A DNA stretch of 64,000 nucleotides. Origin: Desulfomarina profundi. GTDB taxonomy: Bacteria; Desulfobacterota; Desulfobulbia; Desulfobulbales; Desulfocapsaceae. The notes under the pieces were generated by a model. That model had not been told where the DNA came from. It worked only from the letters and a program-made list of their open reading frames with translations, and did no database searches. The stretch is taken from contig NZ_AP024086.1 in NCBI RefSeq assembly GCF_019703855.1, positions 3,616,501 to 3,680,500 on the forward strand. The letters run 5' to 3'. The position numbers and the translations under genes were made by a program. This document shows positions 1 through 64,000 of this stretch, in pieces (the first letter of the stretch is position 1; each line of letters starts with the position of its first letter).

Positions 1-594
1 GCGTATAGTACAACTGCGTTTTTCATCCATGACAGCGATCACATTCTCACAATGGGGACATGTTTCAGAAAAAAAGAGATACAGGGAAGGTTTATCTTTT
101 TCTCCTGGAATCTGCGCATAACTTCCCCTGCCAAGAGACACATTTCCCCCTGCAGACGCCTTGAAATCAAGAGAAGACAGGGCAAGAAAGACAGAAAAGA
201 AGAGAACAGCCCCTCCAGCAACCTGCTTCAATCCACTCAAAACAGTCAACAAGATAATGGCCGAACAGACAATAAGACAATAAGAACAGAAAGTGGAAAG
301 AACCACATACTGAAAAAAAATAAGGACACCCTCGGCGGCTATACCTCCAAAGAGTACTAAACCTGCAAGAACCCGGAACAATTCCTTTTTCTTTCGCACC
401 TGGAGGAAACACCAGGACAGAAACAGAAAATAAAAACAACCGGCAAGATTAAAATAGAATGGCGACACCCGTGTAAAACTGTCCACCACGGCACAACCGT
501 CATTCAAACAGATACCTTTGCTGCCAAAAAATATAAGAAGAGCCTGAATTCCGGTCAGCAGCGCTGCGAGAGATGAAATTATTACTCTAACCAT
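1..594 (-). CDS. VKOR-family membrane disulfide oxidoreductase with thioredoxin-like tail (partial, cut by window edge)
   Basis: Read by hand from an ATG at 594; the frame stays open for 198 codons to the window edge, so the C-terminus is missing. Several hydrophobic segments carry the two cysteine pairs expected of vitamin K epoxide reductase homologues: a loop pair Cys29/Cys34 and C-S-Y-C at residues 103-106. After the last membrane segment a soluble part starts and shows C-P-H-C at 179-182 after a hydrophobic strand, as in a thioredoxin/DsbA-like domain. Bacterial VKOR homologues oxidise periplasmic thiol partners and pass the electrons to quinone; a fused Trx domain is a known architecture. 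The role in disulfide bond formation is inferred from family. The next gene (DGC) lies upstream on the same strand after a gap of about 57 bp. Confidence 0.75.
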   Translation of the reverse strand, partial: MVRVIISSLAALLTGIQALLIFFGSKGICLNDGCAVVDSFTRVSPFYFNLAGCFYFLFLSWCFLQVRKKKELFRVLAGLVLFGGIAAEGVLIFFQYVVLSTFCSYCLIVCSAIILLTVLSGLKQVAGGAVLFFSVFLALSSLDFKASAGGNVSLGRGSYAQIPGEKDKPSLYLFFSETCPHCENVIAVMDEKRSCTIR

Positions 595-651
595 AACAGG
601 TTCAATGATAAGAATAACATGCAGTTTTGCAAGTTAACCAAAGGAAAAAAA

Positions 652-2135
652 TTATCCCTGTGTATAAAATTCAGTTTCCAGGCAGTTTCCTCCTCTCTCC
701 TTGCACCTGTACAACGCCCTGTCAGCCCTGTAAAGCATTGCATCCAGGTCATCTCCCTCGTGAAAAGAAGTAACTCCACAACTCACGGTAATAAGATTTT
801 CAGGATCATCAAGTTTACTGCCCTTCCCCCCAGATCTGCCATTCTGATCGCCTGCCGTATTCTCTCTGCCATTTTCAGAATTCCGTCCGTTTCCTGACAG
901 CAGAGAACAGCAAATTCGTCCCCTCCCCATCTGGCCAGGGTATCGGTTGGACGGATATTCTCCTTGATGAGTTGGGCAACATTTCTCAGGACATTGTCTC
1001 CTGCCAAGTGCCCGTTAGTATCATTAACATTTTTGAAATTGTCCAGATCCATCAAAATAAGGCTGAACGGTTTTTTACTGCGGGAATACGAATACACCTT
1101 ATTTTCAAATTCTTTCTCAAGGGACCTTCTATTAGCTACACCGGTCAATTCATCTGTTACTGCAAGCGTTTCCAACTCTTCCTGGTATCGATTTATCGCA
1201 CCAAGAGTTATCAAAACAACAAAAAAAGAAGCCACCAGCCCAAAGAAAATACTACGAATAAAATTCCGACGAGCTGTAGACAGAACTTTTCCCTCATCCT
1301 GTTCAACCAGAAGAAACCAGGAAAATGAACTGATAAACCGGGCGGTGAGAAATACAGTTCTGTGGTCTCTTTCAAACTCAAAATTTCTGGGGTCGTTTCC
1401 TGTTTCAAGTATTTTTTCCGTTATCTTCCCGATTCCCTCCATATCGCCAATAGACACCTTTTCAATATATTTTTTTTCCGGATGCACCATGATCTTTCCC
1501 TCACGGTCAGTCAGGTAAACAACCCTCTGGTACTTCTGTTTATACGCAGCAATGAGTTCGGAGACATGGTCAACTTTCAGGCCGACACCAGTTACTCCCA
1601 GGAGTTTTCCTTCAGAATCGAACACTTTATAATTTATGAAAATCGTCAGGATATTACCCGCCGCTTCGTCAGTATCAACCTCAATATCATATTCCTGGTT
1701 CTGGGCTGTAAAATCATAATACCAGACATCGTGGGAATCCATTGGCGAAACAGTTTTATGAATACCGTTGTACCGGTAGTATATTCCGGTATGTGCAGAA
1801 ACAAAGAATGTGGTGAAAAAATCATATTTTTCTTTAATTCCATTGAGATACATTAATACCTTATCGACATCCTGTTCTCCCTCACTGACCCAGTTCTTTA
1901 AAAAATGGTCGGTGGCCATGGAGGACGAAACCAGCAGGGGACGCATCATTTCCGAGGTCAACTCAGAGTAGATATTATCCATGGTCAGGGGAAGGTCGTT
2001 CTGCAGAATTTCCGTACGGACAGATGCCCTGGTTATCATATAGTTGACGGAACTGATGCCAACGAAGGAACTGAACAGTATTGCCGCTATCAGAAAGAGC
2101 AGCCTATTGCGTGTTGATGGCTTTTTCATCCTCAT
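652..2135 (-). pseudogene. Membrane diguanylate cyclase (Cache-GGDEF) with a one-base frameshift near the C-terminus
   Basis: An N-terminal membrane helix, a periplasmic double-Cache-like sensor (about residues 40-280), a second membrane helix and a GGDEF domain are visible. The active site reads R-W-G-G-D-E-F, preceded by R-P-T-D, a likely inhibitory I-site. The upstream frame stops at 783. The missing last ~55 residues of the cyclase (V-S-C-G-V-T-S-F, then A-D-R-A-L-Y) continue in another frame to 652. The frames meet at a run of six C (826-831; six G in the coding sense), and adding one G restores a full domain. The in-frame GTG at 2198 is possible, but the ATG at 2135, just before the first membrane helix, is preferred. 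It would make cyclic di-GMP in response to an unknown ligand. Whether it is a true pseudogene or a sequencing error cannot be told here. Confidence 0.8.
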
Positions 2136-2270
2136 TATTTCTCGGCCTGATTCTCCAGAACTTTTGTCAAAGATTGAGCTGCAACCAACCACGGGCACTC
2201 ATTACGTAGTGTACCAACAAGGGCCTGTTTTTTATCTCTGACAGTTTATCATACCAGGAAAAATATCTCT

Positions 2271-2383
2271 AGCACCCCACAAGGGGGTAAAGTGCCTTGA
2301 AAATAAACCTAACCATTTAATTTCAAAACACATTCCCTGATTTCTTGTTTTTTTATGACAGAAATTCAGGACTAAGGTACTAA
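2271..2383 (+). repeat. Dispersed repeat family 1, copy 1 (about 113 bp)
   Basis: Begins with CACCCCACAAGGGGGT, a short C4/G4 hairpin, then an AT-rich body with the shared words AACCATTTAATTTC and TTTTTTATGACAGAA, ending near ACTAAGG. The same sequence recurs at 7071-7183 and, inverted, at 38821-38934; the hairpin head alone recurs at 17241-17261. It sits in the divergent gap between the diguanylate cyclase and the cell-wall operon and has no coding potential. Confidence 0.85.
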
Positions 2384-2494
2384 TATTTGCCAAAAGCAGC
2401 AGAATAAATTATCTTGGTACTCTTTCATATTTTTTTACAATTACCTGAATCCATAATTGTCCGGATAATACGCAAAACGACAAAAGGCCCGAAA

Positions 2495-2773
2495 ATGAAA
2501 AGCCTTGCATTTGTTTTATGCCTGCTCGCCTTTTCTCTGCAGACAGACATAACGTCAGCATCCGATAACAATGCCAGGAAAAATGATAGTACAGGCTATG
2601 TTCAAATGTTGATAATGATGGAGGCGGAAGAAGATGCGGAAGAGTTGCTTAATTTGAAAGATGTTCAGCAAAGTGCAAACAAAACTATCGATAACTCATC
2701 TGATTCAAACACGTTGTCACCAGAAACAGCAGGAAAATCGGATGATTGCGGGAATCAGGTATTAAAACGATGA
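2495..2773 (+). CDS. Small secreted acidic protein of unknown function, coupled to the L,D-transpeptidase-like gene
   Basis: 92 residues. The start M-K-S-L-A-F is chosen because it opens directly with a signal peptide (about residues 1-22, ending near T-S-A-S); in-frame codons further upstream would put an unnatural polar stretch before it. The mature part is short, Ser/Asn/Asp/Glu rich, contains two Cys-free acidic stretches (E-A-E-E-D-A-E-E) and one Cys near the end, and matches no family I recognise. Its TGA stop overlaps the next gene's ATG in an ATGA arrangement, so translation is probably coupled to the cell-wall enzyme gene that follows. A periplasmic accessory role is a guess from position only. 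Confidence 0.55.
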   Translation: MKSLAFVLCLLAFSLQTDITSASDNNARKNDSTGYVQMLIMMEAEEDAEELLNLKDVQQSANKTIDNSSDSNTLSPETAGKSDDCGNQVLKR

Positions 2774-4002
2774 CCAGAGTAATTTCCATTCTTTTTTCGA
2801 TTGCCATTCTTCTTAACACAGTCCTGCATACATCTTCGTGTACAGCTTCTGTATCCCCTGGAAAAACTGATACTTTTAGCCTTTTTTTATACAGTTCCGG
2901 CCAACCGATCCATTTCATAGTCGTGGAGAAATCCTCTCAGCGGCTGTTACTGTTCAGCCAGGAGAAGACACTCAAGCTTCTGAACAGGTTTATCTGTGCC
3001 ACAGGAGAAAACCCGGGAACAAAACTGATCAGCGGTGATTCCCGCACTCCTGAAGGAGTCTATTTTATCACCAGGTACTATGAAGACAAAAAAATCACAG
3101 TATTCGGCAGTCGTGCGTTCCATCTCGATTACCCGAATATTTTTGATAAAAATGCAGGCCACAACGGTGATGGAATCTATATACACGGGACAAACCGACA
3201 ACTTCTTCCCTTCAGCACAAACGGCTGTATAACCCTCAACAATGATGATCTTGATATTCTCGCACCCTATCTCACCATTGATACCATTCCCGTTATCATA
3301 GTGAACACATTGGACACACCAATCAACGACCGGACTGTTTCCTTGACAGCCCATGACAATCGCCTGACTGACCTTTTAAAGCAGTTTTCCCCGGACATTG
3401 CAGGCATTGATAGAAATCTGATCAAAACTCTGATTTTTTTTCATAAAGGTGATAGTGCGGTTGCAACCTTGGACTACCTCACCTTTGACGGCGACCGGAT
3501 ACGCTATAAAAACAGAAAAAAAATGTATCTCAGACGTGGACTCTCAAAGAAATGGCGGATATTGTATTCCACCCAGTTCCAAAATGGTATTCCTGCAATC
3601 CTGGCAGTCCATCCCGGAAAAACGAACCTTGCGACAAAAACCTTCCCGCAAGCTGAAGTCGTGAAACCTGACGAAAAGGAAGAAATCCTTAATTTCATAG
3701 AACACTGGAGAACAGCCTGGAGCCGTAAAAACCTATCTTCATATATCAACTGTTACAGCCCCTCTTTTCGCAGTGGCAGACTCGACCTGGAAAAATGGCG
3801 GAAGAAAAAAAACCGGCTGAACAGGAAATATGCATTTATCAACGTAACTATTAATAATATTAAAATAAAATTGACAGAGAGCGGTGCGATTGCAACATTT
3901 GATCAATCCTATATTTCTGACCAATACAAAACCTCCGGCAGAAAAACACTGCACCTGATCAGGAAAGATGATAACTGGCTGATCCAGCGAGAATATATGT
4001 GA
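2770..4002 (+). CDS. YkuD-fold L,D-transpeptidase/L,D-carboxypeptidase with C-terminal NTF2-like domain (Csd6/Pgp2-like)
   Basis: 410 residues. Start at 2770 lies inside the ATGA overlap with the gene before. Signal peptide about 1-28. A YkuD catalytic domain covers about 48-190, with the conserved H-G-T-N at 139-142 and S-T-N-G-C at 149-153 (Cys153 the nucleophile, His139 its partner). The C-terminal ~110 residues (after E-I-L-N-F-I-E-H-W) look like an NTF2/SnoaL-type fold with paired aromatic strands. YkuD plus NTF2 is the architecture of Helicobacter Csd6 and Campylobacter Pgp2, which trim peptidoglycan tetrapeptides to tripeptides and set helical shape. The M99 peptidase gene next door supports that reading. 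An ordinary crosslinking L,D-transpeptidase is the alternative. Confidence 0.8.
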   Translation: MTRVISILFSIAILLNTVLHTSSCTASVSPGKTDTFSLFLYSSGQPIHFIVVEKSSQRLLLFSQEKTLKLLNRFICATGENPGTKLISGDSRTPEGVYFITRYYEDKKITVFGSRAFHLDYPNIFDKNAGHNGDGIYIHGTNRQLLPFSTNGCITLNNDDLDILAPYLTIDTIPVIIVNTLDTPINDRTVSLTAHDNRLTDLLKQFSPDIAGIDRNLIKTLIFFHKGDSAVATLDYLTFDGDRIRYKNRKKMYLRRGLSKKWRILYSTQFQNGIPAILAVHPGKTNLATKTFPQAEVVKPDEKEEILNFIEHWRTAWSRKNLSSYINCYSPSFRSGRLDLEKWRKKKNRLNRKYAFINVTINNIKIKLTESGAIATFDQSYISDQYKTSGRKTLHLIRKDDNWLIQREYM

Positions 4003-4026
4003 TTTTTGCAGAAGAGAAGGAACCCC

Positions 4027-5583
4027 ATGGCACCCTTTGTTCCATATAGATTTTCAGTAGTATACCCATTTGTATTTATAGTACTTTTTTCCCTTTTTTC
4101 CTCGGCAACAGGATCACCCCTGCAAAGACAGCATAACGTATACTTTGCCAATACTGAACATGAACTGCATGTGTTCAAGGTTTTTGGAAAAAAACCGGGT
4201 AAAACCATTATGCTCATCGGAGGAATCCAGGGAGATGAGCCCGGTGGATACCTTACTGCTGATCTGTATGCCGACATCAACCTGAAACAGGGAAATCTCA
4301 TTGTTGTCCCCAGGGCAAATTTCTACTCCATTCTTCTCAATCAGCGGGACGGCCTTACCGGAGACATGAACCGCAAATTCGGCCAGAAAACCGCTGCTGA
4401 AAAAAATATGGAACAGGAAATAGTATCCATCCTGAAAAAGCTCATCGGGCAGGCAGACTGCCTCATAAATCTTCATGAAGGCTCCGGCTACTACTCTCCT
4501 GTCTGGAAAAACGAAATGGAAAATCCCCAACGATTCGGGCAGTCTATTATTTTTGATGCCGCCACCTATTTCGGGGAAAAAAAACAAAAACTCATTAAAT
4601 TGGAAGAAATTGCCCGACGGGTGCTCAAAAAAGTCAACCCTCAGATTGAAAACAAGCGGTATCATTTCAGGGCAAATAATCACAATACCGTATCGGAAGA
4701 GACAATACACAGGGAACAGAGACTTTCGGCAACCTACTACGCTCTCACCCAGGCCAATATTCCTGCCTTTGGTGTTGAAACTTCAAAATTTATCAAAAAC
4801 AATGAAGAAAAAGTGGCCCTGCATAAACTGGTAGTGAACACCTTCATGGAGGAATTCGGGATTTTCCCGGAAACTCCCGGGGTTCATGTTGGAAAGACCG
4901 AACTCAACTATGTCCTTGTAAAAATTAACGACGGACATCCTTATGCCGTTAAAAACGAATCCAGCCTGCAGGTGGAACAAGGGGCTGAAGTTATTATTAC
5001 TGATATCATAGCAAATATTGACAGAGGACTTGCTGCGGACTTTGTCGGTATGGGAAGCTACAACGACACAAACATACCATTCAGAATAGCCATGCCGACA
5101 AAAGTGGTTATCCGGAAAGACGCGGAAACCTGTGGATGGATTCAATTGACTGTCAAAACAGATAGATGGAATATAAACACCCTGACTCCATCAGAAAGAA
5201 CAGGGAACAGTCAAAACAGGGAACCACCGACCAGCGAGCTGCGAGCTGAAGAAGTTATAGTCAATGTAAATGGTACCCTGCACCTTGTAAAAGAAGGTGA
5301 AGTGTTGCATATTCCAAGGGATAAACCGGTCATTATAAAGGGCGTCAGAAGTAATATCAGCAGACTGGACAATATGATTTTTGCCAACCTGAAAGGTTTT
5401 GCACCACCAAAATCCATAAACGACGGGAATGATATCAACTTCCCTATTTTCCCGGACCAGGATCTCTGGGTGAGATATTCTGAAAACAGAAAAGGTATCA
5501 GGTATCCCATCAAGGCGACATATAAAAATAAGGTGATTGGAACCTTCTGGCTTCACCTGGACCGACCAACCGCCGTCCCGTAA
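4027..5583 (+). CDS. Periplasmic M99/M14-like zinc carboxypeptidase (Csd4/Pgp1-like murein peptidase)
   Basis: 518 residues. ATG 4027 is chosen over the in-frame TTG at 4006 because AAGGA sits at 4017-4021. N-terminal signal/anchor about 9-29. The metal site reads G-G-I-Q-G-D-E (Gln68, Glu71) and N-L-H-E-G-S-G-Y (His150). A Gln-x-x-Glu plus distant His zinc site is the mark of the M99 family typified by Helicobacter Csd4, a D,L-carboxypeptidase that clips tripeptides to dipeptides; canonical M14 enzymes use His-x-x-Glu. The long C-terminal half (after ~290) is beta-rich, as in Csd4, which has two beta domains after the catalytic one. It follows the Csd6-like gene with a gap of 24 bp, so the pair could act in sequence on the same muropeptides. 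Confidence 0.8.
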   Translation: MAPFVPYRFSVVYPFVFIVLFSLFSSATGSPLQRQHNVYFANTEHELHVFKVFGKKPGKTIMLIGGIQGDEPGGYLTADLYADINLKQGNLIVVPRANFYSILLNQRDGLTGDMNRKFGQKTAAEKNMEQEIVSILKKLIGQADCLINLHEGSGYYSPVWKNEMENPQRFGQSIIFDAATYFGEKKQKLIKLEEIARRVLKKVNPQIENKRYHFRANNHNTVSEETIHREQRLSATYYALTQANIPAFGVETSKFIKNNEEKVALHKLVVNTFMEEFGIFPETPGVHVGKTELNYVLVKINDGHPYAVKNESSLQVEQGAEVIITDIIANIDRGLAADFVGMGSYNDTNIPFRIAMPTKVVIRKDAETCGWIQLTVKTDRWNINTLTPSERTGNSQNREPPTSELRAEEVIVNVNGTLHLVKEGEVLHIPRDKPVIIKGVRSNISRLDNMIFANLKGFAPPKSINDGNDINFPIFPDQDLWVRYSENRKGIRYPIKATYKNKVIGTFWLHLDRPTAVP

Positions 5584-5586
5584 TAA

Positions 5587-5612
5587 TTAATGGGTACCTT
5601 GAAAAATTAGAA
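5587..5612 (+). repeat. Remnant end of MITE-like family 5
   Basis: The stretch ATTAATGGGTACCTTGAAAA and the next bases (ATTAGAA) match both ends of the inverted-repeat element at 55618-55778. Only one end is present here, directly after the carboxypeptidase stop codon and before the RBS of the next gene. Confidence 0.5.
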
Positions 5613-5623
5613 GTAAGGAGAAC

Positions 5624-6013
5624 ATGATGATTACTTATTTATATTGGACAGCCATTTTTATACTCACCCTTGTACCGCTCTATATTCTCGGTTTTAAAGC
5701 CGTCAAATGGAAAGCTGCTGTAATTGTAGCATCTATTATCCTGCTCACCGGCTGGTCAACCTATTATTTTCGTCTACAGCAGGTTTTTGTTAAACGGTAT
5801 GGAGGTGTTATGACGATTCGTGTCCCGGAAGGGCGGCATCATCTCGGCGCTACATGGAAGGATGACAATCTGTGGATCGAAAACTACAACCCTGAAACAA
5901 ACACCTGTATCTTCAGTGAATACTCCAAGGGAAACCTTCTCCAGGGCAGAGTAACCATAAAGAACTGCAATCCGTTACTCCCCCGGCAGCCGGGCACTGA
6001 CTCTGGACAATAG
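5624..6013 (+). CDS. Small membrane protein of unknown function
   Basis: 129 residues, preceded by AAGGAG a few bases before two consecutive ATGs (5624 and 5627); the second has the better spacing. Two hydrophobic helices at about 5-24 and 30-48 are followed by a soluble domain of about 75 residues with two cysteines (N-T-C-I-F and I-K-N-C-N-P) and a Pro-rich end. I do not recognise the family. It lies 40 bp after the carboxypeptidase gene and could be the last member of the same operon. The topology suggests an anchored periplasmic domain, which is inference only. Confidence 0.6.
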   Translation: MMITYLYWTAIFILTLVPLYILGFKAVKWKAAVIVASIILLTGWSTYYFRLQQVFVKRYGGVMTIRVPEGRHHLGATWKDDNLWIENYNPETNTCIFSEYSKGNLLQGRVTIKNCNPLLPRQPGTDSGQ

Positions 6014-6022
6014 TTTTCCTAG

Positions 6023-6051
6023 TTGACAATGATTACCATTGTTATTAATGT
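6023..6051 (+). promoter_or_regulatory. Probable promoter overlapped by a Fur-family-type palindrome
   Basis: A perfect 6-5-6 palindrome, ACAATG-ATTAC-CATTGT, occupies 6026-6042. It overlaps a TTGACA (-35-like, 6023-6028) and the spacer before a weak TAATGT (-10-like) near 6046. The palindrome resembles Fur-superfamily operators (NATAATGATNATCATTAT type). The geometry would let a bound repressor block the polymerase. Target gene: the 63-residue ORF at 6108. Which regulator binds is not shown. Confidence 0.5.
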
Positions 6052-6107
6052 GAGAGTATGCTGGTGGCCACAGATCAATCCGACTTACTCTTATACAGGA
6101 GAAAAAC

Positions 6108-6299
6108 ATGAAAATATCAGTAGATAAAAATGTTGTTGAAATTACCCCCGATTCCCCGGAAGAAACCAGCGCACTTGATGTTTTATGGAAAATAATAATT
6201 GATTGTTACGGCAATAATAAAAAACTCGTTCCCATGGGACAGTTTATTCCCGGTGTCGACAAATTTGCCCGTTTCAACATTGAGGGTCCCAAAGAGTAG
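6108..6299 (+). CDS. Small 63-residue cytoplasmic protein, possibly metal- or stress-regulated
   Basis: Good ribosome site (AGGAG, 6 bases before ATG). No signal peptide or membrane helix. It contains two hydrophobic stretches (A-L-D-V-L-W-K-I-I-I and M-G-Q-F-I-P-G-V) and one Cys. I do not recognise a family. The strong RBS, the promoter-like palindrome upstream at 6023-6051 and a hairpin downstream at 6381-6408 make a single-gene transcription unit likely, so it is probably a real small gene. If the operator is Fur-like, expression should rise on iron limitation. Confidence 0.6.
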   Translation: MKISVDKNVVEITPDSPEETSALDVLWKIIIDCYGNNKKLVPMGQFIPGVDKFARFNIEGPKE

Positions 6300-6665
6300 A
6301 ACGTCTTTTCATTTCTCTATCATAAAAGAACTGTAAAAAAAATACTGCGCCCCAGGGCATTCCTTCCTTTCTCAAAGAGACAACATCCCTGTTTTTTAAG
6401 GGATGTTGTTCCCAATCCTGATTCCTGATTTCATATAGTTTTTCAAAAGTGCATTTTTTGCACTTTTGTCGTCGAACAGGGCAAAAAACATTGCCCACTT
6501 CTCTTCACCATATCCATTTATTTTTATAACAAACTGATAATACATAGTTTCTTTTTCTGGCATGTGTCTTGCTAGATCTCTTGTGTATCAAAATAGATGT
6601 TGATCACAAAACAGGATCTGGTCTGAAGTAACTGGACTGAATATCCTGATTTTTCGGAGGTTGAA
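6300..6665. other. Intergenic stretch with three stacked hairpins
   Basis: No gene seen. Hairpin A at 6381-6408 has stem AACATCCCT/AGGGATGTT and a T-rich loop. Hairpin B at 6445-6467 has stem AAAAGTGC/GCACTTTT. Hairpin C near 6479-6495 pairs GGGCA with TGCCC. Hairpin A is the most likely terminator of the 63-residue gene. A clear GGAGG Shine-Dalgarno precedes the next gene at 6666. Confidence 0.5.
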
Positions 6666-7061
6666 ATGCAAAACTCATTTGAAAATTTTGAAATTCACCC
6701 GGTAGTTCTGCCCCCGTCACGTAAAAGAATGGACCAGCGGAATATACTTGGCCACCTCATTGCCATAAATCAACAGGGAACCGGTCAGGTTACCAGTATA
6801 GATGAAAGAGGTCTTTCTTTCGGTTGCCTCTACCGGCACCAGTTCCCGGAAGAATGGCAGATGGACATCATCGATTCAAAAGGCTGTCATATCAAACAGC
6901 TGAGCGTGAGAAAAATATGGGAAGAAATTAACCCGGAAAGTATTTTTGAAATTGAAATCGGTGTGGAATTTTCAGAAACATCATCTTACCAACGAGAAGA
7001 ACTGGGTAATATTCTTTCAAATCTTCAATATTATATGAGCAGCAGAATGACTGTCACCTGA
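6666..7061 (+). CDS. PilZ-like domain protein, putative cyclic di-GMP receptor
   Basis: 131 residues, RBS CGGAGG 7 bases before ATG. The fold looks like a single PilZ domain: an Arg-rich start (S-R-K-R-M-D-Q-R, about 18-25), then V-T-S-I-D-E-R-G-L-S-F-G-C, comparable to the D/N-x-S-x-x-G part of the c-di-GMP site, then a beta-rich body with G-V-E-F near the end. The second motif is not canonical, so binding is uncertain. Two GGDEF proteins flank it (652-2135 and 7570-8451), which favours a c-di-GMP role. There is no output domain; such stand-alone PilZ proteins act by contacting a partner. Confidence 0.6.
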   Translation: MQNSFENFEIHPVVLPPSRKRMDQRNILGHLIAINQQGTGQVTSIDERGLSFGCLYRHQFPEEWQMDIIDSKGCHIKQLSVRKIWEEINPESIFEIEIGVEFSETSSYQREELGNILSNLQYYMSSRMTVT

Positions 7062-7070
7062 TATCGTATT

Positions 7071-7183
7071 AACACCCCACAAGGGGGTATAAGTGCCATG
7101 GAAATAAACTTAACCATTTAATTTCAAAACACCTTCCCCGGTTACTTGTTTTTTATGACAGAAGTTCGGGAGTAAGGCACTAA
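7071..7183 (+). repeat. Dispersed repeat family 1, copy 2 (about 113 bp)
   Basis: Near-identical to 2271-2383 in the same orientation: starts AACACCCCACAAGGGGGT, shares AACCATTTAATTTC and TTTTTTATGACAGAAG, ends AGTAAGGCACTAA. It begins about 10 bp after the stop of the PilZ-like gene. Confidence 0.85.
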
Positions 7184-7569
7184 ATACGTTTAGAAATTTT
7201 TCAGGATAGCTTTCAGTAGTCTTTGTTTTCACACTGCAAACTCATAGAGATAAAACTACTCTCTCAACTGTCGGGCAAACATCTTATATATCTGCAGTAA
7301 CAGTTCTCTTCTCCCAGCATTATCCCTTCTCTCCCGGCACAGAATCTGTGCAACCTCCAACAGAGCCCAATCAAAAGTTTGCCCGCTTTTTTCATCCACC
7401 GTAATCTTGCGACGAAGAGTTCACCTTTCGCGGCTTGTGTTTCCAGAACCACCCCTCTTCAACTCCATACATTTTCTAAAAAAAATATTTGCATAAATCC
7501 ACCCTGTTTGTGATATCCTGAATCAGTGTTCCTGTTTTTTGCCTGAAGTCACTGTAACCGGAGAGTATC
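7184..7569. other. Intergenic stretch with a possible decayed small ORF
   Basis: No confident gene. On the minus strand 7256-7399 reads as a 47-codon ORF from GTG with protein-like composition (Q-T-F-D-W-A-L-L-E-V-A, then L-L-L-Q-I-Y-K-M-F). The same frame continues upstream to an ATG, interrupted by one TGA at 7421-7423. It has no convincing ribosome site and could be the remnant of a lost gene or chance. The final 70 bp probably hold the promoter and RBS (GGAG) of the REC-GGDEF gene. Confidence 0.3.
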
Positions 7570-8451
7570 ATGCAAAACGATTTGCCCGTTATCCTTGCGG
7601 TTGATGATACAAGAGAAAATCTGAATATACTCCTGTCCCTTCTCGCCGAATATGACATCCTGGTCGCACTTGACGGAAAAAAGGCCCTGGAAATTATCGA
7701 TAGAGAAAAAATTGATCTGATTCTCCTTGATATTTCCATGCCGGAAATGGACGGATATGAAATCTGCAGGCTGTTAAAAGCCACTGAAAGAACAAAAGAT
7801 ATTCCTGTTATTTTCCTCACCGCAAAAGACGATGAGGAAAGTATAGAACTCGCCTACGATGTGGGCGGTGTTGATTTTATCACGAAGCCATTCAAACCAC
7901 GAGAGCTCCTGGCCCGGGTGAAGATACAGATTGATTTCAGAAACATGGTCCGGAAACTGGAATATATGGCATCTTATGACACCATGACCGGAATCTACAA
8001 TCGCAGAAAATTCTTCGAACAGGGTCAAATTCTTTTTTCCGCCCACCCCCGGGACCTCTATGCAATTGTTATAGATATAGATAACTTCAAAACAGTCAAT
8101 GATACCTACGGACATCCTGTCGGCGATATTGTCATCAGAAAAATCGCCAGAACAATTTCAACCAACCTCCCCAAGAATACAGTACTGGGACGACTCGGAG
8201 GGGAAGAATTTGCAGTTATCATGAAAGGAACATCCATTGAAGCGACCAGAGATCTTGCAGAACATTTAAGAAAAACCATATCCAAACTGAAAATACACCA
8301 CGACAGCGGCTGCCTTGAACATATTACAATCAGTAATGGCGTATCAAAAATCTGCCCGAATGATACCCTCGACACTCTGCTCAACCGGGCTGATGAAGCT
8401 CTCTATGAAGCCAAAGAAACGGGAAGAAACAAAGTCTGTTTCAGGTGTTGA
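7570..8451 (+). CDS. Response regulator with GGDEF output (PleD/WspR-like diguanylate cyclase)
   Basis: 293 residues. A receiver domain at about 8-122 has the acidic pair D-D, phospho-acceptor Asp in L-L-D-I-S-M-P near residue 57, and K in F-L-T-A-K. A GGDEF domain follows (about 135-290) with active site L-G-G-E-E-F. The allosteric I-site R-x-x-D is absent at the usual place (P-K-N-T instead), so product inhibition may be weak. Phosphorylation should promote dimerisation and c-di-GMP synthesis. The hybrid kinase gene starts 36 bp downstream on the same strand and is the natural partner. No membrane segment, so cytoplasmic. Confidence 0.9.
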   Translation: MQNDLPVILAVDDTRENLNILLSLLAEYDILVALDGKKALEIIDREKIDLILLDISMPEMDGYEICRLLKATERTKDIPVIFLTAKDDEESIELAYDVGGVDFITKPFKPRELLARVKIQIDFRNMVRKLEYMASYDTMTGIYNRRKFFEQGQILFSAHPRDLYAIVIDIDNFKTVNDTYGHPVGDIVIRKIARTISTNLPKNTVLGRLGGEEFAVIMKGTSIEATRDLAEHLRKTISKLKIHHDSGCLEHITISNGVSKICPNDTLDTLLNRADEALYEAKETGRNKVCFRC

Positions 8452-8487
8452 AAAACACTTTCCTGGAATTATGCCCCCGAGAACTCC

Positions 8488-11400
8488 ATGGGAAAATTAA
8501 AAATTTTCTACCAGGCCCTGTTGATAGTTATTCTGATTATCAGCAGTTATACGGCGGTTGTCGTATTCTATGTCCTGCCCCAGATTGACTCTGAAGTCCA
8601 ATACCTTGAAGAAAAAAATGGTCGTGAGGTTCTGTCCAAGGTCATTGCCATAACAAAAAATTTCTACAAAGATCTGGAGGCCTACAAACAGGACGCCCTG
8701 GACAGCCATAAACAGAACCTGAAAAACCTGACAGATACGGTCTGGTCCCTTATCCAGGTGAAATACAGGGAATCCGGCGGGAAAAGCCGGGACCGGTTTC
8801 TTCAGGAAGACATAATCAAACTTATAAGCAGCCTAACATACGATAAAGATAATTATTTTTTTATCGCGGATTATAATAATATTCTCCTGGCCCATCCCTA
8901 CCTCCAGGGCCAGGACTTTTCACACGTCAAGGATATAAAAGGAAATCTTATCATTCCCCCCATGGTTCAGATTGCACGTAGCCAGGGGCAGGGGTTTCAC
9001 AGCTACTGGTGGAAAAAAAACAGTCCGGACAGTCAGCCATATAAAAAACTGACCTATTCAAAAAACTTTCCTGAATTGAAAATCATTGTGGGAACCGGTG
9101 TTTATATCAATGATATCACCACCCAGGTAAACAGACGAAAAGAAAAACTGATGACTCAGTTACGATCGATTGTCCGGGAAACAAAGATCGGCACCACAGG
9201 ATACCTTTATATCTTTAACGCTGACGGAAAGATGCTCATTCATCCAAATGACAATATTGAAGGTACTAATTTCAAAAATCTCGAGAACCCGGGAAAACAC
9301 ACAAAAATATTCGACGATCTTGTTCAGGCATCTCAAAGTTCAGGAACCCTGTACTACAAATGGGATACACCCACAGATAAAGGCAATTATATCTATGAGA
9401 AGATTTCCTGGATTGAATTCCTGCCCGAACTGAACTGGTATATCGTCTCATCCGCCTATGTTGATGATTTAAGAGATACCTCCCGCAGTCTTGCCAACAC
9501 CATTTTCCTCATCGGCACAATTCTCCTGCTCTTTGGAGTACTGGTGAGCTATTTCTTTTTCAGAAAACTTCTTTTTCCCGTGACAACTCTCTCACGACTG
9601 GCCCGGAAAGCAGCTGACGGTGATTACTCTAACAGAGCTGATTTCCAGAAAGATGATGAGATCGGTATCCTGGCAAAATCATTCAACCGTATGCTTGATA
9701 CCATTGAAGATAATATTGAAAACCTGGATAAAAAAGTACAGGTGAAAACAAGGGAGCTGGAGGAACAAAAGAAAAAAGCGGAAAACGCCACCAGGTTAAA
9801 AAGTATTTTTCTGGCAAACATGAGTCACGAAATCAGAACCCCGCTTAACGGTATTACAGGCATGATTTACCTGATGTCCAATACAGGACTGACCTCGGAA
9901 CAGAAAAATTACCTGGAAAAAATATCTTCCGCCTCAACGGCACTTCTGCGCATTATAAATGATATTCTTGATCTCTCAAAAATAGAGGCGGACAGACTGG
10001 AGCTTGAAATGATCAATTTCAACCTCTACGAGGTCATCGACAATGTGGTCAATATCGTTGAATACAGGGCAAGGGAAAAAAATCTTGACCTCATCGTTAT
10101 ATGCGACAAGAAAGTCAATCCATATCTCCACGGCGACCCCCTGAGACTGGGCCAGATCATCATCAATCTGGTCAATAACGGTATCAAGTTTACCCGACAG
10201 GGTGAAGTATCGATTCTTATCAGCAAAACAGCAACATCGAAGTACCGTTTTGAAATACGGGATACCGGAGTAGGTCTGAGGGAAAAACAGCAGCAGAAAC
10301 TCTTCCAACCCTTCTCCCAGGCCGACGGTTCAACAACGAGAAAATACGGAGGCAGTGGTCTGGGACTGGCAATATCCAGACAACTTGTTGAGCTGATGGG
10401 AGGGCAAATATGGGTTGAAAGCAGTTTCGGGAAAGGCAGCAGTTTTATTTTTGAAATAAATCTCCATGAACAACAGGACAGTCTGCCAACTCCGGTTACT
10501 TTCAAAGATAAGCGAATTCTGATAGTGGATGACACCCCGGCCTGGCGAACCTGCCTGCGGGCACTCCTGGAAAAATATCATTTTCACATTGATGAAGCGG
10601 CAAGCGGAGAAGAGGCTGTGAAAAAAGTAGAAGCCATGACATCCTGCTATGATCTGATTCTCATGGATTGGAAAATGACGGGGATGGACGGTATTTCAAC
10701 CACTGAAAAAATAAACCTGCTCCACGGGAGTGGAAACCAGGCAACGGTCATGATGGTCAGTGCATTCCGGCAACAGCACCTGGTCGAGGCTGCAGAAAAA
10801 GCCGGAATAGAAATATTTCTCACCAAACCTGTCACGCCGTCAATTCTTGACAATATTATATTCAGGATTTTTGCCCCCGATATGCTGAAATCCAGTGAAA
10901 AGACAAAAACCCTGACCTTTGATACTTATAATAATGCATCATTCAGCAACAGTTCGATTCTTTTGGTGGAAGACAATGAAATGAACAGGGAAATTGTCCT
11001 TTCACTCCTGGAAAAAAACTGCATATCCATTGATATCGCCACAAACGGAGAAGAGGCTGTAAATATGGTAAAAAACCATAAAAAGCAGCACTACGGACTT
11101 GTTTTAATGGATATCCAGATGCCGGTAATGGATGGCTTTGAAGCATCGGAACTGATAAAGAAAATAGACCCGCACCTGCCAATCATAGCCCTGACAGCAA
11201 ATGTAATGACTCAGGATATAAGGAAAATCAAATCCAGTGGAATGGATGATATTTTGGAAAAACCACTTGTCCCTGATAAATTTTTCAAAATTATCCTGAA
11301 ATATCTCCCGTCTACCGGTAACCAGAACCCGACTGAAAAAAAGCAGCAATCCGCAGGCGAACCGTCGTTGTCGGGTCATACGACTCTGGATATCAAAAAA

Positions 11401-11802
11401 GGATTGGTCCATTTTAACGGTAACAGAAAACTGTATCAGAAAATACTCAATGATTTTACTGTAAATTTCGGTCATGCAGGAGAAGAACTGAGACTACTGC
11501 AGACCACAGACAGAACTGCGGCTGAAAGACTCATTCATACCATCAAGGGACTGGCAGGAAATATCGGTGCCTCCGCTCTTTATTACCAGGCGGAAAAACT
11601 TGAAAAGGAATTCACTCACACACAAGTGGAACGGTTTATTGAACTTTTGAATGAAGTCTTTCAAGATATAACGAAACAATCATCCCAGGAAAAACCATCC
11701 TCCTCAGAAATACTCCTTTCATCACAGGAAATAACCGTACTCTTTCGGGAACTTGCCAGGGTGCTGAAAACAGAAAGGATACTGAAATGCCGCCCCTGCT
11801 GA
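8488..11802 (+). CDS. Large hybrid sensor histidine kinase (Cache-HAMP-HisKA-HATPase-REC-REC-Hpt), C-terminal end frameshifted
   Basis: 1104 residues as read. Membrane helix ~9-30; two Cache-type periplasmic sensor modules to ~325 (L-A-H-P-Y-L-Q-G-Q-D, then L-I-H-P-N-D-N-I-E-G); helix ~333-355; HAMP; coiled coil; HisKA with M-S-H-E-I-R-T-P (His447); HATPase with D-T-G-V-G-L and G-G-S-G-L-G-L. Two receiver domains follow, each with a phospho-Asp (L-I-L-M-D-W and L-V-L-M-D-I), then an Hpt domain (H-T-I-K-G-L-A-G-N). The reading stops at 11802. A different frame from about 11770 to 11930 encodes a typical end of such kinases (N-F-D-F-T-S-A-L-T-A-L). One extra A in the AAAA run at 11767-11770 would join them, so the intact gene probably ends at 11930. 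Likely phosphorelay partner of the REC-GGDEF protein. Confidence 0.9.
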   Translation: MGKLKIFYQALLIVILIISSYTAVVVFYVLPQIDSEVQYLEEKNGREVLSKVIAITKNFYKDLEAYKQDALDSHKQNLKNLTDTVWSLIQVKYRESGGKSRDRFLQEDIIKLISSLTYDKDNYFFIADYNNILLAHPYLQGQDFSHVKDIKGNLIIPPMVQIARSQGQGFHSYWWKKNSPDSQPYKKLTYSKNFPELKIIVGTGVYINDITTQVNRRKEKLMTQLRSIVRETKIGTTGYLYIFNADGKMLIHPNDNIEGTNFKNLENPGKHTKIFDDLVQASQSSGTLYYKWDTPTDKGNYIYEKISWIEFLPELNWYIVSSAYVDDLRDTSRSLANTIFLIGTILLLFGVLVSYFFFRKLLFPVTTLSRLARKAADGDYSNRADFQKDDEIGILAKSFNRMLDTIEDNIENLDKKVQVKTRELEEQKKKAENATRLKSIFLANMSHEIRTPLNGITGMIYLMSNTGLTSEQKNYLEKISSASTALLRIINDILDLSKIEADRLELEMINFNLYEVIDNVVNIVEYRAREKNLDLIVICDKKVNPYLHGDPLRLGQIIINLVNNGIKFTRQGEVSILISKTATSKYRFEIRDTGVGLREKQQQKLFQPFSQADGSTTRKYGGSGLGLAISRQLVELMGGQIWVESSFGKGSSFIFEINLHEQQDSLPTPVTFKDKRILIVDDTPAWRTCLRALLEKYHFHIDEAASGEEAVKKVEAMTSCYDLILMDWKMTGMDGISTTEKINLLHGSGNQATVMMVSAFRQQHLVEAAEKAGIEIFLTKPVTPSILDNIIFRIFAPDMLKSSEKTKTLTFDTYNNASFSNSSILLVEDNEMNREIVLSLLEKNCISIDIATNGEEAVNMVKNHKKQHYGLVLMDIQMPVMDGFEASELIKKIDPHLPIIALTANVMTQDIRKIKSSGMDDILEKPLVPDKFFKIILKYLPSTGNQNPTEKKQQSAGEPSLSGHTTLDIKKGLVHFNGNRKLYQKILNDFTVNFGHAGEELRLLQTTDRTAAERLIHTIKGLAGNIGASALYYQAEKLEKEFTHTQVERFIELLNEVFQDITKQSSQEKPSSSEILLSSQEITVLFRELARVLKTERILKCRPC

Positions 11803-12054
11803 AAAAACTCGAAAATGCAGAACTCTCCTCAAAAGACCTCGAACTTGTCACAAAAATCAACTACTACCTGGAAAACTTTGATTTTACCAGTGCCTTAACT
11901 GCTCTGCAGCAAAGAGAACAGAAACCATGAAGACCAGCCCGGAAAAACAGCCTTATCATATTTTGGCCAGATTTTTTAATCACCTGTTTTTATTTTAATG
12001 GAATAAATCAAGTAAGCGGAAGCTCCCATAAGAAACACCTTTGCGGAATTTTTT

Positions 12055-13332
12055 ATGGACTTTTATTCTTTATTTATACCAACCAGTCTCGCACTCAGCT
12101 GGATGCTTTCCCCCGACGCCCTCATCCTCCAGGGAAACGGCGCTGGCCTGTATGGAAATACTTTTTACTTCATGCTGACAGTCGGTTTTCTTCTTGCTGT
12201 TGGCTGTATCTTCCTTTTCCGGCATCAGGCATTGGGACCATATGCCGGCAATACATTTTCCTGCCTCACTGAAACAACAGGTATTTTTCCGGCAGCAACA
12301 CTCATTCTGGCCGGGCGGACAAGTCTGGCTCTTTTTCTCCCCACGGGAATACTTGTCACCGCCGGTTTCACCTTTAATGAAATATTTCTCTACTGGTTTC
12401 CAAATTTCGGTTTCAGCTTTATTCTTCTCTTCTTTGTTCTGCTGCTCCACCTGCTGGGAGAAAAAACAGCCCTTACTCTACAACCTCTCTTTGTTGGAAT
12501 TGCATTTTCAGGACTCCTTTTTCTCTCCCTCTATGGGTTCACAGGCCAGGCTGCACCTCAACAGGAACAACCGGAGCTCTCCTTTTCCAACGTGTTATCC
12601 ATACCAGCCGGAGCCCTGCTGCTCTTTCTGGGATTTGATTTCAAAGTGAACAGGCATGCAGCACCGCTCAACCCTGAAAACTCTCATAAAAACAGGAATT
12701 ATATCTTCCTTGCTCCAGTTTTGGGCTACGTTTTATTCATGCTCTGGAGCAGGGTGTCCCTTGACACTGTAGAGGCGGCAAAACTCTCCACATCAACAAT
12801 ACCTTACCTGTTTGTCGCCCGGGAAACCCTGGGACAAACCGGCAGAATTATAATAGGGGTGACAATTATAAGTGGTACCCTTGCCTGCGTGAACGGCCTT
12901 TTTCTTCAAACCAATAATACCCTGGTGGAGCTCTCATCTGTTCTTTTTCAACGTTTCTCCATCGGTCCCTCCGTTCATACCAGGATTTACCCTGTTATTT
13001 TTTCTGTTCTAATCGGCGTTTTCATGATGACAGGCATGGCCGGCAGTGAAAACCTTGAAATCTATATCAGGGGCAGCCTGCTGCTCTGGCTTTTTCTTGT
13101 CATCATGCACTGTTTTGCTGTTGCAAGAATTCTTCAGAAAACAAACTTATTCATTTCTGCCACAGGATATGGTCTTGGAATTATTCTCTTTTCAAGTTTC
13201 TGTCCGCTCCTGCTCTCTTTTCATGAAAAATTTTCCCTGCTGATCTTCTGCTCCATTGTTTTGATGACCGCAGCACTGGCTGCAAAAGGATTATTGCCTG
13301 CCGGCAATAAACAATTGATACATAAACCTTAG
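12055..13332 (+). CDS. APC-superfamily-like membrane transporter, substrate unknown
   Basis: 425 residues with about 11-12 hydrophobic helices and no soluble domain. Features that fit amino-acid/polyamine/organocation-type carriers are a Gly-rich first helix region, a loop P-Y-A-G-N-T near 78, and a long central loop (A-A-P-Q-Q-E-Q-P-E) between helices 5 and 6. I assign only the superfamily, with moderate trust; no substrate motif is visible. The selenocysteine-type rhodanese gene begins 18 bp downstream on the same strand with its own AAGGAG site, so the two are probably co-transcribed, which hints at a sulfur- or selenium-related solute. That last point is inference. Confidence 0.55.
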   Translation: MDFYSLFIPTSLALSWMLSPDALILQGNGAGLYGNTFYFMLTVGFLLAVGCIFLFRHQALGPYAGNTFSCLTETTGIFPAATLILAGRTSLALFLPTGILVTAGFTFNEIFLYWFPNFGFSFILLFFVLLLHLLGEKTALTLQPLFVGIAFSGLLFLSLYGFTGQAAPQQEQPELSFSNVLSIPAGALLLFLGFDFKVNRHAAPLNPENSHKNRNYIFLAPVLGYVLFMLWSRVSLDTVEAAKLSTSTIPYLFVARETLGQTGRIIIGVTIISGTLACVNGLFLQTNNTLVELSSVLFQRFSIGPSVHTRIYPVIFSVLIGVFMMTGMAGSENLEIYIRGSLLLWLFLVIMHCFAVARILQKTNLFISATGYGLGIILFSSFCPLLLSFHEKFSLLIFCSIVLMTAALAAKGLLPAGNKQLIHKP

Positions 13333-13350
13333 CTTTTAAGGAGAAACACC

Positions 13351-13740
13351 ATGAAAAAACTTATTACCTTTCTACTGGCAATGACCTTCCTGATGTCTGG
13401 GCAGGTCTTGGCTGCATCTATTGCCAGAATGGATAAAGATGAGCTGAAATCATTGCTCGGCGATAAAAACCTCGTGGTTCTTGATGTCAGAGTGGGGAGA
13501 GACTGGAATTCGAGTGAGTTTAAAATCAAAGATGCTGTCAGAATGGCCCCATCGGATATCGATCAGGTGGAGAAATATCCTAAAAATACCAAACTTGTTC
13601 TCTACTGTGCCTGACCCAGCGAATTTACAAGCGCCCGGGTGGCGCAGAAATTATTGGAAAGAGGATACAGTGACGTTCACGCCCTTAAGGGTGGCTGGAG
13701 GGAGTGGTTCCGGGCAAAATACCCGGTAGACCCAAGGTAG
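13351..13740 (+). CDS. Secreted single-domain rhodanese with catalytic Cys replaced by an in-frame TGA (probable selenoprotein)
   Basis: 129 residues if TGA at 13612-13614 (codon 88) is read as selenocysteine. Signal peptide 1-21 (ends V-L-A-A). A rhodanese domain follows with L-D-V-R near residue 47. The catalytic loop reads L-Y-C-A-[TGA]-P-S-E-F-T-S-A-R, where ordinary relatives have Y-C-A-C-P-x-E. The frame stays open and family-like after the TGA (A-L-K-G-G-W-R-E-W-F) to a TAG at 13738-13740. A SECIS-like hairpin follows the TGA (separate entry). The RBS is AAGGAG. Rhodaneses move sulfane sulfur (or selenium) through a persulfide on this residue, here in the periplasm. Selenoprotein rhodaneses are known from sulfur-cycle deltaproteobacteria. 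A nonsense mutation is the alternative but explains neither the exact position nor the hairpin. Confidence 0.85.
13612..13652 (+). promoter_or_regulatory. Bacterial SECIS-like element following the TGA codon
   Basis: Upper stem GCGCC (13631-13635) pairs perfectly with GGCGC (13641-13645) around a 5-nt loop CGGGT that has G at its second position. A lower stem AATTT (13622-13626) pairs with AAATT (13648-13652), separated by a small internal loop. The upper stem starts 16 nt after the TGA. Stem, small loop with an early G, and this distance match what SelB recognises in bacterial selenoprotein mRNAs. Confidence 0.75.
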
Positions 13741-13834
13741 TGTCTGTTCAGAAATGAGTTTTTTTGCCCGATTTCTGTGTCGCAACAAAAAATAAAAATG
13801 CTCACATATGCCCCTGGTCATTTCCCAAGAAAGC

Positions 13835-13870
13835 AAAAGACCCGGAACCTGAATATACCCCGGGTCTTTT
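13835..13870. terminator. Bidirectional terminator between rhodanese and comEA-like genes
   Basis: Stem AAAAGACCCGG pairs with CCGGGTCTTTT around a ~14-nt loop; the T-run on one side and A-run on the other serve both convergent genes. Confidence 0.75.
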
Positions 13871-13893
13871 CACAAATAACAGGTACAGGAAAA

Positions 13894-14325
13894 TCAGATT
13901 TTTTTCAGAAACGGCTTTAATTTGGCCAGGGTTTTTTCACCAATGCCCTTAACCTCAATGAGATCTTTTGCGTTTTTAAATTTGCCGTTAGTTTTCCTGT
14001 ACTTGAGGATTGCCTCTGCAGTTTTGGGTCCGATTCCAGGAAGCTGCATGAGCAATTCTTTATCAGCGCGGTTGATATCCACGTTTTTCGGAAAATCTCC
14101 GGTTATTATTTTTGTTTTCTTTTTCGTAGTTTTTTTCTTTGCTGTTTTAGTTTTCTTTGCTTTCTTTCTGGTTTTGCTCTCTGTTTTGGCCTTTGCAGCC
14201 ATTTTATCAGTCTTCTTTCCCGTAACTTCATGACTGGTCGATTTTGCAAAAACCTGGTCCGGTACTACAGAAAAACTGAAAACACAGGCTAACATGATTG
14301 CGACACATACAGATGTAAGTTTCAT
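13894..14325 (-). CDS. ComEA-like secreted helix-hairpin-helix DNA-binding protein
   Basis: 143 residues. ATG at 14325 is chosen for its AGGAGA ribosome site and the signal peptide that follows (about 1-26, ending near V-F-A). A very Lys/Thr-rich linker (about 33-75) leads to a ComEA-type domain: V-D-I-N-R-A-D, then two helix-hairpin-helix motifs, L-P-G-I-G-P-K-T-A and V-K-G-I-G-E-K-T-L. ComEA proteins bind DNA in the periplasm during natural transformation; short ComEA-like proteins also occur widely without known competence. The lysine-rich tether could add non-specific DNA binding. No other competence gene is nearby, so the in-vivo role is open. Confidence 0.8.
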   Translation of the reverse strand: MKLTSVCVAIMLACVFSFSVVPDQVFAKSTSHEVTGKKTDKMAAKAKTESKTRKKAKKTKTAKKKTTKKKTKIITGDFPKNVDINRADKELLMQLPGIGPKTAEAILKYRKTNGKFKNAKDLIEVKGIGEKTLAKLKPFLKKI

Positions 14326-14512
14326 TGAATTCTCCTTTTTCATTTCATGATTGTAATTATCTCCATATCGAGAGTTCTTTTTTGAACAGATACGAAGAAG
14401 GGTTTGTTCCGTTTTTCCGGATTGGCCCCATATTACAATTCGAAACTTACAATTTTCCCACACTCCCTACCACTTTCTTACCCTTTCTTTACAAAAAAAA
14501 TCGGCAAAATAA

Positions 14513-14545
14513 AAAGGCTGTAAGATTTCAAAATCTTACAGCCTT
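14513..14545 (-). terminator. Terminator of ilvC
   Basis: Long stem AAGGCTGTAAGATTT / AAATCTTACAGCCTT with a minimal loop, followed on the minus strand by a T-run (TTTTTATTTT). It lies 27 bp after the ilvC stop. Confidence 0.8.
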
Positions 14546-14571
14546 ATGGTCTGGTAAATTTTTCCAGCCCT

Positions 14572-16044
14572 TTACATAATCGGTTTCATTGCACTCATAT
14601 ATGACCGTAATTCTTCACCAACCATCTCTATTGCAGAATAACGGATTGACTCGTTCACCTGTATAAGATCCAGGTTATCAACGCCGGTATCTTTCAACTC
14701 CAGTCCCCTGCCGATGACATCGCTGTCGATGGTCTTCATAAAATCGGCCAGCAGCGGTATTGCCGCATTGGCAAAAAGATAATTGCCATACTCCGCCGTA
14801 TCTGAAATAACCACATTCATTTCATAAAGTTTCCTTCTGGCAATAGTGTTAGCAATAAGGGGTACTTCATGCAGAGATTCGTAATAGGCAGACTCTTCCT
14901 TGATTCCGGAAGAAACCATAGTATCAAAAGCCAGCTCGACTCCAGCTTTGACCATGGCAACCATCAGAATACCATTATCGTAATATTCCTGTTCAGCGAT
15001 TTCATCCTCCGTGGATTTCGCTTTTTCAAAAGCAGTCTCCCCTGTCTGCTTACGCCATTTCAACAGGTTCTCGTCTCCATTTGCCCAATCCTCCATCATG
15101 GTCCTGGAAAAATCCCCTGACATGATATCATCCATATGTTTTTCAAACAGAGGCTGCAGAATGGTTTTCAACTCTTCCGATAAAATGAGTGCCTTTATTT
15201 TCGCTGGATTGGACAACCTGTCCATCATGGCAGTGATGCCACCATGTTTCAGAGACTCTGTCACTACTTCCCAGCCATTCTGCACCAGCTTGGACGCATA
15301 ACCGGAATCTATCCCGTTCTCTATCATCTTGTCATAACAGAGCAGGGAACCGACCTGCAGCATTCCGCAGAGGATAGTCTGTTCCCCCATCAGGTCGGAC
15401 TTTACCTCGGCAATAAATGAAGATTCAAGGACACCGGCCCTATCCCCGCCTGTACCACAACAGTAGGCCTTGGCAATTTCCCATCCCTCGCCCTTTGGAT
15501 CATTCTCACCATGTACAGCAATAAGGGTCGGCACTCCAAATCCACGCTTATACTCTTCACGCACCTCAGTTCCCGGTGATTTTGGGGCAACCATGATAAC
15601 GGTCAGATCTTTGCGGATCTGCATCCCCTCTTCCACAATGTTAAACCCATGGGAATAGGAAAGACATGCGCCCTCTTTCATCAGTGGCATCACAGCAGAA
15701 ACCACGGCAGTATGTTGTTTGTCCGGAGTAAGATTTATGACCAGATCGGCCTTGGGAATAAGTTCTTCATAACTGCCCACAACAAAATCATTTTCAGTGG
15801 CATTTTTCCATGACTGACGTTTCTCCGAAATGGCTGAATCACGTAGCGTATAAGAAACATCAAGCCCGCTGTCCCTCAGGTTCAATCCCTGGTTCAACCC
15901 CTGAGCTCCACATCCGACTATAACAATTTTTCTGCCTTTGAGCGCTTCAACCCCGTTAAACTCAGCTGGATCCATGAAACGACATTTGGAAAGCTCTTCT
16001 ATCTTGCGGCGCAGTGATAATGAATTAAAATAATTGTCTGCCAT
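14572..16044 (-). CDS. ilvC: Ketol-acid reductoisomerase, class II
   Basis: 490 residues. ATG 16044 is chosen by its AAGGAGAT site. Length and the duplicated C-terminal knotted domain match the long class II (E. coli type) enzyme rather than the ~330-residue class I form. Motifs: [11 protein letters not shown] near residue 40 (NADP site), [18 protein letters not shown], and E-V-K-S-D-L-M-G-E with Mg2+-binding acids. It converts acetolactate or acetohydroxybutyrate to the dihydroxy acids of valine and isoleucine synthesis. The divergent LysR gene (ilvY) and the operator-like sites between them indicate substrate-induced control as in enterobacteria. Confidence 0.96.
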
Positions 16045-16119
16045 CCTGATCTCCTTTTCCCGGACTTTACGGAAAATTGTAGTGTCTGAACCATGTAGAA
16101 AGAGCACAAAGTTCAGCTG

Positions 16120-16221
16120 GTTATATCCGAAAATCCCGCCGTAGAAGGTGTTTCTGCTGCAATCGGGATTTTCATTTTTTGTTGTTGCCGGGCCTTAAGG
16201 TCCGACTATACCGGTTTATAT
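16120..16221 (-). repeat. Dispersed repeat family 2, copy a (intergenic, ilvC-ilvY)
   Basis: Read on the minus strand: ATAAACCGGTATAGTCGGAC, then GGCAACAACAAAAAATGAAAA, CCCGATTGCAGCAGAAACA and GGGATTTTCGGATATAACC. It matches the copies at 20512-20610, 35921-36057, 45512-45634 and 48471-48572 and the unit of the array at 22170-22771. It lies between ilvC and the ilvY operator. Confidence 0.75.
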
Positions 16222-16297
16222 CTGTTTTACAATACCTGACTTTTCCATATAATTGACATTCTCTTATTGCGTCAAGTGATTTATTCGTGATACTGTA

Positions 16298-16312
16298 TTG
16301 CATATTTTGCAA
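16298..16312. promoter_or_regulatory. IlvY-type operator in the ilvC/ilvY gap
   Basis: TTGCATATTTTGCAA is a perfect inverted repeat of TTGC around seven A/T bases, 26 bp before the ilvY ATG. A second half-site-like TTGCGTCAA lies about 30 bp upstream. Tandem TTGCNNNNNNNGCAA-like sites are the known IlvY targets in E. coli; occupancy is inferred. Confidence 0.55.
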
Positions 16313-16337
16313 CACAGGATTTATAAATCCTTTTCAT

Positions 16338-17231
16338 ATGAACATAAGAGAACTCGAGCTGTTCAAACATCTGGCAACCACACTCCATTTCGGCAGAACA
16401 AGCCTTGAATGCAATATCACACCCTCCGGTCTGACAAGAACAATTCAAAGGCTGGAAAATGAAACGGGTAAACTGTTGTTTCTACGGGATAACAGGTCGG
16501 TTTCTCTCACTCCGGCCGGTATCCTTTTCAAGGAATACTGTGAAGAAACCATTGAGCGCTGGAATGCACTGCAAAGCAATCTGCAGAACGACACCATTCT
16601 GCGCGGAAAAATATCACTTTACTGTTCTGTCACTGCCATTCTGTCAATACTTCCCCGAATCCTGATTCGCTTCAGAAGAATTCATCCACAGGTTTCCATT
16701 CATATCCAGACAGGAGATGCTGCAAGAGCCCTCAACAAACTCCAGACCCGGGAAGTTGATATCTCCATTGCAGCTCTTCCCGAGAACACACCGGAAAATC
16801 TTGACTGCATAGAAATACTCAAAACTCCACTTATTTTTATTGCTCCAAGATTTTTTCCGGAAACAATCTGTTACAGTGACGGGAAAAAGAAAAATATCGA
16901 CTGGGAAAAAACACCGCTTATTCTTCCCAATGAAGGATTGAGCAGAACCAGAACAGAACGCTGGTTCAATGAAAAACTGCTTACCCCAAACCTCTATTCA
17001 CAGGTCTCCGGTAACGAAGCCATCATCGCTATGGTCGGCATGGGTTGCGGAGTGGGAGTTGTCCCACGGCTGGTTCTTGATAAAAGTACCCTCGCTGATG
17101 AAATTGATATCCTTGAGGTCACTCCTCGCCTTAAACCTTTTACGGTGGGCAGTTGCACCTCCACCAGGAACAGAAACAACCCGATTGTTCAATCTTTCTG
17201 GAAAATTCTGGCAGAAACCATTGCAGCCTGA
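16338..17231 (+). CDS. ilvY: LysR-family regulator IlvY, activator of ilvC
   Basis: 297 residues. ATG 16338 is chosen because M-N-I-R-E-L-E-L-F-K-H-L-A lines up with IlvY N-termini; an in-frame codon at 16287 would add 17 odd residues containing the operator. An N-terminal winged helix-turn-helix (residues 1-60; H-F-G-R-T-S, then P-S-G-L-T-R-T-I-Q-R-L-E) is followed by a periplasmic-binding-protein-like effector domain (90-295) with G-C-G-V-G-V-V-P near the end. IlvY activates ilvC on binding acetolactate and represses itself. The divergent ilvC gene makes the assignment strong. Confidence 0.88.
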   Translation: MNIRELELFKHLATTLHFGRTSLECNITPSGLTRTIQRLENETGKLLFLRDNRSVSLTPAGILFKEYCEETIERWNALQSNLQNDTILRGKISLYCSVTAILSILPRILIRFRRIHPQVSIHIQTGDAARALNKLQTREVDISIAALPENTPENLDCIEILKTPLIFIAPRFFPETICYSDGKKKNIDWEKTPLILPNEGLSRTRTERWFNEKLLTPNLYSQVSGNEAIIAMVGMGCGVGVVPRLVLDKSTLADEIDILEVTPRLKPFTVGSCTSTRNRNNPIVQSFWKILAETIAA

Positions 17232-17240
17232 GTTCATGAC

Positions 17241-17261
17241 TAACACCCCACAAGGGGGTAT
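17241..17261 (+). repeat. Family 1 repeat, head fragment only
   Basis: TAACACCCCACAAGGGGGTA equals the first 20 bases of family 1; the AT-rich body is missing. It forms a C4/G4 hairpin in the short ilvY-surE gap. Confidence 0.6.
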
Positions 17262-17281
17262 TTATCATTTTTTAGGAAACC

Positions 17282-18037
17282 ATGCAAATTTTACTGATAA
17301 CCAACGACGACGGCATTCACAGCTCCGGGCTGATGGCCCTGAAACAGGCTGTTGAAGGATTGGGACGGATAATTGTCATCGCGCCTGACCGGGATAATTC
17401 CGCAGTTTCCCATTCTCTCACAATGGACAGACCACTCAAGGTGACCGAAATTCACCACGATACCTATATGGTAAATGGCACTCCCACAGACTGTGTTGCC
17501 CTGGGGATTAAAAAAATACTCAACAGCAAACCCGCTCTCCTGCTTTCAGGGATAAATGCAGGGGCCAATCTCGGAGATGATATTTCGTATTCGGGAACAG
17601 TCTCTGCAGCCATTGAGGGTACAATGTATTCAATACCTTCCATGGCAATTTCCGCCACCGGGGATCCACCCTATGACTTTCATGGAGCAGGGAAAGCAGC
17701 TAGAATGATCGCTGAGAAAATCTTGGAAAATGGTTTGCCTGATAACACTCTTGTCAACATGAATGTTCCTCCCCGACACAAACAGAACAGAATTAAAATA
17801 ACACGACAGGGTCGAAGACTCTGGAAAGATTCAATACATGAGACACGGGATCCGAGAGGATGGACACATTACTGGATTGGCGGTGGAACACCCATCCATG
17901 ACTCCAATAGAGATACAGATGTTCATGCTGTCAGGGAAGATTTCATCTCCATTACACCCCTCCAGCTCGATCTTACCAACCATACTGGTGTGGATTTTCT
18001 GAAAAAGCACTGGGATTTGAAAAGTGTTCTCGATTAA
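17282..18037 (+). CDS. surE: 5'/3'-nucleotidase SurE
   Basis: 251 residues, usual SurE length. N-terminal M-Q-I-L-L-I-T-N-D-D-G-I (metal-binding Asp8, Asp9), then A-P-D-R-D-N-S-A-V-S-H-S-L-T, V-N-G-T-P-T-D-C-V and L-S-G-I-N-A-G-A-N-L-G-D-D, all standard SurE blocks. It hydrolyses nucleoside monophosphates and is linked to survival in stationary phase. It starts 50 bp after ilvY on the same strand and is followed by a strong terminator. Confidence 0.95.
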   Translation: MQILLITNDDGIHSSGLMALKQAVEGLGRIIVIAPDRDNSAVSHSLTMDRPLKVTEIHHDTYMVNGTPTDCVALGIKKILNSKPALLLSGINAGANLGDDISYSGTVSAAIEGTMYSIPSMAISATGDPPYDFHGAGKAARMIAEKILENGLPDNTLVNMNVPPRHKQNRIKITRQGRRLWKDSIHETRDPRGWTHYWIGGGTPIHDSNRDTDVHAVREDFISITPLQLDLTNHTGVDFLKKHWDLKSVLD

Positions 18038-18068
18038 GAAGGGCCAAATAATTATTATTTTAATGTTT

Positions 18069-18103
18069 AAACGCAGCCTGCCTGAAAACGTCAGGCTGCG
18101 TTT
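18069..18103 (+). terminator. Terminator after surE
   Basis: Stem AAACGCAGCCTG / CAGGCTGCGTTT with an 11-nt loop. Confidence 0.8.
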
Positions 18104-18182
18104 CGTACATGATCAGAATAATTTATTTATCCATGATAACCCAGCCAGATTGAAGATAGTTCTACCTGCCAAGCTGAATTCA

Positions 18183-18974
18183 TTATTTCTTTCTTAACCT
18201 TACCCCCGCCACACCAGCCAGACCAACGCCGAACAAGAGTATTGTCGCAGGCTCGGGAACAGTTGTCCCTCCGGTCTGTTCAAAACCGGCATAAAGCACA
18301 TTTTCCTGTGAGTAATTATAAAAGCCGAATTCTCCGCTGGTAAACGTTGAATCTGTAACAGTAACATCCCACAGGATATTATCTGAAGCATCCTTGACAT
18401 TGATTGTAAATGTCCCTGGAACTAGATTAAAATCGAGATGAAATGAATACACATCTCCATCAACCCATCCTTTTCCTGCCCCATGATTTTTGGCAAGTAT
18501 CTCCATCTCTCCAAGATCATTCTCATTTTCCCAGAACTCAGCCAGAGAAAGATCTGTAAGACCATTTCCGGTAGCCCCCTTCATTTTCTTGACGGTCATA
18601 CCTTCAGTAGCTATCGCTCCCTCGTAGCCCTGTGTGCCCTGTTTCCAGTCAAACAGGTAAAAATTACTTGAATTCTGATAACCGAAAACAAAACCCATGT
18701 AGTCATCGTCCCACCCGGGATCAACCTGCCAGGAACCATCCATGGAATAACTTGTCTGGTTCAGATTATTGAGATAAAATGACGGATCAGCATTCACAGT
18801 CTGCTTAACGGCAGTATTTCCCGCCTGAAGCACCCAATTTCCCGCTGGTTGCCCTCCAGAATAATCAAGCGTCAGAGGGGACCAGGTTGTCAGGTCTACA
18901 GGATCTGCCTGAGCTGCAAATCCTCCCAGAAAAATAACTAAAACTGGTGTCAGAAACTGCAATAATTTCTTCAT
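18183..18974 (-). CDS. Exported PEP-CTERM protein with thrombospondin-C-terminal-like domain
   Basis: 263 residues. ATG 18974 is chosen by its GGAGAA site and the signal peptide 1-24 (ends A-A-Q-A-D). The body has W-Q-V-D-P-G-W-D-D-D-Y-M-G-F-V-F-G-Y-Q and F-Y-L-F-D-W-K-Q, as in thrombospondin/COMP C-terminal lectin-like beta domains with calcium-binding acids. The C-terminus is a textbook PEP-CTERM signal: V-P-E-P-A-T-I-L-L-F, a Gly-rich hydrophobic helix, and R-L-R-K-K. The tail is cut by an exosortase, which must be encoded elsewhere. PEP-CTERM proteins go with exopolysaccharide and biofilm genes. Confidence 0.88.
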   Translation of the reverse strand: MKKLLQFLTPVLVIFLGGFAAQADPVDLTTWSPLTLDYSGGQPAGNWVLQAGNTAVKQTVNADPSFYLNNLNQTSYSMDGSWQVDPGWDDDYMGFVFGYQNSSNFYLFDWKQGTQGYEGAIATEGMTVKKMKGATGNGLTDLSLAEFWENENDLGEMEILAKNHGAGKGWVDGDVYSFHLDFNLVPGTFTINVKDASDNILWDVTVTDSTFTSGEFGFYNYSQENVLYAGFEQTGGTTVPEPATILLFGVGLAGVAGVRLRKK

Positions 18975-19307
18975 AATATGTTCTCCAAAAATGAAATAAC
19001 GAAAAGAATCCATCATATCTCCTATGGACAATGGTGCAATGGTGTTTTATCTTGCAATTTTTAGTCCTGAAAATTCTTTACATATATATACTGTATGTAC
19101 AAGATGTTACAGAATAGGCAACAAACAGCACTCTAACAAAAAAACCGCTTATCCGGTTTTTGTTCTTATTTGCGGAACTTTTCGCAGATCTGGAAGAGCC
19201 AAAGACAACATTTGCCAACAACTGGAACCTGTCGACCTTCAGTTCTCAAAAGCCGTCCAGAACCAAAAGAAAGGAGAGACAATCAAGCACTCCAGGGTTT
19301 CCATACA

Positions 19308-20213
19308 ATGACAGCAACTGACAGACATAAAAAAACTATCCTGGCCGTAAACCTGGGCCTGCTCACAAATACAGCACTGGCTGTTCTCAAAACCGGTGTC
19401 GGCATAACTGGAAACAGTCCCGCCTTGCTTGCAGACGGAATAAACTCAACTTCGGATGTCGCCTATGGTATTGTCGTCCGGATTTTCATGCGGCTTTCGG
19501 GAAAACCGGCCGATGAGGAACACCCCTATGGCCATGATCGGCTTGAATCCATTGCAGCAGTCGTAGTTGGTGCCTTTGTCATCACGACAGCCATCTCAAT
19601 TTTCTGGTCTTCTGTCAATAGAGTATACGAGCTGACCAATGTCTCCGGCAGTCCGGAAGGGGCAACAAAGCTGGCTCTCTGGATTGCCCTGTTCACAGTT
19701 TTGATAAAAATATGGCTCAGTTTCTGGACATATTCGATTGGCAGACAAACTTCGAGTAACGTGGTTCTAGCTCTGGCAGCCGACCATAGAAATGACATTT
19801 TTTCCGCCCTGGCAGCCAGTATCGGTATCCTTTTCAGTCGTGCCGGTTTTCTCTGGGTTGACCCTCTCGCGGGTGGGCTTGTTTCCCTGATAATTCTTCA
19901 TACCGGAGTCGAAATAATACGGGAATCGGCAGCCGATCTGATGAACACCCTGCCAGGTCAGCAGCTCTGTGAACTGATCCATAAAAAGCTGGAAAAAGTT
20001 GAACAGGTTCTTGATATTGAAGATATTCATGGACACAGGTTTGGCCAGTATATGGTCATTAATATTACAATCGGTATCTCCCCTGAGATTACGGTGGCGG
20101 AAGGGGATGAAATTGCCACCCAAGTGGAACAGATTCTCCTGACTGAAATCGAATCAATGCGCCGGGTCTTTGTCCATTACCACCCAGCCACTTCACCAAT
20201 AGACACTGAGTAA
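19308..20213 (+). CDS. Cation diffusion facilitator (CDF) metal efflux transporter
   Basis: 301 residues from ATG 19308; an in-frame start at 19170 would add 46 polar residues unlike the family. About six membrane helices, with the CDF metal site residues in L-L-A-D-G-I-N-S-T-S-D-V and A-D-H-R-N-D, the signature H-P-Y-G-H-D-R-L-E between helices 2 and 3, and a cytoplasmic C-terminal domain (I-H-G-H-R-F-G-Q-Y and V-F-V-H-Y-H-P). CDF proteins export Zn2+, Fe2+, Mn2+ or Co2+ against protons; the metal cannot be told from this. The nearest AGGAG lies ~30 bases before this ATG, so the start is less certain than the family. Confidence 0.88.
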   Translation: MTATDRHKKTILAVNLGLLTNTALAVLKTGVGITGNSPALLADGINSTSDVAYGIVVRIFMRLSGKPADEEHPYGHDRLESIAAVVVGAFVITTAISIFWSSVNRVYELTNVSGSPEGATKLALWIALFTVLIKIWLSFWTYSIGRQTSSNVVLALAADHRNDIFSALAASIGILFSRAGFLWVDPLAGGLVSLIILHTGVEIIRESAADLMNTLPGQQLCELIHKKLEKVEQVLDIEDIHGHRFGQYMVINITIGISPEITVAEGDEIATQVEQILLTEIESMRRVFVHYHPATSPIDTE

Positions 20214-20505
20214 ATCCAGAGTCCTCCTGAACCGGAGCTCATCCTTCATATTTCCGGTAAATTCCAGGAAACTATTTTAGCAGGAATAAAGAGCGCAAAG
20301 TACTGCTCTTATAAAATACACATGCACCTTCCCGGCAAGTCAATCTGAAAAGAGGGTGTCTCAGCTGCAACACAAATATCAGTACAGGTTCCGTCAACTG
20401 ACCGGGATGAATAGAGCCGGTGACTGTGCAAAAAAGCTATTTATGGACAGGCACTAGCCAGGAATCTGCACTGAAGGCTCGATGGCAAAGGAGGGATCTT
20501 TTCTG
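20214..20505. other. Intergenic, possible weak terminator
   Basis: No gene found. AAGAGC/GCTCTT around 20287-20312 can pair ahead of an A/T tract and may end the CDF transcript. The last 18 bases hold AAGGAGGG, the RBS of the DUF255 gene. Confidence 0.3.
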
Positions 20506-23475
20506 ATGATTGTTTTATCTGAAAATACCGCGACCAAAGGTCGTTCTGTAGTCAGTTTTTTATTGATCTGTTGTTACCGAGCTTTAAGGTCCGGCCATGC
20601 CGGTTTATCTGAAATAGTTAAAATCATTGTGCTGAGCCTGTTTATAACAGTACCCATCCACAGCTACGGTGCCGAAAAGGTTGATATGAAGCAATCACCA
20701 GCCCTAAAAAAAATACTGCGAGAAGCACTGACCGTAAAAAGCAATGACTACAAACCCCGTACCAGACATTTTACTGAGAATGGTACTCCCATCTATATAA
20801 ACCGCCTGATCCTTGAAGGCTCCCCCTATCTTCTCCAGCATGCCCACAATCCGGTCAACTGGTATACATGGGGTGACGAACCGTTTGAAATTGCACGAAA
20901 ACTCGGCCTTCCAGTGCTGCTCAGCATTGGTTATTCCACCTGCCACTGGTGCCATGTCATGGAGGAGGAATCATTTGAAGATGAGGAAATCGCCCAATAT
21001 CTGAACAACAACTATGTAGCCATCAAGGTTGACAGGGAAGAGCATCCTGACATTGACTCTGTTTACATGGCTGCAGTGCAGGCCCTCACGGGGCGGGGTG
21101 GCTGGCCCATGACAGTATGGCTGACACCAGAGCGCCGCCCGTTCTATGGTGGAACATATTTTCCTGATCGGGACAGGGGAAGGTCCATAGGATTTCTGAC
21201 CCTTTTGAAAAAACTCAGTCAAATGTACCGGAACCAGCCGGAAAAAATTGAAAAGGCCGGACTGGCCCTGACAAAAGCAATCCAGCAGCAGCTTCAACCC
21301 GTTTCCGGTAACAACCTGCCTGGTGTGGAGATGCTCCAACAGGTTATGGAAAAATATCGTGACTACCATGATCCCGTGTATGGCGGCCTGAAAGGCAGGC
21401 CAAAATTCCCGGCCACATTGCCTGTTCGTCTGCTGTTTCGCTACTCTCGTCGATCAGGAGATAAACAAATTCTCTCAATTGCCCGTCTGACCCTGGAAAA
21501 AATGGCTGCCGGTGGTATTTACGATCAGGTTGGCGGCGGTTTTCACCGTTACAGTACCGATGAAAAATGGCTGGTTCCCCATTTTGAAAAAATGCTTTAT
21601 GACAATGCACTTTTGGCAGTAACATACCTTGATGGATACCAGGCAACCGGGGATAAGACTTTTAAACGGGTGGCGGAAGAAACCCTCAACTATATCAGAC
21701 GTGACATGACCTCTCCGGAAGGAGCATTTTACTCTGCCACTGATGCGGACAGCATAACTCCGCAGGGCCACCGTAAGGAGGGGTACTACTTCACCTGGAC
21801 ATCATCTGAGCTGGATGAGGTTCTGGGTGCTGAAAGGGCAAAAATAATAAAAACCTACTATGGCGTGGGAAGAAAAAACAATTTTGAAGGCAGAAACATC
21901 CTTCACGTGCCTGAAACACTCACTCAAACTGCGAAAAAACTGAACATTTCGAAAGAGAAACTCCTTGCAGCCATAGAGGATTCAAAAAAAACTCTCTACG
22001 ATGTACGAAACCGCCGTCCCCACCCCCTGCGGGATGAAAAAATTCTGACAGCATGGAACAGCCAGATGATCTCAGCCTATGCCCGGGCAGGCCTGATTCT
22101 GGGAAAACAGCAGTACACAGACCGGGCAGTACAGGCCGCAGAATTCATCCTGAACAATCTTTATAAACCAGCAGGGCTGGACCAGGTGGCTCAGCTACAG
22201 CAAGCAAATAAAATTCAGACTCCGGCAAAACAACCTTCAGCAGTGGAACTTTCAGACAAACCACCAGGGCTGGACCAGGTGGCTCAGCTACAGCAAGCAA
22301 ATAAAATTCAGACTCCGGCAAAACAACCTTCAGCAGTGGAACTTTCAGACAAACCACCAGGGCTGGACCAAGTGGCTCAGCTACAGCAAGCAAATAAAAT
22401 TCAGACTCCGGCAAAACAACCTTCAGCAGTGGAACTTTCAGACAAACCACCAGGGCTGGACCAGGTGGCTCAGCTACAGCAAGCAAATAAAATTCAGACT
22501 CCGGCAAAACAACCTTCAGCAGTGGAATTTTCAGACAAACCAGCAGGGCTGGACCAAGTGGCTCAGCTACAGCAAACAAATAAAATTCAGACTCCGGCAA
22601 AACAACCTTCAGCAGCGGAACTTTCAGACAAACCAGCAGGGCTGGACCAGGTGGCTCAGCTACAGCAAACAAATAAAATTCAGACTCCGGCAAAACAACC
22701 TTCAGCAGCGGAACTTTCAGACAAACCACCAGGGCTGGACCGGATGGCTCAGCTACAGCAGACAAATAAAATACTGTATCGAAATTATAAAGACGGCTAC
22801 TCACGACACACAGCTTACCTTGATGACTATGCCTTTTTTATCGCTGCCCTGATTGATCTCTATGAGGCAACTTCCTACATCCATTGGCTGGAAAAAGCTA
22901 TTGAACTTGATACTATTCTGCAGGATCGGTATGAAGATCAGGACGGTGGTTTCTTTATGACAGCAAGGGGGCGGACAGACCTTATTGCAAGGGAAAAACC
23001 GGTTCGTGACGGTGCTGAACCTTCAGGAAACTCCATCGCCCTGCTCAATCTACTCCGCCTGGCAGAGTACACAACCGACAAGAGTTATTCAATCCGGGCA
23101 GAAAAAATGCTGACCATATTTCCAACGGGAACATCCGCCAATCCCATGGTCCTGTCTGAAATGCTGATGGCCCTCGATTTCCTGACGGATCGAGTCAAGG
23201 AAATCATTATTGTCACACCTCCAGGAAAAAAAGAGACAGCTGATATTTTTTTACAAATTTTACGGAAGACATATCTGCCGAATCGTATCCTGACAATTGT
23301 TGCAGAAGGAGAGGATGCAGCAAGACAGGCTCAGTTCATTCCCCTTGTACAGGGAAAAACCACACTCATGGGCAAAACAACAGCCTATGTCTGTGAGCAG
23401 GGTTCCTGCCACCTGCCGACCACGGATCCGAAGGTGTTTGCCAGCCAAATCAGTCGAATCAATAGACTCCCTTGA
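20506..23475 (+). CDS. DUF255 thioredoxin-fold / six-hairpin protein (YyaL/SPATA20-like) containing an in-frame repeat array
   Basis: 989 residues from ATG 20506, chosen because AAGGAGGG ends 10 bases upstream; an ATG at 20482 lacks a site. Residues ~3-35 are encoded by a family 2 repeat copy, followed by a signal-peptide-like segment ([11 protein letters not shown]). The DUF255 domain has [11 protein letters not shown] (thioredoxin-like C-x-x-C), then a six-hairpin-toroid domain ([20 protein letters not shown]). Within it ~200 residues of near-identical 31-residue repeats (22174-22771) interrupt the family between F-I-L-N-N-L-Y and L-Y-R-N-Y-K-D-G; without them the length would be normal for an exported member. 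The enzymatic role of the family is unsettled. Confidence 0.9.
20512..20610 (-). repeat. Dispersed repeat family 2, copy b (inside the DUF255 reading frame, N-terminal)
   Basis: Minus-strand reading: AGATAAACCGGCATGGCCGG, then AGCTCGGTAACAACAG, GACCTTTGGTCGCGGTATTT and TCAGATAAAAC. It falls between the chosen start codon and the signal-peptide segment and is translated without a stop. Confidence 0.75.
22170..22771 (+). repeat. Tandem array of 93-bp units within the DUF255 gene (six full plus one partial)
   Basis: Units start at 22174, 22267, 22360, 22453, 22546, 22639 and 22732, exactly 93 bp (31 codons) apart, the last about 39 bp long. Units differ by only a few substitutions (Ala/Thr after Q-Q, Leu/Phe, Val/Ala, Pro/Ala). 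Aligned by eye to the intergenic family 2 copy at 48471-48572, the unit shares AAACCAGCA, TGGCTCAGC, GGCAAAACAA, CTTCAG and TTTCAGACAAA in the same order and spacing. Confidence 0.95.
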
Positions 23476-23484
23476 TAATGAGAG

Positions 23485-24810
23485 CTACAGGAGATCGCTG
23501 GCGAGTTCCGCAAGCTTTGACCGCTCCCCTTTGCGCAGGTCGATATGACCGTAAATTTTCTGTCCCTGCATCTTGTCGATCAATGTACTGAGTCCGTTGG
23601 AATTTGAGTCAAGATAAGGATGATCTATCTGGTGAATATCACCCGCAAAAATAATTTTAGTACCCTCACCTGCCCTGGTGATAATCGTCTTGACTTCATG
23701 GGGTGTCAGATTCTGGGCCTCATCCACAATCATATATTTTCTGACCAGACTGCGCCCCCTGATATAGGCCAATGGTTCAATTACCAGCTTTTCCGCATCC
23801 ATCATCCGTTGCAGACGCCTTGCTTTTTCACTGTTTTCTGAAAACTGACCACGAATAACCCCGAGATTATCAAAAAGCGGCTGCATATAGGGCCCAATCT
23901 TTGACTGAATATCCCCTGGCAGAAAACCAATATCCTTATTGGACAGGGGAACAACGGGCCGGGTAAGCAGAATCTGATGATAATGTTTTCTTGACTCCAG
24001 GGCAGCCGCCAGGGCAAGAAGGGTTTTGCCGGTTCCAGCCTTTCCCGTAAGCGTCACAAGGGACAACTCCCTGTCCATAAGCACATGTAAGGCAAAAGAC
24101 TGCTCTGCATTTCGTGGCGAGATACCGTAAGCACTGTTTTTAAAGACTCGGCAGAAAGCATTGCTCCCCGCCTTGAAGACGGCTAGAGCCGATTTCTGGC
24201 CGTTTCTGACAATGGCAAACTCATTGGCCAGAAACGGGACTTCAACCGGATACTCTGCCGCATCAACCATCCCCTCCGGCCCATAAAGCGCTTCGATAAA
24301 AGAGAAAGGGACTTCTTCGCTCAGCCGATAACCGGAATACTGCTTTCCTTTCTCACTCACATGATCCGTGGTGTAGTCCTCGGCCATAAGGCCAACGGAC
24401 CTGGCCTTCATCCGGAGATTGACATCCTTACTGACAAGAATAACAATCTTCTCCCTGTTTTCCTTTGACACATGGTAGGCGATATTCAGAATCCGGTGAT
24501 CACTTTTTTCGTGATTCGGAAAGGAGGCCCGCAGGTCCTGGTGCATCTTCATCTCCAGGCTGATCGTGACCCTGCCACTGTCAGGTCCGATCTTCATGCC
24601 CCCGTTGAACAACTTTTCAGAGCTCAGGCCATCCAGGGAACGAACAAATTCCCTGGCATGGTAGTTGATAATCTGGGAACCCTTTTTGAACGAGTCAAGT
24701 TCCTCCAGAACGGTGATGGGAATAAGAATATCATGTTCCTGGAAATGATAGAGGCATGAGCTGTCATGGAGTATTACGTTGGTATCAAGGATAAATATTT
24801 TTTTACTCAC
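23485..24810 (-). CDS. PIN domain-PhoH ATPase fusion (PhoH2/YlaK-like)
   Basis: 441 residues. The GTG start at 24810 follows GGAGAG with good spacing and lies 1 bp after the pyrF stop. A PIN ribonuclease domain at ~1-150 has F-I-L-D-T-N-V-I-L-H-D with its catalytic Asp, then E-E-L-D-S-F-K. A PhoH-type ATPase at ~235-440 has Walker A T-G-K-A-G-T-G-K-T-L, Walker B Y-M-I-V-D-E-A-Q-N-L-T-P, and F-A-G-D-I-H-Q-I-D. PhoH2 proteins couple ATP-driven RNA unwinding to cleavage. Its position directly behind pyrF implies translation coupling but no obvious shared pathway. Confidence 0.92.
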   Translation of the reverse strand: MSKKIFILDTNVILHDSSCLYHFQEHDILIPITVLEELDSFKKGSQIINYHAREFVRSLDGLSSEKLFNGGMKIGPDSGRVTISLEMKMHQDLRASFPNHEKSDHRILNIAYHVSKENREKIVILVSKDVNLRMKARSVGLMAEDYTTDHVSEKGKQYSGYRLSEEVPFSFIEALYGPEGMVDAAEYPVEVPFLANEFAIVRNGQKSALAVFKAGSNAFCRVFKNSAYGISPRNAEQSFALHVLMDRELSLVTLTGKAGTGKTLLALAAALESRKHYHQILLTRPVVPLSNKDIGFLPGDIQSKIGPYMQPLFDNLGVIRGQFSENSEKARRLQRMMDAEKLVIEPLAYIRGRSLVRKYMIVDEAQNLTPHEVKTIITRAGEGTKIIFAGDIHQIDHPYLDSNSNGLSTLIDKMQGQKIYGHIDLRKGERSKLAELASDLL

Positions 24811-24811
24811 G

Positions 24812-25540
24812 TTAACTCTCTCCGGTGAACCGGATAATATCCTGCTGCATCGACTCAATGACCCTGATCGGCTCTGCAGCTCCTGTGATCGGACGGCCGA
24901 CGACCACATGGTTGGCACCGTTTTTTATAGCCGTACCCGCTGTAACGATACGTTTCTGATCATCGTCCGATTCTTCCACATTTGCACCCGGCCTGATTCC
25001 CGGAGTAACTATGATCAGTTTCTCCCCCAGGCTGTCTCTCATTTTTTCCGCTTCCAACCCCGAGGAGACAACACCGTCACAGCCAAGATCGAGAGCTCTT
25101 TTCGCCCGAAAAAAAACAAGGTCCTCAATTGACCGGGTCATGCCCATTGCCCGCATATCCTCCTCCCCGAAACTGGTCAATACTGTGACGGCAAGCAGTT
25201 TCATATCACCCCGGGCAGACACCGCAGCCCGGATAATCGGATCATTTCCATGAATGGTTGCAAAAGAGACCCCCCTGCTGTTCACCTGTTCCACTGCCAA
25301 CCTGACCGTTTCCGGGATATCAAAAAATTTCAGATCAAGCATGACCTTGTGTCCCCTGTCCACCAACCAGTCAACCATCTCAAACCAGCTGGCCATGAAA
25401 AGCTGGAGACCGACCTTAAAAAAACCCACATGGGACTCACACTGTTTCACAATTTCCTTTGCTCCAGCCGGGGTGGGAACATCCAAGGCAACAATTATCC
25501 GTTCATTCAACGGTACAGCAGGATTGGCAAGATTATTCAT
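24812..25540 (-). CDS. pyrF: Orotidine 5'-phosphate decarboxylase
   Basis: 242 residues, normal length. I-I-V-A-L-D-V-P-T near residue 15, the catalytic D-L-K-F-F-D-I-P motif (Asp-Lys of the Asp-x-Lys-x-x-Asp charge network), V-T-V-L-T-S, T-P-G-I-R-P and V-V-G-R-P-I-T are all present. It makes UMP from OMP, the last step of pyrimidine synthesis. First gene of a two-gene unit with the PIN-PhoH protein. Confidence 0.95.
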   Translation of the reverse strand: MNNLANPAVPLNERIIVALDVPTPAGAKEIVKQCESHVGFFKVGLQLFMASWFEMVDWLVDRGHKVMLDLKFFDIPETVRLAVEQVNSRGVSFATIHGNDPIIRAAVSARGDMKLLAVTVLTSFGEEDMRAMGMTRSIEDLVFFRAKRALDLGCDGVVSSGLEAEKMRDSLGEKLIIVTPGIRPGANVEESDDDQKRIVTAGTAIKNGANHVVVGRPITGAAEPIRVIESMQQDIIRFTGES

Positions 25541-25600
25541 ATTACTCTCATGATTTACTCAATATATTTTCTGATTTCATAGAACCTAAATCCTGGAAAC

Positions 25601-26350
25601 TTACCTTCTCTCTCTCTCCTGTGCAAGCCTCTCAAGAATCTTTTCACACCGTTTTTTTACAGTGATCTGGTCAAATTTCCCGGGCAGAAGCATTAGGACA
25701 GCACGGAAAAGCTCATCTTCAGCCCCTGCCTCACCGACCAGTTGTTCCCCCTGAAAAAACTGCTCTTTCCAGAAATTCTCCTCCTGTCGCCCCTCTCTGC
25801 ATCCGGTCTCCACCGATTTCAGCCAGTCTTGAACCGGAGAGACAGATATATTTCCCATTTTCAGAAACGCGGGAGCTGGAGCCGAAAGCATTTTTCGTTC
25901 TTCATCCTCATACACCTTTTCGACCTGTTCGGTTTGTGGCGGAATGGGAGAAATGCGTTTGCTTTCATCAACTGCTTCAACAGTCACTGCTGTTTTTTCC
26001 TTCATCCTGCCAACCAGCGGCTCACGGGCAATATTCATGAAAATAACCACGGAAGCGGCGATTGCCAGAGCCGAACCTGCAAAGGCCAGGTTCTTCGGTC
26101 TGGTCAGGTAATATATTTTTCCACCTGCTCGCTTCTTTCGAGACGCTGTTTTCAAGCAATACCAGAGAGTATAACACTGATCACAATCCGCCAGATGACT
26201 CAATACCCTCTTTTTTTCAGCAGCAGAAGATTTTCCATCTAGAAAGGATGCCAGCTCTTCAGCTGAGGGACACCGGGTTCCGACCCTTTTATCCAGGGCC
26301 AGGACCAGGAGCGAAGCAGTTTTGTCCCTGTTTTTTATTACCTTTTTCAA
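25601..26350 (-). CDS. Probable membrane anti-sigma factor with zinc-finger-like N-terminus
   Basis: 249 residues from a TTG at 26350 preceded by AGAGGG. A longer in-frame ATG reading to 26476 is rejected because it translates the palindromic element at 26384-26490. The N-terminal part has C-P-S-A-E-E-L-A-S-F-L-D-G and H-L-A-D-C-D-Q-C, the H-x3-C-x2-C zinc site of zf-HC2 anti-sigma domains. One membrane helix at about 90-110 is followed by a Pro/Glu-rich periplasmic part. It would hold the sigma factor encoded just upstream at 26889-27694 until a signal arrives. The two genes were probably adjacent before small elements filled the gap between them. Confidence 0.7.
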   Translation of the reverse strand: MKKVIKNRDKTASLLVLALDKRVGTRCPSAEELASFLDGKSSAAEKKRVLSHLADCDQCYTLWYCLKTASRKKRAGGKIYYLTRPKNLAFAGSALAIAASVVIFMNIAREPLVGRMKEKTAVTVEAVDESKRISPIPPQTEQVEKVYEDEERKMLSAPAPAFLKMGNISVSPVQDWLKSVETGCREGRQEENFWKEQFFQGEQLVGEAGAEDELFRAVLMLLPGKFDQITVKKRCEKILERLAQERERR

Positions 26351-26383
26351 GAAAGCCCTCTTATACTCTGTACACTTTTCCAG

Positions 26384-26490
26384 GTAAGCGATCAGGGGCA
26401 CCGCATATTCGCACGGTCGCGACTGTCCGCATAGTGGGCTATAGCGGCCAGTCACGCCTGCACAAATCTCCGGCACCTCTGATCACTTAC
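26384..26490 (-). repeat. MITE-like palindromic element, family 4
   Basis: 107 bp with imperfect terminal inverted repeats of about 31 bp (GTAAGCGATCAGGGGCACCG against GTAAGTGATCAGAGGTGCCG), and an inner palindrome around TAGTGGGCTA, so the whole element can fold into one hairpin. One end recurs at 34664-34702. The flank 26491-26540 (GTAACTGGTCACAGGATT on the minus strand) recurs with the other end at 47626-47686. Confidence 0.75.
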
Positions 26491-26656
26491 AGGAGTAAGA
26501 TAAATGAAAACACATAGTTACTAATCCTGTGACCAGTTACTTTTCCAGGCGTCACAATGTCCAATGCCTCTACTCTTCCTGACGGACAACATTCTGAATC
26601 AGTGACGACTTTATTATTTTTATTCTGGTTACTCACGAAACTCACTTCTGATCCGT

Positions 26657-26818
26657 GATGGACTCGTAAAAACTCCGATCTACTGCGTTGTGGGGTGATC
26701 GTGTAATGCTCGACGTACTTATGTACGCCTGCGCTTACACGACACCGCCACGCCTTGTATATCGAAGTTTTTCCAGAGTCCATCTGGGAACGTTAAACGA
26801 CTTTTTACGAGATCATCA
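26657..26818 (+). repeat. MITE-like element, family 3, copy 1
   Basis: About 162 bp. The outer ends are imperfect inverted repeats (GATGGACTCGTAAAAACTCC against GATGATCTCGTAAAAAGTCG). A near-perfect inner palindrome (GTGTAATGCTCGACGTAC against GTGTAAGCGCAGGCGTAC) sits around a TTAT loop. An almost identical copy lies inverted at 34382-34544. No ORF. Confidence 0.9.
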
Positions 26819-26888
26819 TCCGTACAATGTCCATTCATCGATTCAGGAAAAAAATAAGGTAGCCATAGTCATGATAGCTGAATGATGA

Positions 26889-27694
26889 TTACTCCTGAAA
26901 ATATAACTGCAGTTCCCGGTCAAGACCGGCTTGTCTGAAAGCTTTTCGAATCCGTGTAAGAAGGCGCCGCATTTTTCCATAGGCCTGATTCCGATTAAGC
27001 CCGATCATTTTCCCTGCCCCGACTACACTTAAATCATCCTGAAAACAGAGCCGCAGGAGCATCTTTTCCTCAGGAAGCAGTGTTATTTTCATTTCTTTCA
27101 GTCGGGTCACACTCTTTTCCTCTAGCGACACTTCCTCCCCGGTTTGCAATCCCAGTATCTCTGTCAGCACTTCCCTCAGCTCTTTATTTTCCATTTGTCC
27201 GGAAGTTCTGAAATGCACGGCAGAGTTTTCAATGCTGCTTTCATCATACTCAACCTCAAGACCCTGTTCACTGCCACATCCGGGAATTCTGCCAAGAAGA
27301 GTATAGGCAGCCTCTTCTATTTCCTTTTTTGATGAAACATTCTGTCGCTGAAAAACAACTTCAACCGCTTCAGGCACCTGCAGCCGCTCCAGGCAAAGTG
27401 CGGAAAACAGCTTACTCCACATCCCCCCAGAACCTTTACCCACGATGGTGGCCGTACACGTCCGAACCTGCTTCTGGCAAAATCCTCCAGAATTCTTCCC
27501 GTCAGAACCTGCAGATAAGTTGAAAAGGTGGCTTTTCCGCAGTAGGCACGGACACGTTTCCAGTTATCTTCCTCCAACCTTTCCATTACCGACAGAGCCG
27601 CTTCTTCTGCCAGAACGGTATCCCCGAAACGACGCACTGCCATCCTGTTAATCTGTTCCCAATGGGCAAGGGTTTGTGTTTTCCAGTCAGTCAC
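26889..27694 (-). pseudogene. ECF-like sigma-70 family factor, frameshifted in the linker
   Basis: The N-terminal part (from GTG 27694) has region 2 features (R-R-F-G-D-T-V-L-A-E-E-A-A, then T-F-S-T-Y-L-Q-V-L-T-G-R-I). The C-terminal part, in another frame to 26889, has region 4 (L-L-P-E-E-K-M-L-L-R-L, then G-K-M-I-G-L-N-R-N-Q-A-Y-G-K-M). They join at a run of six C (27423-27428); adding one G in the coding sense gives one continuous protein of ~268 residues. The middle section is longer than in ordinary ECF factors. It pairs with the anti-sigma gene downstream and is divergent from the VWA lipoprotein, a plausible target. I read it as a probably intact gene with a base-call error. Confidence 0.75.
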
Positions 27695-27854
27695 GCAATT
27701 CAATCTAAAGATCCTTATTTCCTGTATTTTGCTTATTTTTAGCAGACTTACGAACACTTCGAATTTGCAGTTACAGTAATGGAGTTTCAAAACAAGAAAA
27801 TCCGACACATTGTTTCAACATGTCCGTCAAGAAATACAGATGCACTTAAAATTT

Positions 27855-27927
27855 CATCTCAACAGTAAAACAAAGGAAATTCCACCAGCGGCAAAACAAC
27901 CTTTGGTCACGGAATTTTCGATTAAAA
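27855..27927 (+). repeat. Dispersed repeat family 2, copy d (partial, upstream of the VWA gene)
   Basis: CTCAACAGTAAAACAAAGGA, then AGCGGCAAAACAACCTTTGG and TCACGGAATTTTCGATTAAA follow the unit order; the first third (AAACCGGCATGG part) is missing. It ends 14 bp before the VWA start, next to its AAAGGAGA site. Confidence 0.7.
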
Positions 27928-27940
27928 GAAAGGAGATATC

Positions 27941-29644
27941 ATGTCTACATCACATTTCAGGACCTTGCCTGTTATTCTTGCCGCATCGCTTTGCCTCTAT
28001 GCGGGCTGCACAACTTCCACACAGAATAAGAACAGAATCGAGTTGGAGGAAAGAGTGCAGCGCCCTGCTCTGCAACCCTCCCCTCCCCCGGTATCGCTTG
28101 CAAAAATAGCCAATCCGGCCGCGTTGGTAATGATGGATAATACCATGGAACCTAATGTTGTCAATTCAGCTGAAAAAATGATGTTTTATCCATATCCCGA
28201 GGAGATCAGACAACAATTTCAAACAGAATCTTATAATCACCTGGAGGAAAATAGCTTCATTCTTACAACCAACGACCCCCTGTCAACATTTTCCATTGAC
28301 GTGGACACAGCCTCCTACAGCAATATCAGAAGGTTCATCCAGAGTGGTCACCTTCCACCCGTCGGTGCCGTTCGGGTTGAGGAAATGATTAATTATTTTA
28401 CATATGATTATCCCGAACCGGACTCCGGCCTTTTTTCCATAACAGCGGAAGCCGGTCCATGCCCGTGGAAACAGGAGAACAGACTTGTACGAATCGGAAT
28501 AAAGGCAAAGGATATGAACACAGCGACTCTACCGCCGTCCAATCTTGTCTTTCTAATAGATGTCTCCGGATCAATGGATCGGGAAAACAAACTCGGTCTT
28601 GTAAAAAAATCACTCTCCCTGCTGGTCGACCAGCTGGACAAAGATGACAGGGTGGCTATTGTCGTCTATGCCGGAAGTGACAGAGTAGTTCTTCCCCCCA
28701 CACCCTGCGACAGGAAAAAGGTAATAAAAAAGGCCATAAACACCCTTACCTCCGGGGGAGCGACCCACGGATCAAAAGGTATCCTGACCGCCTATGAGCT
28801 CGCGGCCCGCAGTTTCCTGCCCGGCGGCAATAACCGTGTCATTCTTGCCTCTGACGGTGATTTCAATGTGGGTGTTACCTCCCGGGGGGAACTCGAGCGT
28901 CTTATCAGTGAAAAACGCGCCTCAGGTATCTTTCTCACTACTCTCGGTTTCGGTATGGGTAATTTTCACGACGATACCATGGAAATTCTGGCAGACAAGG
29001 GGAACGGAAATTACAGCTATATAGACTCCCTTCTCGAAGCTAAAAAGGTTCTGGTCAAGGAAAGGGCCGGAACCCTTTTTACCCTGGCAAGTGATGTCAA
29101 AATCCAGGTCGAATTTAATCCGGCAGCGGTGGGAGCCTACCGGCTGATAGGTTACGAAAACCGGATCCTGAATGATGAGGATTTCAATGATGACAGAAAA
29201 GATGCCGGTGAGATCGGTGCAGGCCACAGGGTTACGGCCCTTTATGAAATAATCCCGGCGGGGTCAAAAACTCTCCCCTCGGTTGATCCGCTCAAATACC
29301 GAAAAACCACGCCGCTCTTGAAAGAAAACCTCTCAAAAGAGCTCCTCACCGTCAAGCTCCGCTTTAAACCATTGCACAGCCGGACGTCAAGGCTGATTGA
29401 TCATGTACTCACCAGGGAACAACCTGCCTCACAACCCAGTACAGATTTTCGGTTTACCTCTGCCGTTGCAGGATTTGGTCTGCTGCTGAAACATTCAGAG
29501 TACGGTGCTCACCTGGACTACAGAACCCTCATAGACCTTGCCAGAAGTGGAAAAGGGGAAGACAGGGAAGGATACCGGTCTGAATTCATTCGACTTCTCG
29601 AAATGAGTGAAATGATTACACCCACACCGGGAGAAAAGAAATGA
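27941..29644 (+). CDS. VWA-domain lipoprotein (YfbK-like, with DUF3520-type C-terminus)
   Basis: 567 residues, RBS AAAGGAGA. Lipoprotein signal with lipobox L-Y-A-G-C (Cys24). A YfbK N-terminal segment follows (P-L-S-T-F-S-I-D-V-D-T-A-S-Y, then R-V-E-E-M-I-N-Y-F). The von Willebrand A domain (~195-370) has an intact metal site: D-V-S-G-S-M (D-x-S-x-S), a Thr in G-G-A-T, and A-S-D-G-D-F-N. The C-terminal part (T-A-L-Y-E-I-I-P) matches the tail seen in this family. Likely anchored in the outer or inner membrane and binding a protein partner through the metal site. The divergent sigma/anti-sigma pair suggests envelope-stress control; genes of this type often sit beside ECF systems. Confidence 0.9.
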   Translation: MSTSHFRTLPVILAASLCLYAGCTTSTQNKNRIELEERVQRPALQPSPPPVSLAKIANPAALVMMDNTMEPNVVNSAEKMMFYPYPEEIRQQFQTESYNHLEENSFILTTNDPLSTFSIDVDTASYSNIRRFIQSGHLPPVGAVRVEEMINYFTYDYPEPDSGLFSITAEAGPCPWKQENRLVRIGIKAKDMNTATLPPSNLVFLIDVSGSMDRENKLGLVKKSLSLLVDQLDKDDRVAIVVYAGSDRVVLPPTPCDRKKVIKKAINTLTSGGATHGSKGILTAYELAARSFLPGGNNRVILASDGDFNVGVTSRGELERLISEKRASGIFLTTLGFGMGNFHDDTMEILADKGNGNYSYIDSLLEAKKVLVKERAGTLFTLASDVKIQVEFNPAAVGAYRLIGYENRILNDEDFNDDRKDAGEIGAGHRVTALYEIIPAGSKTLPSVDPLKYRKTTPLLKENLSKELLTVKLRFKPLHSRTSRLIDHVLTREQPASQPSTDFRFTSAVAGFGLLLKHSEYGAHLDYRTLIDLARSGKGEDREGYRSEFIRLLEMSEMITPTPGEKK

Positions 29645-29758
29645 ACAGTCCTCTGTTTTTTTTAATTATTCTGTTTTCTTTACAACTATTTCCAATACCA
29701 CTATAGTTTAAGTATACCTCTGTCACTTCACTTACGCACAGTACCTCGGAGGTAGAGG

Positions 29759-29785
29759 GCAGCTGTTTTTTATAAAAACAGCTGC
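29759..29785 (+). terminator. Hairpin after the VWA gene
   Basis: Perfect palindrome GCAGCTGTTTTT / AAAAACAGCTGC with a 3-nt loop. There is no T-run after it, so terminator function is uncertain. Confidence 0.45.
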
Positions 29786-29816
29786 TGATCATTAATATCG
29801 AGAAAGGAGAGTGCCT

Positions 29817-30101
29817 ATGACAGTCAAAATCTTCATCAAAAGAAAAGTCTCAGCTGACAGTATCCTTGAATTGACGATCCTGCTGAAGAAACTTCGTAGC
29901 CTCACCTTGAGTCAATCGGGATATATTTATGGTGAAACCCTTCGACGAGTGGATGCGGACAATGAATGTATGGTTATCAGCACATGGCGTTCACTGGATG
30001 ATTGGAACAAATGGCTCCACAATGAACAAAGGATTGAAATTCAAAATGAAATAGACAGACTTCTTGGTGAAACAACCGAGTACTCCGTGTATGAAGTCTG
30101 A
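29817..30101 (+). CDS. Antibiotic-biosynthesis-monooxygenase-fold (ABM) protein
   Basis: 94 residues. ATG 29817 is chosen over GTG 29811 because AAAGGAG spaces correctly to it. It is a single dimeric alpha-beta barrel: V-K-I-F-I-K-R-K-V at the first strand, Q-S-G-Y-I-Y-G-E-T-L mid-domain, and I-S-T-W-R-S-L-D-D-W-N-K-W, the typical S-x-W-x-s-x-x-x-W block. Members include heme-degrading and quinol monooxygenases, but many have no known activity and no active-site set is visible. It lies alone between hairpins. Confidence 0.75.
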   Translation: MTVKIFIKRKVSADSILELTILLKKLRSLTLSQSGYIYGETLRRVDADNECMVISTWRSLDDWNKWLHNEQRIEIQNEIDRLLGETTEYSVYEV

Positions 30102-30121
30102 TCCTGACCGGAACCCGTCAA

Positions 30122-30157
30122 TACAGGCTGTCCCCCCGGATCAAGGTACAGCCTGTA
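30122..30157 (+). terminator. Hairpin after the ABM gene
   Basis: TACAGGCTGT pairs with ACAGCCTGTA around a 16-nt loop; only a weak T-tract follows. Confidence 0.5.
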
Positions 30158-30382
30158 CTCTTCAACCGAAAAAATTCTCCATCCCTTTTCATCGGATAAG
30201 GTTAATTTAGCATGATTTTATAAGAAACATTTGTCTTTCCTATTAATGTTATTGTTTTGATCAGCCGGGCTACATCGTGTAGCATGAATTTTCCACCAAT
30301 TTACCTTGGATTAACCATTAAAAGTCTGCCCCGGAAAAGATTTTTTCGGACTGACACTGACCAGTAGCGAGGACTGGAGACA

Positions 30383-30649
30383 ATGATTATTGAAGGTGTT
30401 AAACTGATGTTTGTCGGCATGACGACCGTCCTGCTCTTCCTTTCCCTGATGATCCTGCTCATTCAATTTGTATCCTTTCTCACCCGGGATGCCACAGCCC
30501 GGGAACTGGAGGCAATACAAAAAGAAAGAGAACTCCAATCTCTCAAAAGAAAAAAGAAAAAAGAAGCTTCCGCTGACAGCGACGAGGATATTGCTGTTAT
30601 TGCAGCCGCAATTGCAGCCTTTGAAGCCGAACGTTTTGCACGGACATAG
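30383..30649 (+). CDS. oadG: Oxaloacetate decarboxylase gamma-type subunit (OadG family)
   Basis: 88 residues. One N-terminal membrane helix (about 5-32; V-G-M-T-T-V-L-L-F-L-S-L), then a charged Lys/Glu stretch (K-R-K-K-K-K-E) and a short Ala-rich C-terminal helix (I-A-V-I-A-A-A-I-A-A-F) that resembles the tail binding the alpha subunit. OadG assembles the membrane complex and helps hold Zn2+. Position immediately before oadA and oadB, in the usual G-A-B order, makes the call firm despite weak sequence conservation in this family. Confidence 0.85.
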   Translation: MIIEGVKLMFVGMTTVLLFLSLMILLIQFVSFLTRDATARELEAIQKERELQSLKRKKKKEASADSDEDIAVIAAAIAAFEAERFART

Positions 30650-30841
30650 GCCTTGATAAATCTATGCTTCTGCAAGATAGAACAATCCTTCCCTGACGGG
30701 AAAAACTTATACTGTCCTGCCGAAACATACCGATCATTGAATATATTGCCGTAGTCGGGAATTTTATGGAGAGATTCCGGCAATCTTTTTGGTTCAATCA
30801 GCAGAAACAGTAACATTTCAACACATGCGAGGAGAAAAACG

Positions 30842-32629
30842 GTGAGTAAAAAAGTTATTCAATTTATGGATACGTCCTTTCGGGACGGATTTCAGTCTGT
30901 TTTCGGAGCCAGGGTTTTAACCGATGACTTTCTCCCGGCGGTCAAAGCTTCCGTTGATGCCGGTATTACCAATATCGAGGCAGGAGGCGGAGCCCGGTTT
31001 CAGTCCCTTTTCTTTTACTGTGGAGAGTCGGCGTTTGACATGATGGACCGCTTCAGAAGCGAAGTCGGACCGGATGTTGCTCTGCAGACCCTTGCCCGCG
31101 GAATCAATGTTGTTGCCCTGAGCCAGTGCCCCAGGGATATCATTGATCTTCATGCCAAAATGTTCAAAAAACACGGTATGACCACCATCAGAAACTTTGA
31201 CGCACTCAATGATGTCCGCAACCTTGAGTACTCTGGAGAACGAATTGCTCACCACGGGCTGAATCACCAGGTTGTAGTCTCCATGATGGATCTTCCTCCG
31301 GGCTGCACAGGCGCACATACAGCAGAATTTTACATGGACAGACTGAAACAGATCCTCGACGCGGATATTCCTTTTCACTCCATCTGTTTCAAGGATGCAT
31401 CGGGAACCTCCAATCCGAAAAAAGTATTTGAAACATTCAAAGCAGCCCGTAAACTGGTTTCCGATGATACTATTCTCTGGTTCCACACCCATGATACGGC
31501 CGGCCTTGCCATTTCCCAGAACCTTGCCGCAATTGAAGGTGGGGCCGATGGAATTGACCTTGCCAAGGCCCCGGTAAGCGGTGGAACCTGCCAGGCTGAT
31601 ATCCTTTCAATGATTCATGCTCTCAAAGGTACTGATTTCACGCTGGATCTCGATTACGAAAAGATCCTGGTAGCCACGGAAGCCTTTGAAAAGGCAATGA
31701 AAGAATACTTCTTCCCGCCTGAAGCTAAAATGGTATCCCCCACCGTCACACTGTCTCCCATGCCAGGCGGAGCCCTGACGGCAAACACTATGATGATGCG
31801 TGACACAGGGACCCTGCATCTCTATGCGGATGTTATTAAAGAAATGTCGGAAGTTGTTCGCCTGGGAGGATTCGGTACCTCGGTCACCCCCGTATCCCAG
31901 TTTTATTTCCAGCAGGCTTATCTCAATGTCACCCAGGGTAAATGGAAAAAAATCAACCCCAGTTACGGTAACATGGTACTCGGGTATTTTGGTCGTACTC
32001 CTGCTCCTCCTGATCCGGAAATCATCAAAATCGCCTCTGAGCAACTGGGAAAACCGGTTTTCACTGAAGATCCCCTTGATATTCTTGAGCCGGGTATTCC
32101 CAAAGCCACCAAAATTCTTGAGGAAAATAACCTGCCGGTCAACGATGAAAACATCTTTATCATTGCCAGCTGCGAACAGAAAGGCCTTGATTTTCTCCTG
32201 GGCAACGCTGTCACCAATATCAGAAAGATTACCGACGAGAAACCGGCTGACAAGAAGAGCAGCAAAACCACTGCTCCCGCAGCACCGGCTCCAATGGGCC
32301 CCCGTGACTACACCATCACCGTGAATAACCGTCCCTACAATGTGACGGTTTCAGAGGCAGGTGGTATCAAGGCGGCTCCCGCAGCACCGGCTCCTGTCGC
32401 AGACGATGGGGTTGAAGGGACAGAAGTTGAAGCGCCAACTCCCGGTAATGTTGTAAAAATACTGGTCGAAGTCGGTAGCACTGTTGAAACGGACCAACCC
32501 CTGGTTATCCTCGAAGCCATGAAGATGGAATCAGAAGTAAAATCACCCTGCTCAGGCAAGGTTCTTGCGATACACATTTCAGCCGGAGATACGGTCCAGA
32601 GTTCCGACCCGCTCTTCACCATCGGTTAA
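30842..32629 (+). CDS. oadA: Oxaloacetate decarboxylase alpha-type subunit, biotin-carrying carboxyltransferase
   Basis: 595 residues. GTG start with GGAG 7 bases upstream. The carboxyltransferase TIM barrel (~5-290) has D-T-S-F-R-D-G-F-Q-S at the start (metal-site Asp), the Lys in C-F-K-D-A-S-G, and H-T-H-D-T-A-G-L-A. A PYC/OADA conserved domain runs to ~460, followed by Ala/Pro linkers and a C-terminal biotinyl domain with E-A-M-K-M-E-S (biotinylated Lys near 560). The L-C-xA of the canonical Q-S-L-L/H-Q segment is changed to F-Q-S-V-F-G-A. It transfers CO2 from oxaloacetate to biotin, then hands it to OadB for Na+ export. A different 2-oxoacid or a malonyl/glutaconyl-type substrate cannot be excluded. 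Confidence 0.9.
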   Translation: MSKKVIQFMDTSFRDGFQSVFGARVLTDDFLPAVKASVDAGITNIEAGGGARFQSLFFYCGESAFDMMDRFRSEVGPDVALQTLARGINVVALSQCPRDIIDLHAKMFKKHGMTTIRNFDALNDVRNLEYSGERIAHHGLNHQVVVSMMDLPPGCTGAHTAEFYMDRLKQILDADIPFHSICFKDASGTSNPKKVFETFKAARKLVSDDTILWFHTHDTAGLAISQNLAAIEGGADGIDLAKAPVSGGTCQADILSMIHALKGTDFTLDLDYEKILVATEAFEKAMKEYFFPPEAKMVSPTVTLSPMPGGALTANTMMMRDTGTLHLYADVIKEMSEVVRLGGFGTSVTPVSQFYFQQAYLNVTQGKWKKINPSYGNMVLGYFGRTPAPPDPEIIKIASEQLGKPVFTEDPLDILEPGIPKATKILEENNLPVNDENIFIIASCEQKGLDFLLGNAVTNIRKITDEKPADKKSSKTTAPAAPAPMGPRDYTITVNNRPYNVTVSEAGGIKAAPAAPAPVADDGVEGTEVEAPTPGNVVKILVEVGSTVETDQPLVILEAMKMESEVKSPCSGKVLAIHISAGDTVQSSDPLFTIG

Positions 32630-32721
32630 TACATGGCTGAACCATGTTGTGTCGACCTGGTTCCCGGTGCATTCAAGTTACCCGGGAACCTTTTCCTCTT
32701 CGCTTTTATCGGGAAAGTATT

Positions 32722-34242
32722 ATGAAAATGAATAACGGAATTTTCATGCTCTTCTTGCTGGGGTTGATTACCGTCTTTTCGGTACCCGCTTTTGCGGACA
32801 CTGAAACGATCACCATCACCTCGCCGGCGGATGCAAAAATAAAACGTATTGATGTCCATCCGGGCAGCTTCGTTTACAGTGGTGACCACATTGCCACCCT
32901 CAAAAAAGAGGATGGTACGATCATCAATCTCAAAGCCGGTTCCTCCGGGAAAATAACAAATCTCGATGTCAGGGAATACCAGAAAATTCATAAAGGTGAG
33001 GCTATCGGCACCATGGAGTCTTCTCCTGTTATTGCCGACATGCCGGTTACTTCAAAAGGCAGTACGCTGCCTTCCATTTCCAGTCTTGGCCAAAACCTGT
33101 ATAAAACCACTGGTATTTATGGCATTATCCAGGGACAGTTCACCAAGGACTGGACAGTGGGAATCGGCCGTGTACTGATGATGCTCGTGGGTCTGCTACT
33201 GGTCTACCTGGGAATTTTCAAAAAGTTCGAACCACTGCTTCTTATTCCCATTGGCTATGGTGCCATCCTTTCCAATATCCCGCTGGCAGGGATTGCCGAA
33301 CCCGGCGGTATTCTCTTTTATATCTATGAAGTCGGAATAATGACGGGTGTTTTCCCTCTCATTATTTTCATGGGTGTCGGTGCTCTCACCGATTTCGGTC
33401 CCATGATCGCCAACCCGAAAACTATCCTTCTGGGTGGTGCAGCCCAATTTGGTATTTTTACTACCCTGCTTGGAGCACTTTTTCTGACCGATCTCATCCC
33501 CGGAATCAATTTTTCCCTCCGGGACGCAGCCTCAATAGGTATTATCGGTGGTGCGGATGGCCCCACGGCTATTTTTCTCTCCAGTCAGCTCTCTCCACGA
33601 CTGCTGGGTTCCATTGCCATTGCAGCTTACTCCTATATGGCACTGGTTCCTCTTATTCAACCACCGATCATGAAGTGGTTGACCACAAAAGAGGAACGGG
33701 AGATCAAGATGGTTCAGCTCCGCCATGTGTCAAAAATGGAAAAAATAATTCTGCCGCTGACAGTGCTCGGCCTCTGCGCCGCACTGCTGCCTTCAGCAGC
33801 ACCCCTGATCGGTATGTTCATGCTGGGTAATCTTGCCAAGGAATGCGGTGTAATTGACCGGCTGTCGGATACCATCAAAAATTCCCTGATGTATATAGTC
33901 ACCATCTTTCTTGGCCTGGGAGTAGGCAGCAAGCTTTCGGCTGATAAGTTCCTCAATGTGGAAACGCTGGGCATTCTTGCACTCGGCATGATCGCTTTCT
34001 GCATAGGTACTGCCGCCGGTGTTCTTCTTGCCAAACTCATGAACAAAATCTCTAAAACTCCGGTCAATCCGCTGATCGGTGCAGCCGGCGTTTCCGCCGT
34101 ACCAATGGCTGCACGGGTTGTCAACAAAGTCGGTCTTGAGGCCAATCCCCAGAACCATCTTATCATGCATGCCATGGGGGCCAATGTTTCAGGTGTCATC
34201 GGTTCGGCTGTTGCTGCAGGTGTATTGCTGGCATTGTTGTAA
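32722..34242 (+). CDS. oadB: Na+-translocating decarboxylase beta subunit with extra N-terminal exported lipoyl-like domain
   Basis: 506 residues from ATG 32722; the classic OadB core is ~375-430. The C-terminal ~370 residues are a standard beta subunit: [28 protein letters not shown], and [13 protein letters not shown]. Before it sit a signal-peptide-like helix (~5-26) and a ~75-residue barrel ([13 protein letters not shown], then G-K-I-T-N-L-D-V) like a biotinyl/lipoyl half-barrel, without the M-K-M biotin site. The beta subunit decarboxylates carboxybiotin and pumps Na+ outward. The extra domain is unusual; its role is unknown. Confidence 0.9.
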
Positions 34243-34263
34243 CCTGTTTTTTAATACCGCAAA

Positions 34264-34300
34264 GAAAAAGCCGATTACCCTTTTGGTAATCGGCTTTTTG
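34264..34300 (+). terminator. Terminator of the oad operon
   Basis: Strong hairpin AAAAAGCCGATTACC / GGTAATCGGCTTTTT with a 5-nt loop and a T-run, 22 bp after the oadB stop. Confidence 0.9.
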
Positions 34301-34381
34301 CTTTCCTGAATCGGTGGGGATTCACTATTGCTGCCCTATCCCGCATTTCTAATGAACATTGTTCAATTTTGAGCATAACTT

Positions 34382-34544
34382 TGATGATCTCGTAAAAAGT
34401 CGTTCAACGTTCCCAGATGGACTCTGGAAAAACTTCGATATACAAGGCGTGGCGGTGTCGTGTAAGCGCAGGCGTACATATGGTACGTCGAGCATTACAC
34501 GATCACCCCACAACGCAGTAGATCGGAGTTTTTACGAGTCCATC
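34382..34544 (-). repeat. MITE-like element, family 3, copy 2 (inverted relative to copy 1)
   Basis: Near-identical reverse complement of 26657-26818 over its whole length, including the outer ends and the GTAC-centred inner palindrome; the few differences lie in the palindrome loop. Confidence 0.9.
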
Positions 34545-34663
34545 AACTTTAAACTACAAATAATTTGCCAACTATCAGTAATCGAACAAAAGTTACACAA
34601 TGTTCACCCAAGGTCAGCCCAAGCGACGCCATCTTCTGCAGTATTTCAACAGTAAATATAGGT

Positions 34664-34702
34664 CAGCGACCGTGCGAATATGCGGTGCCACTGATCACTT
34701 AT
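34664..34702 (+). repeat. Family 4 MITE-like element, single end
   Basis: CAGCGACCGTGCGAATATGC, GGTGCC and CTGATCACTTA match one terminal repeat of the complete element at 26384-26490; the other half is missing. Confidence 0.65.
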
Positions 34703-34712
34703 TACGCAGAAC

Positions 34713-35894
34713 CTATGGATTGAGAATCTTATAGGATTCAAACTCACCCTTGTCATTAATTTTCAACACGACCGCACTTTTTGTCGGGTCACCGGTACTG
34801 TTCATATCCAGGGAACCTGAAACCCCTTCAAAACTTCTGATGGCGGCAAGCTTGTCTTTGATTGCCCGTCTGGTGTCCAGAAGATTACTGCCCAGGCTGT
34901 CAAGATGACTGATTGCGGTGAGAACCAGATCAACAGAATCGTAACTGAGAGCAGCATTGGCCGTGGGAAGCCGACCGTTTTTCTTTTCAAACTGCTCAAC
35001 AAAGGTTTTGGCTTTTCCTTTTGCGCCGACAGCACCAAAATGAGAGCAAAAATAAAGTCCTTTACAAACATCCCCACACTCTGCCATCAGGTCTGAAGAC
35101 TCCCATGCGTCACCACCGAAGATTGCTTTTTTCCAACCATTTTTTCTGGCCTGTTTAATGATAGCAGGAATTTCATCCGAATATTGCGGGATAAACAGAA
35201 CATCGGCATCTGATGCAACAATTTTTTCAAAATAATGGGAGTAATCTTTTTCACTGGATAAGAATTTTTCAAAAGCAACAACAGAACCTGGCCCCCGCTG
35301 CTTTTCAAAGCTCTTCTTAAAAAACTCTGCAAGCCCCCTAGGATAGGCATCGGCAACATTGAACAAAACGGCCGCTTTTTCTGCCTTCAGCTCTGTTATG
35401 GCAAAATCCGCCATAACCTCACCCTGGAAATTATCAAGAAAACAGGCGCGGAATACAAAAGGTCTGTTCAACGTGGTTTTCGGATTGGTTGAGGTTGGTG
35501 AAACCATGGGAGTTTTAAACGAGTTGCAGATATTTCCTGCAGGAATGGCTCTGGAGCTGTCAATCGGACCAACAATGGCAACAACTTTATCAACAGTAAT
35601 AAGTTTCAACGCCGCTGAAACTGCTTTCTGTGGCTCAGATTCATTGTCACCATATACATATTGCAATGTATATGACTGACCACCAATCTTCACACCGCCT
35701 GCTGCATTGACCTGCTCACGAATAAGCTCTACTCCCGCTTTCACATTCTTCCCCGCCTCATTCCTTGCTCCACTTAAAGGAAGGTTGATGCCAATAGTTA
35801 TAGTCTCCTGTGCCTGGGCCATACCCGCAAGAAACACGGAAACCAGAACAACAAGGTAATGAACCTGCCGCCGAATCAGTCTTGGTGCATCCAT
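34713..35894 (-). CDS. Orphan periplasmic ABC-type amino-acid-family substrate-binding protein (LivK-like)
   Basis: 393 residues. Signal peptide about 10-28 (ends A-Q-A-Q). A type I periplasmic binding fold follows, with the LivK-family start I-T-I-G-I-N-L-P-L-S-G, V-N-A-A-G-G-V-K-I-G-G, V-V-A-I-V-G-P-I-D-S-S and A-L-S-Y-D-S-V-D-L-V. It binds branched-chain amino acids, amides or short-chain acids; the ligand cannot be read from this. No LivHMGF transporter genes adjoin it, so it must use components encoded elsewhere or act as a sensor partner. A family 2 repeat lies just upstream of its start. Confidence 0.88.
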   Translation of the reverse strand: MDAPRLIRRQVHYLVVLVSVFLAGMAQAQETITIGINLPLSGARNEAGKNVKAGVELIREQVNAAGGVKIGGQSYTLQYVYGDNESEPQKAVSAALKLITVDKVVAIVGPIDSSRAIPAGNICNSFKTPMVSPTSTNPKTTLNRPFVFRACFLDNFQGEVMADFAITELKAEKAAVLFNVADAYPRGLAEFFKKSFEKQRGPGSVVAFEKFLSSEKDYSHYFEKIVASDADVLFIPQYSDEIPAIIKQARKNGWKKAIFGGDAWESSDLMAECGDVCKGLYFCSHFGAVGAKGKAKTFVEQFEKKNGRLPTANAALSYDSVDLVLTAISHLDSLGSNLLDTRRAIKDKLAAIRSFEGVSGSLDMNSTGDPTKSAVVLKINDKGEFESYKILNP

Positions 35895-35920
35895 TCAGAA
35901 TCTCCTTTTACAATCACTCT

Positions 35921-36057
35921 CTGTTTATCAAAAAATCCCACAACCCGCGGGCATTCTGCCACTGTCGGGATTTCCATTGCTCTGTTGTACCCAAAGGGCA
36001 TAAATACCCAAAGGGCATGAATGGCTAAGCCATTGGATCCGGCCATGCCGGTTTATT
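35921..36057 (-). repeat. Dispersed repeat family 2, copy e
   Basis: Minus-strand reading: ATAAACCGGCATGGCCGGAT, TACAACAGAGCAATGGAAAT, CCCGACAGTGGCAGAATG and GGGATTTTTTGATAAACAG. It carries an internal duplication of TACCCAAAGGGCAT (35989-36018). Its CCGGTTTATTTTT end supplies the TAA stop of the nitroreductase gene. Confidence 0.75.
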
Positions 36058-36880
36058 TTTCAATACGAACATAGTTCGGTTTTCCACGATTGACAGTTCG
36101 ATCATACCGAACAGCAGGCATACCAAATCCCATGACATATCCAATCTGGTAATCGTCTGGAATCTGCAGTCGTCTGCGCAGGGCAGGAACCAGTTCCGTG
36201 ATGGTCAACATGGCAAGACCGTTCCAGATGGTTCCCACGCCTCGACTCTGGGCATACAGTTCAAAAGTCGTCAAACTGATAATGGCATCATGCAGGGGAG
36301 CCGCACTCTCTTTATGGGCTGAAACGACCAGGAGATGAGGGGCACCGCGAAAGAGAATATCCACTCCATTCTGTTTCCACGCCTCCATGATATCAGAAAA
36401 CATTTCCATGCCTTCTGGCAGCCTGTCTTCGTTGATCAGCTTTTCAAGACCGGAAAAAGCTTCCTTTCGTATACTGTCCAATACATCCTTGTCATCCACC
36501 AGGCTGAACAACAGACGCCTGTCATTGTGACCACTGGGACCATGCCAGGCCACCTCGAGAAGCTTCTCAATCTCGGCAGGGTCCATGTTCTCGTCCTGAT
36601 AGTTCCTGAAAGATCGTCGACCCTTGATGAGTACCTCCATTTTTTCGGGATCTGGAAGATTTTTTCGCAGCTCCAGGACATCCTGAACAGTTGCACCGAG
36701 AAGAGACAGGGCTCCCTCACTGCATATGGCAAAACAGTGCAGACAATGTATACAATACTGCTCCATATCCTCCGGAATGATCGGTAGACCACCGTCCATT
36801 GCTATAATTGTGGCCGGACAATCACTTGCACACTGTCCACACCCTATACACAGATCCTCATCAATCTTGAAATCCAGCAT
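36053..36880 (-). CDS. Nitroreductase with N-terminal two-[4Fe-4S] ferredoxin domain
   Basis: 275 residues. Two cluster motifs, C-I-G-C-G-Q-C-A-S-D-C-P (residues ~11-22) and C-I-H-C-L-H-C-F-A-I-C (~43-53), precede a flavin nitroreductase domain from ~85 (R-R-S-F-R-N-Y-Q-D, then W-H-G-P-S-G-H-N, Y-V-M-G-F-G-M-P). The ferredoxin part would feed electrons to FMN. Proteins of this build are frequent in strict anaerobes; substrates are mostly unknown. The 3' end merges with a family 2 repeat, so the last residues may have changed. It sits 80 bp downstream of fabI, same strand. Confidence 0.9.
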   Translation of the reverse strand: MLDFKIDEDLCIGCGQCASDCPATIIAMDGGLPIIPEDMEQYCIHCLHCFAICSEGALSLLGATVQDVLELRKNLPDPEKMEVLIKGRRSFRNYQDENMDPAEIEKLLEVAWHGPSGHNDRRLLFSLVDDKDVLDSIRKEAFSGLEKLINEDRLPEGMEMFSDIMEAWKQNGVDILFRGAPHLLVVSAHKESAAPLHDAIISLTTFELYAQSRGVGTIWNGLAMLTITELVPALRRRLQIPDDYQIGYVMGFGMPAVRYDRTVNRGKPNYVRIEK

Positions 36881-36960
36881 TCTTTCTCCTGATTGTTCAT
36901 ATTTTACAATTGTTATTCAGATTGTCCATAAAACTCAGCCAATCTGAAATGTTCCTGTAT

Positions 36961-37773
36961 TCAACTCACCGCTTTCGTAATTATATCCTTATCGAAGTAA
37001 TTTACCTCCATTCCTGCGTCGACAACAATCGTCTGGCAGTTTATTCCAGATGATCGATCCGACAGTAGAAAGGCCGCCGTATTCGCCGCTTCCTGAGTGG
37101 TCAGTGCCTTTTTTCTCAAAATGGCCTTCTCGGCAAAAAGATAACTGTCCACATACCCCGGAATACCGGCCGATGCTGATGTTTTCAACAGACCTGCTGC
37201 AACCGCATTGAACCGAATATTGGAAAAATCGGAAAAGCTTTTTGCCAGGAAACAGAGAGAAGAATTCAAGGCCGCTTTCACCGGGCCCATGTAGCCATAA
37301 TTTTCCGCTGCCATTCTTGTGGTGGAGATGGTAATTGTCACAAAAGAACCGTCCCTGGCGATCAAATCCTTAAAATGGTTGGCAATGGCAATAAATGAAA
37401 AACAGGAAATATCAATTGCCTGGAGAAAGTCGGCTTTGATCGTTTCATGAAACGGTTTCATTCCTTCTGAATAATTGGCAAAGGCAATTGAATGAACAAT
37501 ACCGGCCACCCGGCCACCGTTCTCAGCATCAATACAGCTGGCAATTTCATCCCTGACCCGGACTATGTTTTCCTCATTCTCCACATCGCAGGTATAAATC
37601 CGGCTGTCAGGAAACAGCTTCTGGGCCGTTTTTTTTCTCTCCTCTGAACGAACCACATGGATGAGTTCAGCCCCTTCCGCCAGCAGGGTCTTTCCAATTA
37701 CTGCAGCCACCGATTTTTTATTGGCCAGACCGAAAACAATAAATTTTTTTTTATCTATGTTCAGAAAATTCAT
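36961..37773 (-). CDS. fabI: Enoyl-[acyl-carrier-protein] reductase (NADH), FabI type
   Basis: 270 residues, short-chain dehydrogenase fold. [11 protein letters not shown] replaces the usual G-x-A-x-x-x-S-I start, as in FabI. V-H-S-I-A-F-A mid-domain and the catalytic Y-x6-K (N-Y-G-Y-M-G-P-V-K) are present. The segment [15 protein letters not shown] matches the V-x-A-G-P-x-R-T loop of FabI with changes (L-L-K-T). It carries out the last reduction of fatty-acid elongation. The changes leave some chance that it is a FabI paralogue with another enoyl or quinone-like substrate. Confidence 0.85.
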
Positions 37774-37892
37774 TTTTCTAAGAAATTATGTGATGTTAAT
37801 TACCACCCGGACCCTGCGATTGGCAGGCCAGGAAGATTCAAGTACAATTGTGCAGGCTGGATTCAGCTACCAATAGAGCCAGATATATCAAA

Positions 37893-38798
37893 TCATGTAC
37901 CTGTCCATATTATTCCCACAGCAAAAAGCAGACTGAAAACCAGGGAAAACTTCGCCGTCTTCGCCAGTGTCTCATTCAGATCCCTGCCCTCATTTTCACG
38001 AATTTCGCGGATAAGTTTCCACCCGTGGGGGAGTGTCAGCCACGGGAGAAAAATCATCGCCGAAACCGTACTGTTGCCCGCGACCATCATAATTGAAACA
38101 CTGTAACTGGCCCCAATCAAAACAATATACAGAACAATTGTTGCCCGTTTTCCAAGAATCACTGCCAAAGTATTTTTTCCCGCCTTCCGGTCAGTTTCCC
38201 GATCCCGAAGGTTATTTACAACCATTATTGCACTTATCAAAAGACCGGGTGGAATAGCAGCAGTAACTATAAATAGATTCAACTGGCCGGTCTGGATAAA
38301 GTATGTACCACAGACAGCTACAAGACCAAAAAAAATAAAGACAAAAATCTCCCCAAGACCGTGACTGGCAAGGGGGAAAGGACCACCACTGTACGCAAGA
38401 GCTGAAAGAATTGAAGCAACACCGATAAACAGGACAACGACTCCACCACTGTTCACCAGACAGGCGAAAAACAATGTAGTCAGCACCAGGGACCAGATTA
38501 TGGCCCGTTTGACGGATTCCGGCGGAATAAGACCGCTCTGGGTTACCCGGACAGGTCCCAAACGCTCACCGGAATCAATTTTGTTTTTTGCGTCAAAGTA
38601 ATCGTTGGCAAAATTCACCGCGACCTGAAGAGTAACCGCGCAGGCCAGGCAAATCAGTGCTGTGAAAGGCCTGAACCCTCCGTCCCGAAAAGCTGCAGCA
38701 GAACCCACTATCACCGGGGCCAGAGCCGCCGGCAGGGTTTTAGGTCTGGCTGCCTGAATCCACAGGGAAAATTTTGACTGTATATGCTGTTTAGCCAT
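37893..38798 (-). CDS. menA: 1,4-dihydroxy-2-naphthoate polyprenyltransferase (MenA-like UbiA family)
   Basis: 301 residues. ATG 38798 is chosen since M-A-K-Q-H begins the conserved part; a TTG two codons upstream is the alternative. R-P-K-T-L-P-A-A-L-A-P-V near residue 17 and the prenyl-diphosphate site N-F-A-N-D-Y-F-D-A (N-D-x-x-D) near 68 are typical of MenA, as is the second acidic motif N-L-R-D-R-E-T-D. About eight membrane helices. It attaches the isoprenoid tail in menaquinone synthesis, so the cell uses menaquinone. Confidence 0.88.
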   Translation of the reverse strand: MAKQHIQSKFSLWIQAARPKTLPAALAPVIVGSAAAFRDGGFRPFTALICLACAVTLQVAVNFANDYFDAKNKIDSGERLGPVRVTQSGLIPPESVKRAIIWSLVLTTLFFACLVNSGGVVVLFIGVASILSALAYSGGPFPLASHGLGEIFVFIFFGLVAVCGTYFIQTGQLNLFIVTAAIPPGLLISAIMVVNNLRDRETDRKAGKNTLAVILGKRATIVLYIVLIGASYSVSIMMVAGNSTVSAMIFLPWLTLPHGWKLIREIRENEGRDLNETLAKTAKFSLVFSLLFAVGIIWTGT

Positions 38799-38820
38799 TC
38801 TCAAAACCCAATTGCAGGAT

Positions 38821-38934
38821 TTAGTGCCTTACTCCTGAATTTCTGTCATAAAAAACAAGAAACCGGGGAAGGTGTTTTGAAATTAAATGGTTAGGTTTAT
38901 TTCCAAGGCACTTATACCCCCTTGTGGGGTGTTA
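38821..38934 (-). repeat. Dispersed repeat family 1, copy 3 (inverted)
   Basis: Reverse complement of the copies at 2271 and 7071: on the minus strand it starts TAACACCCCACAAGGGGGTA and ends AGTAAGGCACTAA. It fills nearly the whole 140-bp gap between the ABC permease stop and the menA start. Confidence 0.88.
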
Positions 38935-38938
38935 GAAA

Positions 38939-39694
38939 CTATTCAATAAACATGTGCCTGCTCACTTTCAGCTCAATGGAATAAATGCCGAAATAAAGCA
39001 GAACACCAAGCACTCCCATCCCCATGATCCCCGTATACATCTCAGGATAGAGAAGAACCTGATAGGTTTCGATGACGATGTAATACCCAAGACCGTAACT
39101 GGTCAACGACTGTTCTGCGATAAAGAGCACAGCGACAGCTGTGCCCACCGAAACCCTTAGCGCTGTGAGTACCGCTGGAATAGAGGCGGGAAGATATACA
39201 TATCTGAATAAGGCACGCCTCCCTGCACCAAGGGATTTTACGGAAAGAATCAGTTCCTTTTTCAACCCTGCCGCCTCATCACGAACCACAACCAGAATCT
39301 GGAAAAAAATAATTATGGCAATGAGCGTTATCTTTGAGAGATCGGTAATTCCCATCAGGACATAGATCACCGGCAGAAAAATAATTTTGGGAATGGGATA
39401 GATAAGTGCAATAAGAGGCCCCACCACCCGGTCAACCTTAGGCATCTGTCCCAAAGCAAGGCCAAGTGGTGCCGCAAGCAGGGTGGCAATCAAAATGGCT
39501 GCCAGTACCCTGGCCGCCGACGCCAGAAAATGCAGCCCCAGATCCCCGGTGATGATATTCCGGAAAAAAAGAGGCACAACCTCCACGGGAGAAGGAAGAA
39601 TGGGACGGTTGACAATCAGGGAAAAAATCTGCCACAGTCCAAAAAACATGACCAGTCCGGCAAAACTGCTCACCAGTGTTGCCCTTCTTTTCAT
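38939..39694 (-). CDS. ABC transporter permease, NitT/TauT type
   Basis: 251 residues with five to six membrane helices. Starts M-K-R-R-A-T; the ATG overlaps the stop of the ATPase gene (ATGA), so the two are translationally coupled. The cytoplasmic coupling loop (A-A-G-L-K-K-E-L-I-L-S-V-K-S-L-G-A-G) has the E-A-A-x3-G-type pattern of SsuC/TauC permeases. It moves a small organic anion or thiamine-like compound; the ligand is not evident. Last gene of a binding protein-ATPase-permease operon. Confidence 0.92.
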   Translation of the reverse strand: MKRRATLVSSFAGLVMFFGLWQIFSLIVNRPILPSPVEVVPLFFRNIITGDLGLHFLASAARVLAAILIATLLAAPLGLALGQMPKVDRVVGPLIALIYPIPKIIFLPVIYVLMGITDLSKITLIAIIIFFQILVVVRDEAAGLKKELILSVKSLGAGRRALFRYVYLPASIPAVLTALRVSVGTAVAVLFIAEQSLTSYGLGYYIVIETYQVLLYPEMYTGIMGMGVLGVLLYFGIYSIELKVSRHMFIE

Positions 39695-40503
39695 TGCGCT
39701 CCACTCATGTCGTTGAAAACACCCTGTTTGTTTGAAACAAGAATATCTTTCAGCTCCTCACAGCGTTGAATAAATTCGGGATTTTTTCTGCTGTCCAGCA
39801 TTCCCGAAAGATGATTTACAATAACGACCGGCTCCCTGTTGCATCGGTTACCAAGAACCAGGATCTTTTCCCCGAGAACAACTGCTTCTTCAATATCATG
39901 GGTCACCGTCAATGAGGTCAATCCAGACTCCCGATGAAAACCATTCATCACCCACTGCAGCTCTTCACGTATGGGAGCATCAAGAGCTGAAAAAGGTTCA
40001 TCCATCAGAAGCAGGTCAGGCTGAAGAACCAGAGTTCGGGCAATAGCCGCCCGCTGTCGCTGCCCTCTGGACAACTGGGAGGGAAACATCGATTTCAAGT
40101 GATCAATACCCAACCAGCTAAGCCAGTGCTCAACCCGTTCCTGCTCTTCCTTTTCATCCGGCCGAAGATCAGAGGGACTGTGTTTTCCGTCTGGTCCATA
40201 AAACTTTCTTATCTCAAGACCAAGTCTGCAGTTTTTTTCCACTGTTGCCCAGGGAAGCAGACCATGATCCTGAAGTACCAGCCCGGTGGACGGACGAGGT
40301 CGCTCTATTGATTTACCATCGATAAGAATCTTTCCAGTCGTCGGATGATTCAACCCTGCAATAAGAAAAAGCAGGGTTGTTTTGCCGCAGCCGGACGGAC
40401 CGATAATTGTCCAGGATTCCCCCCGTTTCACATGGAATGAAAAATCACAGAACAGGTTTGTTCCATCTCCATATTGAAAACTGAGGTCGCTGATACTGAT
40501 CAT
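39691..40503 (-). CDS. ABC transporter ATP-binding protein, NitT/TauT type
   Basis: 270 residues. Walker A G-P-S-G-C-G-K-T-T (~38-46), Q-loop Q-D-H-G-L-L-P-W-A, signature L-S-R-G-Q-R-Q-R (~146-153), Walker B L-L-L-M-D-E-P-F-S-A-L-D, and H-loop T-H-D-I-E-E-A are all complete. The Q-loop followed by L-L-P-W is characteristic of the nitrate/sulfonate/taurine group. It drives import with the neighbouring permease and binding protein. Confidence 0.95.
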   Translation of the reverse strand: MISISDLSFQYGDGTNLFCDFSFHVKRGESWTIIGPSGCGKTTLLFLIAGLNHPTTGKILIDGKSIERPRPSTGLVLQDHGLLPWATVEKNCRLGLEIRKFYGPDGKHSPSDLRPDEKEEQERVEHWLSWLGIDHLKSMFPSQLSRGQRQRAAIARTLVLQPDLLLMDEPFSALDAPIREELQWVMNGFHRESGLTSLTVTHDIEEAVVLGEKILVLGNRCNREPVVIVNHLSGMLDSRKNPEFIQRCEELKDILVSNKQGVFNDMSGAQ

Positions 40504-40515
40504 TGGAATCAGGGA

Positions 40516-41466
40516 TTATTCCGGGAGAAAATCGAGAGTGATGGAATCCTCATACTTTAGTGCTCCCTTCAACAGTTTTTTCTCCACCATCCAGTTCATG
40601 ACATCTTCCCACTGCCCAGGAGTGGGAAGAGCTTTCACAGGAAAAGGCGGGATAGCAAAACTCTTCTGCACATTTCCGGGTACTCTTATTTTTTTTAACA
40701 TCAGCGCCCTGTATTTTTGCGGATCAGCATTCAACTCGGTAACTGCCCTGTCCCAGGCAACCATGAATTTTTTCACAGTCTCTTTTTTTTCTTCAAGACT
40801 GGCAGTTGAAAAACTAATGACACTGCAACTGACGTCTCCAAGACTTGTATCATTGACTATTTCAACAGCTCCCGCGGCCAGAGCACTGGTTCCCAGGGGA
40901 TCAGGCAGGGTGGCGGCCTTTATCTGACCGGAAAGAAGAAGCTGCAGACGTTCAGGCAGTACCGGTACGGATTTATAGACTCTATTTTTCTTCCCGACAC
41001 CTCCGGCAGCAAGAAGGCGATCACTGATATATTCAATTACCGTGTTTTTTGAAATACCGATCGGGACACCAGCCAGCTCGGTAACACCTTTAATCCCACT
41101 TCCCGGTGCTCCAAGAACCCTGAAAAGAGGGGCATCACCAAGGGGAGATCTGGCAATTCCAACAATTTTGACCATGTTTTTCTTCCGGTTGAACATGGCC
41201 GCACCGGAAATTTCGTTGATCATGCCATCAATTCTTCCCGCCTGCATCAACTGATCCCTCTCAAGAGCGCTTCCCACGGCAAGCGTTTCCACTACAATAC
41301 CAAGATCTTTGAAATAATTATTTTCCTCAGCGACAAAGACGGGTAAAACATCCGGAATTGGCAGCAATGCCATACGCAGCTGTTTTCCTCCACCACTGCC
41401 CTGTGCTGATACGGTTAACACCAGAAAAACCAACAACCAAATTGAAAATAAAAGAAATTTTTTCAT
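40516..41466 (-). CDS. Periplasmic binding protein of the NMT1/THI5/SsuA group
   Basis: 316 residues. ATG 41466 is chosen so the signal peptide (M-K-K-F-L-L-F-S-I-W-L-L to S-A-Q-G) begins at the start. Two-lobe type II binding fold: P-V-F-V-A-E-E-N-N-Y-F-K-D-L-G-I near 47 (typical A-x-x-x-G-x-F-x-x-x-G-L), G-V-P-I-G-I-S-K-N-T, and L-P-D-P-L-G-T. First gene of the ABC operon. Ligands of the group include aliphatic sulfonates, taurine, nitrate and pyrimidine precursors of thiamine. Confidence 0.9.
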   Translation of the reverse strand: MKKFLLFSIWLLVFLVLTVSAQGSGGGKQLRMALLPIPDVLPVFVAEENNYFKDLGIVVETLAVGSALERDQLMQAGRIDGMINEISGAAMFNRKKNMVKIVGIARSPLGDAPLFRVLGAPGSGIKGVTELAGVPIGISKNTVIEYISDRLLAAGGVGKKNRVYKSVPVLPERLQLLLSGQIKAATLPDPLGTSALAAGAVEIVNDTSLGDVSCSVISFSTASLEEKKETVKKFMVAWDRAVTELNADPQKYRALMLKKIRVPGNVQKSFAIPPFPVKALPTPGQWEDVMNWMVEKKLLKGALKYEDSITLDFLPE

Positions 41467-41478
41467 CACTCCAGCCAT

Positions 41479-41806
41479 CCAGCAAAATTGAGTTTGTGTT
41501 TATGTACTGTGTTTCCCCTGTTCGAAAAATCGTCCCAGGGCAAAACCACAGCATCATTTTTTCGGTTCAGCAGTCTTTAGATAGCATAAATCCACCCACT
41601 TTTACAGCCCATTCAGAAAACCTGCCACTTTGCCATGGTATTTCCGGGAAGCATGCTGTATAAAATCTATGACAAATTACTTTTAAAAGATTCTAACATA
41701 TTGAAAGTTCATTACAAATTTTTCCTGTTGAATTTAAAACTCAAGTCTGCCGGAAAGAGAGCGAAAGAATTGACAACCCTTCAAATCGTATCGCGATAAT
41801 TACTTT
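41479..41806. other. Divergent promoter gap
   Basis: No gene or repeat recognised. Before the hydantoinase gene, TTGACA (41770-41775) and GATAAT (41795-41800) stand 19 bp apart and only 6 bp from the ATG, with no Shine-Dalgarno. That would give a leaderless or nearly leaderless mRNA if this is the promoter. Confidence 0.3.
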
Positions 41807-43456
41807 ATGGAAACCTATATAATCGGCATAGACACTGGCGGAACATACACTGATGGTGTTCTCATTGAAACCGAAACCGGAAATATTGTCACCGTCGCCA
41901 AGAAACCGACAACCCGTTTTCAGCTGTCCTCTGGTGTCAGCGAGGTTTTGAAAACACTCATGAAACAATCCGGCCTCACCCCGGAACAGGTGACACAGGT
42001 AGCAGTTTCCTCCACGCTTGCCACCAACAGTGTTGTGGAAAAACGCGGCGCCCGGGTTGCCGTTCTTGTTATCGGTTATGTAAAACATTTCAAACTGCCG
42101 GTCAAAGCAGTGCTCTACATCAAGGGGGGACACAATCTCCAGGGCGAGGAGGAAGAACCCCTTGATATTGACTATCTCGTCAGCCTTATCCATGGCCTGA
42201 AAAATGAGGTTGACAGTTACGCGGTCTGTTCAGCCATGTCCATTAAAAACCCGGCTCATGAACTTGTTACGGAAAAAGCCATCTCAATGATAGACCCCAA
42301 ACCCGTTTTCTGCTCCCACCGGGTCAGTAGCCAGGCCGGCATGGAAGAGCGAGCAGCCACTGCCGCTCTGCACGCCAGGTTAATGCCTGTGATGACAGAA
42401 TTCATGGAAGGAGTCTCAAGCGCACTAACCGAATGCAAACTGACCTGCCCTGTATTAACAGTTGCAGGAAACGGGGCTTTGCTTCCCGCTGAAAAAGCTG
42501 TTCTTCAAGCAGGCCTCACAGTGGCCAGCGGTCCTGCATGCAGCGCTGTTTTCGGTGCTCAAGCCGCAGCCCTCAAAGATTGTCTGGTTGTCGATATTGG
42601 TGGAACCACGACCGATATCACCATGATAAAAGACGGCTCCCCCACACTTTTAAATGATGGTTGCAATATAGGAGCGTGGAAGACCCATGTTGAAGCAATC
42701 GACATGCACACCGGCGGTATAGGAGGTGACAGTTTTGTCCATGTTGGCAAAAAAGGCGATATCACTGTCGGGCCGATTCGCGTGATTCCCCTGGCCATGA
42801 AAACAGATGGACCACCGGTTGAAACCTGGCTTGGGTCCGGAGATTCCTGCCAGCTTCTTGTTCGTGGCCCCGGACTGGAAACCGACGAACTGAAACAGCT
42901 CATGGGAACAAATGGCTGGACAACTCCCGCTATCATAAGAAAAAAGACCGGAACAGGCAGTATCTCCCTTGAGAAGGTCATTGACAGGCTTATAAGGCAG
43001 CAGCAACTGCAGGAGTACGGGTTCACGCCGACAGATGCCCTGCATGTCCTGAACAGGCTTCATATAGGCAACAGGGAAATTGCTGTCCGAAGTGCTGATA
43101 TCCTCGGAAAAACCGTGGGACTGAGCGGCCGGGAGTTTGCAAAAAAAATCCTGGAAATGACCAGAGATAAAATCGAAACATTGATCATCAAATCTGTCAT
43201 CCACTCAATTCAGGGCAAATCATTGACCGGATTTCTTGACAAAACCAGGAATCATCCCGTTCTTGGGGTAAGCTTTTCCCTGAAAATCCCCCTGGTGGGT
43301 ATCGGCGGTTCTGCGCAGTGTTTCCTGCCTGAAATTGCTGAAAAACTGCGAACCACCGTCACCTTTCCGCAATATGGGGAAGTCGGTAACGCTGTCGGGG
43401 CAGCCATTCAGGTACAAAAATCACAGACCATCACTGCCCATTCAGAAAATTCTTGA
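41807..43456 (+). CDS. Hydantoinase/oxoprolinase family protein (HyuA-like)
   Basis: 549 residues. N-terminal G-I-D-T-G-G-T-Y-T-D-G-V and V-A-V-S-S-T-L-A-T-N-S-V-V mark the HyuA N-domain. The ASKHA-type core has V-V-D-I-G-G-T-T-T-D-I-T (second phosphate loop) and, near the end, V-G-I-G-G-S-A. It resembles ATP-dependent hydantoinase/5-oxoprolinase alpha subunits but stands alone with no HyuB partner and is shorter than the ~690-residue standard form. Its 3' end overlaps the convergent proC gene by 26 bp. Substrate unknown; the overlap with proC is positional only. Confidence 0.88.
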   Translation: METYIIGIDTGGTYTDGVLIETETGNIVTVAKKPTTRFQLSSGVSEVLKTLMKQSGLTPEQVTQVAVSSTLATNSVVEKRGARVAVLVIGYVKHFKLPVKAVLYIKGGHNLQGEEEEPLDIDYLVSLIHGLKNEVDSYAVCSAMSIKNPAHELVTEKAISMIDPKPVFCSHRVSSQAGMEERAATAALHARLMPVMTEFMEGVSSALTECKLTCPVLTVAGNGALLPAEKAVLQAGLTVASGPACSAVFGAQAAALKDCLVVDIGGTTTDITMIKDGSPTLLNDGCNIGAWKTHVEAIDMHTGGIGGDSFVHVGKKGDITVGPIRVIPLAMKTDGPPVETWLGSGDSCQLLVRGPGLETDELKQLMGTNGWTTPAIIRKKTGTGSISLEKVIDRLIRQQQLQEYGFTPTDALHVLNRLHIGNREIAVRSADILGKTVGLSGREFAKKILEMTRDKIETLIIKSVIHSIQGKSLTGFLDKTRNHPVLGVSFSLKIPLVGIGGSAQCFLPEIAEKLRTTVTFPQYGEVGNAVGAAIQVQKSQTITAHSENS

Positions 43457-44276
43457 CCATTTGCTCACCGAGTTCCATTGACCTGTTTGTGGCCGCCTCC
43501 ACTGCATCAATAATAGTCGTTCGCAACCCCCCCTGTTCAAGGGTATGAATGCCGGCAATGGACGTTCCCCCCGGCGAGGTAACCCTGTCTTTCAGTTGTC
43601 CGGGATGTTCATTTGATTCCAGCAGGAGTTTGGCTGAGCCCATAACAGTCTGGGCAGAGAGAAGCAGGGAATCCCGCCTGGAAAGCCCCATTTTCACCCC
43701 GGCATCGGCCATGGCATCAATAATGAGAAAAACATAGGCCGGTCCACTGCCTGAAAGACCGGTGAAAGCATCCATCAATATATTTTCCTGAATAAAGACA
43801 CTGATACCCACAGAGTCAAAAATGGCCTTGGCTATATCAACGTCACCCTCAAGCACAAACTCCCCGGCAGCTATGGCAGTGGCACTCTCCTTGACAAAAG
43901 CGCAGATATTGGGCATAACCCTGATCAATCGTAGCTCTTTTCCCAGCCCCGACGCTATGGCCGCCAGGGGAACACCCGCTGCTATGGAAATCACCAGCTT
44001 TGATTTATCAAGGACATTGGCCGTCTCCTTTAAAACCGAGGCAAGAATCTGCGGTTTTGTCGCGTAGATGATAACCTCGGACCGTTCCACAACCTCTACG
44101 TTACTGGTGGTTGTGGCAATATTATATTTTTCCCGCATCTCCACCAGGGGTTCTTCACGGATATCTGAGCAGATTATGTTTTCAGGAACTGTTGCCCCTG
44201 ACAGCACAAGACCGCTGATAAGCGCTTCCCCCATATTACCACTGCCGATGAATCCGATTTTTTTTTCTTTCAGCAT
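43431..44276 (-). CDS. proC: Pyrroline-5-carboxylate reductase
   Basis: 281 residues. ATG 44276 is chosen by AAAGGAG. N-terminal Rossmann motif I-G-F-I-G-S-G-N-M-G-E-A-L, then A-T-K-P-Q-I-L, R-V-M-P-N-I-C-A and, near the C-terminus, the ProC signature V-T-S-P-G-G-T-S-I-A-G-I-H-T-L. It reduces pyrroline-5-carboxylate to proline with NAD(P)H. Convergent with and overlapping the hydantoinase gene. Confidence 0.96.
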   Translation of the reverse strand: MLKEKKIGFIGSGNMGEALISGLVLSGATVPENIICSDIREEPLVEMREKYNIATTTSNVEVVERSEVIIYATKPQILASVLKETANVLDKSKLVISIAAGVPLAAIASGLGKELRLIRVMPNICAFVKESATAIAAGEFVLEGDVDIAKAIFDSVGISVFIQENILMDAFTGLSGSGPAYVFLIIDAMADAGVKMGLSRRDSLLLSAQTVMGSAKLLLESNEHPGQLKDRVTSPGGTSIAGIHTLEQGGLRTTIIDAVEAATNRSMELGEQMVKNFLNGQ

Positions 44277-44324
44277 AAATTGTATTTCTCCTTTTTCGTC
44301 TCCTGAATCCGTCACGAATCCAGA

Positions 44325-45473
44325 TTACAGATTTCTGGCCTTGTTCCGGGATTTAAAGGTGACCCGGTGATACAGTTTTGTTATCGCCTTCTGGGAAAGG
44401 CTTCGCACCCCGGCAACCGGGTTTTTTATCCGCATGGTTGAACGATTACGGATCACCTTTCCAGCAGTTTCTGTTTTGATTTCCTCGTTCTTCTTTGAAA
44501 TCTGCCGATCCAGAATGGCAAAAAGATTCTCTTCTTCCAGTACTCTCCGCCGGGCTTCAATTATATACGGTAACCTGTCTTCGTATTCATTATTATTAAT
44601 ATGACTGCTGATAATCTCTCTGGAACGGTTGTAATCATTGATATCGATCGGAATAAAACTCTCTTTCGGGAAGTAATCCGCCGCATTCGGCGCACCGTGG
44701 TAAAACGGCAGAGTATACCCCAAAAAGGCATCCGGCAGTTTTTCCGTCAGATGATGGTTGTATACATGGTTTTCCACTGCAATATGATACTGATAAGGAT
44801 CAAGAGCCTCTGCCTTATCATCCATGGGATTGACACCATGCCCGAAAATATCCAGTTCAGGTAGATCATCCTTGAGTCGCCAGGTAAAATCAACCCGGGT
44901 GGAATGGAGGGTAATATTTCCTTTTCGCTGGGAACAGACTGTTGAAATTGTCTTTGTTTTTTCCGGTGGTTTCATGGCTGCAATCTCATCGTAGGTAATA
45001 AACTCTCCGCCCCCGAAAGGCAGACCGTAATGCCATACGAGCCCAGGATGATGATAGATGCAGTCAGGATGCTTCATTGCCCAGGGTTCCTGGAAAGTGA
45101 GAATACACCCGAACTGACGAAGATAATCTGACCCAAAAACAGTAATTGTGGACGGCTCCCCGGTTATCAGCATCGTTCTTTCCCGGGAACAGGCCAGCTT
45201 TTCTTCCGTCAGAAATCCGTCTTCAGGCAAATCATGATAGACAACCAGCCAGTCATACTCGCGAAAATCCACATCAAAAACAAAACGGCAGTTTTTCCAT
45301 TGAGGAATCCCTCCTGGAAACTGCCTGAGAAACCCCTCCGGAGAACCTCCCCGTTTCAGTCCTCTGTGCATGAACTTCACGGTAATGAGTCCCTCTTTCC
45401 CCGATACGGAAGCAGCAGCTTCGCTCTCTTTTTCGCTTATAGAACCGGAAAATGAAAAAAATTTTTTCGACAC
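44325..45473 (-). CDS. GT10-family-like (alpha-1,3/4-fucosyltransferase type) glycosyltransferase
   Basis: 382 residues from GTG 45473. The C-terminal half holds the family block: A-V-E-N-H-V-Y-N-H-H-L-T-E-K-L-P-D-A-F, then P-F-Y-H-G-A-P-N-A and F-P-K-E-S-F-I-P-I-D, equivalent to the E-N-x-x-x-x-Y-x-T-E-K and S-F-I-x-V sites that bind the GDP-sugar in fucosyltransferases. The N-terminal half (Y-D-W-L-V-V-Y-H-D-L-P) is poorly conserved, as usual. A Lys/Arg-rich tail may peripherally attach it to the membrane. It would act on a surface polysaccharide or lipopolysaccharide; donor sugar not determined. Confidence 0.8.
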   Translation of the reverse strand: MSKKFFSFSGSISEKESEAAASVSGKEGLITVKFMHRGLKRGGSPEGFLRQFPGGIPQWKNCRFVFDVDFREYDWLVVYHDLPEDGFLTEEKLACSRERTMLITGEPSTITVFGSDYLRQFGCILTFQEPWAMKHPDCIYHHPGLVWHYGLPFGGGEFITYDEIAAMKPPEKTKTISTVCSQRKGNITLHSTRVDFTWRLKDDLPELDIFGHGVNPMDDKAEALDPYQYHIAVENHVYNHHLTEKLPDAFLGYTLPFYHGAPNAADYFPKESFIPIDINDYNRSREIISSHINNNEYEDRLPYIIEARRRVLEEENLFAILDRQISKKNEEIKTETAGKVIRNRSTMRIKNPVAGVRSLSQKAITKLYHRVTFKSRNKARNL

Positions 45474-45784
45474 CTTTTTTACTCCACTGCAATAGAATAA
45501 AAACCTTCCATCTTAGGAAAAATCTGTCTGCCCCCCTCTGCAGGCGTTCCTGCCATGGTTGGAATTTTCATAACTCTGTTATATCCAAACGGCATAAGCG
45601 GCCGATCTTTTGATTCGGCCATGCCGGTTTATCCTAGTTTACCCCACCTTCTCCAGCAATACTTTTTTTGATTGAGCAGAAAACTCAGCAATGCCTGGAA
45701 TTAACGGGGAAACACTGGACATTCCATACAAGACCACTACAATTATAGGAACATTCATCAGAAGATACTCTGAAGGTACACACC
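45474..45784. other. Gap carrying a family 2 repeat and the DASS promoter region
   Basis: Holds the family 2 copy at 45512-45634. The remaining ~150 bp before 45785 contain no recognisable gene; a GAAGGTAC just before the ATG is a weak RBS. Confidence 0.5.
45512..45634 (-). repeat. Dispersed repeat family 2, copy f
   Basis: Minus-strand reading: GATAAACCGGCATGGCCGAA, ATAACAGAGTTATGAAAATT, CCAACCATGGCAGGAACGCC and CAGATTTTTCCTAAGATGG. Closest to copy e (35921-36057), sharing the extra GGCATAAGCGG-type segment and the GGCAGGAACGCC region. Confidence 0.7.
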
Positions 45785-47559
45785 ATGGATATCTGGATTC
45801 TCTCTACAATACTGCTCCTGACTCTTTATCTTCTTATCACTGAAATAATATCCGTGGACCTTACGGCCATCGGTATAATGGTTGTTCTGGTAGTCAGTAG
45901 AATACTCACCCCCAGGAAGCTGTGGCGGGTTTTGCAAACCCTGCAGTTATTACTGTCGGTGCAATGTTTGTTGTTTCCAAAGGGATGATCCGTACCGGGG
46001 GTGTTGAATTTCTTGGCAGAAAAATCATTCAATTTTCCCGGGGAAATCCGCAACTTGCCCTCTTAATCATCCTGCTTTCCGTTGCCCTGGCTTCCGGGTT
46101 TATCAATAACACACCGGTAGTTATCCTCTTTATCCCGGTCATCATGACCATGTGTTGCGAGTTTGGTCTCAGCCCGTCCAAATATCTTATTCCAGTTTCC
46201 TATGCCTCCATCCTGGCCGGAACCTGTACACTGATCGGAACTTCAACCAATATCATTATCAGTGACCTCAGTGTCAGTTATGGTTATGACGGTCTGTCGA
46301 TGTTCGAACTCGGTTTTTTAGGTGTACCCATTGCCATATGCGGTATTGTTTTCATTTTTTTTATGGCCCCCCGGGTTCTGCCTGCCCTTTCCAACCCCAT
46401 CTGCAGACTGCAGGACAGTGACCACCGTCAGTATCTGGCAGAACTGCGTATCCCCCACACCAGTCCACTCGTGGGAAAATCTCCTGCCGAAATCTTCAAA
46501 AAACAGTATCCGGCCCTGCAAGTTGTGGAACTTGTCAGTAAATCCAGGATCTACCACCCGGGCAGGGACAGGATGACAATTAATGGTGGAGATATCCTGC
46601 TGGTGAAGGGATCATTAAATGATCTTGTGGAGATCCTCCACCGGGAAAATGTTGAACTGCCCTCTTCCGAAAGCGGTCTTATCCTCGGGGCCCAGAAGGA
46701 TGCTCCTATCGTTGTTGAACTGATTATTTCCCCCCATTCCTCAGTAAGGGGGCAGCGGCTGGAACGAACAGATCTGGCCCGGGATCCGGATATCAATATT
46801 ATTGCCGTCAAACGCAGCAATCTCCATATTTCCGAAAAACAAATCCATGATGTCAGATTGCAGACAGGAGATATTCTCCTTATCTGGTGCCAAGACAGCA
46901 AACTCGCTTCTCTCCGGTCCGGAACGGATTTTATTGTAATAGAAGATGTCTACGAGGAATTAATCCACAAAAGAAAAGCATGGTGGTCCATAATAAATTT
47001 TTTCTGCATGGTGGGCACAGCTACCCTGGGAATTGCAGACATCATGACGTGCTCCCTGACCGCAGCCTTTCTCATGATCATTACCGGCTGCCTGCAGATG
47101 CGGGACGGCTACCGGGCCCTGCAGGGGGATGTGCTCATCCTTATCGCCGGCACAATAGCCCTGGGTACCGCCATGCAGAAAACCGGGGCCAGCCAGCTGT
47201 ATGCTGAGTCTTTCCTGGCCATTTTTTCCGGTTTTTCTCCGACCGTTATCCTGGGAGCCGTCATCCTGCTGACCAGTATCAGTACCCAGCTCTTGAGCAA
47301 CAACGCAACCGCGGTACTGCTGCTGCCAATCGCCCTTTCAACGGCAGCAGGAATCGGGGTAGATCCCAAACCATTTATCGTCGGTATCTGTTTCGGGGCC
47401 AGCGCCTGCTTCGCCACTCCCATGGGGTACCAGACCAACCTGATGGTTTACGGACCTGGAGGGTACAGATTTATGGACTACCTGAAGCTGGGTATCCCGC
47501 TGAACGTATTTGTTGTTGCCGCTTCAACCCTGTTCATACCCCTTGTCTGGCCGTTTTAG
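45785..47559 (+). pseudogene. SLC13/DASS-type anion transporter with two RCK_C (TrkA_C) domains, frameshifted near the N-terminus
   Basis: The first frame (from ATG 45785) gives D-I-W-I-L-S-T-I-L-L-L-T-L-Y and V-V-S-R-I-L-T-P. The rest, in another frame, resumes with V-A-G-F-A-N-P-A-V-I-T-V-G-A-M-F. They meet at CCCCC (45909-45913); a sixth C restores T-P-Q-E-A-V-A-G-F-A-N-P. The rest shows about 11 helices with N-N-T-P-V-V and S-N-N-A-T-A motifs, interrupted by a cytoplasmic part of two TrkA_C-like domains (L-V-G-K-S-P-A-E; S-V-R-G-Q-R-L-E-R). Such SAC1-type carriers import sulfate or dicarboxylates with Na+. Length when repaired is ~591 residues, normal for the type. Confidence 0.85.
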
Positions 47560-47625
47560 TGTTTGTGACAGCCCGTGTTTCTGGTTACCCATGGAATGCA
47601 ACCGACTTGACGATGCACATGTTTT

Positions 47626-47686
47626 GTAACTGGTCACAGGATTTGTAACTCCGTGTTTTTATCCATATTAAACCTGTAAGTGATCT
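47626..47686 (+). repeat. Family 4 element remnant with its conserved flank
   Basis: GTAACTGGTCACAGGATTTG, TAACTCCGTGTTTTTAT and CCTGTAAGTGATCTG match the minus strand of 26478-26540 in the same order; the palindrome core is absent. Confidence 0.6.
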
Positions 47687-47703
47687 GGCTGAGTTCCACG
47701 CAA

Positions 47704-48372
47704 TCAGGATTTTATTTCGGCAATAAATTTATTTGAAGATTCTATGGCATGGTTCATCTTGCTGATGAGGTTTTCTATCTCACCTTTAAGATTGGCAAAT
47801 TCACCATGGAGTGAACCAATTGCCTGGGCATTGAGATTGTGCTTCAGAAAAAGAACATTATCTCGGAAAATTGCAAGCACCGGCTCCATACTGGCTTCCG
47901 CCTTACGCATACTCCTCAACATTTCCCTGTATTTTTGACGCGTTTTGGTCAACTGTTCCTTGCTTGACCGCCGAAGTTCCCTGCTCTTATAAAGAGCCAG
48001 CTCTTCCTCCCATTCATTAAAGAGTGCATCAGCCACATCTTCAATTTTTTCTATCCTGGACGAGACCTTTTCAGCAATATCTTCACTGGCCTCGTATTCG
48101 CGGTTGAGATTGTTGTAGGCCTTTTTCAGATCAGTCTCCTTCAGCTTGACCACGGAATCAAACTGCTCCAGGGCCGATTTAAACTGTTCCTGGGCCGCAG
48201 CCTGGGTATCCCTTGCGGCCTTTACCCGATCCACCATAATATCCCGCTTATGGATACCCACTTTCTCCATGGCGGCATAATATGGTTTCGAACAACCACC
48301 AAGAAAGAGTCCAAAAAGTAAAGGGAGTATTACGATTATAGATTTTTCCATTTTACAGTACTGAGTTTTCAT
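47704..48372 (-). CDS. DUF2959 family lipoprotein with long coiled coil
   Basis: 222 residues. Signal peptide with lipobox L-F-L-G-G-C (Cys27), so probably lipidated. The rest is almost wholly helical and charged (K-A-A-R-D-T-Q-A-A-A-Q-E-Q-F-K, E-D-I-A-E-K-V-S-S-R-I-E), which fits the DUF2959 family, whose function is unknown. A second Met eight codons in is possible; 48372 is kept because a GGGGAAAA precedes it. Convergent with the DASS transporter. Confidence 0.85.
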   Translation of the reverse strand: MKTQYCKMEKSIIVILPLLFGLFLGGCSKPYYAAMEKVGIHKRDIMVDRVKAARDTQAAAQEQFKSALEQFDSVVKLKETDLKKAYNNLNREYEASEDIAEKVSSRIEKIEDVADALFNEWEEELALYKSRELRRSSKEQLTKTRQKYREMLRSMRKAEASMEPVLAIFRDNVLFLKHNLNAQAIGSLHGEFANLKGEIENLISKMNHAIESSNKFIAEIKS

Positions 48373-48470
48373 GTTTTCTGTTTTCCCCTGCAGGTTTTAA
48401 TGAAAAGAATTATAATTTATTAAGAATGTATCATACCCTTATTCTTTTTTTTACGCAAAACCACTTCCTT

Positions 48471-48572
48471 ATAAACCAGCATAGCCGAATTGACTGGCTC
48501 AGCGACAAAAAACGAATGAAAACCCGACTGCAGCAAAACAATCTTCAGAAGCGAAGTTTTCAGACAAAAAAA
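48471..48572 (+). repeat. Dispersed repeat family 2, copy g
   Basis: Plus-strand copy that aligns without gaps to the 93-bp array unit: ATAAACCAGCATAGCCGAAT, TGGCTCAGCGACAAAAAACG, CCGACTGCAGCAAAACAATC and GAAGTTTTCAGACAAAAA. It ends 3 bp before the ybaK ATG and occupies its expected RBS position. Confidence 0.8.
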
Positions 48573-48574
48573 CT

Positions 48575-49042
48575 ATGACACCGGCAATTAACCAGGTAAA
48601 AAAAGCACAAATCAAATACAGAATTCATAAATACACCCACTCCCCGACCAGCCAATCTTTCGGGGAAGAAGCCGCAGAAAAGCTTGGCATCTCTCCACAC
48701 CAGGTTTTTAAGACACTGGTTGTCAGCCTGGATAAAAACAAGCTTTGCGTAGCTGTTCTGCCGGTTTCATCCTTGTTAAGCTTTAAAAAAACAGCAAAAG
48801 CGGCAAAGTGTAAAAAATGTACCATGGCTGAAAAACCCCTGGTGGAAAAAACAACAGGATATGTGGCCGGTGGAATCAGTCCCCTGGGACAGAAAAAAAA
48901 ACTGCCTGCATTTATTGACATTTCAGCACGAGAATTCAGTACAATCTATATCAGTGCCGGCCGCAGGGGCCTGGAAATTGAACTGGCTCCCGAAGATCTG
49001 GCGATTCTGGCAGAAGCAGACTTTGCCCCCCTCTGCCAATAG
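48575..49042 (+). CDS. ybaK: Cys-tRNA(Pro)/Cys-tRNA(Cys) deacylase, YbaK/EbsC family
   Basis: 155 residues, normal family length. H-K-Y-T-H-S-P-T at the start, E-E-A-A-E-K-L-G-I-S-P-H-Q-V-F-K-T-L-V, then G-Y-V-A-G-G-I-S-P-L-G-Q-K-K-K-L-P (the conserved V-x-G-G-I-S-P-L-G-x-x-K) and A-G-R-R-G-L-E-I. It hydrolyses mischarged Cys-tRNA(Pro). It has no visible Shine-Dalgarno because a family 2 repeat directly abuts the ATG, so translation may be weak or the repeat may supply the start region. Confidence 0.93.
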   Translation: MTPAINQVKKAQIKYRIHKYTHSPTSQSFGEEAAEKLGISPHQVFKTLVVSLDKNKLCVAVLPVSSLLSFKKTAKAAKCKKCTMAEKPLVEKTTGYVAGGISPLGQKKKLPAFIDISAREFSTIYISAGRRGLEIELAPEDLAILAEADFAPLCQ

Positions 49043-49239
49043 CCTGAATTTTATAGACAAAGCCCGGCTTTCGGTATTGAACTCAGCAGGCAGGGAAAAA
49101 AGATCATTTTGATTGTAAGAAAAATTTCACACCGACACCCCGAATCGATATAATAAAACATGAACTTACCTTCTCTGCCGTGGGAAGCAGGGATCCAGCG
49201 GGCTGAACCCGTCAATCTATTCGTCGAGGGGTACCGACA

Positions 49240-50193
49240 TTGCCACTGAAACTTTTCCAGAAAATTCGAAACCATGCCGCCATTGCAACAGGGAACTTCA
49301 ACATCCTTTTCAAGGATATAGAAATTACCCCCCTGCCTGCAGCCAGCGCCAGGCTCCTGGAGGAAATCAACAGGACAGAGGTCGATATGGAGCAGATATC
49401 CCGTCTCATCAGTGCAATGCCGGAGGTCTCCGCCCAGGTTATCAAAACCGTTAATTCTTCCCTGTTCAGCCTGCGCTCACCTGTCTTATCGATCCAGCAT
49501 GCCGTGAGTCTGCTGGGTCTTGACCATATCCGTTCAATAACCCTTTCTTTTGCTGCGGTTAACTCCGTTCCCAGACCCCAAAATGCCCTTTTCAACCACC
49601 AGGCCTTCTGGAGCGATTCCCTTGTCCGCGCCCTTATCGCCCGTGGCTTTGCCCGTTACCACTGCCCGGAAGAATGTGATGATGCCTTTACAGCCATGCT
49701 GATCGCCGATGTGGCACTGCCCATCCTTCTTGGCAGCTGGACGGAATATTATGAACCAGTCGTGCAGAAATGGCTTGAATCCGATGAACGGTTGTCCGAA
49801 ATAGAGCAGCACCATTTCGGCTGGAACCATGCCCAGGCAGGTGCATGGATCCTCCAGCACTGGAAATTTCCCGAACAACTGATCTGTTTTGTCGGTATCC
49901 ATAATGCCAATCCTGACTGTATTGAAGAATTACAGCTGGAAAACAGTATTGCCCTGCCACTTATGACAGCATCGATCCTTCCCAGCAGTCTCCACCCGGA
50001 AAATGGCAAGACGACTGCTTTTATCAGCGAGGCGGTACAGCGTTTCAATTTAAACGGTGATGAACTGGCTCAGCTTCTCCAGGAGGCCGAACACGGTTTT
50101 CTCGAAATCCATGAACTGCTCGGGCTTTGCCATGTAGGAGAACAACCAACCCTGAAAGCGGTGAAAAAAGCACTGACAGACCTGGAGAAATAG
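49240..50193 (+). CDS. HDOD-domain signalling protein
   Basis: 317 residues from TTG 49240, supported by GAGGGG 8 bases upstream. The HDOD domain (~25-215) starts I-T-P-L-P-A-A-S-A-R-L-L-E-E-I-N, has V-S-A-Q-V-I-K-T-V-N-S-S-L-F and S-I-Q-H-A-V-S-L-L-G-L-D-H-I-R, and carries H-F-G-W-N-H-A-Q-A-G. HDOD proteins lack HD phosphohydrolase activity and act as scaffolds in second-messenger and motility control. No GGDEF/EAL partner is fused. The HPP gene begins at the very next base after its stop. Confidence 0.92.
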   Translation: MPLKLFQKIRNHAAIATGNFNILFKDIEITPLPAASARLLEEINRTEVDMEQISRLISAMPEVSAQVIKTVNSSLFSLRSPVLSIQHAVSLLGLDHIRSITLSFAAVNSVPRPQNALFNHQAFWSDSLVRALIARGFARYHCPEECDDAFTAMLIADVALPILLGSWTEYYEPVVQKWLESDERLSEIEQHHFGWNHAQAGAWILQHWKFPEQLICFVGIHNANPDCIEELQLENSIALPLMTASILPSSLHPENGKTTAFISEAVQRFNLNGDELAQLLQEAEHGFLEIHELLGLCHVGEQPTLKAVKKALTDLEK

Positions 50194-50916
50194 ATGGAAA
50201 CACCGGGAAAGACAACCAGAACCCCGCAGGAAAGTACACTTTTTCGTGTTGTCCGGTTTTTCTCCAGATTGCAGCTCCACTACCTGCTGCCCCGTCTTCG
50301 TCACCCGGACCGCGTCGTTCGCCTCTTCGTTTTCATTGAGGGATCCCTCGCCCTGGGTGTTATTTCCGCTGCCGCTTATTTCACACAGTTTCCTCTTCTC
50401 TTCCCCCCCCTGGGGCCCTCCGCCTTTATCCTTTTCCGGATGCCCATGTCCGCCTCAGCAGCACCGCGCACAGTATTGCTTTCCCATCTGCTCGGCCTGT
50501 TTTCAGGGTTCGGAGCACTTGGGGCTGGCTACCTCTTCTTTTCTCCCGGAGCTGTCAATGGAACTGGTACGGTAACAACAAGCTCAATTATCATCCTCTC
50601 CCTCGCCATGGGCCTGTCAAGCCTTGCCATGATCTGGATGGAATGCAACCATCCTCCGGCCACAGCCACCGCTCTAATTGTGGCCATGGGAAATATTACC
50701 TCCCTGTCCCAGGTCGCAGGATTTATTGTTGCGGTTGTTCTCCTGATCAGTCTGGCTTTTCTTTTTAACCGTATTCTCGGAGGACTCCCCTATTCCTACT
50801 GGCGGCACGATCCGGAAATATCAGCCCATTACGGTACACTTGCCGGTATAACCAACCGCAGGCAGGGATACTGGCAACAGCTTACAGAAAAAATGTTCCA
50901 GTCAAAACTGCACTGA
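50194..50916 (+). CDS. HPP-family membrane protein
   Basis: 240 residues, ATG immediately after the HDOD stop, so coupled. Four to five helices (about 50-190) contain P-P-L-G-P-S-A-F-I-L-F and the family mark N-H-P-P-A-T-A-T-A. HPP proteins in cyanobacteria and plants transport nitrite; for bacteria like this one the function is uncertain. The coupling with an HDOD protein is notable but unexplained. Confidence 0.9.
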   Translation: METPGKTTRTPQESTLFRVVRFFSRLQLHYLLPRLRHPDRVVRLFVFIEGSLALGVISAAAYFTQFPLLFPPLGPSAFILFRMPMSASAAPRTVLLSHLLGLFSGFGALGAGYLFFSPGAVNGTGTVTTSSIIILSLAMGLSSLAMIWMECNHPPATATALIVAMGNITSLSQVAGFIVAVVLLISLAFLFNRILGGLPYSYWRHDPEISAHYGTLAGITNRRQGYWQQLTEKMFQSKLH

Positions 50917-51003
50917 ATACAAATTTATCACCAGTGATCATCAGGAAAAAAGGAAAACCGGCCCTGGATCACCCTTTTCATCTACAGGATACACTGGAGC
51001 AAA

Positions 51004-52232
51004 TCAGGATCGCCGTCTTAATTTCTGCAACAGTTCTTTCCCGGGAATACCATCTGCTTTTATACCGGCTTCCACCTGGTATTTTCGGATCGCTTTTCTT
51101 GATTCCCTTCCCAGGGAACCGTCAATTTCCCCCGTGTAATACCCCAATTTTTTCAGCCTCTCCTGCAGCTCAATTTTTTCATCAATATCGAGTGCTCCCG
51201 GCTTTCTCGGCCAGGATTGAACCATACCGTCACTTCCGGCAAGACGATCCGCAAGGAGGCCGACGGCAAGAGCATAAGCGTCAGCATTATTATACCTTTT
51301 TAATACAAAGAAATTTTTCAGCATCAGAAAAGCAGGACCATCAGCTCCTGTGAACAACTTCAGCACTGCTCTGTCTCCGGGACGGGGATATTTTTTCTTT
51401 CCGGGACGGACAAACCCAAGTTTTTCCCATTGCGCCAAGGTCTTGGTCTGTTCCTTGAATTGATATCCCCGGAAGGGATTAGTGTTTCATACCCCCATGT
51501 TTTTCCCGTTCGCCATCCATTTTTCCGTAACAGTGAGGCTGCGGTGGCAAGAGCATCGGGAATAGAATTCCAGATATCCCGGCGCCCGTTCCCATCCATA
51601 TCAATACCATAGGCAAGATAACTCGTGGGAATAAACTGGGTATGTCCCATTGCACCAGCCCAGGATCCAAGAAACTGCTCCCGGGAAATATCCCCATCCT
51701 GCAGAATCTGCAAGGCGGCGATTAATTGTTTCTCAGCAAAACGTCGCCGTTTTTTATCACTGTAAGCCAGAGTGGCCAGGGCACGTGGTATATAGTGAAG
51801 ACGATTCTTTTTTTTCAGAACCTCTCCATAGCTCGATTCCATCGACCAGATGGCAAGAATAATTGAGGATTCAACACCGAAACGCTTTTCAACAGTCTCC
51901 AGTGTTCCGGCATAGTAACGACCCATCCTCTTTCCTTTTCGTATTGTGAAAGGATTCACTCTTCCATCAATATAGTCCCATATTGCTGTTGTAAACTCAG
52001 GTTGATATCGGGCCTTTTCAAGAACAATCGGGTCAATTTCAGTCACCCCGGAGAATGCCTGTTCATAGGTTTTCTTCTTTATCCCACTCATGGAGGCAGT
52101 CAGGTAAAATCCGGAAATCCATGACTGAAACCCCGCGTCAGCTTTCACATTTTCAGTAAAAAGTCCTGAAATACACACAAAAACAGCTGTAATAACAATA
52201 ATTTTTCTAATTAAAACCAAATAATAATTCAC
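51004..52232 (-). pseudogene. mltB: Membrane-associated lytic murein transglycosylase B with peptidoglycan-binding domain, frameshifted
   Basis: The catalytic half (frame from 52232, GTG after GAGGGG) has a signal segment, W-S-M-E-S-S-Y-G (catalytic Glu), G-S-W-A-G-A-M-G-H-T-Q-F-I-P-T-S-Y and D-M-D-G-N-G-R-R-D, all SLT_2/MltB motifs. The end (to 51004, other frame) has L-A-Q-W-E-K-L-G-F and a PG-binding_1 domain (L-Q-E-R-L-K-K-L-G-Y-Y, G-S-L-G-R-E-S-R-K-A-I). They join at a CCCC run (51467-51470), where one more G in the coding sense reads P-S-G-Y-Q-F-K-E. It cleaves glycan strands to 1,6-anhydro-muropeptides. A probable error rather than decay. Confidence 0.85.
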
Positions 52233-52395
52233 AAGCCCCCTCTTCAGTTTTCCACACCACCACTCCATTTAGCAGATATGAAGAGAAATTCCCACCTAAA
52301 CCGGCATTCCCGTATTTCTAAAGAGGGTTATCCGGCAAGAAATGAACCCACAGGGTTGTTGACATGAAAAAGGGTATTGAGTATTCATCTCTTTT

Positions 52396-52857
52396 ATGGA
52401 TTTTTTACAATACATGGATCTTTCTCCAACCCTTCCCCTGCTTTTTACCCTCAGTTTTCTTGCGGCCACAGTTCTTCCCATCGGCTCGGAATGGCTGCTC
52501 ATCCTTTTGCTTATGAAAGGGCATCCTCCGGTTTTCACGGTATTAACTGCAACTTTTGGCAACTACCTGGGCGGTTGTACAACTTTTTTGATTGGAATTT
52601 GGGGTTCCGATATGATAATCAAAAAAATCCTGCGGTTGCAGACATCAGATCTCAACAGAGCAAAACAACTGTATGGGAAATATGGTTCCTGGTCCCTTCT
52701 CCTCTCCTGGCTGCCCATTGTCGGTGACCCTCTCTGTCTGCTTGCCGGAATTTTAAAGACCGGTTTTTTTCGGTTTTCTATCCTTGTTTTTTCCGGTAAG
52801 TTTCTACGGTATGCAACTCTTGCATATCTGGTTACGTCCGGTTCTGCAAGACAATAG
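52396..52857 (+). CDS. YqaA/DedA-like small membrane protein
   Basis: 153 residues with about four helices. G-S-E-W-L-L-I-L-L-L near 38, A-T-F-G-N-Y-L-G-G-C-T-T-F, Y-G-K-Y-G-S-W-S-L-L-L-S-W-L-P-I-V-G-D-P-L and A-G-I-L-K match YqaA, a short member of the VTT/DedA superfamily implicated in lipid flipping and envelope integrity. Stands alone. Specific substrate unknown. Confidence 0.88.
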   Translation: MDFLQYMDLSPTLPLLFTLSFLAATVLPIGSEWLLILLLMKGHPPVFTVLTATFGNYLGGCTTFLIGIWGSDMIIKKILRLQTSDLNRAKQLYGKYGSWSLLLSWLPIVGDPLCLLAGILKTGFFRFSILVFSGKFLRYATLAYLVTSGSARQ

Positions 52858-52946
52858 AATACCCGATTACACACAACACTCAATTTGACGCTTATCCCAC
52901 TTGGCTGAATTTCATGGGTAAAGAATAAAAAAGCTTTCTCACCGCT

Positions 52947-53660
52947 ATGAAAGAAAAGATATTGAAGACAGTCTACGAGATTTTTACAGTATGGAGCAAA
53001 GACTTTGATGTTGCCTGTCACCGTGGATGCTTTGTCTGCTGTACCCGAAATGTAACGATGACCGCGGTGGAGGGAGAACTGATTCTTCGATATATCCGCA
53101 AGAACAAAATGGAACATCAATTTGCTGAAAGACTGCAATCAGCCTCCCCCAAAAAACGCCCGAAGATGACAACCAACGATTTTGCCCGGGCCTGTCTTCA
53201 GGAAAAAATGTATGATTTCGAAGAACCTTCCCCGGAAGAAAAATGTCCTTTTCTGGAAGATAACCTCTGTATAATTTACCCGGTTCGACCTTTTGTCTGT
53301 CGAATGATGATATCCAGACACCAGTGTGCAAAAGGTCAGCCAGCGTCACTCTCGAACGATTACCTGGCAGCAGCAACCGCCGTCATGCAGATCATAGAAC
53401 ACCTGGGACAAAAGGAATACTGGGGCAATATGCTGGATGTCCTGCCGGCCCTTTGTGATATCAGTGAACATCACACCGTTGCATCCCACCTGGACAATGT
53501 TGTGATAATGGAAGCTCGAATGAGGACATTAACAGCAAAACCGCTTCCCGGGTTTCTTTTTACAGAGGAGGAGGAACAGACAGTTGCCCCTCTTCTGCAG
53601 ACGATTTTCAATACGGAAATCATGGGCAGACGCATTGAAGACATCCTGAACGGCCGATAA
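52947..53660 (+). CDS. YkgJ-like cysteine-cluster protein (putative metal-binding)
   Basis: 237 residues. Conserved cysteines occur as C-H-R-G-C-F-V-C-C (about 26-34), then C-P-F-L-E-D-N-L-C-I-I-Y-P-V-R-P-F-V-C-R and C near Q-C-A-K-G, the pattern of the YkgJ (zinc/iron-chelating) family. No signal peptide; cytoplasmic. Family function is poorly known; a redox-cluster or metal role is likely. The C-terminal 80 residues are not recognised. Confidence 0.85.
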   Translation: MKEKILKTVYEIFTVWSKDFDVACHRGCFVCCTRNVTMTAVEGELILRYIRKNKMEHQFAERLQSASPKKRPKMTTNDFARACLQEKMYDFEEPSPEEKCPFLEDNLCIIYPVRPFVCRMMISRHQCAKGQPASLSNDYLAAATAVMQIIEHLGQKEYWGNMLDVLPALCDISEHHTVASHLDNVVIMEARMRTLTAKPLPGFLFTEEEEQTVAPLLQTIFNTEIMGRRIEDILNGR

Positions 53661-53704
53661 CTCCCTCAGTCTTTCCCTTACTACTCTTCATCCAGAACTT
53701 ACGG

Positions 53705-55555
53705 TTACTGTGAAAATCTCATCCAGACTGCAGTTTCATCCTTTTTACGCTCCACCCGGATATTGGAAAAACAACTTCGGCAGAGTTGCAGCATCGCCTT
53801 GTTTTCTGGAAGCATGGAGGCATAAAACCCTTTGAAGCCATTAAATGAAGCAACTTTTTCCAGTTGTCTGAAGATATATTTTGCAATACCCATCTTCTGG
53901 AAATCTTCACGAACGACAAAGGCCACCTCTGCCCACTCTTCATCAACACGTGCGTAGGTTCCGATGGTGACAATCTCCTTATTCCCCAGGTTACGCACAA
54001 CTCCGATGAGGGAAATATTCTGTCTATAATCGATATTAGCCCAGTGTTCCTGTGCCATTTTGCGGGAAAAGATACTGACGGAATGAAAGAAGCGTAAGAA
54101 AACTGTAGTCTCATCCAGGGAGTAAAAAAAATTCCGGTAGGCAATTTCATCGGACGGCAGAAGAGGACGCACAGACATGGTTTTGCCGTTTTTCAGGCGC
54201 AGTCTGCTTTTATATTCCTCAATAAAAATCAGGTCTTCCGCCAGGGGAGGCAACTGGTCGGCAAAAATATAGTGGTTGTCCTTGGCGGAATCAATCAGTG
54301 CCTCACGAAAATCCGGGTGAGCTATCTGACACAGTTCAATCACCCGCTGTTGGATACTTTTTCCTTTCAGCTGGGCAATACCGTATTCGGTAACCACGAA
54401 ATTCACATCAGCGCGCAGAGTGGCAACACCCGCCCCCCTGCTGAGATTAGCAACGATTCTGGAAACACTCCCCTTTTTTGCCGTGGACGGCAGAGCGATT
54501 ATGGAAAGACCACCCTTTGACAGGGTCGCACCCCGAATAAAATTGGTCTGGTCCCCTGTTCCGCTGAAAAAAAGCCTGCCAACGGAATCAGAACAAACCT
54601 GTCCGGTGAGGTCAACCTCCAGGGCCGAGCTGATGGAAATAAAATTATCATTTCTGCCGATAACCGACGGATTGTTCACCCAATTAGCCGTCCCAAAATA
54701 GAACTGGATATTATTGTCGATGTAATCATAGACACAACGGGTCCCCATACAGAATGTGGCAACGGCCCTGTCTGTCATGAAATTCTTGTTTTTATTTGTG
54801 ATAACACCTTTTTTGATAAGGGGAATAAATACATCCGAAATCATCAACGTGTGGATACCCAGATCGTTTTTGTCTTCCATGTAACGGAGAAGAGTATACG
54901 GCATATGACCATAACCCACCTGCAGAGTTGAGCCGTCATCAACCAGTTCCCCGACATATTGCCCTATCCTTGAGGCAATTTTTTCATCAGTCACTTCCTG
55001 GGAAATGGTACGCAGTTCCTCTTCAAAAGGTACCAGATAATCGATATCGCTGATATGGAGAAAACCGTCACCGTGGGTTCGTGGCATACGAGGATTGACC
55101 TGGGCAATAACGGTTTTTGCCGACTTGACCGCTTCAAGGGTAACATCAACAGACACACCGAGGCTGGCAATACCAAACTCATCCGGAGGACTTATCTGGA
55201 TGAGAACCGTATCAATCACAATTTCACGGTTTTTAAAAAATCGTGGTACCTGTGAGAGATAAGTGGGAATATAATCGACCTTGCCTTCAAAGGCGGCCTG
55301 CTGCATCTCCCGGGTGACAAAAAAAAGTTTGACGGAAAACCTTTGCAGAAAGTCTTCATCAGTAAAATAATCAGCCAGAGTGAAGGCAAGCATCTGAAAT
55401 ACCATGATGTCTTTCAGGTGCAGATCCTTGACCATGGTATGAATGAGATGGCGGGGCTCTCCGCAGCCAGAGCCGATAAAGATGCGACTTCCGTTTTTGA
55501 TGGTGGCCACGGCCTCTTTTGCCGAAACAATTATATTCCCCGCCTTTCGTTCCAT
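53705..55555 (-). CDS. Acetyl-CoA hydrolase/transferase fused to a C-terminal GNAT acetyltransferase domain
   Basis: 616 residues; start chosen by GGGAGGGAA before ATG 55555. The CoA-transferase part (~1-435) has G-S-G-C-G-E-P-R-H-L, T-H-G-D-G-F-L-H-I-S-D-I-D, G-R-N-D-N-F-I-S-I-S-S-A-L-E-V-D (catalytic Glu of the transferase) and V-T-E-Y-G-I-A-Q-L-K-G. A GNAT domain (~455-616) follows, with E-V-A-F-V-V-R-E-D-F-Q-K-M-G-I-A and P-E-N-K-A-M-L. The fusion may acetylate a protein or small molecule and recycle the CoA, or regulate the transferase by acetylation; similar fusions are known in deltaproteobacteria but poorly studied. Confidence 0.9.
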   Translation of the reverse strand: MERKAGNIIVSAKEAVATIKNGSRIFIGSGCGEPRHLIHTMVKDLHLKDIMVFQMLAFTLADYFTDEDFLQRFSVKLFFVTREMQQAAFEGKVDYIPTYLSQVPRFFKNREIVIDTVLIQISPPDEFGIASLGVSVDVTLEAVKSAKTVIAQVNPRMPRTHGDGFLHISDIDYLVPFEEELRTISQEVTDEKIASRIGQYVGELVDDGSTLQVGYGHMPYTLLRYMEDKNDLGIHTLMISDVFIPLIKKGVITNKNKNFMTDRAVATFCMGTRCVYDYIDNNIQFYFGTANWVNNPSVIGRNDNFISISSALEVDLTGQVCSDSVGRLFFSGTGDQTNFIRGATLSKGGLSIIALPSTAKKGSVSRIVANLSRGAGVATLRADVNFVVTEYGIAQLKGKSIQQRVIELCQIAHPDFREALIDSAKDNHYIFADQLPPLAEDLIFIEEYKSRLRLKNGKTMSVRPLLPSDEIAYRNFFYSLDETTVFLRFFHSVSIFSRKMAQEHWANIDYRQNISLIGVVRNLGNKEIVTIGTYARVDEEWAEVAFVVREDFQKMGIAKYIFRQLEKVASFNGFKGFYASMLPENKAMLQLCRSCFSNIRVERKKDETAVWMRFSQ

Positions 55556-55617
55556 TTCCCTCCCCGGGGTACAATTACTTTATGACCCTGCCTGTGTCAC
55601 AGGTCTTTTTGAAGACA

Positions 55618-55778
55618 TTAGGGTGCCTTGAAAAATTAGAATTTTCGTTCGAGATCAGGTAAGCATAGACTCCGAGGAATAGGAAAATTAAAAAGCGCAG
55701 CATATTGAGCATATGTGAGCATTTTTCATTTTTCTGTGACGCAGAGATCGGACGAAAAGGTAATTTTTCAAGGTGACC
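55618..55778. repeat. MITE-like element, family 5
   Basis: About 161 bp bounded by imperfect inverted repeats of ~35 bp: left GGTGCCTTGAAAAATTAGAA followed by TTTTCGTTCGA; right (minus strand) GGTCACCTTGAAAAATTACC followed by TTTTCGTCCGA. No ORF. The right end abuts the msrAB stop (55780). A single end recurs at 5587-5612. Confidence 0.75.
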
Positions 55779-55779
55779 A

Positions 55780-56825
55780 TTAATGAAACAGAGGCAGAAA
55801 CTCTCCATACCCCTGTTCCTCGAGCTTGTCGGCTGGAACAAACCTGAGTGATGCCGAGTTGATACAGTAACGCAGACCTGTAGGTTCGGGACCGTCATCA
55901 AATAGATGCCCCAGGTGCGAATCCCCATGGAAACTGCGCACTTCAGTCCTTTCCATGAAAAACTTCCTGTCCTTGACCTCAACAATATTTTCCTTAACCA
56001 GGGGTCTGGAAAAACTGGGCCACCCGGTTCCCGACTTGAACTTGTCCAGAGAACTGAAAAGGGCTCCCCGGACACAATATCAACATAGATACCTGCTTCC
56101 TTATTGTTCCAATAAGGATTTTGAAACGGAGGTTCTGTCGCATCGTTTTGAGTAACAGAATATTGCAGGTCAGTCAAAGTCGAACGTAATTTTTCTTTAT
56201 CTGAAGATTTTGTTTTGATTTCCTTCTGTTTTTTCCATGTATTTTTTAAAAACCCGGACCTGCCCGAACCCGCTTTGTATAATGAGTAATGAAGAATATT
56301 TTTCCGATAATAATCCTGGTGATATTCCTCAGCGGAATAAAACTCCTTCATGGGAACAATTGCCGTGACAATCGGTCCGTTAAAAATATTCGCCTCATCT
56401 ATTTCTTTTTTTGACTGAAGGGCAACCTGTCGTTCCTCTTCCGTTGAATAGAAAATCGCTGTTCGATATTGTGGACCCCGATCAGCAAACTGACCGCCAT
56501 CATCCGTCGGGTCAACCTGTCTCCAGAAAGTATCAAGCAATTCTTTAAAGCTTATCTTCTCAGGGTCATACACAACACGAACCGACTCAACATGTCCTGT
56601 CATTCCGGATGAAACCTGCTCGTAGGTGGGATCCACTTCTTCTCCGCCACAGTATCCGGCCGTGACATCGACAACTCCATCAAGCTGTTCAAAAGGCGGC
56701 TCCATACACCAGAAACATCCACCACCAAAAACGGCTACCCTCTGTTCACTGACCTGCCCTTCCTGCCCGGCAAATGCCGCAATGGAAAAAAGAGCCAGCA
56801 CAGAGACTATAGTCAGAAACTGCAT
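55780..56825 (-). pseudogene. msrAB: Periplasmic bifunctional methionine sulfoxide reductase MsrAB, frameshifted at the start of the MsrB domain
   Basis: ATG 56825 after GGAGGAAAT opens a signal peptide (M-Q-F-L-T-I-V-S-V-L-A). MsrA: F-G-G-G-C-F-W-C-M-E near 31, G-T-A-G-Y-like T-A-G-Y-C-G-G, E-Y-H-Q-D-Y. MsrB begins R-S-T-L-T-D-L-Q-Y, then V-S-G-E-P, after which the frame is lost. The remaining MsrB ([29 protein letters not shown]) continues in another frame to a TAA at 55780-55782. Adding one base to the GGG run at 56061-56063 (CCC in the coding sense) restores it. It repairs oxidised periplasmic methionines. No selenocysteine codon; active sites are Cys. Confidence 0.88.
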
Positions 56826-57060
56826 ATTTCCTCCCGAAATAAAAAAATAATGATTACCAACAACCTCTACAGAGAGGATATTCACTGTCTAATCATGAAT
56901 CAACCAGAAACAGTGACGCTCCCTGCCTGTTCATTTTAACCATCGCGGGAAACAACACCACAGGAAGGTTAGATTGTAAATCTCCGCAGCTGCAGGTTTT
57001 TTATGAATGAAGAACAATTTTCTATTCCAAAAACGGGAGTCGGTTGCTATATTGCCAGCC

Positions 57061-58719
57061 ATGGAAAATTCAAAAAACACCAAACGGACCAAGTTTATTT
57101 TCGTGACCGGCGGCGTCCTCTCATCCCTGGGAAAAGGACTAGCCTCTGCAGCAATTGGGGCTTTGCTTGAAAGCCGCGGGCTCACTGTTACTTTTCAAAA
57201 ACTCGACCCCTATATCAATGTTGATCCAGGTACCATGAACCCTTTTCAACACGGGGAGGTCTATGTTACTGACGACGGGGCTGAGACAGATCTGGACATG
57301 GGGCATTACGAGCGCTACACCAATGCCGTCATGAATCAGAAAAACAATTACACTTCCGGACGGATCTACTATTCCGTCATCATGAAGGAACGCCGGGGAG
57401 AATATCTTGGCGGAACTGTCCAGGTCATCCCCCATATCACTGACGAAATTAAAGCTGCAGTTCTGCAGCTCGACGGCAGCGTTGATGTGGCAATTATCGA
57501 AATCGGCGGTACTGTCGGTGATATAGAGGGTCTGCCGTTTATCGAGGCCATCCGCCAGCTGCGCGGTGATCTGGGTAAAGAATACTCTCTGTATATTCAC
57601 CTGACCCTGGTTCCCTACATTAAGACAGCAGGCGAAGTGAAGACCAAGCCGACCCAGCATTCTGTAAGGGAGCTGCGTGCAGACGGTATCCAACCCGATA
57701 TCCTTGTGTGCAGAACAGAAGTTCCTCTGGAGGACAGTCTCAAGGCAAAAATAGCTCTTTTCTGTAATGTCGCCCCGGATGCCGTCATCACTGCTATTGA
57801 TGTGGATACAATCTATGAACTGCCACTCTACCTTCACCGGGAAGGACTGGACAGCAAGATACTGGAACTGCTCAATATCTGGACAGGACAGCCCAACATC
57901 GAACCCTGGAAGGAACTTGTCCATAACATCAAGAATCCACAGACCGAGGTAACAATTGCCATTACCGGGAAATATGTGGACCTGACCGAATCCTATAAAA
58001 GTCTGCATGAAGCCCTGGTACACGGTGGCCTTGCCAATCACACCAAGGTCGACCTGAAATATATCAGCGCTGAAGACCTGGAATCAAAAAACGCAGCCAG
58101 TCTGCTGGAGGGTTGCAGCGGGATCCTGGTCCCGGGCGGTTTTGGAAAACGTGGTGTTGAAGGTAAGATCAAGGCCATCAATTTTGCCAGGGAAAACAAG
58201 ATTCCCTTTTTCGGTATATGCCTCGGTATGCAGCTCGCCGTTGTTGAATTTGCCCGAAATGTTCTGAAACTGGCCAAGGCCAACTCCGTTGAAATGGATG
58301 CGACGACTCCTGACCCGGTCATTTTTCTGATCAAGGAATGGTTTGACTATCGAACTGACGAGTTGCAGGTGCGTGATGAAGAGTCAGATATGGGCGGAAC
58401 ACTCAGGCTGGGGGCTTATCCCTGTGTTTTGAAGAAAAAAACCAACAGTTTCATGGCCTACGGAACTGAAGAAATTTCGGAAAGGCATCGCCATCGTTAT
58501 GAATTCAACAACGATTACCGTAGCGATCTTGAGAAAAACGGTCTTGTCATTTCAGGAACGTCACCGGACAATAACCTTGTGGAGATAGTTGAGATAGCCG
58601 ATCACCCCTGGTTCCTCGGCTGCCAGTTCCACCCTGAATTCAAATCCAAACCCATGAAACCCCATCCGCTTTTCAGGGACTTTATCAGTGCCGCCCTTAA
58701 AAAAAAGCAGGAAGGATAA
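57061..58719 (+). CDS. pyrG: CTP synthase
   Basis: 552 residues. ATG 57061 is chosen because [16 protein letters not shown] starts just inside as in the family; an ATG at 57007 would add 18 non-family residues. The amidoligase part ends ~270; the glutamine amidotransferase part has P-G-G-F-G-K-R-G, the Cys nucleophile in F-F-G-I-C-L-G-M-Q, and Q-F-H-P-E-F. It makes CTP from UTP and glutamine. It leads directly (3 bp) into kdsA, consistent with CTP supply for CMP-KDO. Confidence 0.97.
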
Positions 58720-58722
58720 AAA

Positions 58723-59559
58723 ATGCAGGAAATCAAAATTGAGATACCTGTTCCAACCGGTGACCCCATTGTGGTCGGTACAGGCCAACCCCTTCTTCTG
58801 ATCGGTGGCCCATGTGCTCTTGAATCAGAGGAAATTGCCCGTACCGTTGCTGAAAAAATGCAGGAAATCTGCAATCGCCTTGGTATTTCATATATTTTCA
58901 AGGCTTCCTTTGACAAGGCAAACAGAACATCTCTTTCATCCTACCGGGGACCCGGTCTTGAAAAAGGGTTGATGATCCTTGCCTCAATACGGGAATCGAT
59001 GCAACTTCCAGTCATTTCAGATGTGCACGATGCCAGCCAGGTTAAAGCTGCTGCTGAAGTACTTGATATCATCCAGATTCCGGCCTTTCTCTGTCGACAG
59101 ACAGATCTTCTCACCGAAGCGGCCCGAACCGGCAAGGTTGTCAATGTCAAAAAGGGTCAGTTTGTATCCCCCTGGGATATGAAAAACGTGGTGGACAAAT
59201 TACGTGGGGTCGGTGGCAGGAAAATCATGCTGGTTGAAAGGGGAGCCAGCTTTGGTTACAACAATCTTGTGGTTGACATGCGCTCCCTGCCGATAATGCG
59301 CTCCCTCGGCTGCCCGGTTGTCTTTGATGCAACCCATTCCGTTCAGCTTCCAGGTGGTGCCGGAGGCTCTTCAGGTGGACAGCGTGAATTCATTGAACCA
59401 CTGGCCAGGGCAGCTACGGCAGCCGGGATTGATGGGTTGTTCATGGAGATTCATCCGGACCCCCGGAAAGCCCTGTGCGATGGTGCCAACTCCATAGCCC
59501 TGGACGATGTGGAAGAGGTTTTGAAAAGAATCATCAAAATTCGGACCGCTCTTGCCTGA
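58723..59559 (+). CDS. kdsA: 3-deoxy-8-phosphooctulonate synthase (KDO-8-P synthase)
   Basis: 278 residues, [54 protein letters not shown] and [12 protein letters not shown] are the standard blocks. A Cys in I-G-G-P-C and D-A-T-H suggest the metal-dependent class is possible. It condenses PEP with arabinose-5-phosphate. Confidence 0.97.
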
Positions 59560-59561
59560 TC

Positions 59562-60197
59562 ATGTCAGACTCATGCTCTTCACCAACCGGGCACCCTTCC
59601 GACTGCGAAATCATGGAAGGTTATCGCTCCATGGCCAGAAAACGAGGTACACCACAAACCGATCCTTATCGCATGCGTGCGCTTGCCAGAGCAAAGGAAA
59701 TTAAACTGCTTCTTCTTGATGTGGATGGTGTTCTTACCGATGCCACCCTGCTCTATTCAGATGGGAGTGGAGAAAGCAAAAGTTTTCACACCAAGGACGG
59801 ATTCGGCCTTCGACTTCTCAGGGAAGCAGGCATCAGTACCGGAATAATTACTGCCAGAAAATCAGAGGTTGTACAGAGAAGAGCTGTCGAACTGAAAATG
59901 GATTACATCCACCAGGGTGCAATTGACAAAAACAATGCCTTCAGAGAGATCAGGAAACAATCGGGGTTAAAACCGTTTGAAATTGCCTACATGGGCGATG
60001 ACTGGCTGGACCTGGTCCTTTTGCTGCAGGTTGGACTTGCAGTAGCACCCGCCGATGCAGAGCCGGAGGTGCTTGAAGCTGTGCATTTCATCACAAAAAG
60101 AGATGGTGGCCATGGAGCAGTCAGAGACTGTTGCAACCTGCTCCTGGAATCCCGGGACTCCCTCTCGAAACTCCTGCAGAAATACAAAACCAGATGA
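59562..60197 (+). CDS. kdsC: KDO-8-phosphate phosphatase (HAD family)
   Basis: 211 residues, ATG 3 bp after kdsA. HAD motif I L-L-L-D-V-D-G-V-L-T-D near 50, then H-T-K-D-G-F-G-L-R-L-L, T-A-R-K-S-E-V-V, and Y-M-G-D-D-W-L-D (motif IV) match KdsC. The first ~40 residues (Cys- and Ser-rich, M-E-G-Y-R-S-M-A-R-K-R) are an extension not typical of KdsC (~180 residues); an internal Met (M-A-R-K-R-G) may be the true start. It gives free KDO for lipid A. Confidence 0.93.
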   Translation: MSDSCSSPTGHPSDCEIMEGYRSMARKRGTPQTDPYRMRALARAKEIKLLLLDVDGVLTDATLLYSDGSGESKSFHTKDGFGLRLLREAGISTGIITARKSEVVQRRAVELKMDYIHQGAIDKNNAFREIRKQSGLKPFEIAYMGDDWLDLVLLLQVGLAVAPADAEPEVLEAVHFITKRDGGHGAVRDCCNLLLESRDSLSKLLQKYKTR

Positions 60198-60790
60198 AAC
60201 TGCACCGCAATCAGGTCTGGCTTATCCCCCTTCTCCTTATCCTGACCTATCCTCTCTGGAGCATACCCATCGGTAAATTTCTGACCCCCCGTGGCGGGGT
60301 TCCTGCTCAAACAGTAATCAAAAAGACAAATCAGCATAATTTCAGGATGGAATCGGTTAAAATTCTGCAGAATCAGAATGGAAAAAAGACAGCCATGATC
60401 CGGGCGAAATCTGCCCGAACCGGGGATGATACAGATATTCTCATCCTTGAAACCGTTGATGCTGATATCTTTGACGAAGATGGCAATGTTACTCATATCG
60501 TCTCCAGAACGGGAAAATACAACGTTAAAACCAAGGCCCTGACCCTTTCCGGAGACGTGGTGGTTAATAAAATCCGCGATAATCAGTTTCTTTACACCGA
60601 CCTTCTCCACTACAACAGCGATAAACGCACTGTCAACTGCCCTGGGAAAACAAAACTGATCGGAGAAAATGTCAGTATTGATGGTGGGAGTCTTGATTAC
60701 GATATCAATTCAGCGCGATATGATATCGGTGGCCGCGTTTCTGTCGATCTTGAAGGATTTTCCGCCCCCGCCCCTGCTCCCCGTTCCTAA
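60194..60790 (+). CDS. lptC: LPS export protein LptC
   Basis: 198 residues; ATGA overlap with the kdsC stop fixes the start. One N-terminal membrane anchor (W-L-I-P-L-L-L-I-L-T-Y-P-L-W) is followed by a repeated beta-strand OstA/LptC-like domain (V-T-H-I-V-S-R-T-G-K-Y, L-T-L-S-G-D-V-V-V-N). It links LptB2FG to the periplasmic bridge. lptA is not present in the window and the end A-P-A-P-A-P-R is Pro-rich. Confidence 0.88.
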   Translation: MKLHRNQVWLIPLLLILTYPLWSIPIGKFLTPRGGVPAQTVIKKTNQHNFRMESVKILQNQNGKKTAMIRAKSARTGDDTDILILETVDADIFDEDGNVTHIVSRTGKYNVKTKALTLSGDVVVNKIRDNQFLYTDLLHYNSDKRTVNCPGKTKLIGENVSIDGGSLDYDINSARYDIGGRVSVDLEGFSAPAPAPRS

Positions 60791-60915
60791 CCTCTTCGAA
60801 TTCCGATTAACCGTTCCAGGGTCCAAAGCCGCATTTCTCCAGAACTCACCTTGAATTTTATTGTAACAACTCGATATTTAGACTAAAGTTGGGATGATTC
60901 AATAAGGAGCCGGCC

Positions 60916-61608
60916 ATGACAACAGCCTCACCGACTGAACCAGTAGACATTATTGTACCCGTACTGAACGAAGAAGAGATTTTACAGGAATTCCATACCA
61001 GAATTTGCAGACTGAATTTTCCGATAAACCTTATTTTTGTTGACAATGCATCAACAGATAAATCAGTCGAGATCATCAGCTCCTTTCCCGATGCCACCCT
61101 CATCAGGCACCAGAGCAACGAGGGATACGGAGCCTCCCTTATAGACGGCATTAAGGCATCAAATAATTCGAAAATTGTGATAATTGATGCGGACTGTGAA
61201 TATCCTCCGGAAGCCATCCCGGCACTGGTTAAGGAACTCGACAACGCGGATGTGGTTTACACAAGTCGATTTCTTGACAACAGTAACACCTCTATGCCTT
61301 TTCTGAAAAGAAAAGGTAACCAGATCATTTCATCGCTTTTCAATCTTCTTTTCAAACAGAATGTTACTGATCTGTACACGGGATGCAAGGCGATAAACAG
61401 AAGTGCTCTCGAGGGAATTAAACTTGAGAGAAAAGGGTTTGAACATGTGCTGGAACTCGGCGTAAAACTGGCCCGCAACAATATCAAAATTACTGAAATT
61501 CCCGTTGTCTTCAGTCCACGGCATACCGGCCAGGCCAAAATGAAACATGTTTCTGAAACACTGAAATATCTCTACCTCACTCTTTCCTACTACCTGCGGG
61601 TTCGCTGA
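60916..61608 (+). CDS. Family 2 glycosyltransferase (polyprenol-phosphate sugar transferase type)
   Basis: 230 residues, RBS AAGGAG. GT-A fold: I-I-V-P-V-L-N-E-E-E-I-L near 12, F-V-D-N-A-S-T-D-K-S, the metal-binding I-I-D-A-D-C-E-Y-P-P, and L-Y-T-G-C-K-A-I-N. No membrane helices, so like DPM1-type enzymes lacking the anchor. The downstream gene starts at the base after its stop, forming a coupled pair. Likely makes a lipid-linked sugar for surface glycan. Confidence 0.88.
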   Translation: MTTASPTEPVDIIVPVLNEEEILQEFHTRICRLNFPINLIFVDNASTDKSVEIISSFPDATLIRHQSNEGYGASLIDGIKASNNSKIVIIDADCEYPPEAIPALVKELDNADVVYTSRFLDNSNTSMPFLKRKGNQIISSLFNLLFKQNVTDLYTGCKAINRSALEGIKLERKGFEHVLELGVKLARNNIKITEIPVVFSPRHTGQAKMKHVSETLKYLYLTLSYYLRVR

Positions 61609-63054
61609 ATGGAAAAAATGGTCGGTATAATACCTGCAGCCGGTAAAGGTGTCAGAGCGCGACCTTACACAACTCTTGTCCCCAAAGGAATGCTCCAGAT
61701 CGCCGGGAAACCCAATCTTGAACGTATAATCAGCCTCATGCGGGATTCTCTTCAGATTGAAGATATTTATATTGTTGTCGGTTACCTTGGGGATATCATA
61801 AAAGAGTATTTCAAGGACGGCAGACAACTTGGAGTCAGGCTCCACTATATCGAAAACAGAGAACTTGACCGGGGACTTGCCTGGTCAATTCTTCTGGCCG
61901 GCCGAAAAGTCGACACCACCTGCTGTGTTATACTCTCAGATGAATGTTATATCGACTCAAACCATGACGAGATACTGAAAACACCCCTTTCACACCACAT
62001 TGCCACATGTACGGTCATGGCAGTTGATGACCCGAAAATAATCCACAGGAATTATGCCGTACAGCTCAACGGTTCTAGGATTGTCAGACTTGTCGAAAAA
62101 CCAGATAAGGTTGAAAACAACCTGCTGGGTTGTGGTACGTTTCTCCTCAATCCGCCGGTCTTTGACCTCCTGGAGAAAGCGTTCAGAAAATCCCCGGATA
62201 ACTATGTTGAATTTGTCACCTTTCTCGATAAACTCTGCTCACAAAAACCGGGTGTTTCCTGTTTTCAGCTGAACGGAACCTATGTCAATATAAACGACAG
62301 AGATTCCCTCAATCTTGCACGATTCTACGAGAGAAACAAGTCGTTTTCAAAGAAAACAATCTCTCTGATTCTTTATTCCGAGGGAACAGAAGAAAACCTC
62401 CCCCTGGCCGTACAGCAATACGGGAAAATCAAAGCCATCACATCCATCCATGTTGTCCTTCCTCATGAAAATAAGATTGCCAATACCGTTAAGGGGATGG
62501 ATGTCACATTTCTCACCTGTCCTCCAAGCATGACGCTCTACGGTGAAAAATTGAAATATGGTATGGACAGAGTGCCTGGGGATATTCTTATTTTAGCTGA
62601 GGCGGCCTATACTTTTCCGGCCCATGATATAGATAAACTCTTGTGCTACCTGAAAGAAGCAGACATGGTTGCCGGAACCAGAACAACACGGCAACTTATC
62701 ACCCGGGGTTCAGATATGCAGGGAACCGTGAGACTGGCCAATATATTCCTGGCAAAGGTGCTTGAGCTGTTCTGGTGGAGTTACGAACCCCGGCTTACCG
62801 ATGTCGGATGCACATTCAGAGCAGTATGGCGCTCGAGCTATGAAGAAATAAAGGACCAGCTGGCTGAACGAGGTCCCGCATTGTTAACTGAAATGGTTAT
62901 TGAAATATTGCGAAACAGAAATAGAATTGTCGAAATACCGGTAAACTATTCCAACAAATATCAGGCAATGCATGGAAAATATCGCAACTACAGAACATTC
63001 TTTTCAATTTTCAAGGTAATGCTGAAAAAACGCCTGCAGATATCGAGTCACTGA
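61609..63054 (+). CDS. Nucleotidyltransferase-glycosyltransferase fusion for surface polysaccharide
   Basis: 481 residues. N-terminal NDP-sugar pyrophosphorylase-like domain (~1-235): I-I-P-A-A-G-K-G-V-R-A-R (signature, normally G-x-G-T-R), P-K-G-M-L-Q-I-A-G-K-P, V-E-K-P-D-K-V. The C-terminal ~230 residues resemble a GT2 domain, with V-A-G-T-R-T-T and D-V-G-C-T-F-R-A, but the usual D-x-D is replaced by A-E-A-A-Y-T-F, so catalysis is doubtful there. Coupled to the GT2 gene before it. Possibly one chain that activates and transfers the same sugar. Confidence 0.8.
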   Translation: MEKMVGIIPAAGKGVRARPYTTLVPKGMLQIAGKPNLERIISLMRDSLQIEDIYIVVGYLGDIIKEYFKDGRQLGVRLHYIENRELDRGLAWSILLAGRKVDTTCCVILSDECYIDSNHDEILKTPLSHHIATCTVMAVDDPKIIHRNYAVQLNGSRIVRLVEKPDKVENNLLGCGTFLLNPPVFDLLEKAFRKSPDNYVEFVTFLDKLCSQKPGVSCFQLNGTYVNINDRDSLNLARFYERNKSFSKKTISLILYSEGTEENLPLAVQQYGKIKAITSIHVVLPHENKIANTVKGMDVTFLTCPPSMTLYGEKLKYGMDRVPGDILILAEAAYTFPAHDIDKLLCYLKEADMVAGTRTTRQLITRGSDMQGTVRLANIFLAKVLELFWWSYEPRLTDVGCTFRAVWRSSYEEIKDQLAERGPALLTEMVIEILRNRNRIVEIPVNYSNKYQAMHGKYRNYRTFFSIFKVMLKKRLQISSH

Positions 63055-63136
63055 TAGTTGAACACGCTTCAGCGTGGCTTTAACCCGTATGCCTGAACTG
63101 ATGAAAAATGTGGGTTAATACTTTCCCGGAAAAAAA

Positions 63137-64000
63137 ATGACTACCTTTTTCAAAACATACTGGTCTTCCAGAAAACTGTACGCTCTCGGCTGGAAACAGT
63201 TTTTCAGCACCAACCGGACCCTGTTGCTCTTCTCTTTTTTCACCTTTCTTTCGGTATTGCTGTTGCGGTCATGGTTTCACTTTACCCATCCCGGTCTTTA
63301 TGTGGAGGACACCAGTCACTATTTCAATTATTTTTATGGGGATATAAGAGGGTTTAAAAGTCTGTTGCACAATCCAAACGGATATTTAACCATTCTGACA
63401 AACACCATCGCACTACTGACAGCAAAACTTGATGTTCGCCTGCAGCCGACAGTCTACCTCTTGACCAGTACCACCATGACCATAGCCGCCGTCATGGCCC
63501 TTCCATGCTCAGGTCTTTTGAAAAACAGATATATTCTCTTCTGCAGCCCTTTTCTGCTTGGGCTATCCGGAATAAACCACCTGTTTTACTATACAACACT
63601 GACATACCTTATTTATGTGTCGGTTATTCTTCTCTTCAGCCTTCTTTTCTGGGAAACAGGAGACAGCAACCTCGGAACAGGCCTGCTCTTTATCTTCCTT
63701 TCGCTCCTCATCTGGTCCGGCCCCTTCTCGGTTCTTACTGTACCTTTTTCCCTGATGTTTATCCTTTTTTTCAAAGGAAAAACACGGTTTTTGCTTGGCC
63801 TGATGGTCGTTGCCATATTCTACCTTCTCTGTGTAACCGACAAGACCATTATGCTGAGCAATATCTTCCATGGAGCCATCAGGAGGATATGGTTCAATAC
63901 CCTCATCCTCAACGTCTTTCTAATGGAGGCAAGGCATGTTGTTACCCCGAAAATCGAAATCTTCTTTACTCTGTTTTTCACAGGAATACTGTTTTTTTTC
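63137..64000 (+). CDS. Multi-spanning membrane protein, partial (cut by window edge)
   Basis: Read by hand from ATG 63137; the frame is open for 288 codons to the end of the window. At least six hydrophobic helices are visible (first ~28-46), with a loop rich in Asp/His after helix 1 (H-P-G-L-Y-V-E-D-T-S-H-Y-F). This resembles glycosyltransferase family 39-like or flippase-like polytopic proteins of glycan loci, but no diagnostic motif is certain. It follows the NTase-GT fusion on the same strand after a ~80 bp gap. Confidence 0.65.
   Translation, partial: MTTFFKTYWSSRKLYALGWKQFFSTNRTLLLFSFFTFLSVLLLRSWFHFTHPGLYVEDTSHYFNYFYGDIRGFKSLLHNPNGYLTILTNTIALLTAKLDVRLQPTVYLLTSTTMTIAAVMALPCSGLLKNRYILFCSPFLLGLSGINHLFYYTTLTYLIYVSVILLFSLLFWETGDSNLGTGLLFIFLSLLIWSGPFSVLTVPFSLMFILFFKGKTRFLLGLMVVAIFYLLCVTDKTIMLSNIFHGAIRRIWFNTLILNVFLMEARHVVTPKIEIFFTLFFTGILFFF

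Follow-up and report, generated by a model that had tools for sequence, protein, structure and literature searches.

A reading frame in the genome of Desulfomarina profundi raises the question of whether its single internal TGA codon ends a short protein or specifies selenocysteine (Sec) in a full-length rhodanese and, in the latter case, what such an enzyme might do. The frame lies in the window, by which we mean the whole 64,000-nt stretch of contig NZ_AP024086.1 analyzed here (positions 3,616,501–3,680,500). It runs on the plus strand (13351..13740) from an ATG at 13351 through the TGA at 13612–13614 to a TAG stop at 13738–13740 and would encode 129 amino acids; a standard-code reading ends the gene at residue 87, and the remainder of the enzyme is then easy to miss. 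We put at about 80% the probability that this is a genuine selenoprotein gene encoding a Cys86-x-Sec88 rhodanese, whose likely role is sulfane-sulfur redox chemistry outside the cytoplasm and which is probably co-expressed with a transporter.

Family assignment and conservation of the TGA codon

An earlier note on this DNA, made from the letters alone, had described rhodanese homology on both sides of one TGA, and profile searches bore this out. The protein matched the NCBIfam profile NF041203, "rhodanese_LYCAU, (seleno)protein", over residues 7–128 (model positions 3–125 of 126) with an E-value of 1.9e-51 and 173 bits against a curated cut-off of 115 bits, and Pfam Rhodanese (PF00581) with an E-value of 2.4e-12 and 47.6 bits against a cut-off of 22.2. 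The LYCAU motif corresponds to residues 84–88, with TGT for Cys86, the first residue of the CxU pair, at 13606..13608 (+) and the TGA at the U. The AF2 model (pLDDT 90.1) has a rhodanese fold, which Foldseek matched to 3tp9 and 6mxv (E 6.5e-9). By profile and fold, then, the protein is a member of NF041203, a family already catalogued, and is in itself no new type. A Shine-Dalgarno-like AAGGAG read from the sequence (13338..13343, +) precedes the start codon, and residues 1–21 (13351..13413, +), judged by eye, look like an export signal peptide, so that the protein is probably exported. Behind the gene, an inverted repeat with a T run resembles a terminator (13835..13870, listed on the minus strand) and lies between converging genes; six terminator-like sites were found in the region versus 3.6 expected. 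The gene converging on it from the other side of this repeat (13894–14463, minus strand) encodes a helix-hairpin-helix protein, which we take to be ComEA-like.

Within the host's family, 48 of 93 genomes had NF041203 matches over the cut-off, and each of the 52 matches contained exactly one internal TGA, at the same codon in all 30 loci read, among them that of the window. None of the homologues read ends at the TGA, and the three genus-mates read (L050, L051 and L057) share it, making the sequencing error that the earlier note had considered unlikely. In a sample of 395 genomes from the phylum, 61 had an over-cut-off match; a hand count from the match table divides their 84 matches into 75 with at least one TGA, eight with no stop and one with a TAA only. 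The TGA stood at the Sec codon in 27 of the 28 new phylum loci read, the remaining one (L148, with one TGA and one TAA) not matching the motif used. Comparison among these homologues indicates that the odd TGA at 13612..13614 (+) is almost certainly read as selenocysteine 88.

Six of the eight stop-free matches encode Ser at position 88, and two are CxC forms (L176 and L177). Five of the Ser88 paralogues (L178–L183, all over the cut-off) keep Cys86, and L183 has lost that residue too; Ser at this position in six over-cut-off paralogues suggests that some copies can do without Sec. Four genomes contribute these Ser88 paralogues, and in three of the four a copy with TGA was found as well. Contigs of named genomes were also scanned, and the 80 loci kept comprise 47 with TGA, one (L106) with two TGA and 32 with Cys. 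The Cys relatives that the earlier note had proposed to look for do align at codon 88, and 31 of the 32 are distant. The other, L090 of Desulfatitalea (L090:169-564), falls within the Sec subfamily, has TGT at the Sec codon and retains all five hairpin pairs; it probably represents a recent Sec-to-Cys change.

The hairpin behind the TGA and the selenocysteine machinery

The hairpin claimed earlier is present as described, 16 nt behind the TGA, and consists of GCGCC (13631–13635), the loop CGGGT and GGCGC (13641–13645), together 13631..13645 on the plus strand. The limits for bSECIS elements quoted in the accessible text of a 2026 review (PMC13188914) are a loop of 3–9 nt, a stem of 4–16 bp, G in the first two loop positions, a distance of 16–37 nt from the UGA and an MFE of −7.5 or below; the window hairpin lies within all of them, with a 5-nt loop, G second, a 5-bp stem, a spacing of 21 nt and −13.2. 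Folding of 49 nt gave this −13.2 kcal/mol with a z of only −1.4, and 16 of 200 shuffles were equally stable. The energy by itself is therefore not decisive, and we rejected single-hairpin folding energy as too weak for proof.

RNAalifold run on 30 loci found the apical stem, one pair of which is UA in 29 loci and CG in the window, whose GCGCC/GGCGC differs from the usual GUGCC/GGCAC by a compensated change. Across 86 distinct Sec loci the 5-bp stem is paired in 427 of 430 cells (99.3%), against only 22–53% for versions slid along the alignment, and G occupies loop position 2 in 86 of 86. Three pairs covary, with 11 cells changed on both sides versus a shuffle mean of 1.0 (0/500 shuffles); related rows inflate such counts, and Cys relatives were used as the control. 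The complete set of five pairs is present in 83 of the 86 Sec loci versus five of 31 CxC relatives. Codon choice at two positions is also uneven: Ser94 is AGT in 77/86 Sec loci, as against 68/409 other Ser codons of the named TGA genes, and Ala98 is GCA in 75/86, as against 116/532 other Ala codons. The apical hairpin is, on this comparative evidence, conserved and covarying across Sec loci.

The outer stem proposed around it, AATTT (13622–13626) with AAATT (13648–13652), fared less well. Its arms are present (13622..13652, +) and are predicted by RNA folding to pair in the window, but the stem is not conserved: it pairs in 47.5% of cells across the 86 loci, versus 46.5% when slid by +1, and its covariation score of 0.101 is exceeded by the 0.159 of that slid version. 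Shuffles matched its pairing in 3/500 and its covariation in 12/500 cases, results attainable by related sequences without structure. We therefore rejected it as a part of the bSECIS.

The Sec genes named for checking in the earlier note are all in the host genome, a single contig of 4.31 Mb. They comprise selA (635 bits) and selB (364 bits), both over their cut-offs, a tRNA-Sec (selC) scoring 75 bits against a gathering score of 47 with the ARAGORN anticodon tca, that is UCA, and two selD genes over the cut-off (L018 and L019), each with one in-frame TGA, at G000:C1:3598297-3599223 and 581421-582347. The former lies ~17 kb before the window start and ~31 kb from the rhodanese. With this machinery, SelB carrying Sec-tRNA would recognize the hairpin that follows the UGA, and position 88 would receive selenocysteine. 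The genome holds two further TGA-containing multi-domain rhodanese frames, L007 (~3464786, minus strand) and L002 (~594060, plus strand), with the rhodanese loops FYCGGPTU and FFCKGPGU, respectively.

The upstream transporter and the UxU relatives

Upstream of the rhodanese lies a gene for a 425-aa membrane protein (12055..13332, +) that recurs as its neighbor; 18 nt separate the end of this gene from the start of the rhodanese. The window protein had no Pfam match above cut-off, the amino-acid-permease model included, and no NCBIfam match; one of the four homologues scanned (L067) reached AA_permease_2 (PF13520) with 29.1 versus a cut-off of 27. The AF2 model of the upstream protein (pLDDT 92.3, pTM 0.93) has an APC-type fold, with AdiC as the best Foldseek match (TM 0.78), and the 50 matches listed included AdiC, BasC, ApcT, LAT, CAT, KimA, NKCC1, LysP, Nramp-type chains and the like. 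The APC-type transporter of the earlier note is thus upheld as far as fold is concerned.

Searches by tblastn within short flanks placed the transporter at 24 of 29 other family loci and missed it at five. It was within 700 nt upstream in 41 of 49 named loci and absent from six of the 47 assessable ones, two being too short; at L100, one of these six, there is a fragment overlapping the rhodanese start. With the starts chosen, the two frames overlap by 4 nt in 15 of 39 loci. Strong matches (E < 1e-50) numbered 12 in the 395 phylum genomes (the window's own included), and each of the 12 had an over-cut-off rhodanese just downstream, encoded on the same strand of the same contig, so that the transporter was present in 12 of the 61 rhodanese genomes of the sample. 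A weaker match (G139:C228, 1.5e-28) lies ~0.8 kb from a rhodanese match but in the opposite orientation; matches with E-values of about 1e-14 to 1e-10 align chiefly with the last two thirds of the profile and probably belong to other permeases. Six genus-mates, drafts 72–88% complete, gave no strong match in any case and one weak one (2e-7), and five of the six have the rhodanese. Nor was the transporter found within 6 kb upstream in the near relative L059 or at any of the UxU loci fetched (those with TGA at both positions of the pair). We rejected a rhodanese strictly dependent on the transporter, since rhodanese-bearing genus-mates show no strong match to the transporter and some named rhodanese loci lack it. 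In the host genome itself, the two genes are probably co-expressed. A search of mostly open-access literature found no paper that joined a rhodanese, an amino acid permease and a selenoprotein.

The UxU form occurs in 12 relatives from 11 of the 395 phylum genomes, all of which were read (L147/L184, L153/L185, L156/L186 and L167–L175; G211:C3 falls below the NF041203 cut-off); the two-TGA locus of the named contigs, L106, encodes the protein also found at L168. On a tree of 128 rows, UxU requires seven changes, at least five of them by well-supported branches. The rows were picked by motif, the 111 columns leave many weak forks, and the tree does not tell gains from losses. Three UxU proteins (L171:2872-4542, plus strand; L172:1801-3438, minus; L174:2638-4569, plus) and one CxU protein (L200:1629-3287, minus) are fused in frame to a segment that contains eight CxxCH haem motifs. 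Pfam Multi-haem_cyto was found in both fusions scanned with Pfam, and the three scanned with NCBIfam matched NF041203 best and hydrazine dehydrogenase-type cytochromes weakly. Together, the UxU forms and the 8-CxxCH fusions hint at electron transfer at both positions. Searches of the same mostly open-access literature found no UxU rhodanese in print, and the term "UxU" was not found in the accessible text of PMC13188914.

Proposed roles for the Cys86-x-Sec88 pair and comparison with known systems

The role of Sec-containing rhodaneses is left open in the accessible text of two sources (PMC13188914, PMC9312934). Other rhodaneses are discussed in the context of sulfur disproportionation (PMC12998232, PMC9751629, PMC5516251), and the words selenoprotein and selenocysteine are absent from the accessible text of these three papers; a link that would make the present rhodanese a marker of sulfur disproportionation was looked for there and not found.

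All 58 aligned homologues carry Cys or Sec in columns 86 and 88 (U being shown as C), the six Ser88 paralogues lying outside this alignment. The earlier note had put the TGA exactly at the persulfide cysteine. Ungapped alignments to 6mxv, in which Sec88 is opposite the 6mxv cysteine, agree with that placement, whereas hhalign to E. coli GlpE, with a two-residue gap, favors the invariant Cys86 two residues before, setting it on the Cys of the GlpE MCYHGNSS loop, presumably the catalytic Cys65. Given two possible registers for the canonical nucleophile, we treat CxU as a Cys86-x-Sec88 pair in which either residue is a candidate for the catalytic place.

We propose that, outside the cytoplasm, Cys86 and Sec88 would work together as a redox pair whose substrate is sulfane sulfur. 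One of them would take up sulfur as a per(seleno)sulfide, and the other would release it or pass it on; the S–Se bond left over would then be reset by an electron carrier, which in the fused relatives may be the multihaem cytochrome. The reverse, oxidative direction is equally possible. The APC-fold transporter may move a sulfur (or selenium) compound or a product. A broader picture, which we advance tentatively and rate a little short of an even chance, is that the rhodanese and the transporter, itself undescribed so far, make up a two-gene sulfane-sulfur redox system in part of the family, while sister lineages have repeatedly become UxU, some fused to an octahaem-type cytochrome, with electrons passing via an S–Se or Se–Se bond. 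Electron exchange at both positions is hinted at most clearly by the cytochrome fusions and by the replacement of the first Cys with Sec in UxU forms.

The strongest alternative, appreciable though on balance doubtful, is an ordinary sulfurtransferase in which Cys86 is the nucleophile and carries the persulfide, Sec88 does no more than tune or resolve it, and there is no redox cycle. The GlpE register fits this account, as does the AF2 model, in which the strand at 81–85 stops right before Cys86 and a helix begins at 92. So do the retention of Cys86 in five of the six Ser88 paralogues and the loops of the two other host TGA rhodaneses, which keep FYC or FFC and have the TGA further along. The 6mxv register speaks against it, and so do the UxU forms, in which Cys86 itself becomes Sec. 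A role in selenium metabolism, in which the protein would handle selenide or perselenide to detoxify or supply selenium and the transporter would carry a selenium compound, seems unlikely: the host does have two TGA-containing selD genes, one ~31 kb away, and at least three TGA-containing rhodaneses, but the rhodanese is not directly adjacent to selD and nothing specific to a selenium substrate was found. That the TGA is a true stop, a sequencing error or the mark of a pseudogene, with the frame behind it a relic, would match the 87-aa product of the standard code and is rejected as barely credible because genus-mates and other members of the family share the TGA, the protein sequence behind it is conserved, the hairpin covaries and the Sec machinery is complete. 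In its main points the earlier note had thus read the gene correctly.

The Cys86-x-Sec88 redox pair, as the preferred reading, sits in a protein without essential difference from "Rhodanese-like domain-containing protein form 3", which the accessible Table 1 of PMC13188914 gives as NF041203, CxU, with one Sec; the two share the LYCAU motif, the single Sec and nearly the whole model. That one Sec compares with two in the 12 UxU relatives found here. The accessible parts of other sources list a CxU form of COG0607 (PMC9312934) and a rhodanese-like selenoprotein in a marine deltaproteobacterium (PMC8318568). The 31 Cys loci whose loop reads YCAC (L107–L138 minus L114) have the same active-site loop with Cys for Sec but differ in their 29–39% identity, the long upstream frames of most, the lack of Sec and a full hairpin in only 5/31; the sole one scanned, L107, is VTT_dom + Rhodanese. 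TsoB (NF045694) is also a Sec-containing rhodanese, as a fusion, according to the accessible text of PMC13188914, but the window protein scores 21 bits against its cut-off of 805. ExtKL (NF040886), described there as a Sec-containing multihaem protein, was not among the matches listed for the three fusions scanned.

E. coli GlpE and Francisella 6mxv share the rhodanese fold but, unlike the window protein, have no CxC/CxU pair in the aligned loop. The upstream protein has the overall fold of AdiC, BasC and LAT-type APC transporters (TM up to 0.78) at ~15% identity. APC amino-acid transporters carry a GSG-type motif, which was not seen in the first helix of the upstream protein. The partner gene and the UxU forms, both less familiar than the catalogued rhodanese family, are what merits following up; together with the cytochrome fusions, they offer concrete handles on the role of Sec-containing rhodaneses in sulfur-cycling anaerobes.
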